A stretch of DNA of 45,524 nt, taken from positions 1 through 45,524 of the IMG/VR virus record IMGVR_UViG_3300033145_000223; one strand, written 5' to 3'. This document shows positions 1-45,524 of the stretch, one piece after another; the stretch's first letter is position 1, and the number at the start of each line of letters is the position of its first letter. The DNA is from a virus. Under the pieces are notes generated by a model. That model did not search any database. It worked only from the letters and a program-made list of their open reading frames with translations, and was not told where the DNA came from. The position numbers were made by a program, and so were the translations under genes.

Positions 1-114
1 GAATTCTGCGTTATTCGTCTGCTTGCCGTCACGATCACCCTCCTGAAGATTCGTCCACTGCAAGCCTGCCCCGGAGGTGTAAATCGTGATCTTGTTGCCT
101 GCCGCGCCCCACGA
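1..114. repeat. terminal direct repeat, copy 1 (circular join)
   Basis: These 114 bases recur without a mismatch at 45411-45524. The tail tube reading frame continues from base 1 into base 45410 with no break and ends normally. The repeat is therefore best read as overlap left when a circular or circularly permuted genome was assembled, giving a unit of 45,410 bp. It is not necessarily a physical terminal repeat of the virion DNA. Confidence 0.95.
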
Positions 115-903
115 ACAGGAGAACGCAAGGCCGCAGGTCGTCAGGAATTCACTCCACTTGTTGCCGGACGCGATAAGCTCATCCTCCATGTCAATCGAGC
201 CTGTCGTGTTGCAAGACGTGACAAGAGCGAATAGAAGCCCTGTTGCGTCCGCCGGGTCTTCCGAGAATTGAACATCGTTACCCGGATCGATTTTCATCTC
301 GTTGAATCGCGGTGTGTGGGTTCCGATTGTGGTCGTTACACTTGCGAAACGCGAAGGAGTGACAGACGGATAATCCGGGGCAATTATAGCCTCGGCACTC
401 GGCTCCAGCCACTTACCGCGGAACTCGAACTCGATGTACGGAACCTCGCCATCGGGAAAAGTCATCGGGAAATTGCCCATCGCGCCGATGATTCCCTTTT
501 TGAGTCCGTCCTCCCACACCTCGATAGTGAGCGTCTTGACTTTCGTGCCGGGCGGTTCAGACACCGGGGTGTAGGTACTCGCCGCTGCTCCGGCTCCGGC
601 AACCCAACGACATGCAGGCAAGAAGGTTTTTGCCCATTGCGGAACCGCTTCCCCCGCTCCAGCGTCGGCAGTTCCCGATCCGTGAATCTCGATCTTGAAC
701 TTGACGGTTCCCATGCGCTTTCCGGGTACGGATTTCAGGGGCATCATTGACCCTTGCCCTTGTCGCTCCGCGCTCGGGATGTCCATTTGAATCTCGACAT
801 CGAAGGCATTGAACTTGCCGTCCGTCGCATCGACAGCAATCTCATCTCCCGGTGTCGTCTCGATCTTGGCAGCGAGCACTCGATTTACTTTCAGTAAAAC
901 CAT
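1..903 (-). CDS. major tail tube protein (5' part; continues across the join)
   Basis: The gene starts at ATG 903 behind a good AGGAGG site. It runs off the window start and, through the join, ends at TAA 45354-45356, giving 319 residues in all. It lies directly after a tail-terminator-like gene and before the Z-like, G/GT and tape measure genes, which is the position of the tail tube subunit in lambda-like siphoviruses. The sequence is rich in beta-strand, Gly and Thr, with no signal or membrane segment, as expected for a tube protein. The middle (around residues 90-200) could include an Ig-like or other insertion, since simple tube proteins are often shorter. Function rests on position and composition, not on a diagnostic motif. 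Confidence 0.7.
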   Translation of the reverse strand, partial: MVLLKVNRVLAAKIETTPGDEIAVDATDGKFNAFDVEIQMDIPSAERQGQGSMMPLKSVPGKRMGTVKFKIEIHGSGTADAGAGEAVPQWAKTFLPACRWVAGAGAAASTYTPVSEPPGTKVKTLTIEVWEDGLKKGIIGAMGNFPMTFPDGEVPYIEFEFRGKWLEPSAEAIIAPDYPSVTPSRFASVTTTIGTHTPRFNEMKIDPGNDVQFSEDPADATGLLFALVTSCNTTGSIDMEDELIASGNKWSEFLTTCGLAFSCSWGAAGNKITIYTSGAGLQWTNLQEGDRDGKQTNNAEF

Positions 904-918
904 TTCCTTATCCTCCTA

Positions 919-1398
919 TCAATTTGCTGAAGTGTATGGGTCGCCTTCACGGACGCGATACCAGACATTGACCATTACCACAACATCCGACCATTTTGTG
1001 TTTACGTCAATTGTTGATAATGTGACTTCCGTTTTTATCGCCAGTGTCGCGCGTTGCGCATCCTCCAGAAGTTTCATCTCCACATCAGCCGCCATTTTCT
1101 GCAATCGTGTTTCGACTGTTTCGGTTTCCTCGTCATCTTCAAACCCGAATGTGTCGATAGCATATTCTTGATTCCAACAGATACGACGCGGGTTACCAGC
1201 AGATGAGTAGTTTTTATCCTCTACCTTTCCCCTTGTTATCAAGACAGATGTTTTGTCCTTTGGCACATAATCTCCAGACAACTCCTGTCGATTAGGGCGA
1301 GCCGCCACAAGATCATAATTGAATCCGTTGGCAACAGTTATCTCCGCAAGGCGGTCTTTTATTTCTTGAGTTATCTGCTCAACGATTGGAGTCGCCAT
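919..1398 (-). CDS. tail terminator / tail completion-like protein
   Basis: This 159-residue protein sits between the head-closure gene (its ATG lies at the end of that gene) and the tail tube gene. In long-tailed phages the tail terminator (gpU type) occupies this slot; it caps the tube and joins it to the head. The N-terminus is an amphipathic helix followed by alternating strands, and a long helix lies near residues 92-120, compatible with the alpha/beta fold of that family. No unique motif is visible, so the assignment is by gene order and size. A general minor tail protein is the alternative. Confidence 0.6.
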   Translation of the reverse strand: MATPIVEQITQEIKDRLAEITVANGFNYDLVAARPNRQELSGDYVPKDKTSVLITRGKVEDKNYSSAGNPRRICWNQEYAIDTFGFEDDEETETVETRLQKMAADVEMKLLEDAQRATLAIKTEVTLSTIDVNTKWSDVVVMVNVWYRVREGDPYTSAN

Positions 1399-3143
1399 TA
1401 TTCCACCATGTAGTAAACCATGTTGCCGTCACCGTCTTGAACAAGCGGCTCGACGATTCGATATTTCTTCGGAGTTTTACCGCGACGCTCATCAACCTTC
1501 ACCATGTCAAGCCCGCAATTTACTTCGTCGGTTGCAATGCCGGTTGTGCTGTCGTTGTCAACTTGAATCTCGATATGCTTGATACTCACACTGCTGGTAA
1601 CTCCAGCTTGATTTTTAATCTGTTGCGGCGGGTTTCTGTCCACCACCGCCCAAATCCTACGCTCACTCCCGATCTTCGGGCAGAAGCTAATCTCCTCTCC
1701 GAAGTCTATCAGGATTTGATTCGTGCTTGCGGCAAGCGCGGTGTCCGTGACCTGGCATCGAATCATGTCGCTCGGGGTCGAGAACACGCCGGAGGTTTCG
1801 GAATATGACCTGATCTCATAATAGCCAACTGATAGCCCGGTGATCGTCTTCGTCATCGCGCCCGTATCGGTCGTCGTCACACTCGAATAAGTGGTCGTCC
1901 CTTCACGCCGATATTCGATTGTTGTCTTGGTCGCGTCATCGTCAATCGTCGCCGCGTACTCACCTGTCTCGCCGTCCTCGTTGTCTGTCCACGCCGGGGA
2001 TGCAGGCTCGTCAGGTGGGGGAGGAGCGGGGGCATCGCCGACTGTGAGGAAATTGCCGGTGTCGGCAAGTCCTGCCCGCTCAACGCCAGTATCGGCATCG
2101 AGTATTGCCCGTAATTGAAAATATTTCCCTGTTGGATCGCTTTCGGACTGGAGTGCCGTTAAGTCCATTTCAGCCGACCAAAACGGCAAGCCGGATATAT
2201 CGTGGCAGGAGTATTGATAATCGTGTATCGTGCCGACCGTCACCAACTCGATGATATTGATCGCAGACATGTCAACAGCCCGAGAACTTTCAAGGTCAAT
2301 TTCGTTAAACACAACTACTGGTGAAGATTCGGTAGCAAACACCTTCTTAATCTCCGCAGGAATCGCAAAGCTCGCCGCCGTGGAAATGATGCCGTCGTAA
2401 ATCACAACCTCGTAAACATCAATGTCGCCGGGATGACCCATTGCAGCCCTTGCGCCGACTGCAAGCAAGCATGAACCGGCATCTGTGAGAACTCCGGTAA
2501 TATCAGAATCGCCGGACTTAATGTTAGTGGTTACATCGGATACACGACCTGCGTAGACTTGGATTTCATTATTGGCGGTAGATATTGTAATCGCGATATA
2601 CACAGGTTCATTCTGGTCCCAAGATAATCCTGCGCCATTTATCTGTTCTTTTGTTATGGTATAGTTAGCGACAAAACCAGATGTAGCATTCCACAGTTGT
2701 ATGGCCATACCGCCGTCTGTTTTAACGTAACAGTTTAGAGTATTTGCACCTCCAGCTAAACCAGCGAGTTGAAGTATCGTTTCGATACTTGCGGGAACAT
2801 CAGTCCAGTTCGGAGAGATTTTTGCAGTAATCGTACAATCGCCGAATTTGAAACCATCCGGCATAGTGTACGATGACGATTCGGTGGCTTTTGTGTCGTA
2901 AAAACCACCACTTACCACACCTCCAGAGCCGTCTATCAACGCAACGGTTCCGGTAGACGATGTTGTATAATCGGGGTTCCGGTCCGTGTTGTAACTACAC
3001 AAGAATATGATAGACTTACCCGCCGACAACACATCCTTGCCAAGATTGCGCAGACGGATTTGACTGTTACTCTCGGCAAGCTCAAGGTCGCCGTCGAGAG
3101 AGTCGTAGTCTGAAACATCTAATCCGATTTTATCAAGACCCAT
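1398..3143 (-). CDS. head-closure protein with N-terminal LamG-like and Fn3 domains
   Basis: The protein has 581 residues. Residues about 475-581 look like a complete small phage head-closure (stopper) protein: a start resembling IDFGEEISF, then AVVDRNPP, a strand with VDNDSTTGI, and a final segment with GKTPKKYRI. Such proteins are usually around 100 residues and stand alone. Here the domain is preceded by a proline-rich linker (APAPPPP, near 371-377), an Fn3-like domain (about 380-465) and a concanavalin/LamG-like beta-sandwich (about 85-270). The gene overlaps its upstream neighbour by TAATG and precedes the tail terminator gene, the usual place for a closure protein. The extra domains would project from the neck as a collar or whisker and could bind glycans. 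The domain reading is by eye. Confidence 0.6.
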   Translation of the reverse strand: MGLDKIGLDVSDYDSLDGDLELAESNSQIRLRNLGKDVLSAGKSIIFLCSYNTDRNPDYTTSSTGTVALIDGSGGVVSGGFYDTKATESSSYTMPDGFKFGDCTITAKISPNWTDVPASIETILQLAGLAGGANTLNCYVKTDGGMAIQLWNATSGFVANYTITKEQINGAGLSWDQNEPVYIAITISTANNEIQVYAGRVSDVTTNIKSGDSDITGVLTDAGSCLLAVGARAAMGHPGDIDVYEVVIYDGIISTAASFAIPAEIKKVFATESSPVVVFNEIDLESSRAVDMSAINIIELVTVGTIHDYQYSCHDISGLPFWSAEMDLTALQSESDPTGKYFQLRAILDADTGVERAGLADTGNFLTVGDAPAPPPPDEPASPAWTDNEDGETGEYAATIDDDATKTTIEYRREGTTTYSSVTTTDTGAMTKTITGLSVGYYEIRSYSETSGVFSTPSDMIRCQVTDTALAASTNQILIDFGEEISFCPKIGSERRIWAVVDRNPPQQIKNQAGVTSSVSIKHIEIQVDNDSTTGIATDEVNCGLDMVKVDERRGKTPKKYRIVEPLVQDGDGNMVYYMVE

Positions 3144-3385
3144 TACTTCTCCAGGAGTTTGTCGATCTTCTTTTCGACGCGCTGCGAGCGCTCCATAAGG
3201 ACTTTTATGTCGCCGCGAATCTCGGCAGTCGTCTCACGCTGGACCGCCTCGTTCTCATGCACCCGTTCTTTCAATATCGATGTTGCGGATACATTATGCA
3301 GCCCGAGAAATACGGTGATTAACAACACGAGTGATATAAAGGCCGGGATTACATACTTGCCGTTTGATTTCTTCGGTGCGGTCAC
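3143..3385 (-). CDS. small membrane-anchored coiled-coil protein
   Basis: This 80-residue protein starts at GTG 3385 behind AAGGAG. Residues about 11-31 form one hydrophobic membrane segment, and residues 38-80 are highly charged and helical, suitable for a coiled coil. It lies just after a strong intrinsic terminator and before the head-closure gene, an odd place for a membrane protein within a structural operon. A small holin, an inner-membrane spanin-like protein or a superinfection factor are possible; the sequence does not decide. Confidence 0.6.
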   Translation of the reverse strand: MTAPKKSNGKYVIPAFISLVLLITVFLGLHNVSATSILKERVHENEAVQRETTAEIRGDIKVLMERSQRVEKKIDKLLEK

Positions 3386-3403
3386 AGGTGTGCTCCTTGC
3401 ATG

Positions 3404-3433
3404 AAAAAAGGGCGACGGCTCACACCGCCGCCC
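3404..3433 (-). terminator. strong intrinsic terminator inside the structural operon
   Basis: On the minus strand GGGCGGCGG pairs with CCGTCGCCC (one G-U wobble) around a six-base loop and is followed directly by TTTTTT. It stands 20 bases after the head fibre stop codon and before the membrane protein and neck/tail genes. It should reduce read-through from head genes into tail genes unless antitermination occurs. Confidence 0.9.
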
Positions 3434-3452
3434 TGTCGGGTTGCTTTCGTGT

Positions 3453-5936
3453 TTATGTTGCCGCTGTCAATTCCACGTACCCCTTCTTCGCGCCAATCAT
3501 CGAACAGAACCACATCTTTGCGCCTGCGCCCGCGCCGGAGGCCAAAGCCCAATCACCGTCTGCCGTTAGTGTCGTCAGGTCTGTCAATGCAGGATTCCCC
3601 GAACTGGCAAGGCCAATCTTCGCCTTGTGATCGAGGGCAAGCGTATGTTGCGCAAGCGTCAGGTGGTAATACTCGCCACCCGTTCCGCCGTCTTTCCCGC
3701 CGGTAGTATTGTGATCGACATCCGCGTCGTTTATCATCGAGGCATCAACATGGCCGCCTGCATCAAGTTTGATCGGCTTGCCAGCATCACCGGCTCCCGC
3801 GCCCGACGCGAGGAACTCCGACTCCGCAAAATATCTATCGTCGTGGATGTGGATATTCGTCTCGCCAGAACTTGTCAACTCGTCCAAGTTCGATGCCGTG
3901 ACATTCGAGCCGACTGCGACAGAATCTACCTCGAATAATGCCGGAACGCCGGTGACATACAGGTTCTCGGCCCCATCGTCAGCAAGTCCTGCCCCAGCGA
4001 AGTCTGAAACATCGACGTGCAATTCAGCCCCGGAAGCCCGGAGACCATCGCCGTCGATAGACGCCATATCCATACCGACACCGTGGGCCGTAACGTTCAC
4101 CGCCGCGATATTCCCGCCGGTCGTGCCGTCAGGATCGACGGCCAGGTCATCGGCGTTCGCCGTGATGCCGTTCCCGCCAATTGCATTGATAGTATGTCCG
4201 GTTTTTGTTAATCCACTGCCAGCGGTAATCATACCCGCGCCGGAAAACGGGGTAAACGTGAGGGCAGTTGTATCAAGCGTGATGGGATCGTTGGTGACAA
4301 GGACAAAGCCGTGGTCGGCATTGACCGTACCCTCCTCGACGAAGGTAAACATTCCGGGATTGACTTCCGCATCAGTGTCGGCATCCGTAGCACGAGTCAA
4401 AACAAACGCCGCACCACCCGCTCCGGCAGTAGTACACAAGAATATCCCGTTGTTGAGACCTGATGCCTGGTCCTGAACGAGCACCCTGTCATTAAGCGCT
4501 AATACCACGCCGTCGATTGTCTCAACTCCGACAGCATCGGCAGTCAGAGTCTTTCCCACTCCAGTTCCCGCCGCCGTGCAAGCACTCAATGCGGCATCCG
4601 TCGCAAGATGTACGGATTCCTTCAGGTCGAGACCGGAGACCAGCGCGTCAGCGTATGCCTTGTTCACGAGGTCATTCACGCCGGAGGGTGTCTGCGTCGA
4701 TGACGGGCAAGTCGTATTGAATGTGTGAGCGCCAGTCCAAGCTGCGCCATAGGTCAGGTCGAGAGAAACCGTCGTGCCCCCACCTCCCGCAATTCCAGCG
4801 CCTTGAGCCGCGATACGGAGGTTTTCACCATCTGCCTCGATGCCCGTTCCTGCAACGTCCGAGGCGTCGAACGCGAATTGAGACGTGGTATTCTGGATAC
4901 CGTCTCCAGCTAACGCCGTCACCAGATCGTCGATGCTCTCCTTTGCAGATGCGTTGCTTGCGTTGGCATCGATGATTCCGATTGAATCCGCGGTAACATC
5001 GACAGTCGCCGCGCTCAAATCGTTAAGATCGAGTTTCACTTGAGCCGTGTCAATCGAGAGGCCGCCGTTGGTCTTGATGTCCAGCGCAAGATCGTCAGCA
5101 TTGGCTGTTATCCCGTCGCCGCCGATAGCGTTCATGGTGTCACCGGTTTTCGTCAAGCCGGTTCCGGCGACGACCATTCCAAGCGCGTTGAAATTCGTGA
5201 ATGTCAGCGCGTCAGTATCGAGATCGAATGGCTCGTCTGTCGAGAGAATAAATCCGTGCTCGGCATGAACAGTGCCCTTCTCGGCAAAGCAGATCATGCC
5301 GGAGGTCACGCGGTCGTCTGTATCGGCATCCACAGCGCGAGTCAGGATGAACTTCGCGCCGCCTGCACCCGCTTGAGTGCAAAGATAAATCCCGTTGTCC
5401 TTCCCGGCGACCTGATTTTTGACCAGAACTCTGTCGTTCAGGGCAAGCGTCACGCTATCAATCGTCTCGACGCCGTTAGCATCTGCCGTGAGCGTCTTGC
5501 CGATCTGGGAACCGGCAGCCGTGCAAGCCGAGAGTGCCGCGTCCGTAGCAAGCTGGACATCGCCCTTGATGTCGAGGTGTGTCGGGTCGTCCCCCGGCTC
5601 GGAAATCAGATTAAGGATTACCGGGATGTAATCGGTTGTGATTGCGTCCTTCGCGGCTCCCGAAGTTCCAATCCGCTTCCACGCGCCCTTTGTCGGCGTG
5701 CAGACAAGGTTTGTCGAATCCCAGAACAGTGCAATTCCGGCATTTGCTATCGTGCCGGTAGCGGGGAGATTGGCGATACCGTTAATCTTCAACGGGCCTT
5801 CTGCCGTGTTGAGAATATCCTTGATGACAACTCCGTGCATATCATCGGTCTCGACAACCGTGCCACTCGCAAGAGTAACGCCGGTCGTGTTCGTATACGG
5901 CATCGTGTTACCTGCGGCAAAATATACCTTGCTCAT
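3453..5936 (-). CDS. head fibre: capsid decoration domain plus duplicated fibre repeats
   Basis: The start is ATG 5936 behind GGAGGTGG, giving 827 residues. Residues 1-115 are clearly related to the neighbouring 117-residue decoration protein (shared GNT..YTN, then LPA.GTI..AG..L..D.TN). After it come two copies of a fibre-type repeat of about 165 residues (about 121-290 and 437-600), each with LATDAALSACTAAG, ALNDRVLV, a GIYLC or GIFLC strand and DADTD. The tail has HIHDDRYF and GGTGGEYYHLT, patterns typical of phage fibres. Only head genes surround it, so the likely reading is a fibre anchored on the capsid by its decoration domain, perhaps for weak binding to cells or mucus. Glycine and alanine content is very high. 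Confidence 0.7.
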   Translation of the reverse strand: MSKVYFAAGNTMPYTNTTGVTLASGTVVETDDMHGVVIKDILNTAEGPLKINGIANLPATGTIANAGIALFWDSTNLVCTPTKGAWKRIGTSGAAKDAITTDYIPVILNLISEPGDDPTHLDIKGDVQLATDAALSACTAAGSQIGKTLTADANGVETIDSVTLALNDRVLVKNQVAGKDNGIYLCTQAGAGGAKFILTRAVDADTDDRVTSGMICFAEKGTVHAEHGFILSTDEPFDLDTDALTFTNFNALGMVVAGTGLTKTGDTMNAIGGDGITANADDLALDIKTNGGLSIDTAQVKLDLNDLSAATVDVTADSIGIIDANASNASAKESIDDLVTALAGDGIQNTTSQFAFDASDVAGTGIEADGENLRIAAQGAGIAGGGGTTVSLDLTYGAAWTGAHTFNTTCPSSTQTPSGVNDLVNKAYADALVSGLDLKESVHLATDAALSACTAAGTGVGKTLTADAVGVETIDGVVLALNDRVLVQDQASGLNNGIFLCTTAGAGGAAFVLTRATDADTDAEVNPGMFTFVEEGTVNADHGFVLVTNDPITLDTTALTFTPFSGAGMITAGSGLTKTGHTINAIGGNGITANADDLAVDPDGTTGGNIAAVNVTAHGVGMDMASIDGDGLRASGAELHVDVSDFAGAGLADDGAENLYVTGVPALFEVDSVAVGSNVTASNLDELTSSGETNIHIHDDRYFAESEFLASGAGAGDAGKPIKLDAGGHVDASMINDADVDHNTTGGKDGGTGGEYYHLTLAQHTLALDHKAKIGLASSGNPALTDLTTLTADGDWALASGAGAGAKMWFCSMIGAKKGYVELTAAT

Positions 5937-5981
5937 ATTTTCCACCTCCAAAAATTATTCGTAAGTCAAGACCGATTAAAA

Positions 5982-6335
5982 CTATGACACGTCGCCGCTG
6001 CCGAGTAGCTTGAGCTTGACATAATCTGCCTTTGTCGCACTCTTCGCCTCCCACGATGACCCGGCGATTTCATCGCTTCCACCGTCTGCCGGATCGACAT
6101 ACTTGTTCGTAGCGTCCAGATAGAGTTTAACTCCAGCCGCGCCGATAGTTCCGTTGGCAGGAACCAGAAAAACCCCCTCTGTATATATCGGGCCGGAATC
6201 ACCGTTCGCAACATCGGAAACGCAGATTCCAACCACGTTGCCCTGCGCGACAAGGTCGCCAGCCGAAGCATCCGTCCCGGAGCCGTTTGTGTATTGAAGC
6301 GTGTTGCCTATTTCCTGCACCATATTCGTGGCCAT
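5982..6335 (-). CDS. capsid decoration protein (DUF2190-like)
   Basis: Start ATG 6335 follows GGAGG with good spacing (117 residues). A small beta-rich protein placed immediately after the major capsid gene is the hallmark of capsid decoration or stabilisation proteins. The pattern of GNTLQYTN, ASAGDLV, then VPANGTIGAAG with a terminal strand fits the DUF2190 group. It is a paralogue of the N-terminus of the next gene (head fibre), which indicates a tandem duplication. It should bind the outside of the expanded capsid, at three-fold or quasi three-fold axes in related phages. Confidence 0.7.
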   Translation of the reverse strand: MATNMVQEIGNTLQYTNGSGTDASAGDLVAQGNVVGICVSDVANGDSGPIYTEGVFLVPANGTIGAAGVKLYLDATNKYVDPADGGSDEIAGSSWEAKSATKADYVKLKLLGSGDVS

Positions 6336-6370
6336 GCTTATATCCTCCAATTATCGTTCACGCGTTTTGA

Positions 6371-8536
6371 TTACGCCATGTTGCAGAACATCCCTCTCCA
6401 GTCGAGGGCTTTCGCAGCGACGCTGTGCTTGATCTTGAATTTCTCGCCGTCTGTGTCCCAGTCAAGCTGTGTCGAGAACTGCGGAGTCTCGCGGCCCTGC
6501 AAGAACCCAACCTCGACCGTGCTGACAGGCTGCGTGTGCGGATCGCACATCAGATACCATTCCGAGGCGCTTGAAAGCTCCGGCAGGTCGATCACGGTGT
6601 AATTACCCTGGAATGTGTTGGCCTCGTGTCCGTGGTTCGCAACCGGCGAATACTCGGACGACATAAGCTTCATCGCAGTGCGCTTGATGTTAGGCGGCAC
6701 GACAAGTAGACTCGGCATCAGCGCAAGTTTCTCGTCTGCAAGCCCGGTCTGCGTCCTGATTGCAAGCTCGGCAGCCGTCAGCGTAGTCTCACTGATGACA
6801 GCCGCAGCCGCGGATTCGTTAGCATGGGTCGCTTGGTCAAACAGCGGATTGCCGTCAGCCATGTTCGCATTTGCGTTCAGGATCGCCACGGCTGTAACAT
6901 CCTCAAGCCGTTTCGCAGCGACACCCATTGCCGCCGGAATCCGGGAGAATGCGTCCATGTCATCGTTGATAATCGACTCCTCGGTCATAAAGAGACCGAG
7001 CCAGTAGATTGCGAGCGCATAGACTTCCTCTGCGTCTGAAAGCGAGCCATAAGTTATCTCGCTACCTTCGGGGCGAAGCCGCAAATTGCCGACGGCTGAA
7101 AGCCGGATTCTATGGATCGTCTTGAAATCCGGCGCGACGCCGCGAGTACACCAGAGCGGCCACTGTGTCGGGTGTTCCATGTAGCTTGCGAGGAGCGTCT
7201 TGTTCAAGGCGTCCTGCAAGATATAATCGAAGTCGCTTGTGCTCATTGCGAGGTTGCAGCGTTGGCGCGCCACGTTCGGGCGAAGCATCATTTCCGCGAT
7301 TCCGCGATTGTCAAAGCCGTCCGTATGAACGCCGAGTGACTTGAAATATGCCCGGCCAATATCGACCAGACTGCGATTCTTGAGAGCCATCGCGCCGTTG
7401 TGCGGCTCCCTGATCTTGAGCTTGCCCCCTGCATCGAGGATCGGCGTTTTGGTGACCGGGTCAAGCGTGATAAGTCTGTTGTTGAACTTGAGCAGAATCG
7501 CGTCGCTGACCATCGTATCGAGACCTTCCTGCGTGCGGTCTGCACCGACCACGATACGCGGATTCGCCTTCTCCAGTTCGACCAGCGCGGACAGTTTGAT
7601 GTCGGTCTCCGAGAGTTTCCGGTTTTCCTTGCTTGCCGTAACCCACTCCGCAGAGAGTTTGTAGGTCGAAGCAACATCGGCGATGAAGGAAAGACGCGCC
7701 TCGGCTTCCTTCGCGCCGGCTTCTTTCGCGGCGGCAAGGCGTGCCAGTTCTTCTTTGGCCACGTCGTCGGGGATCACTTCCGGGTCGTCGATCACTTCCG
7801 GCTCTTCGACGAGCGCGGCAAGGCGTTTCACCTCTGCGAGCTTGTCGGCTTTCAGGCCCGCGATGAAGGTCTCCATTTCGGCATCGGTCGCGTCCTTTTT
7901 CAGTCCGAGTGAAATCAGGTATTCTCTGGCTTTCATTTCTTCGTCCTCCAAATTGTTGTCTGCGTTTTCCGTTTTTGTTGAAAATAATCCGTCAGGATTC
8001 GCCGCGCCCTTGCCAACCCAGTCCACCGACTCAAGAGATTTGAGACGACCGACAAGCGGCGAGTCCGGGTTTTCCTCCTGATATTTTTCCATTTCAGGGA
8101 TGTCGAAGAAAAAGGCGATTGACAGTCCGAGTGCCGAAGGATCGTCCTCGACTTCATCTTCAAGCCATGCGCGGACATTTCCGAGGCCGGGGAGCTTATC
8201 AGCGCCCTTCGAGAAGTGAAAGTCCGCGCGGATTTTATCGCCGTCTCGATATGAGTTTTTCATCCTGCCGAGCTTCGTGCCAAGTTGCTCGAAATCCTTC
8301 ATCCAAGATTCGTGCTTGTAAAAAGATAGCACGCCTGTATCCGATGCCGAGGTCATGGCTAAAAGTACTTGGTCAGACATTGTTTGATCGACAAGGAAAT
8401 TATGCCCGCGTGCTTCCCCCTCTGTGATGACCGATACTCCTGTGATTATGCCCTTCTCGCGGTCAACAACGGATTTAGAATCCGATTGTAATTTCACCAT
8501 GAAATGCTGCTTGCCTTTGAGGTTCTTTATTTTCAT
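6371..8536 (-). CDS. prohead protease / major capsid protein fusion
   Basis: The protein has 721 residues. The first ~195 resemble prohead protease domains (FMVKLQSDSK start, then VSVITEGEARGHN, FYKHESW, and a segment near 125-150 with SALGLSIAFFF). A charged, Glu/Ala/Lys-rich helical stretch (about 200-320) would act as scaffold or delta domain. Residues about 325-721 resemble the major head subunits of Mu gpT-type and HK97-like capsids. It overlaps the portal gene end by four bases. Fusions of this kind are known in many metagenomic siphoviruses; the protease would cleave itself from the capsid domain during maturation. No separate protease, scaffold or capsid gene exists nearby, which supports the assignment. 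Confidence 0.8.
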   Translation of the reverse strand: MKIKNLKGKQHFMVKLQSDSKSVVDREKGIITGVSVITEGEARGHNFLVDQTMSDQVLLAMTSASDTGVLSFYKHESWMKDFEQLGTKLGRMKNSYRDGDKIRADFHFSKGADKLPGLGNVRAWLEDEVEDDPSALGLSIAFFFDIPEMEKYQEENPDSPLVGRLKSLESVDWVGKGAANPDGLFSTKTENADNNLEDEEMKAREYLISLGLKKDATDAEMETFIAGLKADKLAEVKRLAALVEEPEVIDDPEVIPDDVAKEELARLAAAKEAGAKEAEARLSFIADVASTYKLSAEWVTASKENRKLSETDIKLSALVELEKANPRIVVGADRTQEGLDTMVSDAILLKFNNRLITLDPVTKTPILDAGGKLKIREPHNGAMALKNRSLVDIGRAYFKSLGVHTDGFDNRGIAEMMLRPNVARQRCNLAMSTSDFDYILQDALNKTLLASYMEHPTQWPLWCTRGVAPDFKTIHRIRLSAVGNLRLRPEGSEITYGSLSDAEEVYALAIYWLGLFMTEESIINDDMDAFSRIPAAMGVAAKRLEDVTAVAILNANANMADGNPLFDQATHANESAAAAVISETTLTAAELAIRTQTGLADEKLALMPSLLVVPPNIKRTAMKLMSSEYSPVANHGHEANTFQGNYTVIDLPELSSASEWYLMCDPHTQPVSTVEVGFLQGRETPQFSTQLDWDTDGEKFKIKHSVAAKALDWRGMFCNMA

Positions 8537-10170
8537 GCCGGATTCTCCGCTGATAATTTCAGGATGTTAGCCCGATTCGCCGCACGGAATTCCTCGCGCT
8601 CTTTTTCCTGCTCGGGTGTAGAATTCCCCACAGTCGCTATCCACGGCAAGACAAGCCCTTTGCTTTCTGCATATTCTTGTTCGGCGGCTCGCTGGTCAAG
8701 AAGCTCTCGCCAGTCCTTTCCCTGCGATTCTGCGATCTCAGATAGTGTCGTACTGCCGGTTTCAAGCTCAATAATATTCGCGGCAGCCGCCTTCGCCGGG
8801 TCAATCCACGGCCTCGCAGGTTTGATCCATTTATCCTCAAGATATGCCTCTTTCCATTCCGGGTCTGACATATACCCCGGAGCGTCAAGTAAGCCCTGCA
8901 AGATGCAGACATCCGTAAACGCATCTCGGATCGGCTGCAAGAAGTTCTCTATAAAATCCTGCTGAATGGCGTCGATTGACTTGTTGAGTTCGATGAGTGC
9001 CTGCCGCTGCGAGGAGAAGTTGCCCTTTGAATAATCCCGCTTTATCAACGAAAAATCAAGACCGATACCCGCCGCATACTCGCTGATCTGCTGATCCATG
9101 TACGCGACGATGTCTTTGTTCGGTCTCACCGGGTCATGGAAGTCAAGCGTCTGACCTTGCGGAAGTTTTATGACTCGCGCCGGTTCCATGATAGTTTCCG
9201 TATCCCCAAGTGGAGTCACGCCATTGTCGTCGGCGGCTTTCTTGCATCCCAGACCGTCCAGATCACCAAGATCATACTCCATGTCGTAGGTGAGCGTCGC
9301 CGTCATCGTCGCTTCCATGCGAGCGGCAAGCAATTCATAGGCGTCCAGCATCGTGAGATGCCTGCCCTTGACCATCGAGGCGACAAGCTGTGAGATTCCG
9401 AGGAGTTGGCGCACACGGTCGTGTCGGAAATAGTGAATCACCCTGTCGGCAAGTACGCGGATCGAATTCGTGAAATAGTTGTCAGTGCCCTCTGTGTAGA
9501 AGTGATATGCGACCGCCACATTTTTGCTATTGACCTCGATGCCGTTGACAACCGCGTTGCCCTTGTAACTCGTAATCGAATTGTCAAGCTGCTCGACTTC
9601 AAGCATCTGGAGAGACAGGCCGGGGATATTGCCCAAGCGATTTTCAACATGGATTATGACGAACGCATTGCCGACGATGAACGCCTCGCGGTCTCCCACG
9701 CGCTGACAGGCAACAAAGTTCTTTTTCTGCTCGTAATCGACGTGCTCTTTTTTCGTTGCCCAACGTCTGAATAGCTGGTCTTTGCGCTTGTTGAAATCAA
9801 TCAGCGGCTCTCCGGTTTTCGGATTCCGCGCCACGCCACGCGGTTTGAGACCCGTGCCGACAGCGTGCCTTCCCCGTCCGTCAGCCGCGCTTGCCGCCGC
9901 CCAGAAATCGCGGACTGTCTGACGGACTCGCGCTGTAATTACCGGCAAATCCTCTGTGATTTCCGTGCGAGAGGAAACAGAAGTCCACGGCCAATCCCGC
10001 GTTGTGCGGTTTATCTTTGCCGCGTCATGGACTGCGAGGAGTTCTTTTTTGTTCTTTTTGATTGCCTTATTCTTGGCAAGTTCTCTATCGAGGTCTCGCT
10101 TCGCGCGGAGTTTCTCTGCCTTATCCCTGTAATTCTGTGCAAGTTGCTTGTCTGATTTTCGCTTTGCCAC
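8533..10170 (-). CDS. portal protein, lambda gpB family
   Basis: 545 residues, GTG start overlapping the previous stop as TAGTG. After a lysine-rich N-terminus the protein carries the features of lambda-type portals: an early WPWTSV segment, a R..VRDFW helix, and a later stretch with ISEYAAGIGLDFSLIKRDYS followed by FSSQRQALIE that matches the clip/stem part of this family. It forms the dodecameric ring at the capsid vertex through which TerL pumps DNA. Position between the gpW-like gene and the protease/capsid fusion is the standard lambda order. Length agrees with the family (about 500-550). Confidence 0.9.
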   Translation of the reverse strand: MAKRKSDKQLAQNYRDKAEKLRAKRDLDRELAKNKAIKKNKKELLAVHDAAKINRTTRDWPWTSVSSRTEITEDLPVITARVRQTVRDFWAAASAADGRGRHAVGTGLKPRGVARNPKTGEPLIDFNKRKDQLFRRWATKKEHVDYEQKKNFVACQRVGDREAFIVGNAFVIIHVENRLGNIPGLSLQMLEVEQLDNSITSYKGNAVVNGIEVNSKNVAVAYHFYTEGTDNYFTNSIRVLADRVIHYFRHDRVRQLLGISQLVASMVKGRHLTMLDAYELLAARMEATMTATLTYDMEYDLGDLDGLGCKKAADDNGVTPLGDTETIMEPARVIKLPQGQTLDFHDPVRPNKDIVAYMDQQISEYAAGIGLDFSLIKRDYSKGNFSSQRQALIELNKSIDAIQQDFIENFLQPIRDAFTDVCILQGLLDAPGYMSDPEWKEAYLEDKWIKPARPWIDPAKAAAANIIELETGSTTLSEIAESQGKDWRELLDQRAAEQEYAESKGLVLPWIATVGNSTPEQEKEREEFRAANRANILKLSAENPA

Positions 10171-10400
10171 TATGACGGCTCCCGAAATACACCGAGGACT
10201 GGCCGCTTTTGAGCGGCTGTCTGGTCTTCTTTGTTCATCTGGGTTTTCCAGTATTTGAGCTGGTCGTTGAGTTGGTCAAGCTCGATACGAAGCTTCTTGC
10301 GGCCTGCCGTGCCGGTCTCCTGCATCATCTCTTCGGTGATCTTATAAATCGCCTCTTGAGTGATATTGTACATTTCTTCTGCTGTGTACGTTGCGGCCAT
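10170..10400 (-). CDS. gpW-like head-tail joining protein
   Basis: 76 residues, mainly helical: Y..EEMYNITQEAIYKITEE, then a turn with GTAGRKK and a second helix RIELDQLNDQLKYW. Lambda gpW (68 residues) lies at the same place between large terminase and portal and has comparable size and a helix-turn-helix build, so the role is inferred from position. There is no Shine-Dalgarno site before ATG 10400. A promoter ends six bases upstream, so the mRNA probably begins at the start codon. It is the first gene of the late structural transcript. Confidence 0.6.
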   Translation of the reverse strand: MAATYTAEEMYNITQEAIYKITEEMMQETGTAGRKKLRIELDQLNDQLKYWKTQMNKEDQTAAQKRPVLGVFREPS

Positions 10401-10406
10401 GTATTT

Positions 10407-10435
10407 ATTATCGGACGTTGGGAGGGTAAATTCAA
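10407..10435 (-). promoter_or_regulatory. late promoter giving a leaderless mRNA
   Basis: On the minus strand there is TTGAAT (10435-10430), a 17-base spacer, and GATAAT (10412-10407). The predicted start of transcription, 6-7 bases further on, falls on the A of ATG 10400. The gene has no ribosome binding site, in contrast to almost all others in the window, which makes the promoter and the leaderless start support each other. Confidence 0.7.
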
Positions 10436-10476
10436 GGGGCCATCTTTGCGGCGTGGAATAAAGCGGTATTTGGGGG

Positions 10477-10495
10477 GTGTAGGAAATCCCTACAC
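10477..10495. promoter_or_regulatory. inverted repeat upstream of the late promoter (possible operator)
   Basis: GTGTAGG and CCTACAC form a perfect 7-bp inverted repeat with a 5-base centre, about 42 bases upstream of the -35 box. No T run follows, so it is not a terminator. An activator or repressor site for late transcription is plausible but unproven. The rest of the 168-base gap (10401-10568) shows nothing else. Confidence 0.4.
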
Positions 10496-10568
10496 AATCA
10501 AGCGCGGTGTGAATTCGCGGAGATTGAGCGAGAAGTGAAAATAATTGCTGTGAATTTTCAAATCGTTG

Positions 10569-10799
10569 TTATTTCACGAGGTTTTTGTACTCTTCTGGTG
10601 TGAGCAACACAAATTCTCGTATCTCGTTATCACCCATACCTAAATCCGGGCAATAAGCACGTCCGCAACACACGCCCTTGCACACGAAACGAACATTCTT
10701 AACAACAACCCCATCGTCACATAATGCACGCGGTTTTGTGAAGTGAAATTCCGTTGATTCTGCGGCAATTCTACGGGAAAAATAAACTACGGTAGCCAT
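10569..10799 (-). CDS. small cysteine-containing protein
   Basis: 76 residues from ATG 10799 behind TAGGAGG. Four cysteines lie in the middle (C..GVCCGRAYC), consistent with one metal site, and the end FVLLTPEEYKNLV is an amphipathic helix. It is the last gene before the late promoter gap. Function not recognised. Confidence 0.6.
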   Translation of the reverse strand: MATVVYFSRRIAAESTEFHFTKPRALCDDGVVVKNVRFVCKGVCCGRAYCPDLGMGDNEIREFVLLTPEEYKNLVK

Positions 10800-10807
10800 G
10801 ATACCTC

Positions 10808-11101
10808 CTATTTCACAACGACTTTTTCCACATTTAGGCAGTGAGAGCACTTGCAATACCGCAAATCGCCGTCTGTGGCGATTACAAGCCAGCGGATGTC
10901 CTTCGCTTTGTTGAGACAATGCGGGCAATCGAGATTGTCAAGATGCTGTGCAAGGCGGAGTTTGCGCCCTGATTGATCCTTTTTCGCCGCGATTTCCGCG
11001 TTTTTCTTCTTCGTCTCCGCGCCGCGCTGCTGTGGCGAGAGGTCTTGTTTGTCCGGGTCCGGTACGGCGCGAAGGTTCGACGTGCGTTCTTTGCTGGACA
11101 T
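10808..11101 (-). CDS. zinc-ribbon protein with basic N-terminal half
   Basis: 97 residues from ATG 11101 behind AAGGAG. The first half is strongly charged (Lys/Arg/Glu, probably a free helix). The second half has CPHC and, after 26 residues, CSHC, a four-cysteine zinc ribbon. Such proteins often touch nucleic acid or RNA polymerase. It lies in the run of small zinc proteins just downstream of TerL. No family identified. Confidence 0.65.
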   Translation of the reverse strand: MSSKERTSNLRAVPDPDKQDLSPQQRGAETKKKNAEIAAKKDQSGRKLRLAQHLDNLDCPHCLNKAKDIRWLVIATDGDLRYCKCSHCLNVEKVVVK

Positions 11102-11111
11102 TGGTTTCTCC

Positions 11112-11315
11112 TTAAATTGTGTATCGCTCGATAACATGATTATCATCGTAAATTTGCACATCTGGACTTGGGCAAGGCGATTGAACGGATATTACTCTGA
11201 GTTTGAGTATCTTGTTTCCCTTGCAAAAAACACAGTGCTCATAAATATTCTCATCCACACGGTTTCCAAGCCCAGTGCCTCTACACGCGAAACATTCTAC
11301 GGTAATGACTTTCAT
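11112..11315 (-). CDS. small DnaJ-type zinc-knuckle protein
   Basis: 67 residues; the start ATG 11315 is chosen because AAGGAG precedes it. CFACRGTG and CVFCKGN are two DnaJ-like CxxCxG knuckles separated by about 18 residues. No J domain is present. The same motif pair occurs in several other short genes here. Function unknown. Confidence 0.65.
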   Translation of the reverse strand: MKVITVECFACRGTGLGNRVDENIYEHCVFCKGNKILKLRVISVQSPCPSPDVQIYDDNHVIERYTI

Positions 11316-11326
11316 CGGCTTCTCCT

Positions 11327-11536
11327 TTATGCAAGACGGTAGTCCACGTAACCGCACGCGGGGCAGTGAATGTTTTTTTGCTGCGGATTGCCCGTCAACG
11401 TCATACAAGGCGACGAACCCCACAACTCCTTGCCGCATTCCGGGCACTCTATGCCGTTCGGATGTGGTTTCATCCTTTCATCTGCGACCTTATACGCCTC
11501 CCGGCGACTCTCGTTGTGTTCTGCAAGCGTTTTCAT
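11327..11536 (-). CDS. zinc-ribbon protein
   Basis: 69 residues, ATG 11536 behind AAGGAG, 11 bases downstream of TerL. CPECGKELWG and CPACGYVDY, 25 residues apart, form a standard zinc ribbon after a charged helical N-terminus. No partner can be named. Confidence 0.65.
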   Translation of the reverse strand: MKTLAEHNESRREAYKVADERMKPHPNGIECPECGKELWGSSPCMTLTGNPQQKNIHCPACGYVDYRLA

Positions 11537-11546
11537 CGGCTTCTCC

Positions 11547-14500
11547 TTAAATTAGGTGGTCAAAAGACTTCTGCTCCCATGCGGTAGATTTCTTTTTCTT
11601 CTTCTTCGGTATCGGCTTTGGATTCTCAAGCTCTGCAATCTGACGCTCCCGGAATTTCTGGAAATGACCGGCTTGAGGCAACATGTGGACAAACAGCATA
11701 TATGCCGCCGCAACCTGGTACACCTCGCAGTTTCCGCAGATTACGACCTTGCCGTTTCTCCTGACAATCAAAGTTCCATTCGGAACAGTGGCACAATAAA
11801 CCATCCCGTCATAATGCACGTTCTTGAATATCGGTCGATGAATCTTGTCTTTTCCGTATCTGTTGAGATGACATTGTTTTGTGAGTTTTCTGGATACATG
11901 ATACTGGTCAACTGTGTTTTCCCCATATCGACCTCGTATATTATATGGTTTCGCTTTTCTTGTTTTCATCACTGTGGCAGAACCGACCTTCAAAAACAAT
12001 TCCTGAATATCATCGGCAAGACGCTTGCTCACCGTAGCGTACCATTCACGCCCATTATCTACCCAACCATCTCCAGCGATTGCACCCCGAAGATATGCTT
12101 CAATCACATTCGGGGAAGCGTCTTTAATCCACTGTGGAATAAACTTCGTATATTTATCTCCGAGTTTCCTTACAAGATTATACGCTTGCTGCCGTGAAAT
12201 CACAAAACCTCTGTCAGTTTCATTGAATCCCCACGGCATTTTTCCTAATACCCTCCGTAGAACTTCTCTTCCTTCACCTTCATTTTGATAAATCACAACA
12301 CGCCTTTTTATGCTTGACGGTTGCGATCTGTGAATTATTGACTGGCAACAACCTTCTGCGATATACCAGCCAAGAAATTCAGCCAAATGCTCCGCGTCCA
12401 CACGTTTTTTTTCATCATATCGAGTAGCGGGAAGCTCGTAATACTCAACTCCGGTTCCAATCCAATTTGAAGCAGTTTTTAATCGGCTGTTCTTTGTCAA
12501 CTCACATGCTTTTCTGATATTGATATTACCCCGCTGGCTCAAACATACCATTCTATGGTTAGGGGTTACAAGCATATCAAGACGACTTCCACGCTCACCT
12601 CCGATCTTCACCATATCACCGCAATGCCACTTACTTATGATTTCTGATGGTTGCTGATACTCAATAAGGTCTTTTTCGATATTCACGGTCGCAAGAATGT
12701 CGTATTTGTCTATGTTTTTGAAATACTTCCACCCTCCGCGAGTAAGCACTTCGGTTTCCTCGTCATAGCAGTCACGATAGTCGATACGGACACTCGCTTC
12801 CTTCGGAACCCATCGCGGCTCCTGCTTTCGACCTACCGGAACCTTCTGCATATTGCCCATGTGCAGATTATACTCGATTGATTTGCCCTTTTCCGAGCGA
12901 TTTAGATGCCACATTTCCGCCTCGTCGGTATCCCCCGTACCAACGGTGATAAGATCGGTTAATACATCCTGGCACTGAAGAACGTCAATCCACCATAAAT
13001 ACAGGTTCGGGGCGGTCTTTTTCTTCTTTATACGGCGATAACGGCGGTCTTTTCTCGCATTTTGCTCGTTAGCATACTCCCTACCGCGCCAAAACGGGAG
13101 GCCTTCCTTTGAACTCGCCGCGCCTTTGATAGCCAATACCCGCCTATCATCGACACGTTGCACCCATTCGTACACCTGGGTCGTCCTCGATTTCTCCTCG
13201 TCCTTTAGTTTCGTGCCGCCCGAATCGATTAAAAGCAGTTCAACGCGCATCGGATGAAGCCGCCCGTCCTCGATAGGCCATTGATAGTTCAATATCTTCG
13301 ACCGCACGTCCTCGAATGAGTGGAGGATGCCGTGATAGACACGTTGACTCCGCATACCCGCGCCCCACGCCCGAACTACAACGTAAAAATGATCGTGCTG
13401 TGTATCGACAGTCGCAATCAGCTTTTGACCCCACAGCGGCACGATCCCCTCGTCGTGTGTCGCGCATTTCACCTTGTCGTCGTAAACAGACGCCTTGACA
13501 TCCTTGAGCAAGTCCTCGAATGGTAATCCGAGGGTCTCCGTTCGGAATGTGTACTGCTTGTGTCGGTCTCCAAGCGCCTCGACATAAAGAACCGCGATAT
13601 TTCGCCATGTTTCCCACAGGCAATAAAGTCCGCCACACTGCAAGCCGAGCGTAGTGCCTTGCGGCCACTTCTCGACAGCCTCCGCGTCTGTGATTTTGCC
13701 GTCTAAAGTGCCCCATTTACCCGCCTTGACCATCGCATCTCGCTCTTTTTCCTCGATTCGTCCACCGCATTCCTGGCAAATGTAGTACGTTCCCTGGTCT
13801 TTTATCCACTCAATAGTCTCTTTTCGGGATTCGTCCTTGAGCGAAAGGTACTTTAGCTGCTGAAATATGAGCGGAATCCGCTTGCCACACCGCGGACACG
13901 GGACTAAAAAGTAGAGTTGATACGTACTCTCGGTGAACAGCGTGTAAATCTGGCCTGTACGGAGCGTCGGTGTACTGATATTGATCTGCATCTTGCGATT
14001 TGTGTAGGTCCGCATCCGGGTCCAGGTCCGGCCAACCGGATTTGGTTCCGCGCCGCCCCATTCTTGGAATTTGTCCACCTCGTCACAGATAACACGCCTC
14101 ATAGGGTTTCCCGCGGTAGACGCCGCGGAGCCGGACCACATGAGATGCAGGATGAACGAATTATTGAGCTTGATCTGCGATTTCTGCATGTCCGTCATTT
14201 TCGCCGGCAACAACGGCTTGAGAATCGGCAAATATCGCATCATCGGAGCCACACGGTTGCTGATAAAGAACTTGCCGGTCTTTTCATCTGGGAATGCGAC
14301 GCCCATCGGATCAGGTTCACGGGACGCCCAATACGCAATCAGGTTAAGAGCAGCCCGCGTATATCCCATCTGCCCGGCCTTGACTGCCGCAATCCGCTCG
14401 ACACCGGGAGCAACACACAAATCCATAAGCCCGCGGAGATATGGCGTGAGTTCATTTCGCCACGGGCCGGGATGCGCGGACTGATCTTGCGGGAGAACGA

Positions 14501-14594
14501 GATACTCTTCCGCCCACTCGGAGGGCTTGAGCGGCGGCGGGACGTGCCACGCCTCGCGCTCTGGTGGTGTGAAAATATTAATTCGTGGGATCAT
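11547..14594 (-). CDS. terminase large subunit (GpA family) interrupted by an intein
   Basis: The 1015-residue precursor contains a 668-residue terminase split by a 347-residue intein (residues 609-955). The ATPase half has a Walker-A-like KAGQMGYTR (72-80) and a Walker B RRVICDEVDKF (166-176). A zinc pair CPRC...CQEC lies at 233-276. The nuclease half has TVDTQHD (about 395-401), LLLIDSGG (453-460) and YRD just before the intein, rejoined to CEVYQVAAAYM after splicing, the GpA-type C-terminal signature. TerL cuts concatemers and drives DNA into the prohead through the portal. The C-terminus is lysine-rich. Start ATG 14594 has AAGGAA upstream and overlaps the previous gene by 17 bases. Confidence 0.92.
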   Translation of the reverse strand: MIPRINIFTPPEREAWHVPPPLKPSEWAEEYLVLPQDQSAHPGPWRNELTPYLRGLMDLCVAPGVERIAAVKAGQMGYTRAALNLIAYWASREPDPMGVAFPDEKTGKFFISNRVAPMMRYLPILKPLLPAKMTDMQKSQIKLNNSFILHLMWSGSAASTAGNPMRRVICDEVDKFQEWGGAEPNPVGRTWTRMRTYTNRKMQINISTPTLRTGQIYTLFTESTYQLYFLVPCPRCGKRIPLIFQQLKYLSLKDESRKETIEWIKDQGTYYICQECGGRIEEKERDAMVKAGKWGTLDGKITDAEAVEKWPQGTTLGLQCGGLYCLWETWRNIAVLYVEALGDRHKQYTFRTETLGLPFEDLLKDVKASVYDDKVKCATHDEGIVPLWGQKLIATVDTQHDHFYVVVRAWGAGMRSQRVYHGILHSFEDVRSKILNYQWPIEDGRLHPMRVELLLIDSGGTKLKDEEKSRTTQVYEWVQRVDDRRVLAIKGAASSKEGLPFWRGREYANEQNARKDRRYRRIKKKKTAPNLYLWWIDVLQCQDVLTDLITVGTGDTDEAEMWHLNRSEKGKSIEYNLHMGNMQKVPVGRKQEPRWVPKEASVRIDYRDCYDEETEVLTRGGWKYFKNIDKYDILATVNIEKDLIEYQQPSEIISKWHCGDMVKIGGERGSRLDMLVTPNHRMVCLSQRGNINIRKACELTKNSRLKTASNWIGTGVEYYELPATRYDEKKRVDAEHLAEFLGWYIAEGCCQSIIHRSQPSSIKRRVVIYQNEGEGREVLRRVLGKMPWGFNETDRGFVISRQQAYNLVRKLGDKYTKFIPQWIKDASPNVIEAYLRGAIAGDGWVDNGREWYATVSKRLADDIQELFLKVGSATVMKTRKAKPYNIRGRYGENTVDQYHVSRKLTKQCHLNRYGKDKIHRPIFKNVHYDGMVYCATVPNGTLIVRRNGKVVICGNCEVYQVAAAYMLFVHMLPQAGHFQKFRERQIAELENPKPIPKKKKKKSTAWEQKSFDHLI
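11730..12770 (-). other. intein with LAGLIDADG homing endonuclease, inside TerL
   Basis: The intein starts at Cys609 (block A: C-YDEETEVLTRGGW) and ends at Asn955 (ATVPNGTLIVRRNGK then ICGN), followed by Cys956 as the +1 nucleophile. Block B is VTPNHRMV with the expected T..H. Two LAGLIDADG helices are visible, LAEFLGWYIAEG (737-748) and YLRGAIAGDGW (834-844), so the homing endonuclease looks intact and the element may be mobile. The penultimate residue is Gly rather than the more common His. The insertion point follows Asp608, a probable active-site residue of the terminase nuclease. Confidence 0.92.
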
Positions 14595-14799
14595 TTATTT
14601 CCTTGAATTCCACAACCGTTTCGCTGAAATCAAGTGTAACGCTCGTGCATTGGCATTGAGAACACTTCCGCGCGTTTATCACCACAGGATAACGAGTCCC
14701 GTTGAAATCTTTGTATTTCATCTGAATATCCTGAATCCACCGGAATCCGCAATTATCACAAACGACATACGGGGGTTGACTCATTACAAAATTATACAT
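14578..14799 (-). CDS. zinc-ribbon protein before TerL
   Basis: 73 residues from ATG 14799 behind AAGGAGG. CDNCGFRW and CSQCQC, about 30 residues apart, form a zinc ribbon; the C-terminal third is acidic. It overlaps the TerL start, so translation is probably coupled. Function not recognised. Confidence 0.65.
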   Translation of the reverse strand: MYNFVMSQPPYVVCDNCGFRWIQDIQMKYKDFNGTRYPVVINARKCSQCQCTSVTLDFSETVVEFKEINDPTN

Positions 14800-15335
14800 C
14801 ATTCCTCCTTTTTGCCGTGCGTGCCGGTGGTGGTCGTGACGTTGGCGAATAAAGGGGCTGTGTGAATTCCTGTGTAATCGTGCCAACTCAAAAATAGCGA
14901 TATGCCATTTGTCGGACATGTCGTCTGGTGTGTAAATCCTTGAATCGGAGTTTTCATCAACTCGAAAATCATGCCCTCGTGATTTCCACCACAAGCAGAG
15001 CATCCTTTCACGTCAACAATCAAGTCTATTTCGATGTTTGGTGGAAACTTCTTCGGTGTTGACGCCTTGCCGTCTGTGTTCATGTACAGGGGATCGCCCT
15101 CCCGAATCTTCTCACCGCCAATATCGACCGGGGCTTCGACGCAGTTGAAATTCATCTTTGCTTTCATCCCGTTTTTTCGCTCGATAATCCCCGCGAACTT
15201 CTTCGCAAATTTCACGAAGTTCGGCTCGTCAAAACAAAGTTTCCCGGAATCGTCAATCGGCAATCGCTCCTGTTGCCCTGACCACCACAAGAGCACTTGC
15301 GAGATTAAATGCAATAGCATCAGTTCATCAGTCAT
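14799..15335 (-). CDS. unknown protein with CxxC motif
   Basis: 178 residues from ATG 15335 (GTG 15338 is also in frame). The N-terminus is a hydrophobic helix with WW; the middle is beta-rich with VDIGGEKIREGDPLYM, resembling a small barrel. One CSACGG motif near residue 111 plus a later Cys may bind zinc. It overlaps both neighbours by one to four bases. No family identified. Confidence 0.6.
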   Translation of the reverse strand: MTDELMLLHLISQVLLWWSGQQERLPIDDSGKLCFDEPNFVKFAKKFAGIIERKNGMKAKMNFNCVEAPVDIGGEKIREGDPLYMNTDGKASTPKKFPPNIEIDLIVDVKGCSACGGNHEGMIFELMKTPIQGFTHQTTCPTNGISLFLSWHDYTGIHTAPLFANVTTTTGTHGKKEE

Positions 15336-15652
15336 CACTCCTCCTTTTCAAACGAACCATAAGTCAACGATTGTCGCAATGGCTCTGGGACATCCTTATC
15401 ACGCGGAAGCCGATAAAGGCCGTCCGGCGTATCGACAACACGACCCTTGAACCGGCTTATCTTCATCGACTTCGCTTGGATGCTTTCGAGGGCAGTAAGA
15501 ATACGGCCTAATTCTACGTGCATATCATGGTCATCGACAACCTTGATATGATAAAGTAGGTCTGTGATATTGCCTTGAAATCGCTCGACGACACCTACAA
15601 TCCTGCCGTATGTCTGATAATAAACTTCGTTCTTGGTTTCTTCGTCGGTCAT
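15335..15652 (-). CDS. unknown protein
   Basis: 105 residues, ATG 15652 behind AAGGAGG. The first 65 residues look helical (including DLLYHIKVVDDHDMHVELGR), then a basic segment with SRFKGRVVDTPDGLYRLP. It sits in a tightly packed run of small genes between the terminase subunits. Function not recognised. Confidence 0.55.
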   Translation of the reverse strand: MTDEETKNEVYYQTYGRIVGVVERFQGNITDLLYHIKVVDDHDMHVELGRILTALESIQAKSMKISRFKGRVVDTPDGLYRLPRDKDVPEPLRQSLTYGSFEKEE

Positions 15653-15663
15653 CGTTCCTCCTT

Positions 15664-16314
15664 TCAAATTGCCAGTTCCTCAATATGGCCACCGGATAAC
15701 GCAAACGCCGTGTCGCGCTCTCCCGCCGCCTTTATAATCGCGCCCGTCACGCTTAATGCCCTGTCAATGCGCCGCTGATATGACTTCCTCGCACGCGGAT
15801 CGACGAAACCAGCGCCGTAAACTTGCGAGGACGGGTTATGCAAGTACACGCCAACCTCATCGGGAATAAAATGAAAATATAGATTAAACAGGTCGTTTGA
15901 TATTGCCTGTACGTCAGCGGAAACAAGTAACACCACGTCTCTCCGTTGTAAGATTGCCGCGAGGTCAACACATCGCATTGCGCTGGCGAATATGTCAACC
16001 TCACGCTCTACAACAAGCATGTTCTGTCCAGTTTTCAGCTTCTTGGCAAGCTCCACAACATAGTATCCGAAGCCGAATCCGATCACAATCAGAAGATCGT
16101 TACGTCCGAAGAATATCCCACGCGCTCTTTTCTTCGCCTCCGCTACCGGATCGTGAGTAGAGTGTAGGGTTATCCAGCCGTTCCTGCCGAGCACGCGGAG
16201 CGACGGGCCGGAGGTTTCCTCGATTGTGAGGAACCCTGGAGGCCGTAGTACTTGCGCGACGAGACGCTTGCCGTGCCTGCGAAGATGTTTGAGATTTTCA
16301 GAGAAGATCGTCAC
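15664..16314 (-). CDS. Maf-type glycosyltransferase N-terminal domain protein (MptE/DUF115-related)
   Basis: The 216-residue protein has the pattern of the N-terminal Rossmann-like domain found in motility-associated (Maf) glycosyltransferases: ITLHSTHDPVAEAKKRA, then VIGFGFGYYVVELAKKL, then MLVVEREVDIFASAMR and a DVVLLVSAD strand. In full Maf proteins this precedes the MptE-like catalytic domain, which is absent here, so the phage copy is only the first part. The glycine-rich GFGFGYY loop could bind a nucleotide. The role is not known; modification or recognition of a sugar is a guess based on the family. Confidence 0.6.
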   Translation of the reverse strand: MTIFSENLKHLRRHGKRLVAQVLRPPGFLTIEETSGPSLRVLGRNGWITLHSTHDPVAEAKKRARGIFFGRNDLLIVIGFGFGYYVVELAKKLKTGQNMLVVEREVDIFASAMRCVDLAAILQRRDVVLLVSADVQAISNDLFNLYFHFIPDEVGVYLHNPSSQVYGAGFVDPRARKSYQRRIDRALSVTGAIIKAAGERDTAFALSGGHIEELAI

Positions 16315-16487
16315 TCGTTCTCCTGTCTGATCTCGATATTGACGCGCTCCATAATACCACCCATCTTCGACATAAGCCGCTCCGCAACTACATACTCCTT
16401 TTTAGTCATTGAATCCGTTATTGGAGAATTAGCAGCCCAATGAATTCCCGCCTTTGTCTCGTCTATTGCGATGGTGATGTTAAGCAT
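16311..16487 (-). CDS. small unknown protein
   Basis: 58 residues, ATG 16487 behind GGGGAGGTGACGA, overlapping the previous gene by 25 bases and the next start by four. The sequence begins with a beta strand (LNITIAID) and ends in a charged helix containing KKEYVVAERLMSKMG. No recognised family. Confidence 0.55.
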   Translation of the reverse strand: MLNITIAIDETKAGIHWAANSPITDSMTKKEYVVAERLMSKMGGIMERVNIEIRQENE

Positions 16488-16816
16488 TCGTCACCTCCCC
16501 ATCTTGGCAGTGTGAAGCCGTGATCGTAGAAAAGCCCGATAGCAGCAAGCGCCTTTGTAGCACTATATAAATCGAGGCCGCAATGGAGATACAATCTCAC
16601 GGCATCAATCAGATTTTCCCAAGTGCAGACATGCCGTAGAATTCCCTGGATAATATTTACGTGGAGGTTCAGGAAATCTCGTCGGTCGCGCTGTCGGAGT
16701 TCTTCCCACAAACTCTGCATGGCAGCCTCAAATTCGTCACGCTCTATAATAATCTGTCTTCCATGCACATCGTGCCCATACCGACAATCCGGCATCTGAT
16801 CGTTATCTTGCGTCAT
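16463..16816 (-). CDS. unknown helical protein
   Basis: 117 residues; ATG 16816 overlaps the stop of the membrane protein gene. Residues 26-90 form long helices (ELRQRDRRDFLNLHVNI then ENLIDAVRLYL). No metal or catalytic motif is clear. Function not recognised. Confidence 0.55.
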   Translation of the reverse strand: MTQDNDQMPDCRYGHDVHGRQIIIERDEFEAAMQSLWEELRQRDRRDFLNLHVNIIQGILRHVCTWENLIDAVRLYLHCGLDLYSATKALAAIGLFYDHGFTLPRWGGDECLTSPSQ

Positions 16817-17025
16817 TCGTCCTCCATTTTCTTCTCGATCACATCAAGCCGCTTTTCGATCCGGTCGAGTTGTGTTGGCTTGTCCCGCAAGAGCGGTAGC
16901 CCATATGCTAACAAAATGGCAAGTGGGGCAAGAACCACTGTAACAACAATCATTTTGGTCAGGAGAGGGCATCTGTCCATACCAGCGTCAATCAGGGAAA
17001 AAACGAAGTCTTTAATTTTCCCCAT
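16813..17025 (-). CDS. small membrane protein with C-terminal coiled coil
   Basis: 70 residues from ATG 17025, preceded by GAGGGGGGTG. One hydrophobic stretch (about 22-46, TKMIVVTVVLAPLAILLAY) is followed by a short heptad-like helix DRIEKRLDVIEKKMED. Size and layout would suit a holin or an XhlA-like lysis accessory, but no endolysin is adjacent, so this is only a possibility. Confidence 0.6.
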   Translation of the reverse strand: MGKIKDFVFSLIDAGMDRCPLLTKMIVVTVVLAPLAILLAYGLPLLRDKPTQLDRIEKRLDVIEKKMEDE

Positions 17026-17602
17026 CGTCACCCCCCTCGTCGTCGCCGTCCGTGGTCAGGGCATCGCCGTCAAGGGGACTTTCCTCGTCGTCGCGGAGCA
17101 TGTCAATCGCTTGACTATCCCTTGCTACTTGAAATACCGGCTGTACCGATTTGGCGATGTCGATAACAGTGTCGGGTATATCGACTTTTTTGAATTTGGC
17201 CTCATCTTTGCTTACTCGGTTTTTTTCAGCCCATTCAGAAGGACTCATTCCCTGCACGTCGTCGTCGCCTCGCAACACGTCGCCCATTGCCTCCGAAGGT
17301 CCGACCGCGCCTGATTTCTCGATCTTGACCGTCTTGCGCGTTCTTTTCTTCGGCTCGAACGCCATGAACACCTTCTTCAGCGGGGTATCGGCAAGCTCGA
17401 TATGCTGATTCTCCTTGCAGTCATTCTTGACCCGGACACCCTGAAGCGACATCCCGACAGCCAACACCGTCTGCACAATACGCGCCCGGTCCTGGTCGTA
17501 CAGCTTACCACAGCGCTTCCGGTCGAACAGGAATAGACCCTGCCCGCCCTTTTCAGATATTGCGATTGCCTCTGCCTCGATTTCTGTGATTAGCTTACTC
17601 AT
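17012..17602 (-). CDS. unknown protein with acidic tail
   Basis: 196 residues from ATG 17602 behind GGAGG. A compact N-terminal part (1-80; LITEIEAEAIAISEKGGQGL, then RARIVQTVLAVG) is followed by a basic patch KKRTRKTVKIEK and a long charged region ending in an Asp/Glu/Gly-rich tail. Acidic tails of this type occur in nucleic-acid-binding or mimicry proteins. Function not recognised. Confidence 0.6.
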   Translation of the reverse strand: MSKLITEIEAEAIAISEKGGQGLFLFDRKRCGKLYDQDRARIVQTVLAVGMSLQGVRVKNDCKENQHIELADTPLKKVFMAFEPKKRTRKTVKIEKSGAVGPSEAMGDVLRGDDDVQGMSPSEWAEKNRVSKDEAKFKKVDIPDTVIDIAKSVQPVFQVARDSQAIDMLRDDEESPLDGDALTTDGDDEGGDDGEN

Positions 17603-17990
17603 TTGCTGCCTCCGTTTCTGTTGTGGATTCTGGCCATATCTCCTTGATTGTATTCTCGATGTATTGAATGTCAATCATCTTGAGCTTCGTCCCACTGGCA
17701 TCGACCTCTCGCCACCCCCCCCTGTGGATTGCTAATAACAATCGCAGAACTCTCGCCTCCTCGTTTATATCCTGCCTCGACTTGAAATCGACAGGAACGT
17801 CTATTTCGTGGAGAACAGTATTACCGCGAAGAGTCTGGAATATCACATTGTCTTCACCGCACACCACCTGATAACCGCGTACATCCGTAACGATCTCCCT
17901 GATTTTCTCAAGAGATATAGTCTCGCATCCAGCAGCTATTTTCCAGATCATCCCGAAACAATCGACGATTATCGCCTCGCCATTTTTCAT
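17595..17990 (-). CDS. unknown protein
   Basis: 131 residues from ATG 17990, reached through the GGAGGCGTGATG junction that recurs in this operon (GTG 17993 is also possible). The protein starts with beta strands (EAIIVDCFGMIWKI) and has a later helix EEARVLRLLLAI followed by HRGGWREVD. It may be a small alpha/beta domain. No family recognised. Confidence 0.55.
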   Translation of the reverse strand: MKNGEAIIVDCFGMIWKIAAGCETISLEKIREIVTDVRGYQVVCGEDNVIFQTLRGNTVLHEIDVPVDFKSRQDINEEARVLRLLLAIHRGGWREVDASGTKLKMIDIQYIENTIKEIWPESTTETEAANE

Positions 17991-18235
17991 CACGCCTCCC
18001 GTCTAAAGAATCGCTTGATCCGTTGCCACAACGACAGCGACACGCGCGGCTTCACAACCTTGTAAATCCCGTCATCGGCCCCGCAACCTGTGGTGAGAAC
18101 GCTATCGCCAATCGGGACAGGGATGCCGTCTATGATCTGCCCCATATCCCGCTTGACCTGCTCGACCGTCATGCCAAGACTTTGAGCGTAAACCTCAAGG
18201 TCGTGATCGATGTCGTCCTGTGTCGGTATGCTCAT
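17990..18235 (-). CDS. unknown protein with basic C-terminal helix
   Basis: 81 residues from ATG 18235. The C-terminus LWQRIKRFFRREA is a basic amphipathic helix almost the same as the end of the protein encoded at 20071-20406 (PWQRIKAFIRRMF), although the two are otherwise different. The N-terminal part has a short helical segment TVEQVKRDMGQI. Membrane or nucleic-acid contact by the terminal helix is possible. Confidence 0.55.
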   Translation of the reverse strand: MSIPTQDDIDHDLEVYAQSLGMTVEQVKRDMGQIIDGIPVPIGDSVLTTGCGADDGIYKVVKPRVSLSLWQRIKRFFRREA

Positions 18236-18762
18236 CACGCCTCCTCGTATTCAAAAGCCAACATCACCTCTTTTATTAAAACGCCTTCGGTGTCCTCCCG
18301 CGCATTAGCTTTAATCAATTCAGGATATACCCGCAGAAATATATCCATGAAAAAGTCCATGTCAATCTCGATTATGTGCTTGAACGCCGATGATATTTCA
18401 TCCCGCCACATACTTTCAATCTTATCGAACTGCTCTGGTGTCGGTTTATCAGGTAAGTCGGATAGCGCATAAGATGCCCGGACACATATCGCCTTGAGGT
18501 AATCCTTGTCTACCCTCAACGTGTTGTCGTCGGAAGTCTCAATACCATCACCCGGAATAAGAGACATATCCACAATCATCTTGACCTTGATTACGTTGAC
18601 AAGTTTCAAGAAGAACCCTCCGTCAGGCGTCCACTCCTGATTGTCTTCTATCCCGATTATCGTGTTGGACTCCGCGTGATAATTGTTGTTAAGCCACCCC
18701 TCAAACTGCTCTTTCGCACTCGTGTCGCCGTCCTGAAATGTCTCTGTGTGGTATTTTAGCAT
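18235..18762 (-). CDS. unknown protein
   Basis: 175 residues; ATG 18762 fits GGAGGCGTG better than the in-frame GTG 18765. The sequence is acidic with aromatic-rich helices (WRDEISSAFKHII, DMDFFMDIFLRVYPEL) and a beta-rich middle. It overlaps both neighbours by a single base. No known domain seen. Confidence 0.55.
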   Translation of the reverse strand: MLKYHTETFQDGDTSAKEQFEGWLNNNYHAESNTIIGIEDNQEWTPDGGFFLKLVNVIKVKMIVDMSLIPGDGIETSDDNTLRVDKDYLKAICVRASYALSDLPDKPTPEQFDKIESMWRDEISSAFKHIIEIDMDFFMDIFLRVYPELIKANAREDTEGVLIKEVMLAFEYEEA

Positions 18763-18923
18763 CACGCCTCCGTTTCAACATACGACAATATCTTGAGTTT
18801 CGTTACGCCAGTGCCGCCACACATCGCGCAAGGAACAGCGGCGCTATGCCCTTCTGGTGCATAGATTGGTGCCATGCATGTGCCCTTGCAAGACGGGCAT
18901 TCTACCGTCAAGATTCCTTTCAT
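18762..18923 (-). CDS. small DnaJ-type zinc-knuckle protein
   Basis: 53 residues, ATG 18923, directly after TerS, with GGAGGCGTGAT upstream. CPSCKGTC and CAMCGGTG are two CxxCxG knuckles about 21 residues apart, matching half of a DnaJ zinc domain. Function unknown; one of several such genes in this phage. Confidence 0.65.
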   Translation of the reverse strand: MKGILTVECPSCKGTCMAPIYAPEGHSAAVPCAMCGGTGVTKLKILSYVETEA

Positions 18924-18924
18924 A

Positions 18925-19404
18925 TCACGCCTCCGTTTCTATCTCTCCGCTGAACACCTTGCAAACATGCTCCACTGCATCCCTCAAGATATTCTCGATT
19001 TCAAACGACTCCTTGCCGACAAGACGCACTGCATACACACGCGGAATCGACAGCAACTCGCTCTTGACAAAGTGAATCTTCTGGATTTGCTTCTCCTGAC
19101 ACTCCGCGACATCGTGCAAGCTGCCCTCGCGGATTTTCCGCTCTTGCTTTAATTTCTCAAGTTTCTCCTGCTTGAGTTTGAAGTCGATGTCCTCAAGGTC
19201 TTTTGACTTCTGCGTTTTCGGGCGACCGGGCTTGAGACTCCTGCCCTCACTGTTGAGATACTCCCTGACCTCGTCCTCGTTGTACTTGTGCGGTTTCCCG
19301 TTCGAGCACGGGCAACCATCTTTACCAAGACGATACGCAGTCTGGATGTTGATATGGAATATCTCGGCTATCTTCTTTGCTGTTAGATTGCGTTTATTAG
19401 CCAC
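18925..19404 (-). CDS. terminase small subunit (Nu1-like)
   Basis: 159 residues from GTG 19404. The N-terminus is a MerR/Nu1-like winged helix: LTAKKIAEIFHINIQTAYRLG, then HKYNEDEVREYLNS. A basic linker (GRPKTQKSK) and a long charged helix (KLKQEKLEKLKQERKIREG) follow, as in lambda-type small terminases, where this helix mediates dimerisation, and a C-terminal part would contact TerL. It is 4.3 kb upstream of TerL, whereas the two are usually adjacent. It should bind the packaging site, probably close to its own gene. Confidence 0.8.
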   Translation of the reverse strand: MANKRNLTAKKIAEIFHINIQTAYRLGKDGCPCSNGKPHKYNEDEVREYLNSEGRSLKPGRPKTQKSKDLEDIDFKLKQEKLEKLKQERKIREGSLHDVAECQEKQIQKIHFVKSELLSIPRVYAVRLVGKESFEIENILRDAVEHVCKVFSGEIETEA

Positions 19405-19451
19405 GAATTATTGTATGTCCTTTGCTTGTGTATAGTTACGATTTTGCGAAA

Positions 19452-19760
19452 TTAAAAAACGCGAAAACGCCGGGCATCGGCATCCGTACTCCTTCCGAAA
19501 CCCCACGGAGTACCTTTGAACACTACGTCCCACGCCCTACCCCTACCCATCCTTTGTAGCCCGTAGGCGGGTTTCAGGGCGTGCCCGTGGAAAGTATGCG
19601 GACTGTACGCCCGTTGCCTTGCTGTTTTCATGTCCATTTTGTCATCCAATCCTTTCCGCCGTGGGCGTGCTTTCGATGGGGCTATCCTTCCCGCCTCCCG
19701 CGTGGGTTTGGTGGGTGCAAGACGCGGGTATAGACGGGGCGTGGGTTTGTGGCCTGTCAT
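19452..19760 (-). CDS. doubtful proline/arginine-rich reading frame
   Basis: An open frame of 102 residues starts inside the stop of the preceding gene (ATGA overlap). The product is rich in Pro, Arg, Lys and Ala, has no recognisable fold, and its DNA is full of repeated GC-rich motifs, so it may be a by-product of a packaging or regulatory site. I keep it with low confidence. Confidence 0.3.
   Translation of the reverse strand: MTGHKPTPRLYPRLAPTKPTREAGRIAPSKARPRRKGLDDKMDMKTARQRAYSPHTFHGHALKPAYGLQRMGRGRAWDVVFKGTPWGFGRSTDADARRFRVF
19527..19749. promoter_or_regulatory. GC-rich repeat cluster upstream of TerS (candidate packaging site)
   Basis: GCGTGGGTTTG occurs twice in direct orientation (19700-19710, 19739-19749). 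Related GGGCGTG or CCACGCCC words occur around 19527-19540, 19573-19590 and 19664-19670, some inverted. Small terminases of this type bind repeated sites near their own gene, so a cos or pac function is plausible. No cleavage site can be proven from sequence. Confidence 0.35.
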
Positions 19761-20071
19761 TCTGACACGACCTTCCCCGTTCCCTTACACGCTTTGCATG
19801 GCGTGGTATGAAACTCAATGAAGTTGTCTCTTATTATAAGATTGCCGAGGGTGTAACCCCCATCGTTCCACACCCTGCCTTCCCCGCCGCACTCCGCACA
19901 GTCCTTCACCTCTACAGCCCTGCCCTCGTCCTTCTCTGCCTCCTCCTGACACGTCGAGCACAGCTTGCCGTGGTAGCAGTGACGGCACATAGCATCACCA
20001 CATTTAGAGCAGTGAATATGGTTCATCGTGTTCACGGCTATTTCACAGTCCATACATCTGTAAGTTCCCAT
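19757..20071 (-). CDS. multi-zinc-finger protein (B-box-like plus DnaJ-like knuckles)
   Basis: 104 residues; ATG 20071 follows AAGGAGG and overlaps the previous stop. The first half has paired cysteine/histidine motifs (CMDC, HCSKCGDAMC, CRHC, CSTC) like a cross-brace or B-box arrangement. The second half has CAECGGEG and CKACKGTG, a DnaJ-type zinc pair. Up to three or four zinc ions could bind. A nucleic acid or protein adaptor is likely but the target is not known. Confidence 0.65.
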   Translation of the reverse strand: MGTYRCMDCEIAVNTMNHIHCSKCGDAMCRHCYHGKLCSTCQEEAEKDEGRAVEVKDCAECGGEGRVWNDGGYTLGNLIIRDNFIEFHTTPCKACKGTGKVVSE

Positions 20072-20406
20072 CAGAACATCCTCCTTATAAACGCCTTGAT
20101 TCGTTGCCACGGTGTGGCTGTGACTGCCTCGTCGTTATCTACGATGACAGTTCCCAACGCCAGCCGTGTTTGGTGGTATGGTCCGTAGGCATCGAGTGGG
20201 CCTCCTGGATGTTTCCTTTTCCACTCGGCGTCTCTGGCGCGTTCCTCCGGCGATTGGTCCACCAGCCCTATCCCGGCTTGCCAACTTTCAACCCTCTCGT
20301 CATACTCACTCTTGCTTAACCGTGAGCCACAGCTTGCCGGATTGTGTTTGTTCCACGCGCAACTCTCGTCATCATTCATCCAGATACAGTCGCTGCAATA
20401 TAACAT
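20071..20406 (-). CDS. cysteine-containing unknown protein with basic C-terminal helix
   Basis: 111 residues from ATG 20406 behind AAGGAGGG. The N-terminus has CSDC, then C.W and a further CGSR, four cysteines suited to one metal site; residues about 54-72 are charged and contain PEERARDAEWKRKHPGGP. The last residues, PWQRIKAFIRRMF, form a basic amphipathic helix also found at the end of the 17990-18235 product. Function not recognised. Confidence 0.6.
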   Translation of the reverse strand: MLYCSDCIWMNDDESCAWNKHNPASCGSRLSKSEYDERVESWQAGIGLVDQSPEERARDAEWKRKHPGGPLDAYGPYHQTRLALGTVIVDNDEAVTATPWQRIKAFIRRMF

Positions 20407-21041
20407 CAGAACAGCCCTCCTTGCGTTTCAGTTTCTCCCCACGGCCTGATCGTGACCACGGCCCTGTACTTGGCCTTATCCGGCTCGTGATGCTTGTTTA
20501 ATGTGAGCGACCATATCCACTTGTCGGCTTTATCTTCGTCCGGCATCAGGGCATCGAACAGGGCATCCATGAGAAGTTTCTCGCATGATGCTATGTCGCT
20601 GCCGTGTACAGGGCTTGCCGCCTTTGCTGTCTTTGTGTCCCATGCTGCGTATACGGTGAGAGATACCTGATAGCGGCGTGGTTTGAGGCGTTGAGTGCCT
20701 ATGTGTTGCACTACAAACTCCTTGTACTTCTTTGCTACAGGCGTCAATCGCCTCATCACGTACTGCTCTCCCATGTGCCCGAGCATCCCCTTTGCCGCTG
20801 TCTTACGCCTTAATATCTGATCGAAGTACGCATTATTCGATGTCGGCGGCTTGCCGAGGATGGTAAAGGTGAGGGGGTCGTCGAGATCATGGATGCTTGG
20901 CATGTGTGGCATGAACACCTTGAGATTCATCGAGTGGGTTGTCTTTGCTTTGGCGATTGAACCGTCCTGGTATTTGATCTCGTAGCCCTCGGGCGTTCTC
21001 CTGACCTTGACTCCGTTGTTCTGCGTTATCCAGTCGCTCAT
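20406..21041 (-). CDS. RusA-like Holliday junction resolvase
   Basis: 211 residues. From about residue 56 the sequence follows the RusA family: FTILGKPPTSNNAY, a basic stretch, VSLTVYAAWD, then an acidic helix region SDIASCEKLLMDALFDAL and PDEDKADKW.W. RusA enzymes are dimers that cut four-way junctions using Asp residues; here the classical D.DN signature is replaced by SDIAS, so the exact catalytic set should be verified. The first ~50 residues are an extension. Gene order after DnaB agrees with a role in resolving replication or recombination intermediates before packaging. Confidence 0.65.
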   Translation of the reverse strand: MSDWITQNNGVKVRRTPEGYEIKYQDGSIAKAKTTHSMNLKVFMPHMPSIHDLDDPLTFTILGKPPTSNNAYFDQILRRKTAAKGMLGHMGEQYVMRRLTPVAKKYKEFVVQHIGTQRLKPRRYQVSLTVYAAWDTKTAKAASPVHGSDIASCEKLLMDALFDALMPDEDKADKWIWSLTLNKHHEPDKAKYRAVVTIRPWGETETQGGLF

Positions 21042-21250
21042 GGCCTACTCTCCCATTTCGTCTTTCCGTTACAATGAGGACATCTGACAGGATCATCTAA
21101 TGACCATCCGATTTTGATTGCGTGTTCTTTCATTTCGTCCCACGAATCTATCCACGATTTACGGGCTGCCGTTACGCTCAACTTCAAAGGTGTGGTAGTG
21201 CACCCCTCACGCTCACAGGTAAGTACGATTTTCCGTGTGTACTTAATCAT
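21038..21250 (-). CDS. small zinc-binding protein
   Basis: 70 residues, ATG 21250 behind GGAGAACGC. CEREGC near residue 13 and CPHCNGKTKW near residue 57 provide four cysteines for one zinc site, with helices containing KSWIDSWDEMKEHAIK between them. It overlaps the DnaB stop and the RusA start, so it belongs to the replication operon. Function unknown. Confidence 0.6.
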   Translation of the reverse strand: MIKYTRKIVLTCEREGCTTTPLKLSVTAARKSWIDSWDEMKEHAIKIGWSLDDPVRCPHCNGKTKWESRP

Positions 21251-22581
21251 GCGTTCTCCAGTTCCCTTACTCTGTCGGGGTCGAATCGGGTGTGATGTGG
21301 TGTAAACAATAACGGACAGCTTCCTGTTGGGCCATGCCTCTGCTTGGCTATAATAAGTTCTGCTCTGCCGTCATCCTCCACTTTTTGAGTGTACCAATGC
21401 TTTCGCCACAAAAGCATTATCAGGTCAGCATCTGCCTCAAGTGCCCCTGATTCCCGAAGGTCTGATAATCGCGGTCTGTGGTCTGGACGCTTCTCAAGGT
21501 CTCTGTTGAGTTGTGCGAGTGCAAAGACGGGTATATCCATTTCCTTCGCCAACGCCTTGAGTGAGTGTGATATGTGGGCTATTTCCTGCTCTCTGTTGCT
21601 ACATCGCTTACCGGGGTGTAGGAGTTGCAAATAGTCCACAAAGACGGCCTTGAGGTCATGATTGATTGCTATTCTCCTGACCTTTGCCCGGAGCGTCTGC
21701 ATGTTCATGGTAGCGGCGTCATCGAGGAAAAACTGTGACTTCTCAAATACGTTCATGGCATCGAATATGCGATTATGTTCCTCGTTGGTGAAATGCTTAC
21801 CTGGTCTTATTTTGCTGACGTTGACTTGCGCGCGTGCCGCCATGAGGTTCATGCTTATTCGCGCCGCCCTGACTTCAAGGGAGAAGAACGCTACAGCATG
21901 ACCTTCGGCTGCTATTTCATCAGCCCAATTGAGTGCGAGAGATGTCTTGCCCTGTGATGGTCGTGCGGCAAGAATTATTAAATCACCCTTTTGAAATCCG
22001 CGCGTCTTTTTGTTTAACCGTGTGAATCGCGTGGTGAGACCTTGAGATTTGCCCTGCTCTGCATCCTCGATTTCCTTGTTGTACAAATCGAGAAGGTCTC
22101 CGATGTCGTATGACGTTCTTGCAAGCTCGTCGGCTTGAATGTCTGCGAGTTCCTTGCCTATACCGCTGATAATATCGTTTGGTTCCGTGCCGTTCTGGTG
22201 GATAGTCTCGATGCCCTTGTAGCAGGCGTGCAGCGTTTTCCGAAGTCTGGATTTATCTGATATAACTTGTGCATAATAATCATGGCTTGCTGCCGTGGGC
22301 ACTATGTCTGTTAATTTGACAAGATATTCGCCACCGCCGATTTTTTCAAGTTTTCCCGATGGTCTCGTGTGGTCGAGAATGCTAACGGTGTCTATAGGCT
22401 TATTTTTGTGGAGTAGTTCGAGCATCGTCTTGAATAGGAGCGCGTGTGACTGCCTGTAAAAGTCTTCTGGTTTCACCTTATCTTGAGCGTAGAGAATGAC
22501 CTCGTTCTCAAGAAGGATCGCTCCGAGAAGTGCTTGCTCTGCCTCGATGTTATGCGGTGGCACTCTGTCTGTCGGGTTCAT
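21247..22581 (-). CDS. dnaB: replicative DNA helicase, DnaB family
   Basis: 444 residues, the normal DnaB length. The N-terminal domain begins PPHNIEAEQALLGAILLE, the usual start of the family, followed by FYRQSHALLFKTM. The RecA-like core has GFQKGDLIILAARPSQGKTS (Walker A at 206-214), FFSLEV, then AVFVDYLQLL (Walker B) and DLRESGALEADADLIMLL with the arginine-finger area near the C-terminus. It forms a hexamer that unwinds DNA at the fork. The gene directly upstream encodes a probable initiator that would load it. Start ATG 22581 has AAGGCG. Confidence 0.95.
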   Translation of the reverse strand: MNPTDRVPPHNIEAEQALLGAILLENEVILYAQDKVKPEDFYRQSHALLFKTMLELLHKNKPIDTVSILDHTRPSGKLEKIGGGEYLVKLTDIVPTAASHDYYAQVISDKSRLRKTLHACYKGIETIHQNGTEPNDIISGIGKELADIQADELARTSYDIGDLLDLYNKEIEDAEQGKSQGLTTRFTRLNKKTRGFQKGDLIILAARPSQGKTSLALNWADEIAAEGHAVAFFSLEVRAARISMNLMAARAQVNVSKIRPGKHFTNEEHNRIFDAMNVFEKSQFFLDDAATMNMQTLRAKVRRIAINHDLKAVFVDYLQLLHPGKRCSNREQEIAHISHSLKALAKEMDIPVFALAQLNRDLEKRPDHRPRLSDLRESGALEADADLIMLLWRKHWYTQKVEDDGRAELIIAKQRHGPTGSCPLLFTPHHTRFDPDRVRELENA

Positions 22582-22584
22582 AGT

Positions 22585-23592
22585 CTACGCCTTTGTAATT
22601 AGACCACGCTTTTTCATTTCTTCATAAATAGGCGTTATAATGCTCGTCATCGCTGCTTTCCTGGTCAATGGAGAGTTTTTCCATTTATCATTGATTCTTG
22701 ATGTTACAAGGCTTTTAATCTCATCATATAACGCCTTGTTATCGCGCTTTAGGTTTTCAATATCACCTCGCTCTCTTTCGCATCTTTCCTCGTTGGCTTG
22801 ATAGTCGCGCTCCCACTTTTCATCGTTCACTCTTCGTCTCGCAGTCACCTCGTCAGCACTATCGGGGAGTTTTGGTTTATATCCGTCAACCTTGTATTCT
22901 TTAGCAATCCCGTTGAATGTCTGCCATGTTTTGCCCTCCTGACACGTTGACATTACCCTGAGCGCATATTCTATCCCGTGCGTTGATATAAACCTTCTCA
23001 TTTGCAGGAGTCTTCGTGGTGACTTCCTTTCCCCGTCATGTTGACAAGCACGATCCGTAATTTCTACCGCAACAGCTTCTTGCCCTTCTGTCAAATTAAC
23101 ACCCGCATCAGCTTTTTTGTCTTTTTTGCCAGGGTGTATGCAGGGTGTATTAAAGGGTGTATTCACGCGCGATACATTACTTATATGGACAATGGTGTCC
23201 AAATGTCCAGACATTTTGTCTAAAAGTCCAGACATTTTGTCCACGAGATTAGACAGCTTGTCTATACTTTTATTGTCTTTTGTCTCTTCTTTTGTCCTAT
23301 CTTTTTTGCCCTTTTTCATGACGTCCGTGATCGTCTTTGTGAGCGATATGGACATCTTTTTCCCTTTTCCAGAATCCTTTATTATGAGGTCTTTTTTGAT
23401 AAATTTGCTTATATGACGGTAGATTGTTTTCTCCGAAATACCGCACATTTCTGCGAGGGTCGATGCCGATACTGTCGTCTTTTTCTCGCTCCCACATTTC
23501 CTCATTATGGCGAGGAGTGTCTTGGTTTCTCCTCCTTTTATGTTCTTGTTCTCGATAATGTCGTGTGGTATCTGCTCGAATGATTTAGCCAT
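22585..23592 (-). CDS. replication initiator-like protein with winged helix
   Basis: 335 residues; ATG 23592 follows AAGG and the previous stop. Residues 1-75 form a winged helix typical of phage initiators (FEQIPHDIIENKNIKGGETK, then STLAEMCGISEKTIYRHI). A Lys/Ser-rich linker contains the near repeat DKLSNLVDKMSGLLDKMSGH. The C-terminal half has a DnaD/O-like helical pattern around WQTFNGIAKEYK and a highly charged helix. It lies just upstream of DnaB, like lambda O before P, and just downstream of the iteron-like array at 24.0-24.6 kb, which it may bind. Function is inferred from fold pattern and position. Confidence 0.65.
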   Translation of the reverse strand: MAKSFEQIPHDIIENKNIKGGETKTLLAIMRKCGSEKKTTVSASTLAEMCGISEKTIYRHISKFIKKDLIIKDSGKGKKMSISLTKTITDVMKKGKKDRTKEETKDNKSIDKLSNLVDKMSGLLDKMSGHLDTIVHISNVSRVNTPFNTPCIHPGKKDKKADAGVNLTEGQEAVAVEITDRACQHDGERKSPRRLLQMRRFISTHGIEYALRVMSTCQEGKTWQTFNGIAKEYKVDGYKPKLPDSADEVTARRRVNDEKWERDYQANEERCERERGDIENLKRDNKALYDEIKSLVTSRINDKWKNSPLTRKAAMTSIITPIYEEMKKRGLITKA

Positions 23593-23593
23593 A

Positions 23594-23803
23594 TTACACC
23601 TTTTCCCGTAACAAGCAGACAGCAATTTCCCGAACTGCCTTTAACAAATGGACGTGGCAGTCTACAACGCACGATACGGTCAACCCTGAAGCTTCAGCAA
23701 TAGCGGCGAAGTCCTCGTCGGTCAACCTCGCATTTTCCCTTGTACCCATATACTCCGCCATCGCAACCACACACATTATCGTGCCTTTTTTTATGCTGTC
23801 CAT
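23594..23803 (-). CDS. small unknown protein at head of replication operon
   Basis: 69 residues, ATG 23803 with a weak GGTTGTTGAG site. Two helices (RLTDEDFAAIAEASGL and VHLLKAVREIAVCLL) suggest a compact DNA- or protein-binding domain; four Cys and His residues occur but not in a clear metal pattern. It is the first gene after a terminator-bearing leader, so its expression depends on read-through. Confidence 0.55.
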   Translation of the reverse strand: MDSIKKGTIMCVVAMAEYMGTRENARLTDEDFAAIAEASGLTVSCVVDCHVHLLKAVREIAVCLLREKV

Positions 23804-23825
23804 CTCAACAACCTTTCAACCGACA

Positions 23826-23870
23826 TAAAAAAACCCCTGAGCGCACCGAGCGAAGGCAGAACTCAAGGGT
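23826..23870. terminator. intrinsic terminator before the replication operon
   Basis: On the minus strand ACCCTTGAG pairs with CTCAGGGGT (one U-G pair) and is followed by TTTTTTT. On the plus strand a T-rich stretch also follows, so it could work both ways. It lies between the strong promoter at 23947-23974 and gene 23594-23803. Confidence 0.85.
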
Positions 23871-23940
23871 TTTATTTATGCCGGAATAATCCAGCGGGAC
23901 TCTTTTTGTGTTCGCTCGATACATTGCTTCTGCCTTTCCG
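23826..23940 (-). ncRNA. candidate terminated leader RNA / attenuator
   Basis: A transcript from the promoter at 23947-23974 would start near 23940 and end at the terminator after about 115 bases. Its 5' part contains AAGGCAGAA and CGAGCGAA, which are exactly complementary to TTCTGCCTT and TTCGCTCG in the terminator loop. Pairing of the two could prevent or delay formation of the hairpin, as in attenuators. A primer RNA or small regulatory RNA is the alternative. No ORF of note lies in it. Confidence 0.5.
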
Positions 23941-23946
23941 CTCCTC

Positions 23947-23974
23947 ATTATACAGCCCGCCTTTTCAATGTCAA
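23947..23974 (-). promoter_or_regulatory. consensus sigma70-type promoter
   Basis: TTGACA (23974-23969) and TATAAT (23952-23947) both match the consensus completely, with a 16-base spacer. It is the strongest promoter I see in the window and fires into a short leader with a terminator and then the replication genes. Confidence 0.85.
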
Positions 23975-23999
23975 GAAAAATCTTGGAATTATTTCTTCA

Positions 24000-24233
24000 C
24001 CAAACGAGATTTCGTTCCAAAACGATTGACGCCATTCGCAAAACGAAGTTCTGTTTCAAACCCGCCGACGCCATTCGCCTAAATGAATTTCATTCTAAAA
24101 CCATCGACGCTATTCACGAGAACGATTTTCGTTTCAAAACAGTTGACGGCAATCACCAAACGAGTTTTCATTTCAAAACGTTTTCGACCATTCACCAAAA
24201 CGATTTTTGTTTCAAAACGTTTTGCGTAATAAG
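24000..24233. repeat. 39-bp tandem repeat array, block 1 (6 units)
   Basis: Six contiguous 39-base units without spacers. The consensus on the plus strand contains CCAAAACGA, TTTCGTTTCAAAAC, then GACGCCATTCA. The unit includes AAACGA...TCGTTT inverted bases, and some copies contain the palindrome CAAAACGTTTTG. The period of 13 codons keeps a frame open on the plus strand, but there is no convincing start site and block 2 shifts frame. The block lies just upstream of a consensus promoter and of initiator and helicase genes, as origin iterons often do. Confidence 0.85.
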
Positions 24234-24324
24234 TGCCACCGGAACCGCCATATACCTACGTTCCGTGGCCCCTACCTTCGATATGCCATGTTTCGGGCCT
24301 CCAGATCGCCGTCGAGACCATTCG

Positions 24325-24558
24325 CAAAACGAGTTTTTGTTTCAAAACGTTTTGGGCCATTCACCAAACAAGTTTTTGTTTCAAAACAGTTGAGGTCATT
24401 CACAAAATCAGATTTGATTTCAAAACCATCGACGGCAATCACTAAAACGATTTATTTCTCAAAGTCGTCGAGGCCAATCACCAAACAAGATTTCGCCTCA
24501 AAGTGATCGAGGCCATTCACTGAAACGAATTTTGTTTCAAAATGATCGAGCTAAATCA
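24325..24558. repeat. 39-bp tandem repeat array, block 2 (6 units)
   Basis: Six further units of the same repeat, followed by part of a seventh. They are separated from block 1 by about 90 bases that break the period and the frame. The later copies diverge more (for example CTCAAAG in place of TTCAAAA), suggesting the array is decaying towards 24.6 kb. Confidence 0.8.
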
Positions 24559-24599
24559 CCAAAACGAGGTCAAAAAAGATATGCCTATCTTCATACTTC

Positions 24600-24950
24600 A
24601 AACAAAATAGGTGTTCTGTTCCTACATCATAGATGTAGTAACCATGCGGCTTTCGGGGGTGCAGCCACCACCTTCCCCGCCACCAGTATACGTTCCAGCT
24701 TTTACGCGACAGGTTTTTATTTTAACAGAAACGTGGTCAAGTTACGCTTCGCAAGTCGTTGGTATATAGGCGATTGCGAAGCGTGCGGAAACAAGGTGGC
24801 AATATCCATGAATATCTCTACCTAAACAAGATTGGACTGAAAAATAAATCCTGTCGCCTGCAAGCTGGAAACCATGTGGCAGTAGGTCTTACTGGTAGGT
24901 GTTGGCATCCTTTCCGCCCTGCGTCTATATCGTTGTGGTAGGCGTCTTAT
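24600..24950. repeat. two copies of the dispersed degenerate element, in opposite orientations
   Basis: A plus-oriented copy around 24625-24735 contains TATACGTTCCAGC followed by CGCGACAGG and a T-rich stretch. A minus-oriented copy at about 24838-24945 contains the same words on the other strand (TTTCCAGCTTGCAGGCGACAG then GATTTATTTTTC would run beyond one motif; key words are CCAGC, CGACAGG, GATTTATTT). The same element recurs many times at 36.3-38.5 kb. No gene is seen in this stretch. Confidence 0.65.
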
Positions 24951-25135
24951 TCCCATTTATCCCACTTCTTCGCCGTGTCGCGTGCGACCTCAAGGGCTTG
25001 CACGAGGTCGAACACGTCCCCTCTGGGCACATCCCACTCGATGGACAGATATATCAATTTCACGCGCCTGGAGTGGTAATTTGGCTCGTTGTTCATCACC
25101 GAGATCACCGCGAGGGCCTTCTGCTTGAGGGTCAT
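24947..25135 (-). CDS. small unknown protein
   Basis: 62 residues, ATG 25135 behind AAGGAGG and overlapping the previous stop. It contains YHSRRVKLIYLSIEWDVPRG, then a helix DLVQALEVARDTAKKWDKW. It is the last gene of the early operon before the repeat region. No family recognised. Confidence 0.55.
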   Translation of the reverse strand: MTLKQKALAVISVMNNEPNYHSRRVKLIYLSIEWDVPRGDVFDLVQALEVARDTAKKWDKWE

Positions 25136-25305
25136 TTGGCCTCCTTGTCTATGCGACGGAGTAGCATAAAAGCATTTGTTAATTCATACTCAAGCAATAA
25201 ATACCCTTGAGTGGATTCATCAGGAAAATACGCATGGGCAGAGTTGTAAAGTTTTCTTAATGCCCGTTCTAATTCTACGCACCTGGTTTCTGCGTCTGCT
25301 TTCAT
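25132..25305 (-). CDS. small helical protein
   Basis: 57 residues, ATG 25305 with a GGAGGCGTG-type site; starts and ends overlap its neighbours (TGATG and ATGA). The sequence is almost wholly helical with alternating charge (CVELERALRKLYNSA), possibly a coiled coil. Function unknown. Confidence 0.55.
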   Translation of the reverse strand: MKADAETRCVELERALRKLYNSAHAYFPDESTQGYLLLEYELTNAFMLLRRIDKEAK

Positions 25306-26546
25306 CACGCCTCCTCCTTGAACTCGGCTATCTTGGCTGCGAGGATGTCGAGGTGAGCTTCTGGCATCATGTCAAGTATGGTCTCAAGGTCTTGCCCTTC
25401 AGGAAAGACGAGTTCCAGCGTCTCCTCGATCCACCCGAGCGCCTTGTACTCCTCCCCGTAAATCGCGTCGAGCGAGTTCTTGATGTCGAGCCGCTTGTCG
25501 GCCAGCGCGTCGGCTGTCGTGTTGTCGGGCGCGGCCTGCTTCTTCTCCCACGATTTCTCAAGGCGGTCTATGAGCGACTGTGCTTCCTCGATTGTCAATT
25601 CTGACAGCTTCGATTTCTTGTAATAACCCTTGATGCCCTTGTCGCGCTCTGATGCCTTGATGCCGATTTTCTTGCACAGGGAAGTGACGTTCGTTGTCTG
25701 CTCTTTGGTGATGCCCTGTGGCTCGCCCTTCATCGTGTTGAAGTCGAAATCATCGTCCTTTGCTGCCTCGATCTTGACACCGGACTTCTTGGCCTCGACC
25801 TCAAACCAATCCTCCGGTCCGCTCATGCCGTCGTCAAGGGACGAATAGATGCCTTTGAGGTTAATCACCTGTGCCGGCGAGATTGTCTCGATACGACGCC
25901 CGATATACCCCTCGATCATCTTCTTTGTGACTCCGAGCTTCTCGAATCCTTTAAGCATGTACTGGATGCCCTCGGGGCTGCAATCCGCGTTTGCCCGTAT
26001 GGTCTTCTCACACTCCTTGACCGCGGACTCTATGATGTCTCCGGGGATGATTGCCAAGATGCAGGCGCGGAGGCGGCGTGCTCCCATGTTAGCGACAAGT
26101 TCGTATTTATCGCGTGGATCGGTAAGGGCGTATCCCCCACTCTTTGTAGACCGCCAGTGCGGGACCGTGAACGTCTTTTCGCACTTGGTGTTCGTCTCAA
26201 GATCGTGAGCGTAAGTACAGACCACGGACCCGGTTTTCGTGTTCTCGATTTCCCGGACTCCGAACTGGATATTTCCCCAATTTTGGGCGATACATTCCGC
26301 AAGGCGGATCGACGGGCCTGTGACATCCTTCTTGCCCTTCGGGTAAATGTAGGTTGCAGACATGGCCAATCCGGGACGCTGACAGGCAGTCATAATCCTG
26401 TCGGTCGCCTTGATCGTATTTCGCGGGAACTGGCTTGCGATGACAAGCGCGGCCTGCGTCTCTGCGATTGCGCGGGAGGCGTCCGTGTGGGCAAGCGTCC
26501 CGACCTCCTGTGATTTCTGCGCTGCAAGTGCCTTGTTTTCGTTCAT
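25305..26546 (-). CDS. probable single-strand annealing / recombination protein
   Basis: 413 residues, ATG 26546 behind AAGGAG, overlapping the exonuclease stop by ATGA. The N-terminal ~200 residues carry a pattern common in phage recombination modules: MTACQRPGLAMSATYIYPKG, then GPSIRLAECIAQNWGN, a KTFTVPHWR strand and DPRDKYELVANMGARRLRAC. The rest is charged and helical. Proteins of this kind are regularly paired with the exonuclease next to them and are taken as annealing factors that act with resected ends. I recognise the pattern but cannot place it in Erf, RecT or Sak with certainty. Confidence 0.6.
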   Translation of the reverse strand: MNENKALAAQKSQEVGTLAHTDASRAIAETQAALVIASQFPRNTIKATDRIMTACQRPGLAMSATYIYPKGKKDVTGPSIRLAECIAQNWGNIQFGVREIENTKTGSVVCTYAHDLETNTKCEKTFTVPHWRSTKSGGYALTDPRDKYELVANMGARRLRACILAIIPGDIIESAVKECEKTIRANADCSPEGIQYMLKGFEKLGVTKKMIEGYIGRRIETISPAQVINLKGIYSSLDDGMSGPEDWFEVEAKKSGVKIEAAKDDDFDFNTMKGEPQGITKEQTTNVTSLCKKIGIKASERDKGIKGYYKKSKLSELTIEEAQSLIDRLEKSWEKKQAAPDNTTADALADKRLDIKNSLDAIYGEEYKALGWIEETLELVFPEGQDLETILDMMPEAHLDILAAKIAEFKEEA

Positions 26547-27370
26547 GGTTTTCTCCTTAAAAGTTCCATCGTCCGTATTTCCTCGTAGCCCGTGGGATAC
26601 ACCCCGCGGGCATCACATTCCATGATTCTGATTATCGCGTCCTCGTTCTCCATACGTGCGGTCTCAAGGTCGTACAAGTGGACTTCCCATACCCCGACCG
26701 TGTACGGCGGTTTCTTCTCCTGGAAGATACACAATACCCGGTCGATCTCCCTGCCACGGGGAAGCGCGTTATTGAGCACCGACTTGTAGAATGAAAACGA
26801 GTTGACGTACTTCAGCTTCTTGGCATCCGAGAAAAACCACTTGATGTCCTTGCATGTCTTATAGTCGATAAGCACATTACACGGCTCACCGTTCCACAGC
26901 AGGCCGAAGTGGAGCCAGTCCACCTTGACCTGGCAGGGGTAATCACAGTACGTTGCGCGGGCGACAAGCTCGGGGAAGCCGGATTTCAGGAGGATCGGGG
27001 CGACGGGGTGACGTTGAAGCTCGCCGTCCATACTGCGAATCATGCTGTCCGTCTTTTCATCGAGGACAATCAGTCCGCGCTTCTCGACATCGAATCTCCA
27101 CTCCTTTCCCTTTACTGTCCTGCCGTCGAGATTGTTGACAGCATACCGGTCGTGATAGACATCGCTGCCTTCCAGAATCAGCGCGTGTGCCGCTGTGCCG
27201 TCACGCCACGCCTTTTTTTCCTCCCTCTCGATCTCCCCCGCGCGTTGCTTCTGAAACTTGCGTGGATTGTCGAGGAAGGTCTTGAGCAAGGTGGAGGTCA
27301 GATAATCTTTGTCACGCGCTCGATACACCTCTTGAGATTCGACGGTCAGGTTAAGGTCTTGCGATGTCAT
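26543..27370 (-). CDS. RecE-like PD-(D/E)XK exonuclease (exodeoxyribonuclease 8 type)
   Basis: 275 residues from ATG 27370 behind AAGGAG. The sequence has the order of this family: YLTSTLLKTFLDNPRKF, GTAAHALILEGSDVYHDRY, then KVDWLHFGL and the active-site strand CNVLIDYKTCKD (Asp and Lys of the PD-(D/E)XK core), and a conserved Y.NSFSFYKSVL helix. It would digest duplex ends 5' to 3' to expose strands for the neighbouring annealing protein. It may also take part in processing concatemers. Confidence 0.8.
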   Translation of the reverse strand: MTSQDLNLTVESQEVYRARDKDYLTSTLLKTFLDNPRKFQKQRAGEIEREEKKAWRDGTAAHALILEGSDVYHDRYAVNNLDGRTVKGKEWRFDVEKRGLIVLDEKTDSMIRSMDGELQRHPVAPILLKSGFPELVARATYCDYPCQVKVDWLHFGLLWNGEPCNVLIDYKTCKDIKWFFSDAKKLKYVNSFSFYKSVLNNALPRGREIDRVLCIFQEKKPPYTVGVWEVHLYDLETARMENEDAIIRIMECDARGVYPTGYEEIRTMELLRRKP

Positions 27371-27558
27371 TGTTTCTCCTTCCACTCAAGATACTCCTCG
27401 CAGAAGTGCGTGGCCGTGCATGGGCCGCCTAACATGCCGAGGCATCCGTAGCAGGGGGAGTCCTGTGGTATCTCGTCATCGTCTGTGAGGTCGTAGGTGT
27501 CCAGCGGTTCGTCGCTGATGCCCTCGCGATTCATCCATTCAGGGCGTGAGTTAGCCAT
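27367..27558 (-). CDS. small cysteine-rich protein
   Basis: 63 residues; ATG 27558 behind GGAGGAGAACG. A C-terminal group CYGCLGMLGGPC followed by HFCEEY may hold one metal ion; the first half is acidic (DTYDLTDDDEI). It overlaps the upstream small gene and the exonuclease start. Function unknown. Confidence 0.55.
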   Translation of the reverse strand: MANSRPEWMNREGISDEPLDTYDLTDDDEIPQDSPCYGCLGMLGGPCTATHFCEEYLEWKEKQ

Positions 27559-27667
27559 CGTTCTCCTCCGGCCATCTGTAAGCGCGAATTTTCCGACTCA
27601 CAGGATACCATGCTTGAAAATCAGGAATCCATATCCACCAAATGCCGACGTGAAATTTATATTTCAT
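27551..27667 (-). CDS. 38-residue aromatic-rich protein
   Basis: ATG 27667 follows a strong GGAGGAGAACG site, and the stop lies within the start of the next gene. The peptide is rich in Trp and Tyr (FHVGIWWIWIPDFQAWYP). It may insert in the membrane interface or be a small adaptor. Coupled junctions on both sides make it likely to be translated. Confidence 0.5.
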   Translation of the reverse strand: MKYKFHVGIWWIWIPDFQAWYPVSRKIRAYRWPEENDG

Positions 27668-27965
27668 CGTTCTCCTCCTCATAATCACTCAAATCAGGAT
27701 TGTCTATCTGTGCTTTGTAATGTTTCTTTTTCCACGCATTGTATTTATTTCGCACAGTCTCAACTTCAGCACGAATAGGTATTATGCAACCCTCGATGAA
27801 GTCTATTGTGTCGATAAGTCTATCCCAATTTGCATCGTCTTTTTCCCAAAGCTGTTCCAGTCGTAGGAGTTCTTTGCGGAGTTTCTTACACCAACCCTCA
27901 AATGTTATGTGTTTGATGGCGTCATTTCCCATATTCACATATTCAGGGTCTTTAGGTATTACCAT
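27657..27965 (-). CDS. unknown helical protein
   Basis: 102 residues from ATG 27965 behind GGAGGAGAACG. Charged helices (FEGWCKKLRKELLRLEQLWE and EVETVRNKYNAWKKKH) suggest a helical bundle. Ends with an acidic tail. Function not recognised. Confidence 0.55.
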   Translation of the reverse strand: MVIPKDPEYVNMGNDAIKHITFEGWCKKLRKELLRLEQLWEKDDANWDRLIDTIDFIEGCIIPIRAEVETVRNKYNAWKKKHYKAQIDNPDLSDYEEENDEI

Positions 27966-28248
27966 CGTTCTCCTCCTCTCGCGTGTCGGGAAGTCGGGTG
28001 GCTCTCTTGACAAGTGAATCGTAATCAATTGCCACAGAGAGTTCATCGCCTAATCCCATTTTACCAAGCACACTTCTCATTCGCTGTGCATACTCCTGTA
28101 TTTCACGGAAATAGTAATACTCCAGCCGAGCATACTCGCACGCCTTTTTACCTGCATATATACCTTGATTATTGACGTAGCTTTGCCAGTCATAATAACC
28201 TTCCGGGGATGCAGGACGATGGGCGTATTTGTCAATGACATCACTCAT
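27952..28248 (-). CDS. unknown protein
   Basis: 98 residues, ATG 28248 behind GGAGGGGGAG. It opens with a phrase seen in several small phage proteins (RPASPEGYYDWQSYV) and has a Tyr-rich helix CEYARLEYYYFREIQEYAQR. A related phrase, PEPPEGYKSWLDYC, occurs in the 28753-29514 product, so the two share a short N-terminal module. Confidence 0.55.
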   Translation of the reverse strand: MSDVIDKYAHRPASPEGYYDWQSYVNNQGIYAGKKACEYARLEYYYFREIQEYAQRMRSVLGKMGLGDELSVAIDYDSLVKRATRLPDTREEENDGNT

Positions 28249-28558
28249 CTCCCCCTCCTTCCTCCCGCGCTATCTCGTCGAGTAAAGATTGGCCACGCGA
28301 AACTGTTGCACGATGACTATCAGGGTGTAATGCTGATACTACCGTTAAGAAAATCTCGGCCAGTGCCTTCAATTTCTCGTGGTAATTCACGGCGGTCACG
28401 ATGTCAATAGCATCTTCTTTCCTCTCCACCTTACATATAGTTCGCGTGTTTATCGGAGGATGGGTCGAAGTCGATATACTGTACTCGTCATTAAGCAGCG
28501 ATTGCCATACACCCCACGGTCTCTCCGCCGCCTTGCTCGCCTCGTTAGGTTTTGTCAC
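28241..28558 (-). CDS. unknown protein
   Basis: 105 residues; GTG 28558 is chosen because GGAGAGTCCC stands before it, as before the neighbouring GTG gene. It has one long helix (NYHEKLKALAEIFLTVVSAL) and a C-terminal helix ending in an acidic Gly-rich tail. Function not recognised. Confidence 0.5.
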   Translation of the reverse strand: MTKPNEASKAAERPWGVWQSLLNDEYSISTSTHPPINTRTICKVERKEDAIDIVTAVNYHEKLKALAEIFLTVVSALHPDSHRATVSRGQSLLDEIAREEGGGDE

Positions 28559-28772
28559 GGGACTCTCCTTCCTTCGCACTCCACCGCTCCAGCCATTTAG
28601 TCGAGGCGGTACTTATCATTCTAATATAGTGTTGTGGGTATATACGACAGCTAACATCACTGTTAAGCGCGTCGTATATGTCAGACATCACGTCAGCTAT
28701 GTCCGCATGAACTTCAGCGTCACCACGCACAATGATACTGCCGTTGATAATTTCAGTTTTCGGGAGTTTCAC
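28545..28772 (-). CDS. unknown protein
   Basis: 75 residues from GTG 28772 behind GGAGATTCCC. An N-terminal beta hairpin (KTEIINGSIIVRGD) precedes a helix with ADIADVMSDIYDAL. It overlaps both neighbours. No known family. Confidence 0.5.
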   Translation of the reverse strand: MKLPKTEIINGSIIVRGDAEVHADIADVMSDIYDALNSDVSCRIYPQHYIRMISTASTKWLERWSAKEGESRDKT

Positions 28773-29514
28773 GGGAATCTCCTTCCTTTTCGAGGGTGTC
28801 GAAGCGGGACATAAGTTTAAGCCACCTATTATTATCCCAGCGTACTACAGCATCGAATTCAATTTTTCCGATTGCCTTCCTCGCCTCTTTCGCCCACTCC
28901 TTGTATGCGCGGAGGCGGGTGAGTTCAGACTCATTGTCTTGAATTTGCTCTAATGCAAATTTAGCTGATATTGCGACAGCCGCTTTGTGTCCACCCAATC
29001 TCTCCTTCAGCCGCGCAACCTCCTCCTGCAATTCCACAGCCATATCACACTCGCGACATCGCGCGGCCTCGGATATTGTGAGTAGGTTTTTCAAGTCGGT
29101 GATTTCCTCGCGAAGTGTGGCGAGTTGCCCGCACTCGACTGTGGTACACCCGCCAACCTTGTCTTTACACTCAAAGCAATTCACCACACGATCTTCCTCA
29201 TTGATAATGCAGATATTTGAAATCATGCAGGCAGAGCACTGTTTCAACACTGCTATCTCCGCGTCCTTCTCGGCAAGCTCGGCGCGGGCATGCTTACACG
29301 CTATCATATATCTTTCGACGGCTCTTGAATTTACTGTATCAAGAGTTCTTACACAGTAATCCAGCCAACTCTTATACCCCTCCGGCGGTTCCGGCACTTC
29401 CGGTCTATCGAATGGCACTTCATTCATAGGGTCATCGCCATCAGGCTGCTCCGCATAGTGAGTGACTCTCGCCTCGATGTTTGAGTTTTCCGGCACTTCC
29501 GGTCTATCGGACAT
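28753..29514 (-). CDS. coiled-coil protein with cysteine pairs
   Basis: 253 residues from ATG 29514 behind GAGG. A short repeat RPEVPE occurs at the start and near residue 37. The body is a coiled coil (ELAEKDAEIAVLKQ, LREEITDLKNLL, AVELQEEVARLKERL) broken by CSAC, CFEC and CREC cysteine pairs that could bind zinc. A structural or adaptor role is possible; function unknown. Confidence 0.6.
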   Translation of the reverse strand: MSDRPEVPENSNIEARVTHYAEQPDGDDPMNEVPFDRPEVPEPPEGYKSWLDYCVRTLDTVNSRAVERYMIACKHARAELAEKDAEIAVLKQCSACMISNICIINEEDRVVNCFECKDKVGGCTTVECGQLATLREEITDLKNLLTISEAARCRECDMAVELQEEVARLKERLGGHKAAVAISAKFALEQIQDNESELTRLRAYKEWAKEARKAIGKIEFDAVVRWDNNRWLKLMSRFDTLEKEGDSRETPEN

Positions 29515-29806
29515 CGGTGACCTCGCTTTCCGTGTCCTTCGGGCGGATGATGGTGAGGATTTCACCAAGCCCCTCGTTGAATGATGCTCGCTTTCGTTTA
29601 CCGCTTTCCCATACATGAGGGGGTTTGCGCATCGCCTCAATCTCCTCCACCTGCATCGCGCGGGCACGCTTGACAAGGGATAGTGAACCCGCAACACCAA
29701 TACATTTCGCCCTTACATCAGCGGTTCTCACACATTGATTAAGGTAGTTTAGCTCGGCGTTTAACTCCTCCTCCAGCCAGTCCCACGCGCTCTGCTTGTC
29801 ACTCAT
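29504..29806 (-). CDS. unknown protein
   Basis: 100 residues, ATG 29806 behind AAGGGAG. The N-terminal half is helical (WLEEELNAELNYLNQCVR), followed by a Lys/Arg patch and a final helix with LGEILTIIRP. Its leader contains a strong hairpin (29827-29856). Function not recognised. Confidence 0.5.
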   Translation of the reverse strand: MSDKQSAWDWLEEELNAELNYLNQCVRTADVRAKCIGVAGSLSLVKRARAMQVEEIEAMRKPPHVWESGKRKRASFNEGLGEILTIIRPKDTESEVTDVR

Positions 29807-29826
29807 CGGTTTCTCCCTTTTTAAGT

Positions 29827-29856
29827 GGAGCCGCCCGCCGTATGACAGGCGGCTCC
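29827..29856 (-). promoter_or_regulatory. strong RNA hairpin in the leader of gene 29504-29806
   Basis: GGAGCCGCC and GGCGGCTCC form a perfect 9-bp stem with a 12-base loop, 20 bases before the start codon. No T run follows on either strand, so it is not an intrinsic terminator. RNA processing or control of translation is more likely. Confidence 0.5.
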
Positions 29857-29883
29857 CAACCGTTACACTTGCAGGATACCACT

Positions 29884-30066
29884 CTAATCTCTCATTTGCA
29901 TCACCTCCTTATCAATCCAAGCATCAGGATTCCGCACGATGTCCGCCGATAGTGCTTCCAATGTTGCGGCCCATCGCGCCTCGATATAGTTGTCGATTCC
30001 CTCGATTGCGATTGCGGCGCGGGTTGCCTTGATCTTCGCTGGTCGATAGATTGCAGGGCGGCCCAT
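29884..30066 (-). CDS. small DNA-binding-like protein (terminase-small-like N-terminus)
   Basis: 60 residues, ATG 30066 behind AGGAG, two bases after the previous stop. It begins GRPAIYRPAKIKATRAAIAI, resembling the first helices of some small terminase or HTH proteins, but is too short for one. The end of the gene contains a full AAGGAGGTGATG site followed by only a few codons. Function unknown. Confidence 0.5.
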   Translation of the reverse strand: MGRPAIYRPAKIKATRAAIAIEGIDNYIEARWAATLEALSADIVRNPDAWIDKEVMQMRD

Positions 30067-30067
30067 G

Positions 30068-30328
30068 CTACTCCTGGTCTGCGAAGATGCCGTCACGGGC
30101 TGTCAGGCGATTTACAATGATGTCAACTGCCTCAAGCAGTGTGCACTTGTTCTTGTCGAAGGATTTGATAGCCGCCGTGATAAGGATGTTCTTGAGCGGC
30201 TCGCACTTGAGGACGATACCAAACGCCTTCTCCAGTTCCTTGCGCGTCGGCACAAGCTCGACTGCCTTGTTCGGCGGGTCGGGCATTCCGTCAAGCGTCG
30301 GGGTCTCCTCGGTAGTTTTCTTTGCCAT
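30068..30328 (-). CDS. unknown protein
   Basis: 86 residues; ATG 30328 is chosen because AAGGAG lies eight bases before it. After a polar start with PTLDGMPDPPNK comes a helical domain (TRKELEKAFGIVLKC, then LLEAVDIIVNRL). No motif recognised. Confidence 0.5.
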   Translation of the reverse strand: MAKKTTEETPTLDGMPDPPNKAVELVPTRKELEKAFGIVLKCEPLKNILITAAIKSFDKNKCTLLEAVDIIVNRLTARDGIFADQE

Positions 30329-30329
30329 T

Positions 30330-30701
30330 TCATTTCTCCTTAATCTCACGCCTATTTCTCGACACCATGTCAAGGTACAGGTCTGTGAGGTCGTCTGTCG
30401 TCATTTTCTCGTATTCGCGCTTCGGGATTTCGACCTTACAACATCGGTCGATATTATCTCGGGAATCTACCTCTCTGTTTAATATTCGGATAGCCCGTTG
30501 CTTGACGATGAGATCGGCCTTCAAGTCTTTGTTCAGCGCCTTTTCAATGGCAAGGTTTTTAATCGCTGTTACCCTCCCCGTGGTAGACTTCTCAAGGTCT
30601 TTGCTTGCCTTGTTAGCGCGATTCCACAGGATGTCGCTACCGGCAAGCAGGACGAGGATAAGACCGCACAAGCCCATGATGATTATGTGTTCGGTGGTCA
30701 C
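30330..30701 (-). CDS. small membrane protein with coiled coil (spanin-like layout)
   Basis: 123 residues, one N-terminal membrane segment (about 6-24, IIIMGLCGLILVLLAGS) and a long charged helical remainder. This layout is like that of inner-membrane spanins, which span to the outer membrane in lysis. No endolysin is next to it and no lipoprotein partner is certain, so the lysis role is only possible. Confidence 0.5.
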   Translation of the reverse strand: MTTEHIIIMGLCGLILVLLAGSDILWNRANKASKDLEKSTTGRVTAIKNLAIEKALNKDLKADLIVKQRAIRILNREVDSRDNIDRCCKVEIPKREYEKMTTDDLTDLYLDMVSRNRREIKEK

Positions 30702-30706
30702 GTTAT

Positions 30707-31513
30707 TTACCTTTCATTATGTTTCACTCTCATAACACACGGCCTTGACCATGTACGCGCCAATGATTTCCAGCCGCTTGAATATTCAATATCGTCCGTA
30801 GGTGGCCTGTATAACTGCGCAAATGGCATAAATCCAAGCCCCCACACTAATTCTAATATTTCTTCAGCTTGCGCGATGCTTTGCCCGTTATACGCGCACA
30901 GAACGTAGCACCGTTTTTTGGCTCTGGGCAACCATTGTATTTTATCGGCTGCTTTTTTCAGTGAAAATAATGCCGCCGGGGTGTCGCAAGCAAACCATAA
31001 TTCGCGGATTGATCGTAATCGTTTAAGCTGTTCAATGTGCCAATCAGACAACCTGCGAGACTCAAGACCTCCACGAAAATATGCGCCTTTGCTTTGTGTG
31101 TTTAGCATAGTAATAACTTTGCGAAAGTGTGTCTTGCTTGCCGCAAGAACATTGTTGTCTTGAATGATATTCCCAGACTTGACTTCAAGTTCGCGGAAAT
31201 TTCCGCCAACGAGACAGAATGAGCAGTTGTTTGGACATCCTCGTGTGGTGATCGTGATGCCCTTTTTCAGATACCATCCGGGCGAAAATTCATTGCCTTC
31301 CCCGCCGATTGCGAGTCCTCCGATTTTCACATTAGGACAATAATCCTCGTAGACTCTCGCCAACCGTAAGCCCTCTTTTAAGTCCCACGAGAATGTCACT
31401 GACACATGGACTTCGAGGATGTCTGTCGGCATGAATAAATCCGGCTCGCCAATCTGGACATATTCGTCATCCGGCGTGTGGGATGTTCTCTGTGGGAATA
31501 CGCGGAGTATCAA
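30707..31513 (-). CDS. phage radical SAM protein
   Basis: 268 residues if translation starts at TTG 31513, which is preceded by a perfect GGGAGG and lies just after the previous stop; an ATG 21 bases further upstream has no such site. CPNNCSFC (Cys93, 97, 100) is the CxxxCxxC [4Fe-4S] motif that splits S-adenosylmethionine. LRVFPQRTS, then EVHVSVTFSWDL, GGLESRRLSDWHIEQLK and LYRPP match a group of phage and prophage radical SAM proteins with no settled function. A B12-binding domain is not evident. Roles in tRNA or DNA base modification are possible. Confidence 0.8.
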   Translation of the reverse strand: MILRVFPQRTSHTPDDEYVQIGEPDLFMPTDILEVHVSVTFSWDLKEGLRLARVYEDYCPNVKIGGLAIGGEGNEFSPGWYLKKGITITTRGCPNNCSFCLVGGNFRELEVKSGNIIQDNNVLAASKTHFRKVITMLNTQSKGAYFRGGLESRRLSDWHIEQLKRLRSIRELWFACDTPAALFSLKKAADKIQWLPRAKKRCYVLCAYNGQSIAQAEEILELVWGLGFMPFAQLYRPPTDDIEYSSGWKSLARTWSRPCVMRVKHNER

Positions 31514-31514
31514 T

Positions 31515-32369
31515 CTATTTCCTCCCTGCCACACGCTCGACCGCCGCGTTTAGCTCGGGGATTTTTTCGGCCCGAAACATTGATTTTATTGACTTCTTGA
31601 AATCGTCACGGTCTATCGTTTCGATTGTCTTTACAATATGCTCAAGCGGTTTCTCGATTTCCCGCCGCGTTTTCTTCACCTTACGCCACGCAAGCCCTAT
31701 CGTTCCGAGGATGCCCGATGCACCCGCTACAATGCCTGGAAGCCACGGGATGCCCTCTGATTCCTTCTCGATAGCTTTCAGCGTTGACGCGCCCTGCTCA
31801 AGCCCCTTCTCGAAGGAGTCCTTTTTGCTGTCTTCCGTTGCCTGTTTCATGGTAGCGGTGAGCGTAGATTTATCCTTTTCATATTTAGCGAGTTCTGCTC
31901 GCGCATTAGACAGGAGGCCATTCCGTTCTTTTTTCAGTGCCGCCTCCACGCTCTTCAATCTCGCAATTTCGGCAACACTTGCCTCTGTCCTCTCGCGTGC
32001 TTCCAGCGCAATCCTCGCGGCCTCCACGCGCTTTCGTTCTGCCTCCCTTGCCGCGATTTCCTTCCGCAAGAGAGTGACCTCCGAAGGCGTGTTCCAGTCG
32101 GGGACAACCGGCTTGGGAGTCGGCATCCCGATCCTGTTGATCGTTTGGGCAATCGTGGAGTGTACCACTTGCCTTCGGAGGTCGAGAGGGTTTTCCTTGA
32201 GTAAGTGCGTCGCCGCGTCGTGCGCGATGTACGCGGCCTCCTGCTCTGCGGCGGTAGCGCAACCGAGGCAGAGCGCGAGGATGCCGCACAGAATTAGCAG
32301 GGCGAGAACCCACTTGACGTACTTCTCGATTCGCTGGTCTTGCTGGTGGTCGATGTGGTTCGGTTTCAT
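31515..32369 (-). CDS. membrane coiled-coil protein (possible lysis or envelope function)
   Basis: 284 residues from ATG 32369 behind AAAGGAAAT. The N-terminus has one hydrophobic segment (about 21-37) ending LALCLGCATA, which resembles a weak lipobox. A long Ala/Glu/Lys/Arg coiled coil spans about 100-190. A second hydrophobic stretch (about 205-225, WLPGIVAGASGILGTIGLAW) is followed by a basic helix. Two anchors with a coiled coil between them could bridge envelope layers, as unimolecular spanins do. This is not certain. Confidence 0.55.
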   Translation of the reverse strand: MKPNHIDHQQDQRIEKYVKWVLALLILCGILALCLGCATAAEQEAAYIAHDAATHLLKENPLDLRRQVVHSTIAQTINRIGMPTPKPVVPDWNTPSEVTLLRKEIAAREAERKRVEAARIALEARERTEASVAEIARLKSVEAALKKERNGLLSNARAELAKYEKDKSTLTATMKQATEDSKKDSFEKGLEQGASTLKAIEKESEGIPWLPGIVAGASGILGTIGLAWRKVKKTRREIEKPLEHIVKTIETIDRDDFKKSIKSMFRAEKIPELNAAVERVAGRK

Positions 32370-32380
32370 TAGATTTCCTT

Positions 32381-32590
32381 TCAAGAATCATAAACCCGTG
32401 TCAATATCTTCTCTACGAAAATGCCCGTTTTTTCCGTCTTGCAATACACTGTTATCCGCCGCCCGCTTGTCTTAAATTGCAATATTGGAGTTTTCCCATG
32501 AGCACAACTACCATGCTCGCACACCGGACGGTACTGACATTTACGCTCACAATTCGGCATATCAAGAATGAACATTTGGTCAAATATCAT
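32381..32590 (-). CDS. cysteine-rich small protein
   Basis: 69 residues; the start overlaps the previous stop by ATGA. CERKC, then VCEHGSCAHG, suggests a zinc site near residues 14-30, followed by a beta-rich C-terminus (ILQFKTSGRRITVY). Function unknown. Confidence 0.5.
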   Translation of the reverse strand: MIFDQMFILDMPNCERKCQYRPVCEHGSCAHGKTPILQFKTSGRRITVYCKTEKTGIFVEKILTRVYDS

Positions 32591-32850
32591 TTCTTGCCGC
32601 CTTTCGTTTTCTTGGGTTTGAGCTTCGCGGTGAGGATGTCGGCGGCGTTATGAAGCCCGGACCAATGGTCAAAAACACGCCTGACACTCTGCTCGAAAAC
32701 CTCGCGCGATGAAGGCGTGTCCCCATAGAAATACTCTTTGTTAAGGATTAAAATAGTCTCCTTGTAATCCGAGATTTCCTTCTTAATCTCCTTCAGCGCC
32801 GCCTTCGCCGCGCTGGTTGCCGTGACCGTGAGGGGTTTAGATTTTGCCAT
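32587..32850 (-). CDS. unknown lysine-rich protein
   Basis: 87 residues from ATG 32850 behind AAGGAG. A helical middle (SAAKAALKEIKKEISDYKE, then REVFEQSVRRVFDHW) ends in a very basic tail KLKPKKTKGGKK, suited to nucleic acid contact. Function not recognised. Confidence 0.5.
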   Translation of the reverse strand: MAKSKPLTVTATSAAKAALKEIKKEISDYKETILILNKEYFYGDTPSSREVFEQSVRRVFDHWSGLHNAADILTAKLKPKKTKGGKK

Positions 32851-32860
32851 GTGAAGCTCC

Positions 32861-33043
32861 TTAAACAGCCGCGATTAAATCCGCGTGGTGAATGTCGAGC
32901 GGAAGGATTTCCTCCGCCCTGTATCTACTTTCCTCAAACCGCTTCCGCCGCATGTACTCCCGCGAATATTCATTGCGACACTCCCGGCAATAAGGATGTC
33001 CGGGGTATCGCTCGTTCGTGCAGTAGGGTTTTGAGCAGATCAT
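32861..33043 (-). CDS. small zinc-finger protein
   Basis: 60 residues; ATG 33043 is preferred because AGAGG precedes it (an upstream frame start at 33088 would overlap the methyltransferase). CSKPYC and, 11 residues on, CREC with a following EYMRRKRFEE helix form a compact zinc finger typical of small phage DNA-binding proteins. Function unknown. Confidence 0.6.
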   Translation of the reverse strand: MICSKPYCTNERYPGHPYCRECRNEYSREYMRRKRFEESRYRAEEILPLDIHHADLIAAV

Positions 33044-33053
33044 ATCGCCTCTA

Positions 33054-33575
33054 TTAGAATAATCGTCCTTGCATATCCTTTTGTTCAACAGTTACAATAG
33101 TATCATTATGGTAACCACCATGACAAATAAGCAATATTTCCTTGATATGGAAACCGAGTCTCCTTCCTATCCCAACCGTATTCCAACCACAACTGACAAC
33201 ATATCCACCAGGTAATATTAACTCTGCTATCCGTTTTTTTATTTTAATAAATGTGAGGGTGTAATTTGTTTCTTGTGCACTATATCCTATTTTGTTGTAA
33301 CACTCTTTTACCTGCCTTAAAGAATACGGGGGGTCATAAAGGCATCCCTTATACTCCCCCCTCAAGGTTGCCAAAAAGTCAACGGCCTCAATATGATAAT
33401 CCGCCACTTTGTTTCCTGCGTTAAGGTCGTTTCTCAATTCTGCCAAATAACTATTCCCGCAAAATGGGTCTATCCACCCTTTTCCATTACCAACATACCC
33501 CTTGAGCAACTCCTTGATAGGCGGTATATCAAATGTCCATCTTGACGGCATAGCCCATGCGCGAGATATTTTCAT
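33054..33575 (-). CDS. DNA N6-adenine methyltransferase-like protein
   Basis: 173 residues, ATG 33575 behind GAGGCGGT and overlapping the previous stop. IDPFCGNSYLAELRNDL is a motif I-like SAM loop (about 35-51) and DPPYS at 81-85 is the catalytic motif IV of amino-methyltransferases. No target-recognition domain is visible, so it may be a solitary phage enzyme with short specificity. It probably protects phage DNA from host restriction or marks it. Confidence 0.75.
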   Translation of the reverse strand: MKISRAWAMPSRWTFDIPPIKELLKGYVGNGKGWIDPFCGNSYLAELRNDLNAGNKVADYHIEAVDFLATLRGEYKGCLYDPPYSLRQVKECYNKIGYSAQETNYTLTFIKIKKRIAELILPGGYVVSCGWNTVGIGRRLGFHIKEILLICHGGYHNDTIVTVEQKDMQGRLF

Positions 33576-33907
33576 ACCGCCTCTATAAATTCCACTTGCA
33601 TCCCTCGTTCTTCTGCCATGTTGATTTCAGCGCGTACGCCCTTCGATGTATTCCAGCCGTCCAGTTTGAGCACGAGGAGCCTGTCACACTTCGCCAACAT
33701 AACCTCGTCGATCATCCACCAGAAATCCCACTCGCTCGGCAGGTCGTGACGCAGCGCCATGACGTGCCCGTAGACGATAGGGCTGAACACAACTTGCCCC
33801 TCGCGCAATAGCCGCGCTGTGACCTTCATGGCGGCCTCGTATCGACGCTGTCTGACTTCCGGGTCCGGGTCGCTGTATGGGCTTGCGAGATAAATTAGGT
33901 CGAGCAT
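33572..33907 (-). CDS. DUF1937 / nucleoside 2-deoxyribosyltransferase-like protein
   Basis: 111 residues behind GGAGGCGAT. The start LIYLASPYSDPDPEVRQRRYEAA and the later EWDFWWMID, CDRLLVLKLDGWNTSKG, then EI motif match DUF1937, which has the Rossmann-like fold of nucleoside 2-deoxyribosyltransferases. The Asp and Glu of such enzymes appear present (KLDGW, AEIN). Nucleotide salvage, modification of a nucleotide, or NAD-related chemistry are possible. Its mRNA probably starts at the promoter 34027-34055. Confidence 0.75.
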   Translation of the reverse strand: MLDLIYLASPYSDPDPEVRQRRYEAAMKVTARLLREGQVVFSPIVYGHVMALRHDLPSEWDFWWMIDEVMLAKCDRLLVLKLDGWNTSKGVRAEINMAEERGMQVEFIEAV

Positions 33908-34017
33908 ATCGCCTCCATAAACCCTCTCCCCTCGGGCGGCAGAGCACCGACCAGGATGGAGCCACCTTCAACGGGGAGAGGTAAGGTTTTTGAAATCACG
34001 GTCGATGCTCTTTTCAT
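33895..34017 (-). CDS. possible 40-residue leader peptide
   Basis: A frame from ATG 34017 to TAA 33895 overlaps the DUF1937 start. The predicted transcript begins only 2-3 bases before this ATG, so translation would be nearly leaderless. The peptide contains LPLPVEGG and LPPEGRG, which are encoded by the two arms of the stem at 33923-33981. It could be a regulatory leader peptide, or merely an open frame across a hairpin. Confidence 0.35.
   Translation of the reverse strand: MKRASTVISKTLPLPVEGGSILVGALPPEGRGFMEAICST
33923..33981 (-). promoter_or_regulatory. long-range hairpin in the leader of the DUF1937 gene
   Basis: CCTCTCCCC and GGGGAGAGG form a perfect 9-bp stem enclosing about 41 bases and standing 15 bases before ATG 33907. 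It lies downstream of a strong promoter and upstream of the ribosome binding site, a position suited to control of translation or mRNA stability. Confidence 0.5.
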
Positions 34018-34026
34018 TTCGCCTCG

Positions 34027-34055
34027 ATAATATCAAGGCGGGTTTTCGGTGTCAA
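34027..34055 (-). promoter_or_regulatory. strong internal early promoter
   Basis: TTGACA (34055-34050), a 17-base spacer and TATTAT (34032-34027). It begins three bases after the stop codon of the methyltransferase gene. Transcription should start near 34020. Confidence 0.8.
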
Positions 34056-34057
34056 GG

Positions 34058-35083
34058 TTAAAATAATTGCCCTTGCGATTTATGCCGCTTGAACCGCGCT
34101 GTCGCGGCCTTGTGATAGCCCTCGTCGATCTCGTGACCGATCGCGTTGCATCCAACATCATAAGCCGCGATAATTTCCGTACCGCTACCCACGAAAGGAA
34201 TCCATACGCGATCGCCTTCTCTCGTCGTCGTTGTGATTAAGTCGCGGGTTAATTTCATGGGCTTGATTGTGTCGTGTGAGTATTTCTTTGTTAAGTGACT
34301 TTCCTGCGAATATCTCAATACATCGGTTAGTTTCAGGGTGTTGTTGAACGGCCTGCGAAGCTCCTCGTACTCCTTACGAAGCTCCTCGTACTCCTTACGA
34401 AGCTCCTCGTACTCCTTACGAAGGTACTCGTACTCCTTACGAAGGTACTCGCCATTAAGGTATTCGCGGATTTTCAAATATTGATCTTCCGTAATTACAT
34501 TGAATCCCTTGAGCCAATTACTGACACACCCCGTAAGACCACCAGTTTTACTCGGAAATAATGCCGCTATTTCTTTATTCGTTACGTTAGCCCTTTTGAA
34601 TTCATCTCGAAGATATTTTGCAAATGGAGAACGTGGTCGAATGTGTTCTTCCATAACTCTTTCGTGCCCTGTCTGATCCCATTCTTCTGGCTCTGTTCCG
34701 TTGGAATACATGAGAAGTCGCTCTGTTACGGGCGCAAAACATCGGAACATTTCTACACCTTTATTTGTTTGCCGGTCCACAACCCACCATACCATCGAAT
34801 TCTCAAGACAAAACAACCGATCGAGAATGACCTGTGAATACGCAATCTTCTTCGCGTGCCCCCACCAAAACAGAGTTCCATTGTCGGCTAACACCCGCTT
34901 ACATTCTGTCGCCCATTTCTCCACGTCTGCAAGATACTCGTCAAAGGAATCCCACACCCAATCAAAACACCCCTTGACTTTATAATATGGCGGGTCAGCA
35001 ATTATTAAAGAGATCGACTTTGGAGGGATTTCATTCTCCATGCAATCGCCGTGGATTATCTTGATGGTTGCTCTCGCGGTCAT
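34058..35083 (-). CDS. DNA (cytosine-N4/adenine-N6) methyltransferase with coiled-coil insertion
   Basis: 341 residues. DPPYY at 30-34 (motif IV) precedes FVGSGTE (about 297-303, SAM-binding motif I), the order of the beta class of amino-methyltransferases. Between them is an inserted region: a helix-turn-helix-like part (NVTNKEIAALFPSKTGGL, about 166-183) and then a heptad repeat, EYLRKEY / EELRKEY, at 212-244. The repeat could mediate dimerisation, and the HTH-like part DNA recognition. Phage enzymes of this kind usually lack a restriction partner and none is seen here. Confidence 0.85.
   Translation of the reverse strand: MTARATIKIIHGDCMENEIPPKSISLIIADPPYYKVKGCFDWVWDSFDEYLADVEKWATECKRVLADNGTLFWWGHAKKIAYSQVILDRLFCLENSMVWWVVDRQTNKGVEMFRCFAPVTERLLMYSNGTEPEEWDQTGHERVMEEHIRPRSPFAKYLRDEFKRANVTNKEIAALFPSKTGGLTGCVSNWLKGFNVITEDQYLKIREYLNGEYLRKEYEYLRKEYEELRKEYEELRKEYEELRRPFNNTLKLTDVLRYSQESHLTKKYSHDTIKPMKLTRDLITTTTREGDRVWIPFVGSGTEIIAAYDVGCNAIGHEIDEGYHKAATARFKRHKSQGQLF
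34361..34453 (-). repeat. 21-bp tandem repeats inside the methyltransferase gene
   Basis: Four nearly identical 21-base units and a partial fifth encode the heptads of the coiled coil (EELRKEY). The first three units are identical in DNA. Since the unit is a multiple of three, copy-number change would alter coiled-coil length without a frameshift. Confidence 0.9.
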
Positions 35084-35145
35084 AACAGCCCTTCTAACGC
35101 ATTATCATCCCCACGCGACCGATTGTACGCATAAGGACGAGAACG

Positions 35146-35295
35146 CTATACCTGCCCCATGCCCTGTTCACGGAGATAAGCGTCTATGGCTTTGCGTACA
35201 TGCCACGAGATCGACAGGTCAGTTTCCTCCTTGAGTACCAGGAGCTTGTCGTGTTGTTCTTTGTGGATCGTGACGTTTAATGCCTGCTTTTCCAT
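35146..35295 (-). CDS. ribbon-helix-helix protein
   Basis: 49 residues from ATG 35295 behind CGGAGAG. The layout QALNVTIHKEQHDKLLVLKE, then TDLSISWHVRKAIDAYL is a classical ribbon-helix-helix: a short strand, helix A, a turn, helix B. Such dimers bind operators; it could act on the early promoter palindrome at 36166-36190. No toxin gene is beside it. Confidence 0.75.
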   Translation of the reverse strand: MEKQALNVTIHKEQHDKLLVLKEETDLSISWHVRKAIDAYLREQGMGQV

Positions 35296-35330
35296 TGTGT
35301 CTCTCCGTTGTGCGGATGATTCCGCGATGA

Positions 35331-35396
35331 AGTGCTCGGTAGGATTCTAACCTACATCATCCCTGCCGGTCGCTCTAACTTTTGAGCTACGAGCAC
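35331..35396 (-). tRNA. tRNA-like gene with shortened anticodon arm
   Basis: On the minus strand there is an acceptor stem GTGCTCG / CGAGCAC (extended by two further pairs), TA at 8-9, a D stem GCTC / GAGC with an 8-base loop, and a T arm GTAGG TTAGAAT CCTAC. Between the D and T arms only 16 bases remain, where about 22 are normal, and they do not form a 5-bp stem with a 7-base loop. The molecule looks like a tRNA without a usable anticodon. No CCA is encoded. Confidence 0.55.
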
Positions 35397-35400
35397 TTAT

Positions 35401-35468
35401 GAGCGGGAAGGATGGAGATGTTTTTACAAGGCCTCTACTCCACGGCTAATGCCTGTCTCATCCCGCTC
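35401..35468 (-). other. hairpin between ribozyme and tRNA-like gene
   Basis: GAGCGGGA and TCCCGCTC form a perfect 8-bp stem around a 52-base loop, directly next to the tRNA-like gene. No T run follows. It is part of the structured RNA cluster 35331-35765. Confidence 0.5.
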
Positions 35469-35526
35469 AATTTCTGCGAGTCGCTGAAGGCGTGCCCCCT
35501 GGTGGACAGTTATTCCCCGGCTGTAT

Positions 35527-35590
35527 CCACTCCGCGCGACGGTCACTGCTGACCGTTTCGGCCTTCGCCTCATCAGGCGATAAGAGGTGG
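35527..35590 (-). ncRNA. type I hammerhead ribozyme
   Basis: All conserved core bases are present on the minus strand: CTGATGA, stem II GGC-GAAG-GCC, GAAA, then stem III ACGGTCA / TGACCGT (7 bp, loop GCAG) and GTC. Stem I is CGC / GCG, an internal loop, then CCAC / GTGG, leaving it open at the outer end, which defines type I. Self-cleavage is expected after the C at 35538, leaving a 2',3'-cyclic phosphate and a 5'-OH. It lies between two tRNA-like genes in the early transcript. The GAAG loop and the internal loop of stem I could form the tertiary contact usual in active natural ribozymes. Confidence 0.88.
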
Positions 35591-35651
35591 CGGGGCTTAC
35601 GTCCCCGCCTTTCCGGGACAGATGTTGCCTGCACAGGGGCACAGTGGCAAC
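35589..35651 (-). other. two hairpins upstream of the ribozyme
   Basis: GGCGGGG / CCCCGCC (35589-35609) is a perfect 7-bp stem with a 7-base loop touching stem I of the ribozyme. GTTGCC / GGCAAC (35624-35651) is a 6-bp stem. Part of the first could instead pair with CCGGGG beyond the ribozyme and lengthen its stem I, giving an alternative fold. Confidence 0.55.
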
Positions 35652-35693
35652 CCACGCCCTCAACGCTCGCATAATATTTTCAAAGAACAATGA

Positions 35694-35765
35694 GATAGCC
35701 GGTGGGACTCGAACCCACAACCGCAAGCGCGTACGCCAGTCCTCTACCAATTGAGCTACGGCTAT
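35694..35765 (-). tRNA. tRNA or tRNA-like gene, anticodon arm unpaired
   Basis: 72 bases on the minus strand: acceptor ATAGCCG / CGGCTAT, TA, D arm GCTC-AATTGGTA-GAGG (one mismatch), and a perfect T arm GTGGG TTCGAGT CCCAC. Spacing is normal, and position 33 is T, which would give anticodon ACG (Arg). The two sides of the anticodon stem, CTGGC and CTTGC, do not pair. It could be a decayed tRNA, or one that folds in another way. No CCA is encoded. Confidence 0.65.
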
Positions 35766-35800
35766 CTGCCCTCCGCTCCCGGCACGCCGGGACGGATTCT

Positions 35801-35890
35801 TTATTTCGCCTTCCTTTCCTTTTCATACTCGTCGAATTTTGCCTTGCCCGCCGCTGCCGCCGCGAGTGCCAGTAAGATGAGTAATTTCAT
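35801..35890 (-). CDS. 29-residue peptide with hydrophobic N-terminus
   Basis: ATG 35890 follows AAGGGG. A hydrophobic segment (KLLILLALAAAAAG) is followed by a charged tail (KFDEYEKERKAK). This is like a signal-anchored or membrane micropeptide. It lies between the first gene of the operon and the tRNA cluster. Confidence 0.5.
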   Translation of the reverse strand: MKLLILLALAAAAAGKAKFDEYEKERKAK

Positions 35891-35924
35891 GGTCGATGCC
35901 CCTTATTATCGGCTCCCTCGTCAG

Positions 35925-35969
35925 CCCCGGCTCGCCATGCCAGAGGACGCCCGTGAGGGCGTTTCGGGG
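35925..35969 (-). ncRNA. structured RNA, possible three-way junction
   Basis: CCCCG / CGGGG closes the element. Inside are ACGCCC / GGGCGT with a four-base loop and a second weaker stem CTC / GAG. It starts directly at the stop codon of the 36-residue gene. No T run follows, so a terminator is unlikely. It may stabilise or process the mRNA. Confidence 0.45.
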
Positions 35970-36080
35970 TTATGATTCTTCGTCTTCGTAGGTTTTGGGA
36001 TCGTCGATAACCCAGAAAACCTCACCGCAGATCGTGCATTTGCCGGTCTCCATGCTGATGATGTGCTCGTGATTCTCCAT
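35970..36080 (-). CDS. 36-residue protein with one CxxC
   Basis: ATG 36080 lies behind AGGAG, 42 bases after the predicted start of the early transcript, so it is its first gene. The peptide has a single CTICGE motif and an acidic C-terminus. A zinc-bridged dimer is possible. Short first genes of this type are often host takeover factors, but nothing proves it here. Confidence 0.5.
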   Translation of the reverse strand: MENHEHIISMETGKCTICGEVFWVIDDPKTYEDEES

Positions 36081-36128
36081 GATTGTCTCCTGTTGATGTT
36101 GGCCGATGCTGATTGTATTACTACCTAT

Positions 36129-36156
36129 AGCATATCACATAATATAACATTGTCAA
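36129..36156 (-). promoter_or_regulatory. early promoter with extended -10
   Basis: TTGACA (36156-36151), 16-base spacer, TATGCT (36134-36129) with TG one base before it (extended -10). Transcription should begin near 36122 and cover the whole early operon. Confidence 0.75.
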
Positions 36157-36165
36157 GGTATAAAA

Positions 36166-36190
36166 TAAAATAAACTGTTAGTTTATTTTA
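36166..36190. promoter_or_regulatory. 25-bp palindrome next to the early promoter (operator-like)
   Basis: TAAAATAAACT and AGTTTATTTTA are a perfect 11-bp inverted repeat with a 3-base centre, ten bases upstream of the -35 box. It is AT-only apart from three G/C pairs, so a protein site is more likely than a terminator. Confidence 0.6.
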
Positions 36191-36199
36191 CAACGGCAT

Positions 36200-38530
36200 A
36201 CCGCTGATATAGGTGTGTAGTATATAGCGGTTTATGGGTTGCGATATATTAAAGACTGTGAGTCTTATAAATGTGAGAATAAGTCTCACATGCAACGCTG
36301 AAAATTTCTCATATCTTGCGTGCGCATCAGAGGTATAGCACCGGGGCGGGATAGACGGGGTTATACCCTCACAAAGCCGTATGGGGTATACGTTCCAATA
36401 TGCGCACGACAGGATTTATTTTTGATCGAAAAACATCCAAGTTAGCGTATTTACGGACATCGTTTTCAACAGATTTCCCGTCCTTGCATCTGACATTGAC
36501 GCATAGCACCAGGGCGGCTCTGGGAGGGGATGCTGCCCTTTAGCCCTACTGCCGCATACATTCCAGCAAGCAGGCAACAATATATTTATTTGCGACCAAA
36601 ATCTTTTTGAAAACATATCTTGACACCATATCCAACTGAAAACCGGGCGCTTTGTAATCGCCTATATACCAGCGAGTTACAGGGCGATATTGAGATATTA
36701 CACAGCCATAATTTATTCCTACCGCACAAAAGCTGGAACGTAGCACCGGGGCGGCTTTGATGGTGTATACCCCTCTGGAAGCCGCATGGTTGCTATAGGT
36801 CAATGTCGCAAAACATTTCTTTTTTCTTGCAGGCAACGAGTGCCAGTGTCGTGATCTTCGTATAACCCCGCTCGATTTTCAGCATTTCAGGCAACCAATA
36901 TTCGATATTGAGGCGTGTTTTGACGCCCCGAAATCGGATGTATACTGGTAGCCGTTCTAAATGGGTTTCCTGTTTCGCGGTGTCTGTTTCAAAGTTGGCA
37001 TGGAGCATGTCGTCGGGCTGAAATCGGCTTGGAACGTAGCTATATCACCATCCATTTTTTGACTCGGAATATTTACGTTTTTATATTTACGTTTTCATAT
37101 TTCTTGTGGCACACCAGCACCCTCCAGACCCGCATAAACAGTGCGTCCAAGCGGTATAAAGTTTTCGTTGATCGCAAAACCGAAAACGTTTTTGTTTTAG
37201 AATGTTTTGAAAAGCGTGTTCTGAATGCTTTTGAAACAAAAACGTTTTTGGTCCTGTGTTGATTTGAAAACACACCCCTCTGAAACCCGCATAAACAGTA
37301 CGTGTAGAGGGTGCATGGTGGTCAAAGGAATTCTAAAAACGCAAAAACAAAAACGTTTTTTTGGCCGCCCAATTCCTGCAATGGTGATATAGCTGCGTTC
37401 CAGAGGTTTTTCTATAACGCTGTCTTGAGAGTTCCTGAATTTTTTCTGACATGCTGAATACTCAATACCGCTGGAAACGGCCACTGGTATACGTTTGATT
37501 TCCGACCTTGAAATATGGTCAAAATAGCGGTATTCAGGCGTCTAAAATCGCATTATTTACACAAGACTGCTTTGAAAAACTGGCTTTTGTAGACCGTATT
37601 TGAGTGTCGGTTTTCAGGAGTCTAAAACGGATGTACGCTATTGCTTGATTCCAGCGGCTTTTTGAAATGTTGACGTCTGAAAACAATTGGAATATCGAGA
37701 TTTCATAAAACCGAAATACGCTTGGGATGTAGTAATATCACCATTCCACAGGTTGAAGTAGAATATTTATGTTTTTGTTTTTGCGTTTTTGTAATTGCTA
37801 CGACACATTGACACCCGCTACACCCGCATGGATACACGTTTCCAGAGGCATCGAGTTTTATTCAATCGCAAAACGAAAAACATATTTGTTTCAAAAGTTT
37901 TCAGAATCTCACTAATCGCCTGAAACGGTCGCACTTTCGGGATAACCGAACAGAACATTTTCAGTTTTAACATATTGCAAAATGCTTTTCCTCACGTTTT
38001 TATTTTTCCGCTTCTACCATCGGTACGTAGCGCCGGGGCGGGTTCGCAGGGGGTATGTGCCTTACAACCCTTACGGGCAGTACGTTCCAGCATACGCGCG
38101 ACAGCAATTTATTTTGACCGATAACACGGGGGATTATCACGGTTTCAAGATCGTTTTACGTCAAATAACCACACGGGGTGTCTGACATTGTGACATAGCA
38201 CCAGGGCGGCTCTGAGGGTGGTGGCTACCCCCCACACTTACAGCCGTATAGGTTCCAGCTTTTCCACGACAGGATTTATATTTGACTCAAAACAGATTGA
38301 GATAGCAGATTTCCGGGCCTTTCACGGTCGAATATCGACGCCGGTATAACCCGGTATATACATTAAGTTATAGCTGTTTATTTGCGAATAACGCGAGTGG
38401 AAATAAATCGCGCTGTGAACAACCCAAGATGTATATTCAGGGCGGCTATGGCGGTATACGACACCCTCAAAGCCACGCCATTGCTGTGGGTCAACGACAG
38501 GCAATAGGTCACGATATTTACAATGAGCGC
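36200..38530. repeat. non-coding region with many degenerate copies of a dispersed element
   Basis: About 2.3 kb without a credible gene. The word TAGCACC.GGGCGGC occurs near 36334, 36504, 36741, 38024 (GCGCC variant) and 38194, with a partial copy near 38431. In four cases it is followed about 55 bases later by a CGTTCCA or GTTCCAGC word, then CGACAGGATTTAT or a variant. Between them lie sequences such as AAAACGTTTTTG and its reverse, related to the 39-bp repeat at 24.0-24.6 kb. In one frame several copies read alike (APGR, then YVPA, then RQ), but stops interrupt most of them. Confidence 0.7.
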
Positions 38531-38566
38531 AAAAAACCGCGCGGTCCAGGAGAAAAAACCGCGCGG
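38531..38566 (-). terminator. terminator of the structural operon
   Basis: Two identical copies of CCGCGCGGTTTTTT stand eight bases apart. Because CCGCGCGG is self-complementary, the two copies pair as an 8-bp stem with a 14-base loop and are followed by TTTTTT on the minus strand. It lies 25 bases after the last structural gene. Confidence 0.9.
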
Positions 38567-38590
38567 CGGGAGGGGAACCGACACCCCTCC

Positions 38591-39277
38591 TTATACGGAA
38601 CCGGCGAGAGTCATCATAATCGAATCGACCTTGCCAAGTAGTGCCTGCATATCGCAAGCAGCAAGGTCGTAAATCGTCACATAATCGTTACTCTTCGCCG
38701 CCGTGATAAATCTGTTTATGATATTGCGAATGTCAAGCTGGACCTCGTATGCCGTGGATTCAAGAGATATATTCATGGACACGGTTATCTTGCGGATACT
38801 ATCAAGCACCTCCGCGATTTCGAGCAGTCGCAATGTGAATTCGTTCATGTCCTGAAATCGTGCGTCCCCGCCCTCGATTTTAGAATTGATGCCCGTGCCG
38901 ACAACCTTTCCACCACGGCAGGCATCCACAATCTGGACTGCCAGGTCATCGAACCTCTTTTTAAGTTCGGCAATCTTTATTCGCACGGCCTTGATTGCCG
39001 CCGCCGTGTCGCTTGGGAAGGTGTCTCCCGCCGCCTCGACAAGCCGATGAAAAACATGATCTTGAGTGAGGTTTGTCAACGACCTGAAGAACGGCTCAAT
39101 ATCGTCGTCATGCTCGCGCGTGAACGCTCCGCCCGGATTGGCTTCCATGTACCCGCGAAAGAAGTCGATGAACTGCCGCGCGGTGAAACTGTTGGCCGCC
39201 GCAAGCTGTTCTCGGAGTTGCATTATCTCCTGGTCAAGCCGTGCGATTTCAAGCTCGGATGAAATGGTGATTGGCAT
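38591..39277 (-). CDS. coiled-coil structural protein, last gene of the tail operon
   Basis: 228 residues from ATG 39277 behind AGGAG. The N-terminus (LEIARLDQEIMQLREQLAAA) is a coiled coil and the rest is helical (AIKAVRIKIAELKKRFDDLA). No enzyme motif. Being last before the terminator, it may be a tail tip component or fibre chaperone. The function is not proven. Confidence 0.55.
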   Translation of the reverse strand: MPITISSELEIARLDQEIMQLREQLAAANSFTARQFIDFFRGYMEANPGGAFTREHDDDIEPFFRSLTNLTQDHVFHRLVEAAGDTFPSDTAAAIKAVRIKIAELKKRFDDLAVQIVDACRGGKVVGTGINSKIEGGDARFQDMNEFTLRLLEIAEVLDSIRKITVSMNISLESTAYEVQLDIRNIINRFITAAKSNDYVTIYDLAACDMQALLGKVDSIMMTLAGSV

Positions 39278-39288
39278 GATTTCTCCTG

Positions 39289-40002
39289 TTAGTATTTCAT
39301 CACATATCCAGCGACTGACACATCAACGCTGCCAGCAGCCGCGTTTTTGAGATATTGCACTATCTGATCGGCATCGCACATCAGCGAGAAGTTTTCCTCG
39401 TGATTCTCGTTGACATGTTTCTGGCAATGCGTCGCTCCCTTCGCCCGGAAATGAGTGTCCTTGACATGGGTTTCCGCCCACAATTTGACGTGATCGCATC
39501 CCGGCGGGACGAAGGCACTGCAATCAATATCCGTCCATACCACGGCATTTCCTCCGTTCAAGACCTGCATAATCGCCACTGGTTCCTCAAGATAGAATAT
39601 CTCGCGTCGATTCCCGTTGCCGCATTGATGAATATCAAGAAGGTCCTGTCCGTTATCGTTGCGTACCTCCCCGACACGACGCTTGAGTGTGTACGCTCCG
39701 GGCATCGTCGGCGCTGTATTGGAAGTCGAGAACATGGCTGAAACAGTGCCGTTCTCAATATCTCCGATGACCCAGACGTGATACCATGTATTAGCCGCTT
39801 CCGCGCCTGCATCGAGGCCAAGTGCCCCCGCCGCTGTAATGTCGATGGTCATTGCGGCAGATGCTATCATGTGGCCGGGATTGTACGTCGTATCCGTGCA
39901 ACCGTATCCTACGCTGACCGTGACCGTTGCCGCGGTCGCATAAGCTACGTTGAATCCGTTAAGGTCGCCTAATCCAGCGAGAGATGCAGGCCATGAAGTC
40001 AT
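39289..40002 (-). CDS. tail fibre / receptor-binding-like protein
   Basis: 237 residues; ATG follows the previous stop by one base. It begins GDLNGFNVAYATAATVTVSVGYG, then TWYHVWVIGDIENG, a pattern seen in distal tail or fibre proteins that wrap a beta-rich core. It contains several His residues (GATHCQKHVNENHEE). Position at the distal end of the tail operon suggests a role in host contact. No exact family. Confidence 0.55.
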   Translation of the reverse strand: MTSWPASLAGLGDLNGFNVAYATAATVTVSVGYGCTDTTYNPGHMIASAAMTIDITAAGALGLDAGAEAANTWYHVWVIGDIENGTVSAMFSTSNTAPTMPGAYTLKRRVGEVRNDNGQDLLDIHQCGNGNRREIFYLEEPVAIMQVLNGGNAVVWTDIDCSAFVPPGCDHVKLWAETHVKDTHFRAKGATHCQKHVNENHEENFSLMCDADQIVQYLKNAAAGSVDVSVAGYVMKY

Positions 40003-40003
40003 G

Positions 40004-40942
40004 TTAGTAATTCCCCAAGTCCCACTGATCGTCGTGCATTATCCAGCGGTCGCCATACGGAGCCGGTCGAACAAGCGCCCATACTGTGTCGCCAACAACC
40101 GGGAGCCAATCAGTTTGCAATCCAGTTCCGCCTGCCGCCGTCCAAGTCAAGCCGGGAACCGCTGTCGATATATTGTCAAAATTACCACCAGCGACATCAA
40201 GCAATTGTATGAATAAAGACCTCTGATTCAAATCCTGACAAACTGTAAAGTCAGTCAACGCCACCGCTCCTGCCGGAATATTTCCCGCCACGTTCACAAT
40301 CTTCAAATGATAACCAGTGCCGCCCGGAACCACCGTAACCTCCGCCCTGAACAGATACCCGGCGTGGTGGTCAATGTAGAATTCTCCGTTGACGTGGAGA
40401 AACGCCTGCACAAGAGCGCCGCTGGCAAGCACCGCGCAACCTGTCTCTCGGAGATTGGCGATGCCGGAGGTCAAGGACGAGCCGGTCATCGTCGTTCCGT
40501 CAGGATTGCACTGTTGCACCTTGTACTGGTTGTTGTTGTCGCGGTCCTGATGACTGATAATCTTCACCAGCGTATTCGTCCCGGCGCCACCGCCGCCGCC
40601 GAGGAGGTCGATTAAAACCCGCCAGTTCCCTGCGCTATCGTAAGCACGCCAACCTCTGACAGTTTGCCCGGCAAGCCCGGCAGGTGCAAGGCGGTAGTCC
40701 TGCGCGGTATATTGAGCGGTAGCATCGTCTGTCCACCCCGCTGCAATCGTCCAGATTTGACGCTGGACGGTGTAAGCGCCGCCGCCGTCATTGCTGACTA
40801 CGCGAAACCACTCTTCTTGAGGGTCGTTTGGAGGATTGGTGGTTCCGGGGCGTCCTTGACCACCGGGAACACGCGACATGAAGTCCATGTACATCGCGGC
40901 GAATTTGCTTCTGTCATTATCGCTTAATATGTGAGCGGCCAT
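40004..40942 (-). CDS. tail tip / baseplate protein
   Basis: 312 residues; the start overlaps the previous stop as TAATG. The first 40 residues (DRSKFAAMYMDFMSRVPGG) precede a beta-rich body with a glycine tract LLGGGGGAGTNT near residue 113, as in hinge regions of fibres. It has no enzyme motif. A structural role in the tail tip is inferred from position after the tape measure and the 281-residue gene. Confidence 0.55.
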   Translation of the reverse strand: MAAHILSDNDRSKFAAMYMDFMSRVPGGQGRPGTTNPPNDPQEEWFRVVSNDGGGAYTVQRQIWTIAAGWTDDATAQYTAQDYRLAPAGLAGQTVRGWRAYDSAGNWRVLIDLLGGGGGAGTNTLVKIISHQDRDNNNQYKVQQCNPDGTTMTGSSLTSGIANLRETGCAVLASGALVQAFLHVNGEFYIDHHAGYLFRAEVTVVPGGTGYHLKIVNVAGNIPAGAVALTDFTVCQDLNQRSLFIQLLDVAGGNFDNISTAVPGLTWTAAGGTGLQTDWLPVVGDTVWALVRPAPYGDRWIMHDDQWDLGNY

Positions 40943-41787
40943 TAAAGAGTTATCGCCAAAGGATCAAAATCGACTTGCGGATAGATAACAAAGTTTTTGA
41001 AACTTCCAACAGGATCGTACAACCCTCCGGCATCGAGTGGAAGCGGCTCTGTTGTAGGTCTGGCGTCCGCTCCAGTGCCAACCATAATCGGGCCATAAGT
41101 TGCGCCTTCCATGTCCCCCATACCCTCGTTTAACGCACGGAGACGATGCCCTTTTTCGCGATAATCAAACTGATACGTGATGTCATAATATGTCCGGGTG
41201 TCGTCCACAACCTTCCGAGAATTGATTGTCGAGCACAGAACCGTATTACTCGCAAGGCCGTTCCAAGCGCCGATATTGAGGTGGTTCTCATAGAGTTTGA
41301 TGTGAGCGATTGCCCCGGCGTCAATGTTGCGCTGTACGGTTATCAGGATGTCATTATGATCTTTTACAAGCCCCTTGAATTGAACGTCAGCAGAATTTAA
41401 CAGAGGGTCGCCCGCCTCGTCGTCCTCAATCGCCACAGTGCTCTTTGCTGTAGAATATGAAATCTTATCGGCGTAATTCGTCGGGTCTTGCTCGGTCGGG
41501 TTCTCCGGGTCGATGGTCTGTCGATAGTCACAACGAACATGAAATGAGGTCATCGTTTTCTCGAACGGTATCCCTGTAATATTGTAACAACGAAGACCCG
41601 ACGCGCCGGGGAAACCCTCTCCGATTGCAGGCAAGACAGGTGATGTAAGAGCCTCAAGCACGCCGCTTGCGAAAGTTCCTTTGGCTGTAGCGAGCAGTAT
41701 CGTGTAGGTAAGCGTTGCTGTGGATTCGTTCTTTCCGTTGTTAATCCGACCCGCCGTCCACATTTCTTTAGCGCTTGAAATCGCCAT
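40942..41787 (-). CDS. tail protein next to tape measure (distal tail candidate)
   Basis: 281 residues, starting one base after the tape measure stop. It is beta-rich (ATLTYTILLATAKGTFASG, then ISYSTAKSTVAIEDDEAGD). The gene directly after the tape measure usually encodes the distal tail protein or a tail tip protein, so that is the best inference. No diagnostic motif. Confidence 0.55.
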   Translation of the reverse strand: MAISSAKEMWTAGRINNGKNESTATLTYTILLATAKGTFASGVLEALTSPVLPAIGEGFPGASGLRCYNITGIPFEKTMTSFHVRCDYRQTIDPENPTEQDPTNYADKISYSTAKSTVAIEDDEAGDPLLNSADVQFKGLVKDHNDILITVQRNIDAGAIAHIKLYENHLNIGAWNGLASNTVLCSTINSRKVVDDTRTYYDITYQFDYREKGHRLRALNEGMGDMEGATYGPIMVGTGADARPTTEPLPLDAGGLYDPVGSFKNFVIYPQVDFDPLAITL

Positions 41788-44052
41788 CTATCCCCCTATA
41801 TCCGCAAAGGCGAGTCGAACGCCGCTGTCGAGTAACGCTTGAAGCATCGCCGCTTGATCTTCAGCGGCTTTCAGCGCCTTCTTCTGGATTTTCAACGATG
41901 CCTTGCTGTTCTTCGCGGTCTCCTGCTCGGGAGTGAACCCCGGAGCACGTTTTAGAAATCGAGCGGTGAATGCCTCGACGCCGCGTGGTGGCTGCATCAT
42001 TTCTTTCCTTGCAGCGGCCTCGGCAGGAGTCGCTTTCTCGCCGGGGATACCGCCCATCATTGCGCCCATGATACCCATTATACCAACAGCGCCTTTTGCA
42101 AGATGCTCACGGCGACCGCGAATACCGCCCATTGCCTTGAAAACACCTGCTTGGACACCTGCGAGACCGACGACAGCAGATAGAGCATCTGAACCGTCCC
42201 GAGCACCTTGAGCGATTGCATCGCGGATATGCTCACGTAATTCTTTCATCGCCTGTTGCATCTCCGGGCCACGGAAATGCGAGGGGAGATGTTGAATTCC
42301 GAGGTTAGCTGTTTCCTGCGCGGCCTCAAAATCAGCTGCTTTCCAATGTGCGAGCCATTTGTCAGCGGTGGTTTTCGCCTTTGCAACTCTATCGGCAGCC
42401 GCCTTGTCACGAATAGCTTTTATCGTGGCTTCGAGTTTCAATTCCGCAATTCTCGTTTTATGCAATATCCCTGCGTGTAACGTATCGAGTTCCGCCAAGT
42501 GCATCTGATTGCGGATTTTCTGCTCGCTCAACAGATTTCCGGTTCCGTCTTTATATATTTTTATTATCCTGTCTTGGAATGCTTTCGCGGCATCATGCCA
42601 ACCTTTCATGTGCTCTTCGGCGAGTTTCGCGTCCTTCAACATCTGCGCCTGCCACGGCGCACTGGATGGTAATTTGATCGCCCCGAGCGCCTTGCGGGAT
42701 TTCGCAAGTTCTTTCCATATCTCGGTTGTCAGACGACCAAGACTCTTCGCCTTCACAAATTCTTTTGTTGCGATCTCTTCGCGTTTTTCAGCCTCCCACA
42801 ATAACACCAGCGAATACGTCTGTGCAGGTTTCGCGGCTTCCTCTGTCATTTTATGAATCTTATCAAAATATTCGCGGAAATTTTTCTCCGAATCGAGCAA
42901 GCCAAAAGTGTTGTATTTTGCAAACCTCAAACCCCATTCTGTCACCTTCTCTCCGGCAGACTCAAGAGGGTCTTCGAGGAATCTTTTTATCGCCGGAGTC
43001 CATTCTTTCAATATTGGCAATAATTCTTCGCCCATGCCCCGCATAAATTTCTCCCAAGCTTGTTTGAGTTCTGCAATTTTCTGCGCCCCGGAATCAGCCA
43101 TTTTGCCAAACGCTTTATCCGCTTCGCCGCTTGATTTCCCGATATAATTGATGTCACGGCCCATACCCTTCAAATCTTTTTGCATGGCGGCTATTGCGAG
43201 AAACGCCTTCTTGGGGAACATCTTTGCCAGTTGGCCGCTCGTCGCTTTCGTGAGTTCTTGGATAATCCCATCAAGACCCTTTGCTTTAATTGCCGCCTCT
43301 CCATACTCGATTCCGAGTTCTTTCCATATCCTTTTAGATTTTTCAGCCGGGTTCAGGATTTTGACGATCACGGCACTGAGCGCGGTGGTCGCCTGAGCGC
43401 TCTTGATTCCCTGCCGGGTCATGGTCGATAACGCCGCGAGCAGCGTCTTGAGTTTCACGCCGGCGACGGAACCGATAGCCGCGACTTTCCCAACCTCGGA
43501 AGCAAGCTCCTGATATGTGAGCTTTCCTTTTTTTACGGTCGCAAATAGCATGTCGCTGACTGTCGTCGCGTATTCAGCAGATAACTGATATGAATTGAGA
43601 ATCGAGGTCAAGACATCGGCAGCCGTCCCTGTATCGGTAAGCCCTCCAATCGCCGCTCTGGTCGCAACCTCAAGCACGCCCATCGCCTTCGCCGCCGGGA
43701 TCGAAGCAGAGAGGATGTCGTAAAGACCCTTGCTGATTGTCTCGGTTGTCTGCCCATATTGTGTGGATAATTTCTCCATACCCTCTATCATGCCTGGCAA
43801 CTTGTGCATGGTTTGATCGGTGAGCATCGTACTAACAGAAGCCGCCTGCTTCTCAAATTCACCCATCTTCACCATAGCGCTTCCGAGGCCACGGACAAGA
43901 CGCACTCCAATCATAAAAGCAGCACCACCAGCAGCGAGCTTGAGCATCGAGAGCTTCGCCCCGAGACTGGATGTTGCTCTCCCCGCACGCCTGAATTTCG
44001 CAGACGCACGGTCGTGGGCTTTAATGTAAACATCGACGCTTCTTTTCGCCAT
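41788..44052 (-). CDS. tail tape measure protein
   Basis: 754 residues. The N-terminus (RSVDVYIKAHDRASAKFRRA), a hydrophobic stretch (about 35-58), then GEFEKQAASVSTML, KLSTQYGQTTETISKGLYDI and YQELASEVGKVAAIGSVAGV match the core of the phage tape measure family (TP901-like). Long amphipathic helices fill the rest, and residues about 600-680 include a further hydrophobic part. The protein sets the tail length; at about 0.15 nm per residue the tail would be roughly 110 nm. The start overlaps the stop of the GT extension by one base. Confidence 0.92.
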   Translation of the reverse strand: MAKRSVDVYIKAHDRASAKFRRAGRATSSLGAKLSMLKLAAGGAAFMIGVRLVRGLGSAMVKMGEFEKQAASVSTMLTDQTMHKLPGMIEGMEKLSTQYGQTTETISKGLYDILSASIPAAKAMGVLEVATRAAIGGLTDTGTAADVLTSILNSYQLSAEYATTVSDMLFATVKKGKLTYQELASEVGKVAAIGSVAGVKLKTLLAALSTMTRQGIKSAQATTALSAVIVKILNPAEKSKRIWKELGIEYGEAAIKAKGLDGIIQELTKATSGQLAKMFPKKAFLAIAAMQKDLKGMGRDINYIGKSSGEADKAFGKMADSGAQKIAELKQAWEKFMRGMGEELLPILKEWTPAIKRFLEDPLESAGEKVTEWGLRFAKYNTFGLLDSEKNFREYFDKIHKMTEEAAKPAQTYSLVLLWEAEKREEIATKEFVKAKSLGRLTTEIWKELAKSRKALGAIKLPSSAPWQAQMLKDAKLAEEHMKGWHDAAKAFQDRIIKIYKDGTGNLLSEQKIRNQMHLAELDTLHAGILHKTRIAELKLEATIKAIRDKAAADRVAKAKTTADKWLAHWKAADFEAAQETANLGIQHLPSHFRGPEMQQAMKELREHIRDAIAQGARDGSDALSAVVGLAGVQAGVFKAMGGIRGRREHLAKGAVGIMGIMGAMMGGIPGEKATPAEAAARKEMMQPPRGVEAFTARFLKRAPGFTPEQETAKNSKASLKIQKKALKAAEDQAAMLQALLDSGVRLAFADIGG

Positions 44053-44363
44053 TAGATCATCATTCCCAATATACCCATTTCGGATTTATACGCTGATTGT
44101 TCTCTCCATATTACCAGGCATGCTTCCACGAATTGAGCGCACTGGTCGGTTTGCCCTCCCGCGACATACGGCAATCCCTTCTCGTACAATTCGGCAACTT
44201 TGATAGCACGCCATATATCCTCGGTGACAAACTTTATCGGGCATTCGTTAAGTTGAAACTGTCCACTGCCGCCACAATCTTCACAGCCGCGACCCCAGCA
44301 TGACGGGCATTCAAATTGAGGTCTGATTTCTTTCGGAATCTTCTCGCAATTCTCCCGGTCTAT
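44052..44363 (-). CDS. T extension of the tail assembly chaperone (made by -1 frameshift)
   Basis: This frame has no start of its own and adds 103 residues to the G-like protein through -1 slippage on A AAA AAA just before the G stop. The fused product would be 250 residues. CPSCWGRG followed by CEDCGGSG is a DnaJ-like zinc motif, with earlier and later single cysteines (CPSKK, CPIKF). In lambda, the GT fusion is made in small amount and wraps the tape measure protein during tail assembly. It ends at TAA 44052-44054, overlapping the tape measure ATG. Confidence 0.8.
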   Translation of the reverse strand: MDRENCEKIPKEIRPQFECPSCWGRGCEDCGGSGQFQLNECPIKFVTEDIWRAIKVAELYEKGLPYVAGGQTDQCAQFVEACLVIWREQSAYKSEMGILGMMI

Positions 44364-44803
44364 TTTTTTCGACGGGCACGTTTTGCAGATTTTGCCGAAG
44401 GAGTGGGCGACTGCAACTTGGATTTTTTTGCGTCTTCAGTCTCCAATATTTCAGCGAAATACAAGTTGCGAAATATCTCCATCACCTCGGCAGGCGTAAA
44501 CATATCTTCGATTAACCCTTTTTTGAATCTTACTTTTTCGCCGGTTCTCGGTCGTGTGATATTTTGCCACTTGTGTATTTGGTCGTCAATACAGGAGATC
44601 ATTTCGCTGATTATTGCATCGCCATCTTCTTTCGACGGCTTTCCCTTTTCGTCAATCCACTCAAGCCATTCCTTGTAGACGACATCAAATCTGTCCGTCT
44701 CTCGACACGTTTTATGGAAAGCCATAATCGTGCGCGGCTTTCCGTTGCGGTTTTTGTCGAGCGTGATTTTCCGCAAGCACTTCGGGTCAATATTGATTGC
44801 CAT
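44360..44803 (-). CDS. tail assembly chaperone, lambda gpG-like
   Basis: 147 residues from ATG 44803 behind AGGAG. The C-terminus is a basic tail (KSAKRARRKK) whose last codons, CGA AAA AAA TAG, form a slippery heptamer in the zero frame. Residues about 80-120 contain a helix KGLIEDMFTPAEVMEIFRNL typical of chaperones of this class. It lies directly upstream of the tape measure gene, as G does. It is produced alone and as the first part of a GT fusion. Confidence 0.8.
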   Translation of the reverse strand: MAINIDPKCLRKITLDKNRNGKPRTIMAFHKTCRETDRFDVVYKEWLEWIDEKGKPSKEDGDAIISEMISCIDDQIHKWQNITRPRTGEKVRFKKGLIEDMFTPAEVMEIFRNLYFAEILETEDAKKSKLQSPTPSAKSAKRARRKK

Positions 44804-44816
44804 ATTTTTCTCCTTG

Positions 44817-45344
44817 TTAAATCTTCTCCAAAAACCGTTTGACCTGCATGTCGATATGATGCTCTAAAATCACACCTCCTCTCGATTCTGTTGTGTCTTT
44901 GATTGAATCGTAATAATCCGCGATGGTCTTGTCGGCTCGAACCATCGTTATAGGGTATCTTGCACGCCCTATTCTCCGCATAGCAACAGTTGATTTCCCG
45001 CGCTTGAGAAGAAATCCACCATGCTGATATTCGCCTGTTTTCTTCGACAATAAGCCACCGCCAGAAGGTTTCGGCTTAAGCCACGCATAAGGAAACCCAT
45101 ACGCGCTAAATCGTATTTTCGCAGCAAAGTGTCTTATGGTTGCCTTGTCAATAAAAGTATACTTGCGGACGTGTTTCTGGATAAGCCCTGCAAGAATAGA
45201 AATACTTTTAACTGACTCCTTACGAACAGTCACGGCAGTTTTGTTAATCGAATCCCGCATAATCCGCGGAATGTATCGCGGATATTTACGGAACGTCGAT
45301 TCCAGACGCTTGATCTGGACTTTACTGAATCCAACGTTTATCAT
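44817..45344 (-). CDS. minor tail protein Z-like / tail completion protein
   Basis: 175 residues, ATG 45344 behind GAGGGCGAT. The helix at 23-45 (IPRIMRDSINKTAVTVRKES) and the later part with AGLIQKHVRKYTFIDKATI followed by basic, beta-rich sequence resemble the gpZ family of lambda-type tails. In related phages it helps tail completion or joining. It lies between the tube gene and G, a variation on the lambda order in which Z precedes U and V. Confidence 0.65.
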   Translation of the reverse strand: MINVGFSKVQIKRLESTFRKYPRYIPRIMRDSINKTAVTVRKESVKSISILAGLIQKHVRKYTFIDKATIRHFAAKIRFSAYGFPYAWLKPKPSGGGLLSKKTGEYQHGGFLLKRGKSTVAMRRIGRARYPITMVRADKTIADYYDSIKDTTESRGGVILEHHIDMQVKRFLEKI

Positions 45345-45353
45345 ATCGCCCTC

Positions 45354-45524
45354 TTACTCGAATTTGATTTTCGGCCCGTCGTCGCCTGCATCTATCACGC
45401 GACGGATTGCGAATTCTGCGTTATTCGTCTGCTTGCCGTCACGATCACCCTCCTGAAGATTCGTCCACTGCAAGCCTGCCCCGGAGGTGTAAATCGTGAT
45501 CTTGTTGCCTGCCGCGCCCCACGA
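45354..45524 (-). CDS. major tail tube protein (3' end, plus repeated part)
   Basis: This segment holds the last 18 codons of the tube gene (45357-45410) and TAA 45354-45356. Bases 45411-45524 duplicate the start of the window. Read with 1-903 it completes the 319-residue protein. Confidence 0.85.
   Translation of the reverse strand, partial: SWGAAGNKITIYTSGAGLQWTNLQEGDRDGKQTNNAEFAIRRVIDAGDDGPKIKFE
45411..45524. repeat. terminal direct repeat, copy 2 (circular join)
   Basis: Exact copy of bases 1-114. See copy 1. Features in this part are the same as at the window start. Confidence 0.95.

Follow-up and report, generated by a model that had tools for sequence, protein, structure and literature searches.

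The viral genome and its structural genes

The window analysed was the whole of the IMG/VR virus record IMGVR_UViG_3300033145_000223, comprising 45,524 nucleotides. Its two ends share a 114-bp direct repeat located inside the major tail protein gene, and the window is therefore probably a complete genome, either circularised or circularly permuted. The structural genes were found on the minus strand in a lambda-like order, running from terminase through a gpW-like adaptor, portal, protease-capsid fusion, two cement proteins, an 80-aa protein, ORF581, U, V and Z to the tape measure (Table 1). The 80-aa protein matched no family.

Table 1. Coordinates of the structural genes around ORF581 and of the regions within it
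Feature	Coordinates	Strand	Evidence
Head-tail adaptor (gpW-like)	10170..10400	-	phrog_118, E 9e-5
Portal protein	8533..10170	-	PF05136, E 1.7e-67
Protease-capsid fusion protein	6371..8536	-	phrog_4523, E 1e-89
Cement protein, 832 aa, fibre-like repeats	3453..5951	-	PF09956, E 7e-10; phrog tail-fibre and head-decoration matches
80-aa protein, directly upstream of ORF581	3143..3385	-	By eye, a single apparent TM helix followed by a charged helical segment
ORF581, whole frame (head-closure protein with N-terminal extension)	1398..3143	-	581 aa; sole closure-family frame of the genome
Possible LamG-like beta domain (unproven), residues 59-270	2334..2969	-	Borderline profile score only
Residues 271-376, no assignment, PAPPPP linker at end	2016..2333	-	No match; pLDDT mostly <50
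Fn3 domain, residues ~377-466	1746..2015	-	Model; similarity to L106 tail-terminator Fn3
Closure (stopper) domain, residues ~467-581, including short N-terminal helices 468-481 of the model	1398..1745	-	Homology, fold, profile
Tail terminator (U), next downstream of ORF581	919..1398	-	Profile of U relatives, E 2.5e-39
Major tail tube protein (V), runs over contig end to ~45354	1..903	-	phrog_290; 43% to L001; 114-bp terminal repeat
Tail completion protein (Z-like)	44817..45344	-	phrog_27, E 6e-17; PF06763, E 7e-6

The 832-aa cement protein contains two copies of a repeat that is also known from tail-fibre families. The Z-like gene is present after the tail-tube gene, whereas most relatives have it between the closure gene and the tube gene. 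The terminase large subunit (11547-14594, minus strand) carries a LAGLIDADG intein-like insert of ~347 residues (residues ~609-955; PF14528, E 3.5e-8), bordered by Cys on the N-side and GN-Cys on the C-side. A tail-region protein (39289-40002, minus strand) gave a weak match to the second domain of Mtd (E 0.03) and matched phrog_17105 (2e-10); a reverse transcriptase, sought in the genome on account of this Mtd-like gene, was not found.

The first-pass annotation had described ORF581 as a head-closure protein fused to LamG-like and Fn3 domains. The reading frame itself was confirmed as intact, with 581 uninterrupted codons and an ATG at 3143 that follows a GGAG Shine-Dalgarno-like motif. An in-frame GTG (codon 453) and ATG (codon 460) are present near the domain border, neither with a Shine-Dalgarno-like sequence. 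No relatives of the whole protein were found in a peptide scan of viral contigs or by tblastn in phages. In relatives, the closure slot is followed by U, Z or V in 46 of 47 loci, and a portal, capsid or cement gene was recognised upstream in 30 of 47, where two contigs are counted twice, many loci are partial, and all contain the closure domain. ORF581 lies in this neck slot and not among the tail-tip genes; a protein found at the tail tip was what the annotation had named as evidence against its reading.

The C-terminal closure domain

Stand-alone homologues of the ORF581 C-terminus were identified by blastp among the ORFs of capsid-selected relatives, in L003 (37.5% over 112 aa, E 4e-12) and L001 (E 3e-6). 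These proteins are 111 and 130 aa long and are situated in the head-to-tail slot. A closure profile of the other loci scored ORF581 at 85.5 bits (E 1.1e-25); its final alignment excluded the window protein, while the seed alignment of the iteration had contained it. As the next best of the 907 frames in the genome reached only E 0.36, ORF581 is taken to be the sole recognisable closure gene. The family was expanded from a three-sequence alignment, which gave 38 loci, and from a 30-sequence alignment, which gave 41 loci. A first scan of genome contigs for relatives returned none, and a second returned one MAG locus (L079).

Among the 30 aligned family members, 16 matched PF05354 (Phage_attach) at E ≤ 0.1 and five matched phrog_82 (head closure Hc1). 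By record, PF05354 was matched in 11 of 32, one of them over the cut-off, and the window record was not among the matches. That one record is that of L031, which entered the family through iteration and aligned only in part, and the best PF05354 E-value (5.9e-15) should thus not be relied on. Pfam searches with the whole of ORF581 and with pieces of it gave no match to PF05354, and for phrog_82 the closure domain reached no better than E 0.14, over its full length. A profile-profile comparison of the closure domain with three gpFII-type proteins showed no match (probability 1.4), and a PDB sequence search with the domain returned none.

An alignment-based AlphaFold model of ORF581 (29 rows) had a mean pLDDT of 54.5; within the closure domain, values were mostly about 90 or above, with dips to 63-76 near residues 501-520. 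The Foldseek E-values for the model were weak (best PDB match E 0.027), and the matches from a viral fold library included some of closure size amid much noise. When the model was compared with Foldseek's top chains using VIA-align, the best rows were phage necks, all on residues 463-581: the Chi neck 8vhx_F (Z 11.1, 111 aligned, 3.4 A), the lambda chains 8xow_f (Z 10.9) and 8k37_M (Z 10.2), the Pam3 neck (Z 9.9) and FCWL1 (Z 9.4). gpFII is among the components of PDB 8k37 and 8xow, and we infer from their length of 114 residues that it corresponds to chains f and M. Structure prediction, the check proposed in the first-pass annotation, agreed with its assignment of the C-terminal ~105 residues to a small neck protein, as did the stand-alone homologues and the profile score. 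On homology and modelled fold, the C-terminal ~115 residues of ORF581 belong to the lambda gpFII type of head-closure protein.

The Fn3 domain and the N-terminal region

Most of the non-neck rows in the VIA-align comparison were Fn3 chains. Residues ~375-466 of the model aligned with many of these at Z 9.4-10.5, with a pLDDT of about 62-93, and the model thus confirms a predicted Fn3 fold in this part of the protein, a domain type that the annotation had also named. In a six-sequence comparison, this domain was 29% identical over 93 aa to the Fn3 of the L106 tail terminator (E 4e-4). A profile of three closure-protein Fn3 domains from relatives (L051, L056 and L074) scored it above 1000 of 1000 shuffles (13.0 vs 9.5 bits). 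There was no Pfam match to the domain at E ≤ 10.

The model before residue 370 had a pLDDT mostly below 50, and the N-terminal region folded in isolation with AlphaFold had a mean pLDDT of 34 and no confident fold. The N-terminal pieces gave no Pfam match at E ≤ 10, and residues 1-376 had no relatives among the fetched loci or in PDB, Pfam or PHROGs. PF13385 (LamG) was absent from ORF581 and from the rest of the window in the Pfam search. By eye, LamG-like strand spacing was noted, together with a pattern (QVYAGRV ... LLAVGAR ... GDIDVYEVVIYDG) that we take to resemble LamG_3. The score of a strict profile built from phage LamG domains was equalled by nine of 2000 shuffles, and the scores of broader iterated profiles by 179 and 78 of 2000. 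As these scores are reached by shuffled sequences, the LamG label for the first ~370 residues was dropped, and the LamG identity of the region is unproven. The description of some 470 residues of surface-type domains holds for the Fn3 part, as modelled, and is only plausible for the rest.

Extensions on the neck rings of relatives

The closure survey covered 161 loci; a scan with the tail-tube alignment had added 80 loci of the 251 that it found. The closure domain was present in 117 ORFs, representing 80 distinct domains and 112 distinct loci. There was no extension of 30 aa or more on the domain in 105 of the 112 loci. A genuine N-terminal Fn3 was identified in three other loci (L051, L056 and L074), and ORF581 is a fourth such fusion, by far the longest; its first 376 residues were shared by no other locus surveyed. 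The apparent N-terminal extensions in L044, L060, L067 and L073 were rejected, with a start codon located right at the closure domain and an upstream stretch resembling non-coding read-through. We found no description of an Fn3 or LamG domain fused to a closure protein in the open-access literature searched.

The tail-terminator survey found 120 ORFs. A true LamG domain was fused to the N-terminus of the terminator in L046 and L048 (PF13385, E 1e-16; L046:4371-5528), an N-terminal Fn3 was present in L106, and an Fn3-like stretch was seen by eye at the N-terminus in L003. These terminator extensions were always N-terminal, and no C-terminal extension over 40 aa was seen. The L106 terminator Fn3 matched the closure-protein Fn3 domains at E 1e-9 to 1e-12 in the six-sequence comparison. 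LamG-type domains were common in the records examined, being found in 8 of 45 at E ≤ 0.1 (four above the cut-off) and in 17 of 50 at E ≤ 0.001 (three above the cut-off), and none of those records had a LamG domain in a closure gene.

In the closure tree, which has long branches and is based on 116 columns, the Fn3 label needs four changes, at least three of them forced by the starred branches, and L051, L056 and L074 do not form one clade. A single origin of the Fn3-closure fusions was rejected on this count, within the limits set by the 116 columns and the long branches. The row nearest to the window by path is L106; the window domain itself has a long branch (1.14) that joins another long branch, and its exact place is unsure.

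Comparison with known necks

The closest known counterpart is lambda gpFII (PF05354 / phrog_82; PDB 1k0h, 8k37, 8xow), which ORF581 resembles in the fold of residues 463-581 (Z 10-11), in its slot before U/Z/V and in the retained N-terminal helix. It differs in that gpFII comprises 117 aa, whereas ORF581 has ~465 extra N-terminal residues. In the Staphylococcus phage 812, the available part of the source describes an extra outward domain on the stopper gp97 and a neck decorated in hexameric register; that phage differs in its contractile tail, its one external domain and its decorations, which are mostly separate proteins, with no Fn3 reported in that part of the source (PMC12886913).

The neck passage structure (NPS) of the lactococcal 936 and P335 phages likewise forms a collar where head and tail meet, on which binding modules are displayed. 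In the portion of the source available, it is described as a separate protein with a BppU-like N-terminus and a trimeric coiled coil, modelled as an 18-mer; one of its carbohydrate-binding modules bound host cells weakly, and it was reported to be non-essential in TP901-1 (PMC6669499). ORF581 falls outside the NPS as defined there, as its module is fused to the closure (stopper) domain and the Pfam search recognised no domain at its start. The mycobacteriophage Douge also carries surface Ig-type domains on core virion proteins, and these label host cells; they are located on the capsid and the tail tube, with none reported on the stopper in the part of the account available (PMC13033339).

As far as these sources extend, the known neck decorations show two uses, namely ligand binding in the lactococcal NPS and bracing or whisker docking in phage 812. 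ORF581 is a variant on the theme of decorated necks. The suggestion that surface domains are unusual for this component thus holds as to rarity (3 of 112 other loci) and not as to uniqueness.

A putative collar at the head-tail joint

A closure domain bearing large N-terminal additions where head and tail meet is supported by homology, by the order of the genes, by fold and by the finding of no further closure gene in the genome. We propose, with a probability of about 60%, that ORF581 is the phage's only gpFII-type stopper and bears neck arms as a collar, which likely makes low-affinity contact with a host-surface or environmental polymer. The C-terminal ~115 residues would assemble into a hexameric ring, with the gpW-like adaptor on one side and the tail terminator on the other. 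From this ring, the Fn3 and the ~375 residues preceding it would emerge at the N-terminus, immediately before the adaptor-packing helix. In the available parts of the sources, lambda gpFII is described as hexameric, with N-terminal helices that encircle the barrel of the adaptor (PMC10721106), and the R4C stopper helix as touching the adaptor (PMC10276861). Since the model keeps the helices at 468-481, the added domains would exit on the outside, at the adaptor-stopper seam. Hexameric display and an outward orientation are thus expected, and as many as six arms would surround the neck; a six-membered collar can reasonably be inferred from the hexameric state of gpFII. Avidity would then drive the low-affinity polymer contact, which by analogy is the most likely role of the arms; binding to host glycan or mucus in particular would be a guess. 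With no fold identified for residues 1-376, an adhesin function is argued by analogy.

Display for surface contact is favoured, and a structural role is a serious rival, in that relatives carry fibre- or spike-like genes before the closure gene. The N-terminal domains may strengthen the junction of adaptor, stopper and terminator, or serve as a docking point for a separate neck fibre (whisker) with its gene nearby, a reading we consider unlikely overall. In phage 812, the external beta-sandwich on the stopper and separate decoration proteins of the stopper and terminator are suggested, in the part of the source available, to strengthen the neck and to keep whiskers in place (PMC12886913). The genes before the closure gene include a LamG protein with an S74 chaperone in L050 and a beta-helix protein in L051, and in the window a cement protein with fibre-like repeats is encoded upstream of ORF581. 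However, adjacency to a fibre gene does not prove contact, and such genes could encode head fibres. The roughly 465 extra residues also seem more than a brace needs, and the LamG on the L046 terminator belongs to a class usually tied to ligand binding.

It is improbable that the extension is removed by proteolysis, or bypassed by internal initiation near codons 453-460, to yield a normal small closure protein. The protease fused to the capsid protein and a Pro-rich linker at ~373-379 would be consistent with cleavage, and GTG 453 and ATG 460 with bypass, but only the ORF581 start has a Shine-Dalgarno-like sequence, and the in-frame N-terminal Fn3 domains of three relatives outside a single clade suggest that such domains are kept for use. 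A chance or assembly fusion without function would fit the rarity of such fusions, the unshared first 376 residues and the long branch of the closure domain, but is highly improbable given that the 581-codon frame is unbroken and has a ribosome-site-like sequence of its own, that the genome lacks another closure gene and that the Fn3 of ORF581 resembles one on the neighbouring neck ring of a near relative (L106).

Seen across this group of lambda-like metagenomic phages, the neck rings resemble an exchangeable display platform. A broader reading, possible though on balance doubtful, is that the two innermost rings (stopper and tail terminator) form an exchangeable N-terminal platform, with Fn3, LamG and unassigned ectodomains gained and lost on either ring, and that the window phage has turned its DNA gatekeeper into an obligate collar adhesin with six arms, through which contact with a surface could be coupled mechanically to the gate. 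Closure proteins are usually seen as small, buried gatekeepers, and the large ectodomains on ORF581 depart from that. Together with the homologous Fn3 on a terminator, they suggest a third site in lambda-like phages, besides the capsid and the tail, for displaying modules that bind ligands or act in docking. If the collar arms bind host or environmental polymers, the approach of the virion to cells could change, and the stopper would offer a display point in six copies.

Genes preceding the closure slot in relatives

The fibre- or spike-like genes before the closure gene include L050:2345-4537, which encodes the LamG and Peptidase_S74 chaperone protein and has a signal-peptide-like N-terminus by eye, as does a large gene in L051 (L051:4025-5653); the beta-helix protein of that locus is encoded at L051:2454-4028. 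In the same slot, L112:2841-4541 is weakly deacetylase-like (PF01522, E 0.007), L056 has a weak GDSL-like match, and L168:3241-4601 contains two genes that resemble a glycosyltransferase and a methyltransferase by eye. Several virion-type proteins of one phage were observed to end in long poly-serine tails, in L049 (3991-4383, 4423-4941, 7419-7904 and 11053-11523) and L045 (150-539 and 3054-3479), where they are located in the cement slot, the tail-tube slot and the tail.

Follow-up and report, generated by a model that had tools for sequence, protein, structure and literature searches.

Two tRNA-like elements with altered anticodon regions lie among hammerhead ribozymes and small open reading frames in a phage genome

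Introduction

Theta ribozymes, which are HDV-like, adjoin phage tRNA genes of Caudoviricetes and have been proposed to trim the 3′ trailer of the tRNA (PMC10879173). Likewise, several hammerhead ribozymes can occur in one prophage region, for example flanking ardA in Agrobacterium (PMC3088659). Here we describe a phage locus in which two tRNA-like elements, t1 and t2, occur together with two hammerheads. The locus belongs to an IMG/VR record of 45,524 bases (IMGVR_UViG_3300033145_000223), and the whole of this stretch was analyzed and is referred to below as the window.

As far as the accessible part of the theta ribozyme report goes, the likeness lies in the association of a self-cleaving ribozyme with Caudoviricetes tRNA genes, among which tRNAs of undetermined type are also found (PMC10879173). 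However, the ribozymes there are HDV-like, whereas here hammerheads are located before and after t1, with the type I cut predicted approximately 155 nt past t1. Rfam scans of the window gave no match to an HDV-like ribozyme, and the locus is therefore not a theta unit. The prophage hammerheads of the Agrobacterium type are similar in that more than one hammerhead adjoins phage genes and in that types I and II are common in bacteria, but tRNA-like genes are not mentioned in the available portion of that account (PMC3088659). GOLLD and ROOL are, in the accessible part of their description, large structured RNAs near phage tRNA islands (PMC12286853), but neither had an Rfam covariance match in the window. 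Prokaryotic tRNA gene fragments and pseudo-tRNAs are also tRNA-like sequences that are not canonical tRNAs; in contrast to t1 and t2, which keep both acceptor strands, these fragments were left by integration, according to the part of the source available (PMC9897764). Among the titles and abstract openings of open-licence PubMed Central articles, a collection from which subscription journals are largely missing, we recognized no report of hammerheads flanking phage tRNA genes or of phage tRNA genes that lack this arm of the anticodon.

Results and Discussion

The phage record and its relatives

Positions 1-114 and 45411-45524 of the window are identical 114-base ends, which makes it probable that the record represents a complete phage genome, either circular or with terminal redundancy. 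The portal and terminase of the phage are of the lambda type. The gene encoding the terminase large subunit (11547-14594, minus strand) contains an apparent intein-like insert (CYDEETEVLTRGG ... VVICGNC), as judged by eye. Diverged noncoding repeats with approximately 65-77% identity, some of them common to both regions, were observed at 23996-24581 and 36336-38292, which are long stretches without clear genes.

No close relative of the phage was present in the phage collection, and octapeptide scans of viral contigs, based on the portal and on the 49-amino-acid (aa) open reading frame (ORF) that follows t2, found no relatives. Likewise, the exact t1 pattern had no match in viral contigs, and t2 had none at an E value of ≤1e-4 in 294 genomes. 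A scan of genome contigs for relatives of the phage returned six loci, all distant. Terminase alignments led to a group whose members are 38-45% identical to the terminase of the window. A tRNA match was detected in 5 of the 27 group records searched and in 0 of 15 in a further set, while the type II hammerhead was found in none of the 27, in a search whose controls likewise gave no signal. The nearest terminase relative with a tRNA (G001; 37.6 kb) encodes a normal tRNA-Met and has only head and packaging genes in common with the window; early genes are not shared.

Organization of the locus

Rfam matches in the window comprised three RNAs, two tRNAs and one type II hammerhead, all on the minus strand, and t1 and t2 were the only tRNA matches of Rfam and ARAGORN in the 45.5 kb. 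Read along the minus strand, the locus starts with a promoter-like site (36156-36129; a consensus match only), which is followed by a 36-aa ORF whose translation contains a CxxC motif (35970-36080), the type II hammerhead (35907-35969), and a 29-aa ORF with a hydrophobic start in its sequence (35801-35890 including the stop codon; 35804-35890 without it). Next are t1 (35694-35765), a folded domain around a type I hammerhead (35474-35672), a hairpin (35399-35473), t2 (35331-35396), and a 49-aa ORF (35146-35295) that weakly resembles a family of phage repressors and has its ATG approximately 35 nt after t2. A DNA methyltransferase gene completes the order.

The type II hammerhead begins at the base directly after the stop codon of the 36-aa ORF. 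It has the conserved core, scored 47.7 bits with RF02276 (gathering cutoff, 37 bits), and was also recovered by descriptor; the alignment places its predicted cut at 35946/35945. An earlier note on this DNA had placed a hammerhead between two tRNA-like genes; this hammerhead is real and belongs to type I (core at 35538-35576, minus strand). Its core comprises CUGANGA, GAA, and UH, with stems of 3, 3, and 7 pairs and an open stem I, and the predicted cut falls after 35538. The type I descriptor is expected to give 0.017 hits per shuffled window, while no Rfam hammerhead model matched at this site at an E value of ≤1. A wider descriptor for all three hammerhead types found exactly two in the window, namely, those of type I and type II. 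Cuts at both, if they occur where predicted, would release an RNA of approximately 408 nt.

The domain around the type I hammerhead is closed by a long-range helix and strongly folded in prediction (−105.5 kcal/mol; z, −5.7), and the hairpin directly before t2 has 9 bp (z, −2.9). The DNA between the tRNA-like elements, part of the structured cluster of the earlier note, is thus strongly structured. The type II hammerhead, which lies outside the region then considered, had been missed.

Both tRNA-like genes were found where the earlier note had seen them. In searches of 1.4 kb, t2 scored 47.0 bits (E, 1.4e-8) and t1 scored 41.0 bits (E, 6.8e-7) as Rfam tRNAs, far above chance in both cases. The acceptor (7/7), T (5/5), and D stems of t2 are fully paired, with ensemble probabilities of approximately 0.88-0.99, and t1 likewise has 7/7 acceptor and 5/5 T pairs. 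A decoding tRNA combines such paired acceptor and T stems with a 5-bp anticodon stem and a 7-nt loop. In t2, only 16 nt separate the D and T stems, compared to the usual approximately 23, and the predicted ensemble fold retains only a 2-bp remnant at the position of the anticodon arm. As this arm is absent, t2 is clearly not an ordinary decoding tRNA. Loop positions 19 and 56 of t2 are changed and, as read from the sequence of this single case, could pair as U-A, which would favor selection on its shape.

A possible cassette of RNA cutting signals

We tentatively propose, at somewhat less than an even chance, that t1 and t2 are non-decoding former tRNA genes in a same-strand cassette of RNA cutting signals, in which they would serve as punctuation. 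In such a cassette, a deletion would have removed the anticodon arm of t2, while t1 would have been left with an anticodon loop one base short and with no clear anticodon. The cassette would be transcribed as one RNA, in which the hammerheads would cut themselves between the small cistrons and host enzymes would cut the tRNA-like folds. Cleavage would divide the transcript and create new 5′ ends, including one approximately 35 nt upstream of the start codon that follows, which may be of benefit. The acceptor and T stems are the main features that RNase P requires in its substrates, and t1 and t2 are possibly still substrates of this enzyme. Such processing appears plausible from the anatomy of the locus, with its small same-strand ORFs and two hammerheads, and from a similar layout in an unrelated phage with hammerheads (L004; see below).

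Several observations argue for the punctuation proposal. In the window, small ORFs are interspersed with hammerheads and tRNA-like elements, all of them on the same strand. Among six viral loci found with a type I hammerhead pattern, three (L002, L003, and L004) contain two or three hammerheads each. The L004 cores are located at three ORF junctions (5162-5122, 2583-2549, and 2259-2221, minus strand), at or just after ORF stop codons and before the next start codon. In addition, L004 contains a 51-nt tRNA-like element that has 7 pairs in the acceptor stem and 5 in the T stem but no anticodon and that is located 34 nt upstream of an ATG. Finally, a terminase-group relative of the window (G035) has a tRNA-like element (L437:1501-1595) with approximately 20 extra nt in the anticodon region, which ARAGORN reads only with an intron. 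Located between two ORFs, this element overlaps the 170-aa ORF at its stop codon, and 23 nt separate its end from an ATG.

Other observations argue against punctuation. The combination of hammerheads with a reduced tRNA-like element was found in only two of the six loci, as the same 51-nt element (23.4 bits) is present in L004 and in the record of L002. These two share hammerheads and look like one phage type and therefore represent one independent case, in which, moreover, the minimum-energy fold predicted for the 51-nt element is not the tRNA-like one. A third locus of the six (L005) is from a record with two ordinary tRNAs, which are far apart, and ARAGORN called no tRNA in any of the six loci themselves. 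Moreover, the hammerhead descriptor found nothing in 80 viral loci with short-gap tRNA-like elements (defined below) or in 78 loci with normal tRNAs, and the pairing of hammerheads with tRNA-like elements is therefore not general. The poor folding of t1 in silico also counts against the proposal. A wider form of it, which we consider unlikely, is that some phages combine self-cleaving ribozymes with neighboring anticodon-less tRNA-like elements to have their RNA cut between cistrons; here, the approximately 408-nt RNA would carry a small ORF and t1 and would have ends suited to circle ligation.

Short anticodon regions in viral tRNA-like elements

A pattern of tRNA D and T arms separated by a gap of 13-21 nt (usually 26) matched at least 120 stretches of viral contigs. 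It does not match t2 itself, which has an A at T-loop position 56. The short-gap set consisted of 80 loci of these at least 120 stretches; 78 elements were measured, and 2 of the 80 were cut by the locus end. When viral contigs were scanned with a gap of 13-30 nt, a short gap was present in 2 of 110 matches (with the 80 loci being those among the matches listed, of at least 120 stretches). Viral tRNA-like elements with a shortened anticodon region are thus uncommon but recurrent. In contrast, no short-gap match was detected in 398 bacterial genomes of one phylum, while normal-gap matches were present in all 60 of 60 bacterial genomes (587 in total). The contrast between viruses and bacteria gave a Fisher P value of 7e-4, which rests on an extrapolation of the 587 matches to 398 genomes of that one phylum.

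The 43 distinct short-gap elements included 20 without an arm, 16 with a short hairpin, and 7 with a stem of at least 4 pairs and a 7-nt loop. Rfam called the short-gap element in 10 of the 12 loci tested, and ARAGORN called none of the 45 elements with six or seven acceptor pairs. A covariance model was built from 24 short-gap elements, and as these were chosen for paired acceptors, pair counts on them are not used as evidence. This model scored t1 at 54.8 bits and t2 at 50.3 bits. In 78 loci, it gave 289 matches, normal tRNAs among them, of which 12 were ≤68 nt as read from the table. Since it also finds normal tRNAs, the model does not separate the classes.

Some further unusual elements were encountered. 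A separate conserved family (L198, L202, L224, L236, L247, L265, L269, L270, and L277) has tRNA-like D and T arms that enclose the core AACTGGCGACAAC; a hairpin of the CATACGAAAGTATG type and another T arm come next, and the family is found partly on contigs of 200-270 kb. In Lactobacillus phage A2 (L099:1100-1460), there is a cluster of odd tRNA-like elements. It consists of a called tRNA-Leu(taa) whose anticodon stem is weak and only 4 bp long, a remnant of a T arm, and, as judged by eye, a tRNA-like element with a long insert in the D loop; part of this stretch is conserved in other Lactobacillus phages. In L258 (675-1247 and 226-286, both minus strand), a ROOL RNA adjoins a tRNA island, one member of which is a short-gap tRNA-like element.

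Selection on tRNA shape or decay

About equally likely as punctuation, and so likewise short of an even chance, is plain decay, in which t1 and t2 would be tRNA pseudogenes that are no longer needed, arisen by one deletion (t2) and a few changes (t1) and otherwise still undecayed, while the hammerheads would have a role of their own and be neighbors by chance. The short-gap elements speak for such an origin. For gaps of 20-21 nt, their residual structure (−2.41 kcal/mol) compares with −2.61 kcal/mol under a deletion null, and the residual hairpins are therefore explained by one deletion across the anticodon in otherwise ordinary tRNAs. Among the matches listed, acceptor stems of the 78 viral short-gap elements had 7/7 pairs in 37 cases, 6 in 8, and ≤5 in 33, while only 4 of 108 normal viral tRNA-like elements had ≤5/7. 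Because one deletion explains the shape and 33 of these 78 listed elements have damaged acceptor stems, decay is a serious rival, and the mismatches in two stems of t1 also agree with it. On the other hand, t1 and t2 both keep their acceptor and T stems fully paired. In 2 of 2 cases, the damage lies only outside these stems, which is suggestive but by estimate not significant, and it would have to be a coincidence that two hammerheads are placed between the ORFs here.

The earlier note had taken the retained body and the altered anticodon arms as a sign of selection for tRNA-like shape. The present results do not establish this, as one deletion is enough to remove the arm and leave the body intact, so that such a loss alone does not demonstrate selection. 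The residual mini-hairpins were also considered as a selected class; they exceed mononucleotide shuffles (0/200), but the deletion null explains them, and this candidate was rejected. Two further candidate marks of the short-gap elements were examined with identical copies counted once and elements near a locus end left out. Upstream structure did not differ from that of normal viral tRNAs, and the elements are not nearer to start codons (6/41 compared to 14/102 for normal viral tRNAs; P = 1.0), so that this candidate was also rejected. Both results count against the punctuation proposal, and, together with the hairpin result, they either weigh against selection on shape or are neutral toward it. 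In favor of such selection, the elements of L206 and L275 have a common 10-nt core, and their acceptor stems, although different, are both paired. This pair only hints at compensatory change following the loss of the arm, because the search pattern forces the D and T arms.

Could t1 decode?

It is improbable that t1 still functions as a tRNA, with an unusual anticodon loop of 6 nt that might read an Arg or Val codon, and that only t2 is a relic. Such a role would agree with the cloverleaf drawn by ARAGORN, which called only t1 in the window, left the amino acid unnamed ["?(Val|Arg)"], and paired 4 of 5 positions of the anticodon stem (C-G, UxU, G.U, G-C, and C-G) around the loop GUACGC, in which a U precedes A-C-G. 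Furthermore, among the genome matches read, the t1 body is closest to ordinary Trp and Thr tRNA genes (approximately 80%). However, a 7-nt loop is nearly universal in tRNAs, the anticodon stem has a U.U and the D stem a G.G mismatch, and the nearest bodies carry other anticodons. The D and T arms are also unstable in silico, with ViennaRNA ensemble probabilities of only approximately 0.16-0.18. An alternative anticodon fold with a 4-bp stem and a UACG loop has a somewhat better energy (−21.0 compared to −19.2 kcal/mol). The U-ACG in the loop had prompted an assignment as tRNA-Arg(ACG), for which we presumed a likeness to the E. coli sequence; this assignment is weakened by the Trp and Thr genes being nearest. 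With 4 of 5 anticodon-stem pairs and a 6-nt loop, t1 is likely not an ordinary decoding tRNA.

The view that both genes are something other than ordinary decoding tRNAs is hence supported, clearly for t2 and as likely for t1, and the ARAGORN check that had been suggested for a t1 fold with a clear anticodon yielded a cloverleaf to which no amino acid could be assigned. The anticodon arms had been described as abnormal in both genes. The arm of t2 is indeed lost, but the t1 stem is mostly paired with a 6-nt loop, and its earlier reading as an unpaired stem with normal spacing came from a register one base off. Sound acceptor, D, and T arms are confirmed throughout t2 and for the acceptor of t1, while the description was generous for the t1 D and T arms.

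Very improbable is a role as decoys for tRNA-targeting defenses or toxins, with the body kept for binding and the cleavable anticodon loop gone: phage tRNAs countering anticodon nucleases are known from the accessible parts of work on PARIS and T5 tRNA-Lys (PMC13015707; PMC12409363) and t2 has no anticodon loop to cut, but the anticodon stem-loop is the target of the anticodon nucleases that are known, and a decoy for them would need to keep it.

Implications for phage tRNA genes

If t1 and t2 are relics, they call for caution, as loss of the arm with an intact body (2 of 110 viral tRNA-like elements of the tested consensus, among the matches listed) arises by one deletion. If they are processing signals, broken-looking phage tRNA genes need to be reread, and the locus would be a compact operon in which two methods of RNA cutting are used side by side. 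Should the wider and unlikely form of the punctuation proposal be true, such "broken" phage tRNA genes could form a functional class of processing elements missed by tRNA finders.

Follow-up and report, generated by a model that had tools for sequence, protein, structure and literature searches.

The window analysed here is the complete 45,524-base IMG/VR record of a tailed phage, in which terminase, portal, DnaB, exonuclease VIII and tape measure proteins were identified. Searches for close relatives through its RecT-like, methyltransferase and portal proteins returned distant ones only. Read along the minus strand, a promoter candidate is followed by a 36-aa ORF, a type II hammerhead (HH-II), a 29-aa ORF, a tRNA-like gene and a type I hammerhead (HH-I), and after HH-I come a second tRNA-like gene, a ribbon-helix-helix ORF and a DNA methyltransferase gene. 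The features of the locus are:

36129-36156, minus strand: sigma-70-like promoter candidate TTGACA-16-TATGCT, only suggestive, such sites being equally frequent in shuffled sequence
36080-35970, minus strand: 36-aa ORF
35907-35969, minus strand: HH-II, type II hammerhead with a predicted cut at 35946/35945 (Rfam RF02276, 47.7 bits against a cut-off of 37)
35890-35801, minus strand: 29-aa ORF, taken directly from the sequence
35694-35765, minus strand: tRNA-like 1, anticodon stem unpaired (Rfam RF00005, 41 bits; ARAGORN found no anticodon)
35535-35579, minus strand: HH-I, type I hammerhead with core and stems complete
35401-35468, minus strand: hairpin GAGCGGGATG...CATCCTTCCCGCTC in the centroid fold, in the interval before tRNA-like 2
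35331-35396, minus strand: tRNA-like 2, anticodon arm truncated (RF00005, 47 bits; not called by ARAGORN)

The first-pass annotation had placed HH-I between two tRNA-like genes with odd anticodon arms, and this was borne out. Both genes carry acceptor, D and T arms, and neither has a paired anticodon stem with a 7-nt loop. The acceptor and T stems are perfect in both structures, as is the D stem of tRNA-like 2, in which we read the elbow pair G19-C56 as apparently replaced by T19-A56. We infer that the tRNA-like structures have been selected for recognition by processing enzymes and not for decoding. Candidates for anticodon-arm-truncated tRNAs elsewhere turned up in three contigs, all lacking a hammerhead, and were set aside.

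The two hammerheads of the window

HH-I contains all of the invariant core (CUGANGA, GAAA and NUH), as had been claimed for a type I hammerhead with every core base in place. From 35579 to 35535 on the minus strand it reads CGC CTGATGA GGC-GAAG-GCC GAA ACGGTCA-GCAG-TGACCGT C^GCG, with 3 of 3 pairs in the open stem I. Stems II and III, described earlier as closed, are indeed so (3/3 and 7/7 pairs), and the predicted cut, between 35538 and 35537, agrees exactly with the earlier position of 35538; the strand was corrected to minus. A descriptor requiring all three stems returned HH-I and HH-II as the sole hammerheads in the window, and about one match per type in 400 shuffled windows.

The first-pass annotation had also proposed a search with the Rfam type I model (RF00163), which gave no match to HH-I even at an E value of 10. 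The same model was silent at 14 other phage loci whose type I hammerheads are intact, so its miss of HH-I says little, and we dropped it as arbiter of the motif for this insensitivity (the missed loci include L033, L067, L085, L093, L107, L116 and L135). A covariance model built from 32 phage hammerheads scored HH-I at 25.9 bits (E 1e-4) as its only match in the window, and its sole match in 423 kb of other phage DNA was itself a hammerhead; because the training set was gathered with a pattern modelled on the HH-I core, this model is not fully independent. Judged from the sequence, HH-I was confirmed as a genuine type I hammerhead motif for which self-cleavage is predicted.

The earlier description of stem I held only for its inner half. 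The stem is open and its three inner pairs are present, but the outer half (CCACCTC/GAGTGG) is probably unformed, because GTGGAT is part of a hairpin, E1, that is conserved in every homolog described below. The internal loop proposed in stem I for a tertiary contact between loops I and II would compete with E1 and is probably not real, as GTGG is E1's in every homolog. As evidence on the other side, nearest-neighbour folding preferred a rival hairpin in HH-I (-27.6 vs -20.6 kcal/mol or weaker), and the energy models, which ignore pseudoknots and ribozyme tertiary structure, also favoured a different overall fold.

HH-II was overlooked in the first-pass annotation, as were the larger RNA and the circular permutation described below. 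It fills the gap between two small ORFs, starting directly behind the stop codon of the first and stopping shortly 5' of the second, and for this reason a role earlier suggested for HH-I, the separation of the tiny genes from the operon, suits HH-II better. None of the 29 records searched contained a type II hammerhead, and the single type I hammerhead among the loci (L012) lacks the RNA element found in the window.

Type I and type II core patterns each gave at least 120 matches in IMG/VR. Among the matches listed, 110 of 131 type I pattern matches had all three stems, phage hammerheads frequently stood in series (two to five on one strand), and few lay near tRNAs; clustered prophage hammerheads in series have been described before (Perreault et al. 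2011, PMC3088659). Since RF00163 reports no intact type I hammerheads in the tested loci, phage hammerheads are probably much undercounted.

Several of these hammerheads had neighbours of their own. Type I cuts coincide exactly with tRNA 5' ends in three large phage contigs: at tRNA-Tyr in L036 (5866/5865, minus strand), at two tRNA-Tyr or Tyr-like genes in L286 (6524/6525 and 6673/6674, plus strand) and, in L277 (12258/12257, minus strand), one base upstream of tRNA-His, the expected place of the extra G-1. Stem I is built from the tRNA's own 5' strand in all three contigs, and these look like ribozyme-made tRNA 5' ends. In L070 (6020-6224), a hammerhead lies immediately 5' of a YrlA Y-RNA-like gene (RF02553), and in L284 (~590-660), L290 (~2190-2260), L291 (~7460-7530) and L292 (~4760-4690, minus strand) the RNA downstream of the hammerhead has a GTGGTGT motif that recalls Y RNA.

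The conserved RNA around HH-I

Comparison with homologs indicated that HH-I belongs, as a domain, to a larger structured RNA that is conserved. We call this RNA E RNA; it occupies about 35670-35476 in the window. Its parts are:

35476-35670, minus strand: E RNA in the permuted order E2 - hammerhead - E1, with homologs in nine other lineages and covarying helices
35624-35651, minus strand: E2 hairpin GTTGCC/GGCAAC, whose loop holds the PK1 3' strand (35642-35636)
35613-35617, minus strand: PK2 3' strand CCCGG, partner 35520-35516 in the E1 loop
35589-35609, minus strand: P0 capped hairpin GGCGGGG-acgtaag-CCCCGCC, between E2 and HH-I
35502-35530, minus strand: E1 hairpin GTGGAT/GTCCAC with the conserved loop GCCGGGGAATAAC
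35492-35498, minus strand: PK1 5' strand GGGGCAC, partner 35642-35636
35476-35491, minus strand: P3 helix 3' strand, partner 35670-35656, 15 bp with one bulged A

The homologs were reached through L293, a 39.9-kb viral contig met in a search for tRNAs followed by hammerheads, in which 17 bases 3' of the hammerhead (CAGCCGGGGAATAACTG) are identical to those 3' of HH-I. BLAST searches started from L293 and the window and continued from every homolog extended the family, and ten lineages, window included, carry the E RNA core. Homologs occur in Enterobacter phage SDFMU_EhYP (EhYP), the Pectobacterium/Dickeya phages Pappous, Taid and Setonix, Acinetobacter plasmids, an Aquitalea plasmid with terminase genes, the Arthrobacter phages Constance and Karkharias, Mycobacterium phage Gaia, M. 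abscessus prophages and Microcystis phage Mwe-JY26. E RNA was also present in E. coli prophages, in 15 of 5,426 genomes; four of the five copies inspected lie between antiterminator and holin genes, and one lies near terminase and portal genes. The element is unnamed in all homolog annotations inspected, and Rfam models did not match its core, either in the window at E values up to 1 or at seven homolog loci at E values up to 0.1.

Other candidates were rejected. The E2 pattern gave two matches in the genome collection that lacked the rest of the element and were taken as chance, and 793 bacterial genomes from two phyla yielded three pattern matches, about the control rate. We did not count Streptomyces phage phiSASD1 or Mycobacterium phage Nebkiss, each with only one of the two hairpins (E2-like in the former, E1-like in the latter), nor a match inside an annotated gene of Achromobacter phage Axy09. 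The element is absent from PaP3, a phage with a published hammerhead variant.

The core of E RNA has two anchors. One is YGYGGA followed by the E1 stem, whose loop contains GGGGAATAAC; the other is CGTGG followed by the E2 stem and loop and then by ATCTNNCC. PK1 pairs the sequence after E1 with the E2 loop, and PK2 pairs the E1 loop with the bases after ATCT. Helices were assigned by rule at fixed offsets from the anchors (with two variants of the PK1 offsets) in 13 distinct sequences, and 316 of 325 pairs were kept: 78/78 in E1, 77/78 in E2, 88/91 in PK1 and 73/78 in PK2, where the window forms 5 of 6. When the 3' strands were shuffled among sequences 20,000 times, these totals were reached 0 (E1), 0 (E2), 0 (PK1) and 2 (PK2) times, figures that are not strict probabilities because the offsets were chosen after inspection and related sequences are non-independent. 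The ten representatives contain eight distinct E1 helices, ten of E2, nine of PK1 and six of PK2. As far as sequence comparison can tell, two hairpins and two pseudoknots are plainly kept by compensatory changes.

Circular permutation and the tRNA neighbourhood

In its encoded order, E RNA exists as two circular permutations. A ribozyme-first order (hammerhead, E1, P3 hairpin, E2) is found in EhYP and E. coli, Pappous, L293 and Acinetobacter, and an E2-first order (E2, hammerhead except in Microcystis, E1) in the window, Aquitalea, Constance, Gaia, M. abscessus and Microcystis. P3 of the window pairs 35670-35656 with 35491-35476 and is open-ended, and P0 (35609-35589) forms a capped hairpin, whereas in EhYP, P3 is the hairpin and P0 an open closing helix; this swap is what circular permutation predicts. 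P3 and P0 are less general than the core, and neither is evident in M. abscessus.

The predicted cut lies one base before YGYGGA in all copies with a hammerhead. Across the ten lineages, the hammerhead core is intact in seven, in which stems II and III differ in sequence and remain paired, broken in two (GAA to AAA in Acinetobacter, CTGANGA to TTGATAA in Gaia) and absent in one, Microcystis. In the M. abscessus copy, the first stem II pair is mismatched. The broken cores and the absence from Microcystis indicate that cleavage is not needed everywhere, and the overall pattern suggests that the hammerhead domain has been kept in most lineages and lost in some.

Most copies of E RNA adjoin tRNA genes. 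One M. abscessus prophage has it 1 nt 3' of tRNA-Ser, with its end just 5' of an annotated tRNA-Trp; in L293, it lies 43 nt after tRNA-Gly and 9 nt before tRNA-Ser. The distance is 9 nt to a following tRNA-Met in Pappous, 50 nt from a preceding tRNA-Asn in Acinetobacter and 65 nt to a following tRNA-Thr in Aquitalea; the copies in Microcystis and Gaia fall within tRNA clusters. There is no tRNA within 500 nt of the E. coli and EhYP copies. The annotated tRNA-Ser(cga) that adjoins the Gaia element (L303, 756-822) is only 67 nt long, with an apparent 6-nt anticodon loop.

Proposed role of HH-I and its alternatives

We consider it likely that HH-I is the self-cleaving domain that matures the double-pseudoknotted E RNA by one cut at a fixed junction. 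The established parts of this best explanation are the ribozyme motif, the covarying conserved core, the two permutations and the fixed cut position. In the window, E RNA is encoded as E2 hairpin, HH-I and E1 hairpin, with the ribozyme in the stretch that links the halves. The RNA would fold during transcription and HH-I would cut once, leaving a 5' half that contains E2 and ends in HH-I with a 2',3'-cyclic phosphate, and a 3' half that begins with 5'-OH GCGCGGA and carries E1. The halves would be held together by PK1 (7 bp), PK2 (5-6 bp) and, in the window, also by P3 (15 bp). In ribozyme-first homologs, the equivalent cut would remove a 5' leader and give an equivalent new 5' end, which for the E. 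coli copy is predicted to lie at GCGCGGAG. The tRNA-like structures appear to keep the parts read by RNase P and 3'-processing enzymes without an anticodon arm, and those flanking E RNA probably free its outer ends. We infer cleavage in the cell, a two-piece product and a processing role for the tRNA-like structures as the remaining parts of the explanation. The earlier suggestion that HH-I trims a small stable RNA came closest of the three roles proposed for it: HH-I is integral to a conserved structured RNA, within which its predicted cut coincides with a conserved junction.

A broader reading is offered tentatively: E RNA might represent a previously unrecognised class of non-coding phage RNA whose working form is bipartite. 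The hammerhead would nick a fixed junction, tRNA-like signals would free the outer ends, pseudoknots would join the halves and both permutants would yield the same mature object; its target may be the translation or tRNA machinery of the host.

It is improbable, although less so than the readings that follow, that HH-I, like HH-II, only splits a polycistronic early transcript into single-gene pieces and that E RNA is a separate matter. Transcript processing by clustered prophage hammerheads has been proposed (Perreault et al., PMC3088659), tandem same-strand hammerheads are common in phage contigs among the matches listed, and HH-II is flanked by two small ORFs. However, a convincing ORF directly 3' of HH-I is missing, and the position of HH-I is fixed within E RNA in unrelated phages despite differing neighbour genes.

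We would be surprised if HH-II and HH-I together released a 408-nt RNA (35945-35538) containing tRNA-like 1, possibly circularised. The two hammerhead permutations do place hairpins at the ends of this piece (HH-II stem I at the 5' end, HH-I stems II and III at the 3' end), but in no homolog is HH-II part of the element, the piece would hold just half of E RNA, its fold is no stabler than shuffled sequence (z -0.76), and an RNA ligase gene was not recognised among the proteins scanned. The earlier idea that HH-I helps to make a circular RNA found no support. The stretch of 208 nt that begins at the HH-I cut and runs through tRNA-like 2 was likewise not more stable than shuffled sequence.

The miss by the Rfam type I model and the different fold favoured by computed minimum free energy might be taken to mean that HH-I is a chance or dead motif, a hammerhead-like sequence that does not cut. 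We hold this to be very unlikely, given that a type I match arises about once in 400 shuffled windows, that the model drawn from other phages detects HH-I at E 1e-4, and that homologous hammerheads occupy the equivalent place in other phages with stems that have changed yet remain paired. Least likely of all, HH-I would free a tRNA 5' end, as hammerheads seem to do where they cut exactly there in L036, L286 (twice) and L277, but in the window tRNA-like 2 follows the cut at a distance of 141 nt, and the E1 half of E RNA stands between them.

Permuted tmRNA, whose permutants are processed by cellular enzymes, resembles E RNA in its natural circular permutation and its paired two-piece form, the latter by prediction in E RNA; it differs in that the E RNA core has no Rfam match and the E RNA cut is predicted to come from a built-in ribozyme. 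YrlA, GOLLD and ROOL are structured non-coding RNAs in phages, often near tRNAs, but E RNA is unlike them in size and motifs, and no Rfam match to them was found in the window or homologs. The clustered prophage hammerheads of Perreault et al. 2011 (PMC3088659) also combine phage-borne type I and type II motifs in one transcript; they flank protein genes, whereas HH-I holds a fixed position as a domain within a conserved RNA that is non-coding. Gut phages carry theta ribozymes, small self-cleaving ribozymes of phage tRNA clusters that are thought to aid RNA maturation (Kienbeck et al. 2024, PMC10879173). These belong to the HDV-like type and their cuts adjoin tRNAs, whereas HH-I is a hammerhead with a predicted cut inside a non-tRNA structured RNA. 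We also considered HRIMA RNAs (PMC10085705), which are almost all metatranscriptomic and, as far as the published text shows, are not E RNA.

The ribozyme class is already known, and the E RNA family is apparently undescribed: neither Rfam 15 nor the literature searched, which took in few subscription papers or bioRxiv preprints, contained a conserved phage RNA with two pseudoknots and two permutations in which a hammerhead is an optional domain. The purpose of phage hammerheads has been open since their discovery in hundreds of bacterial loci, and one of them now gains a specific, testable job: to mature a conserved RNA, which occurs naturally in two circular permutations, by cutting it at a fixed site. 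This RNA family, absent from Rfam 15, spans phages and phage-like elements of enterobacteria, Acinetobacter, mycobacteria, Arthrobacter and Microcystis, and several of its carriers can be grown and manipulated.

Other features of the window were also noted. In the DNA methyltransferase (34058-35083, minus strand), a run of LRKEYEE-type repeats separates two conserved parts. The terminase large-subunit ORF (11547-14594, minus strand) apparently contains an intein, and its C-terminal part matches families that are frequent intein carriers, among them thymidylate synthase, PhoH and ribonucleotide reductase. Diverged repeats of about 50-100 nt lie at 36336-36600, 36741-36800, 38028-38292 and 38438-38455, where long ORFs are absent; on the plus strand, several resemble APGRxRRGYxPxxPYGxYVPxxARQ and may be copies of a short coding unit.
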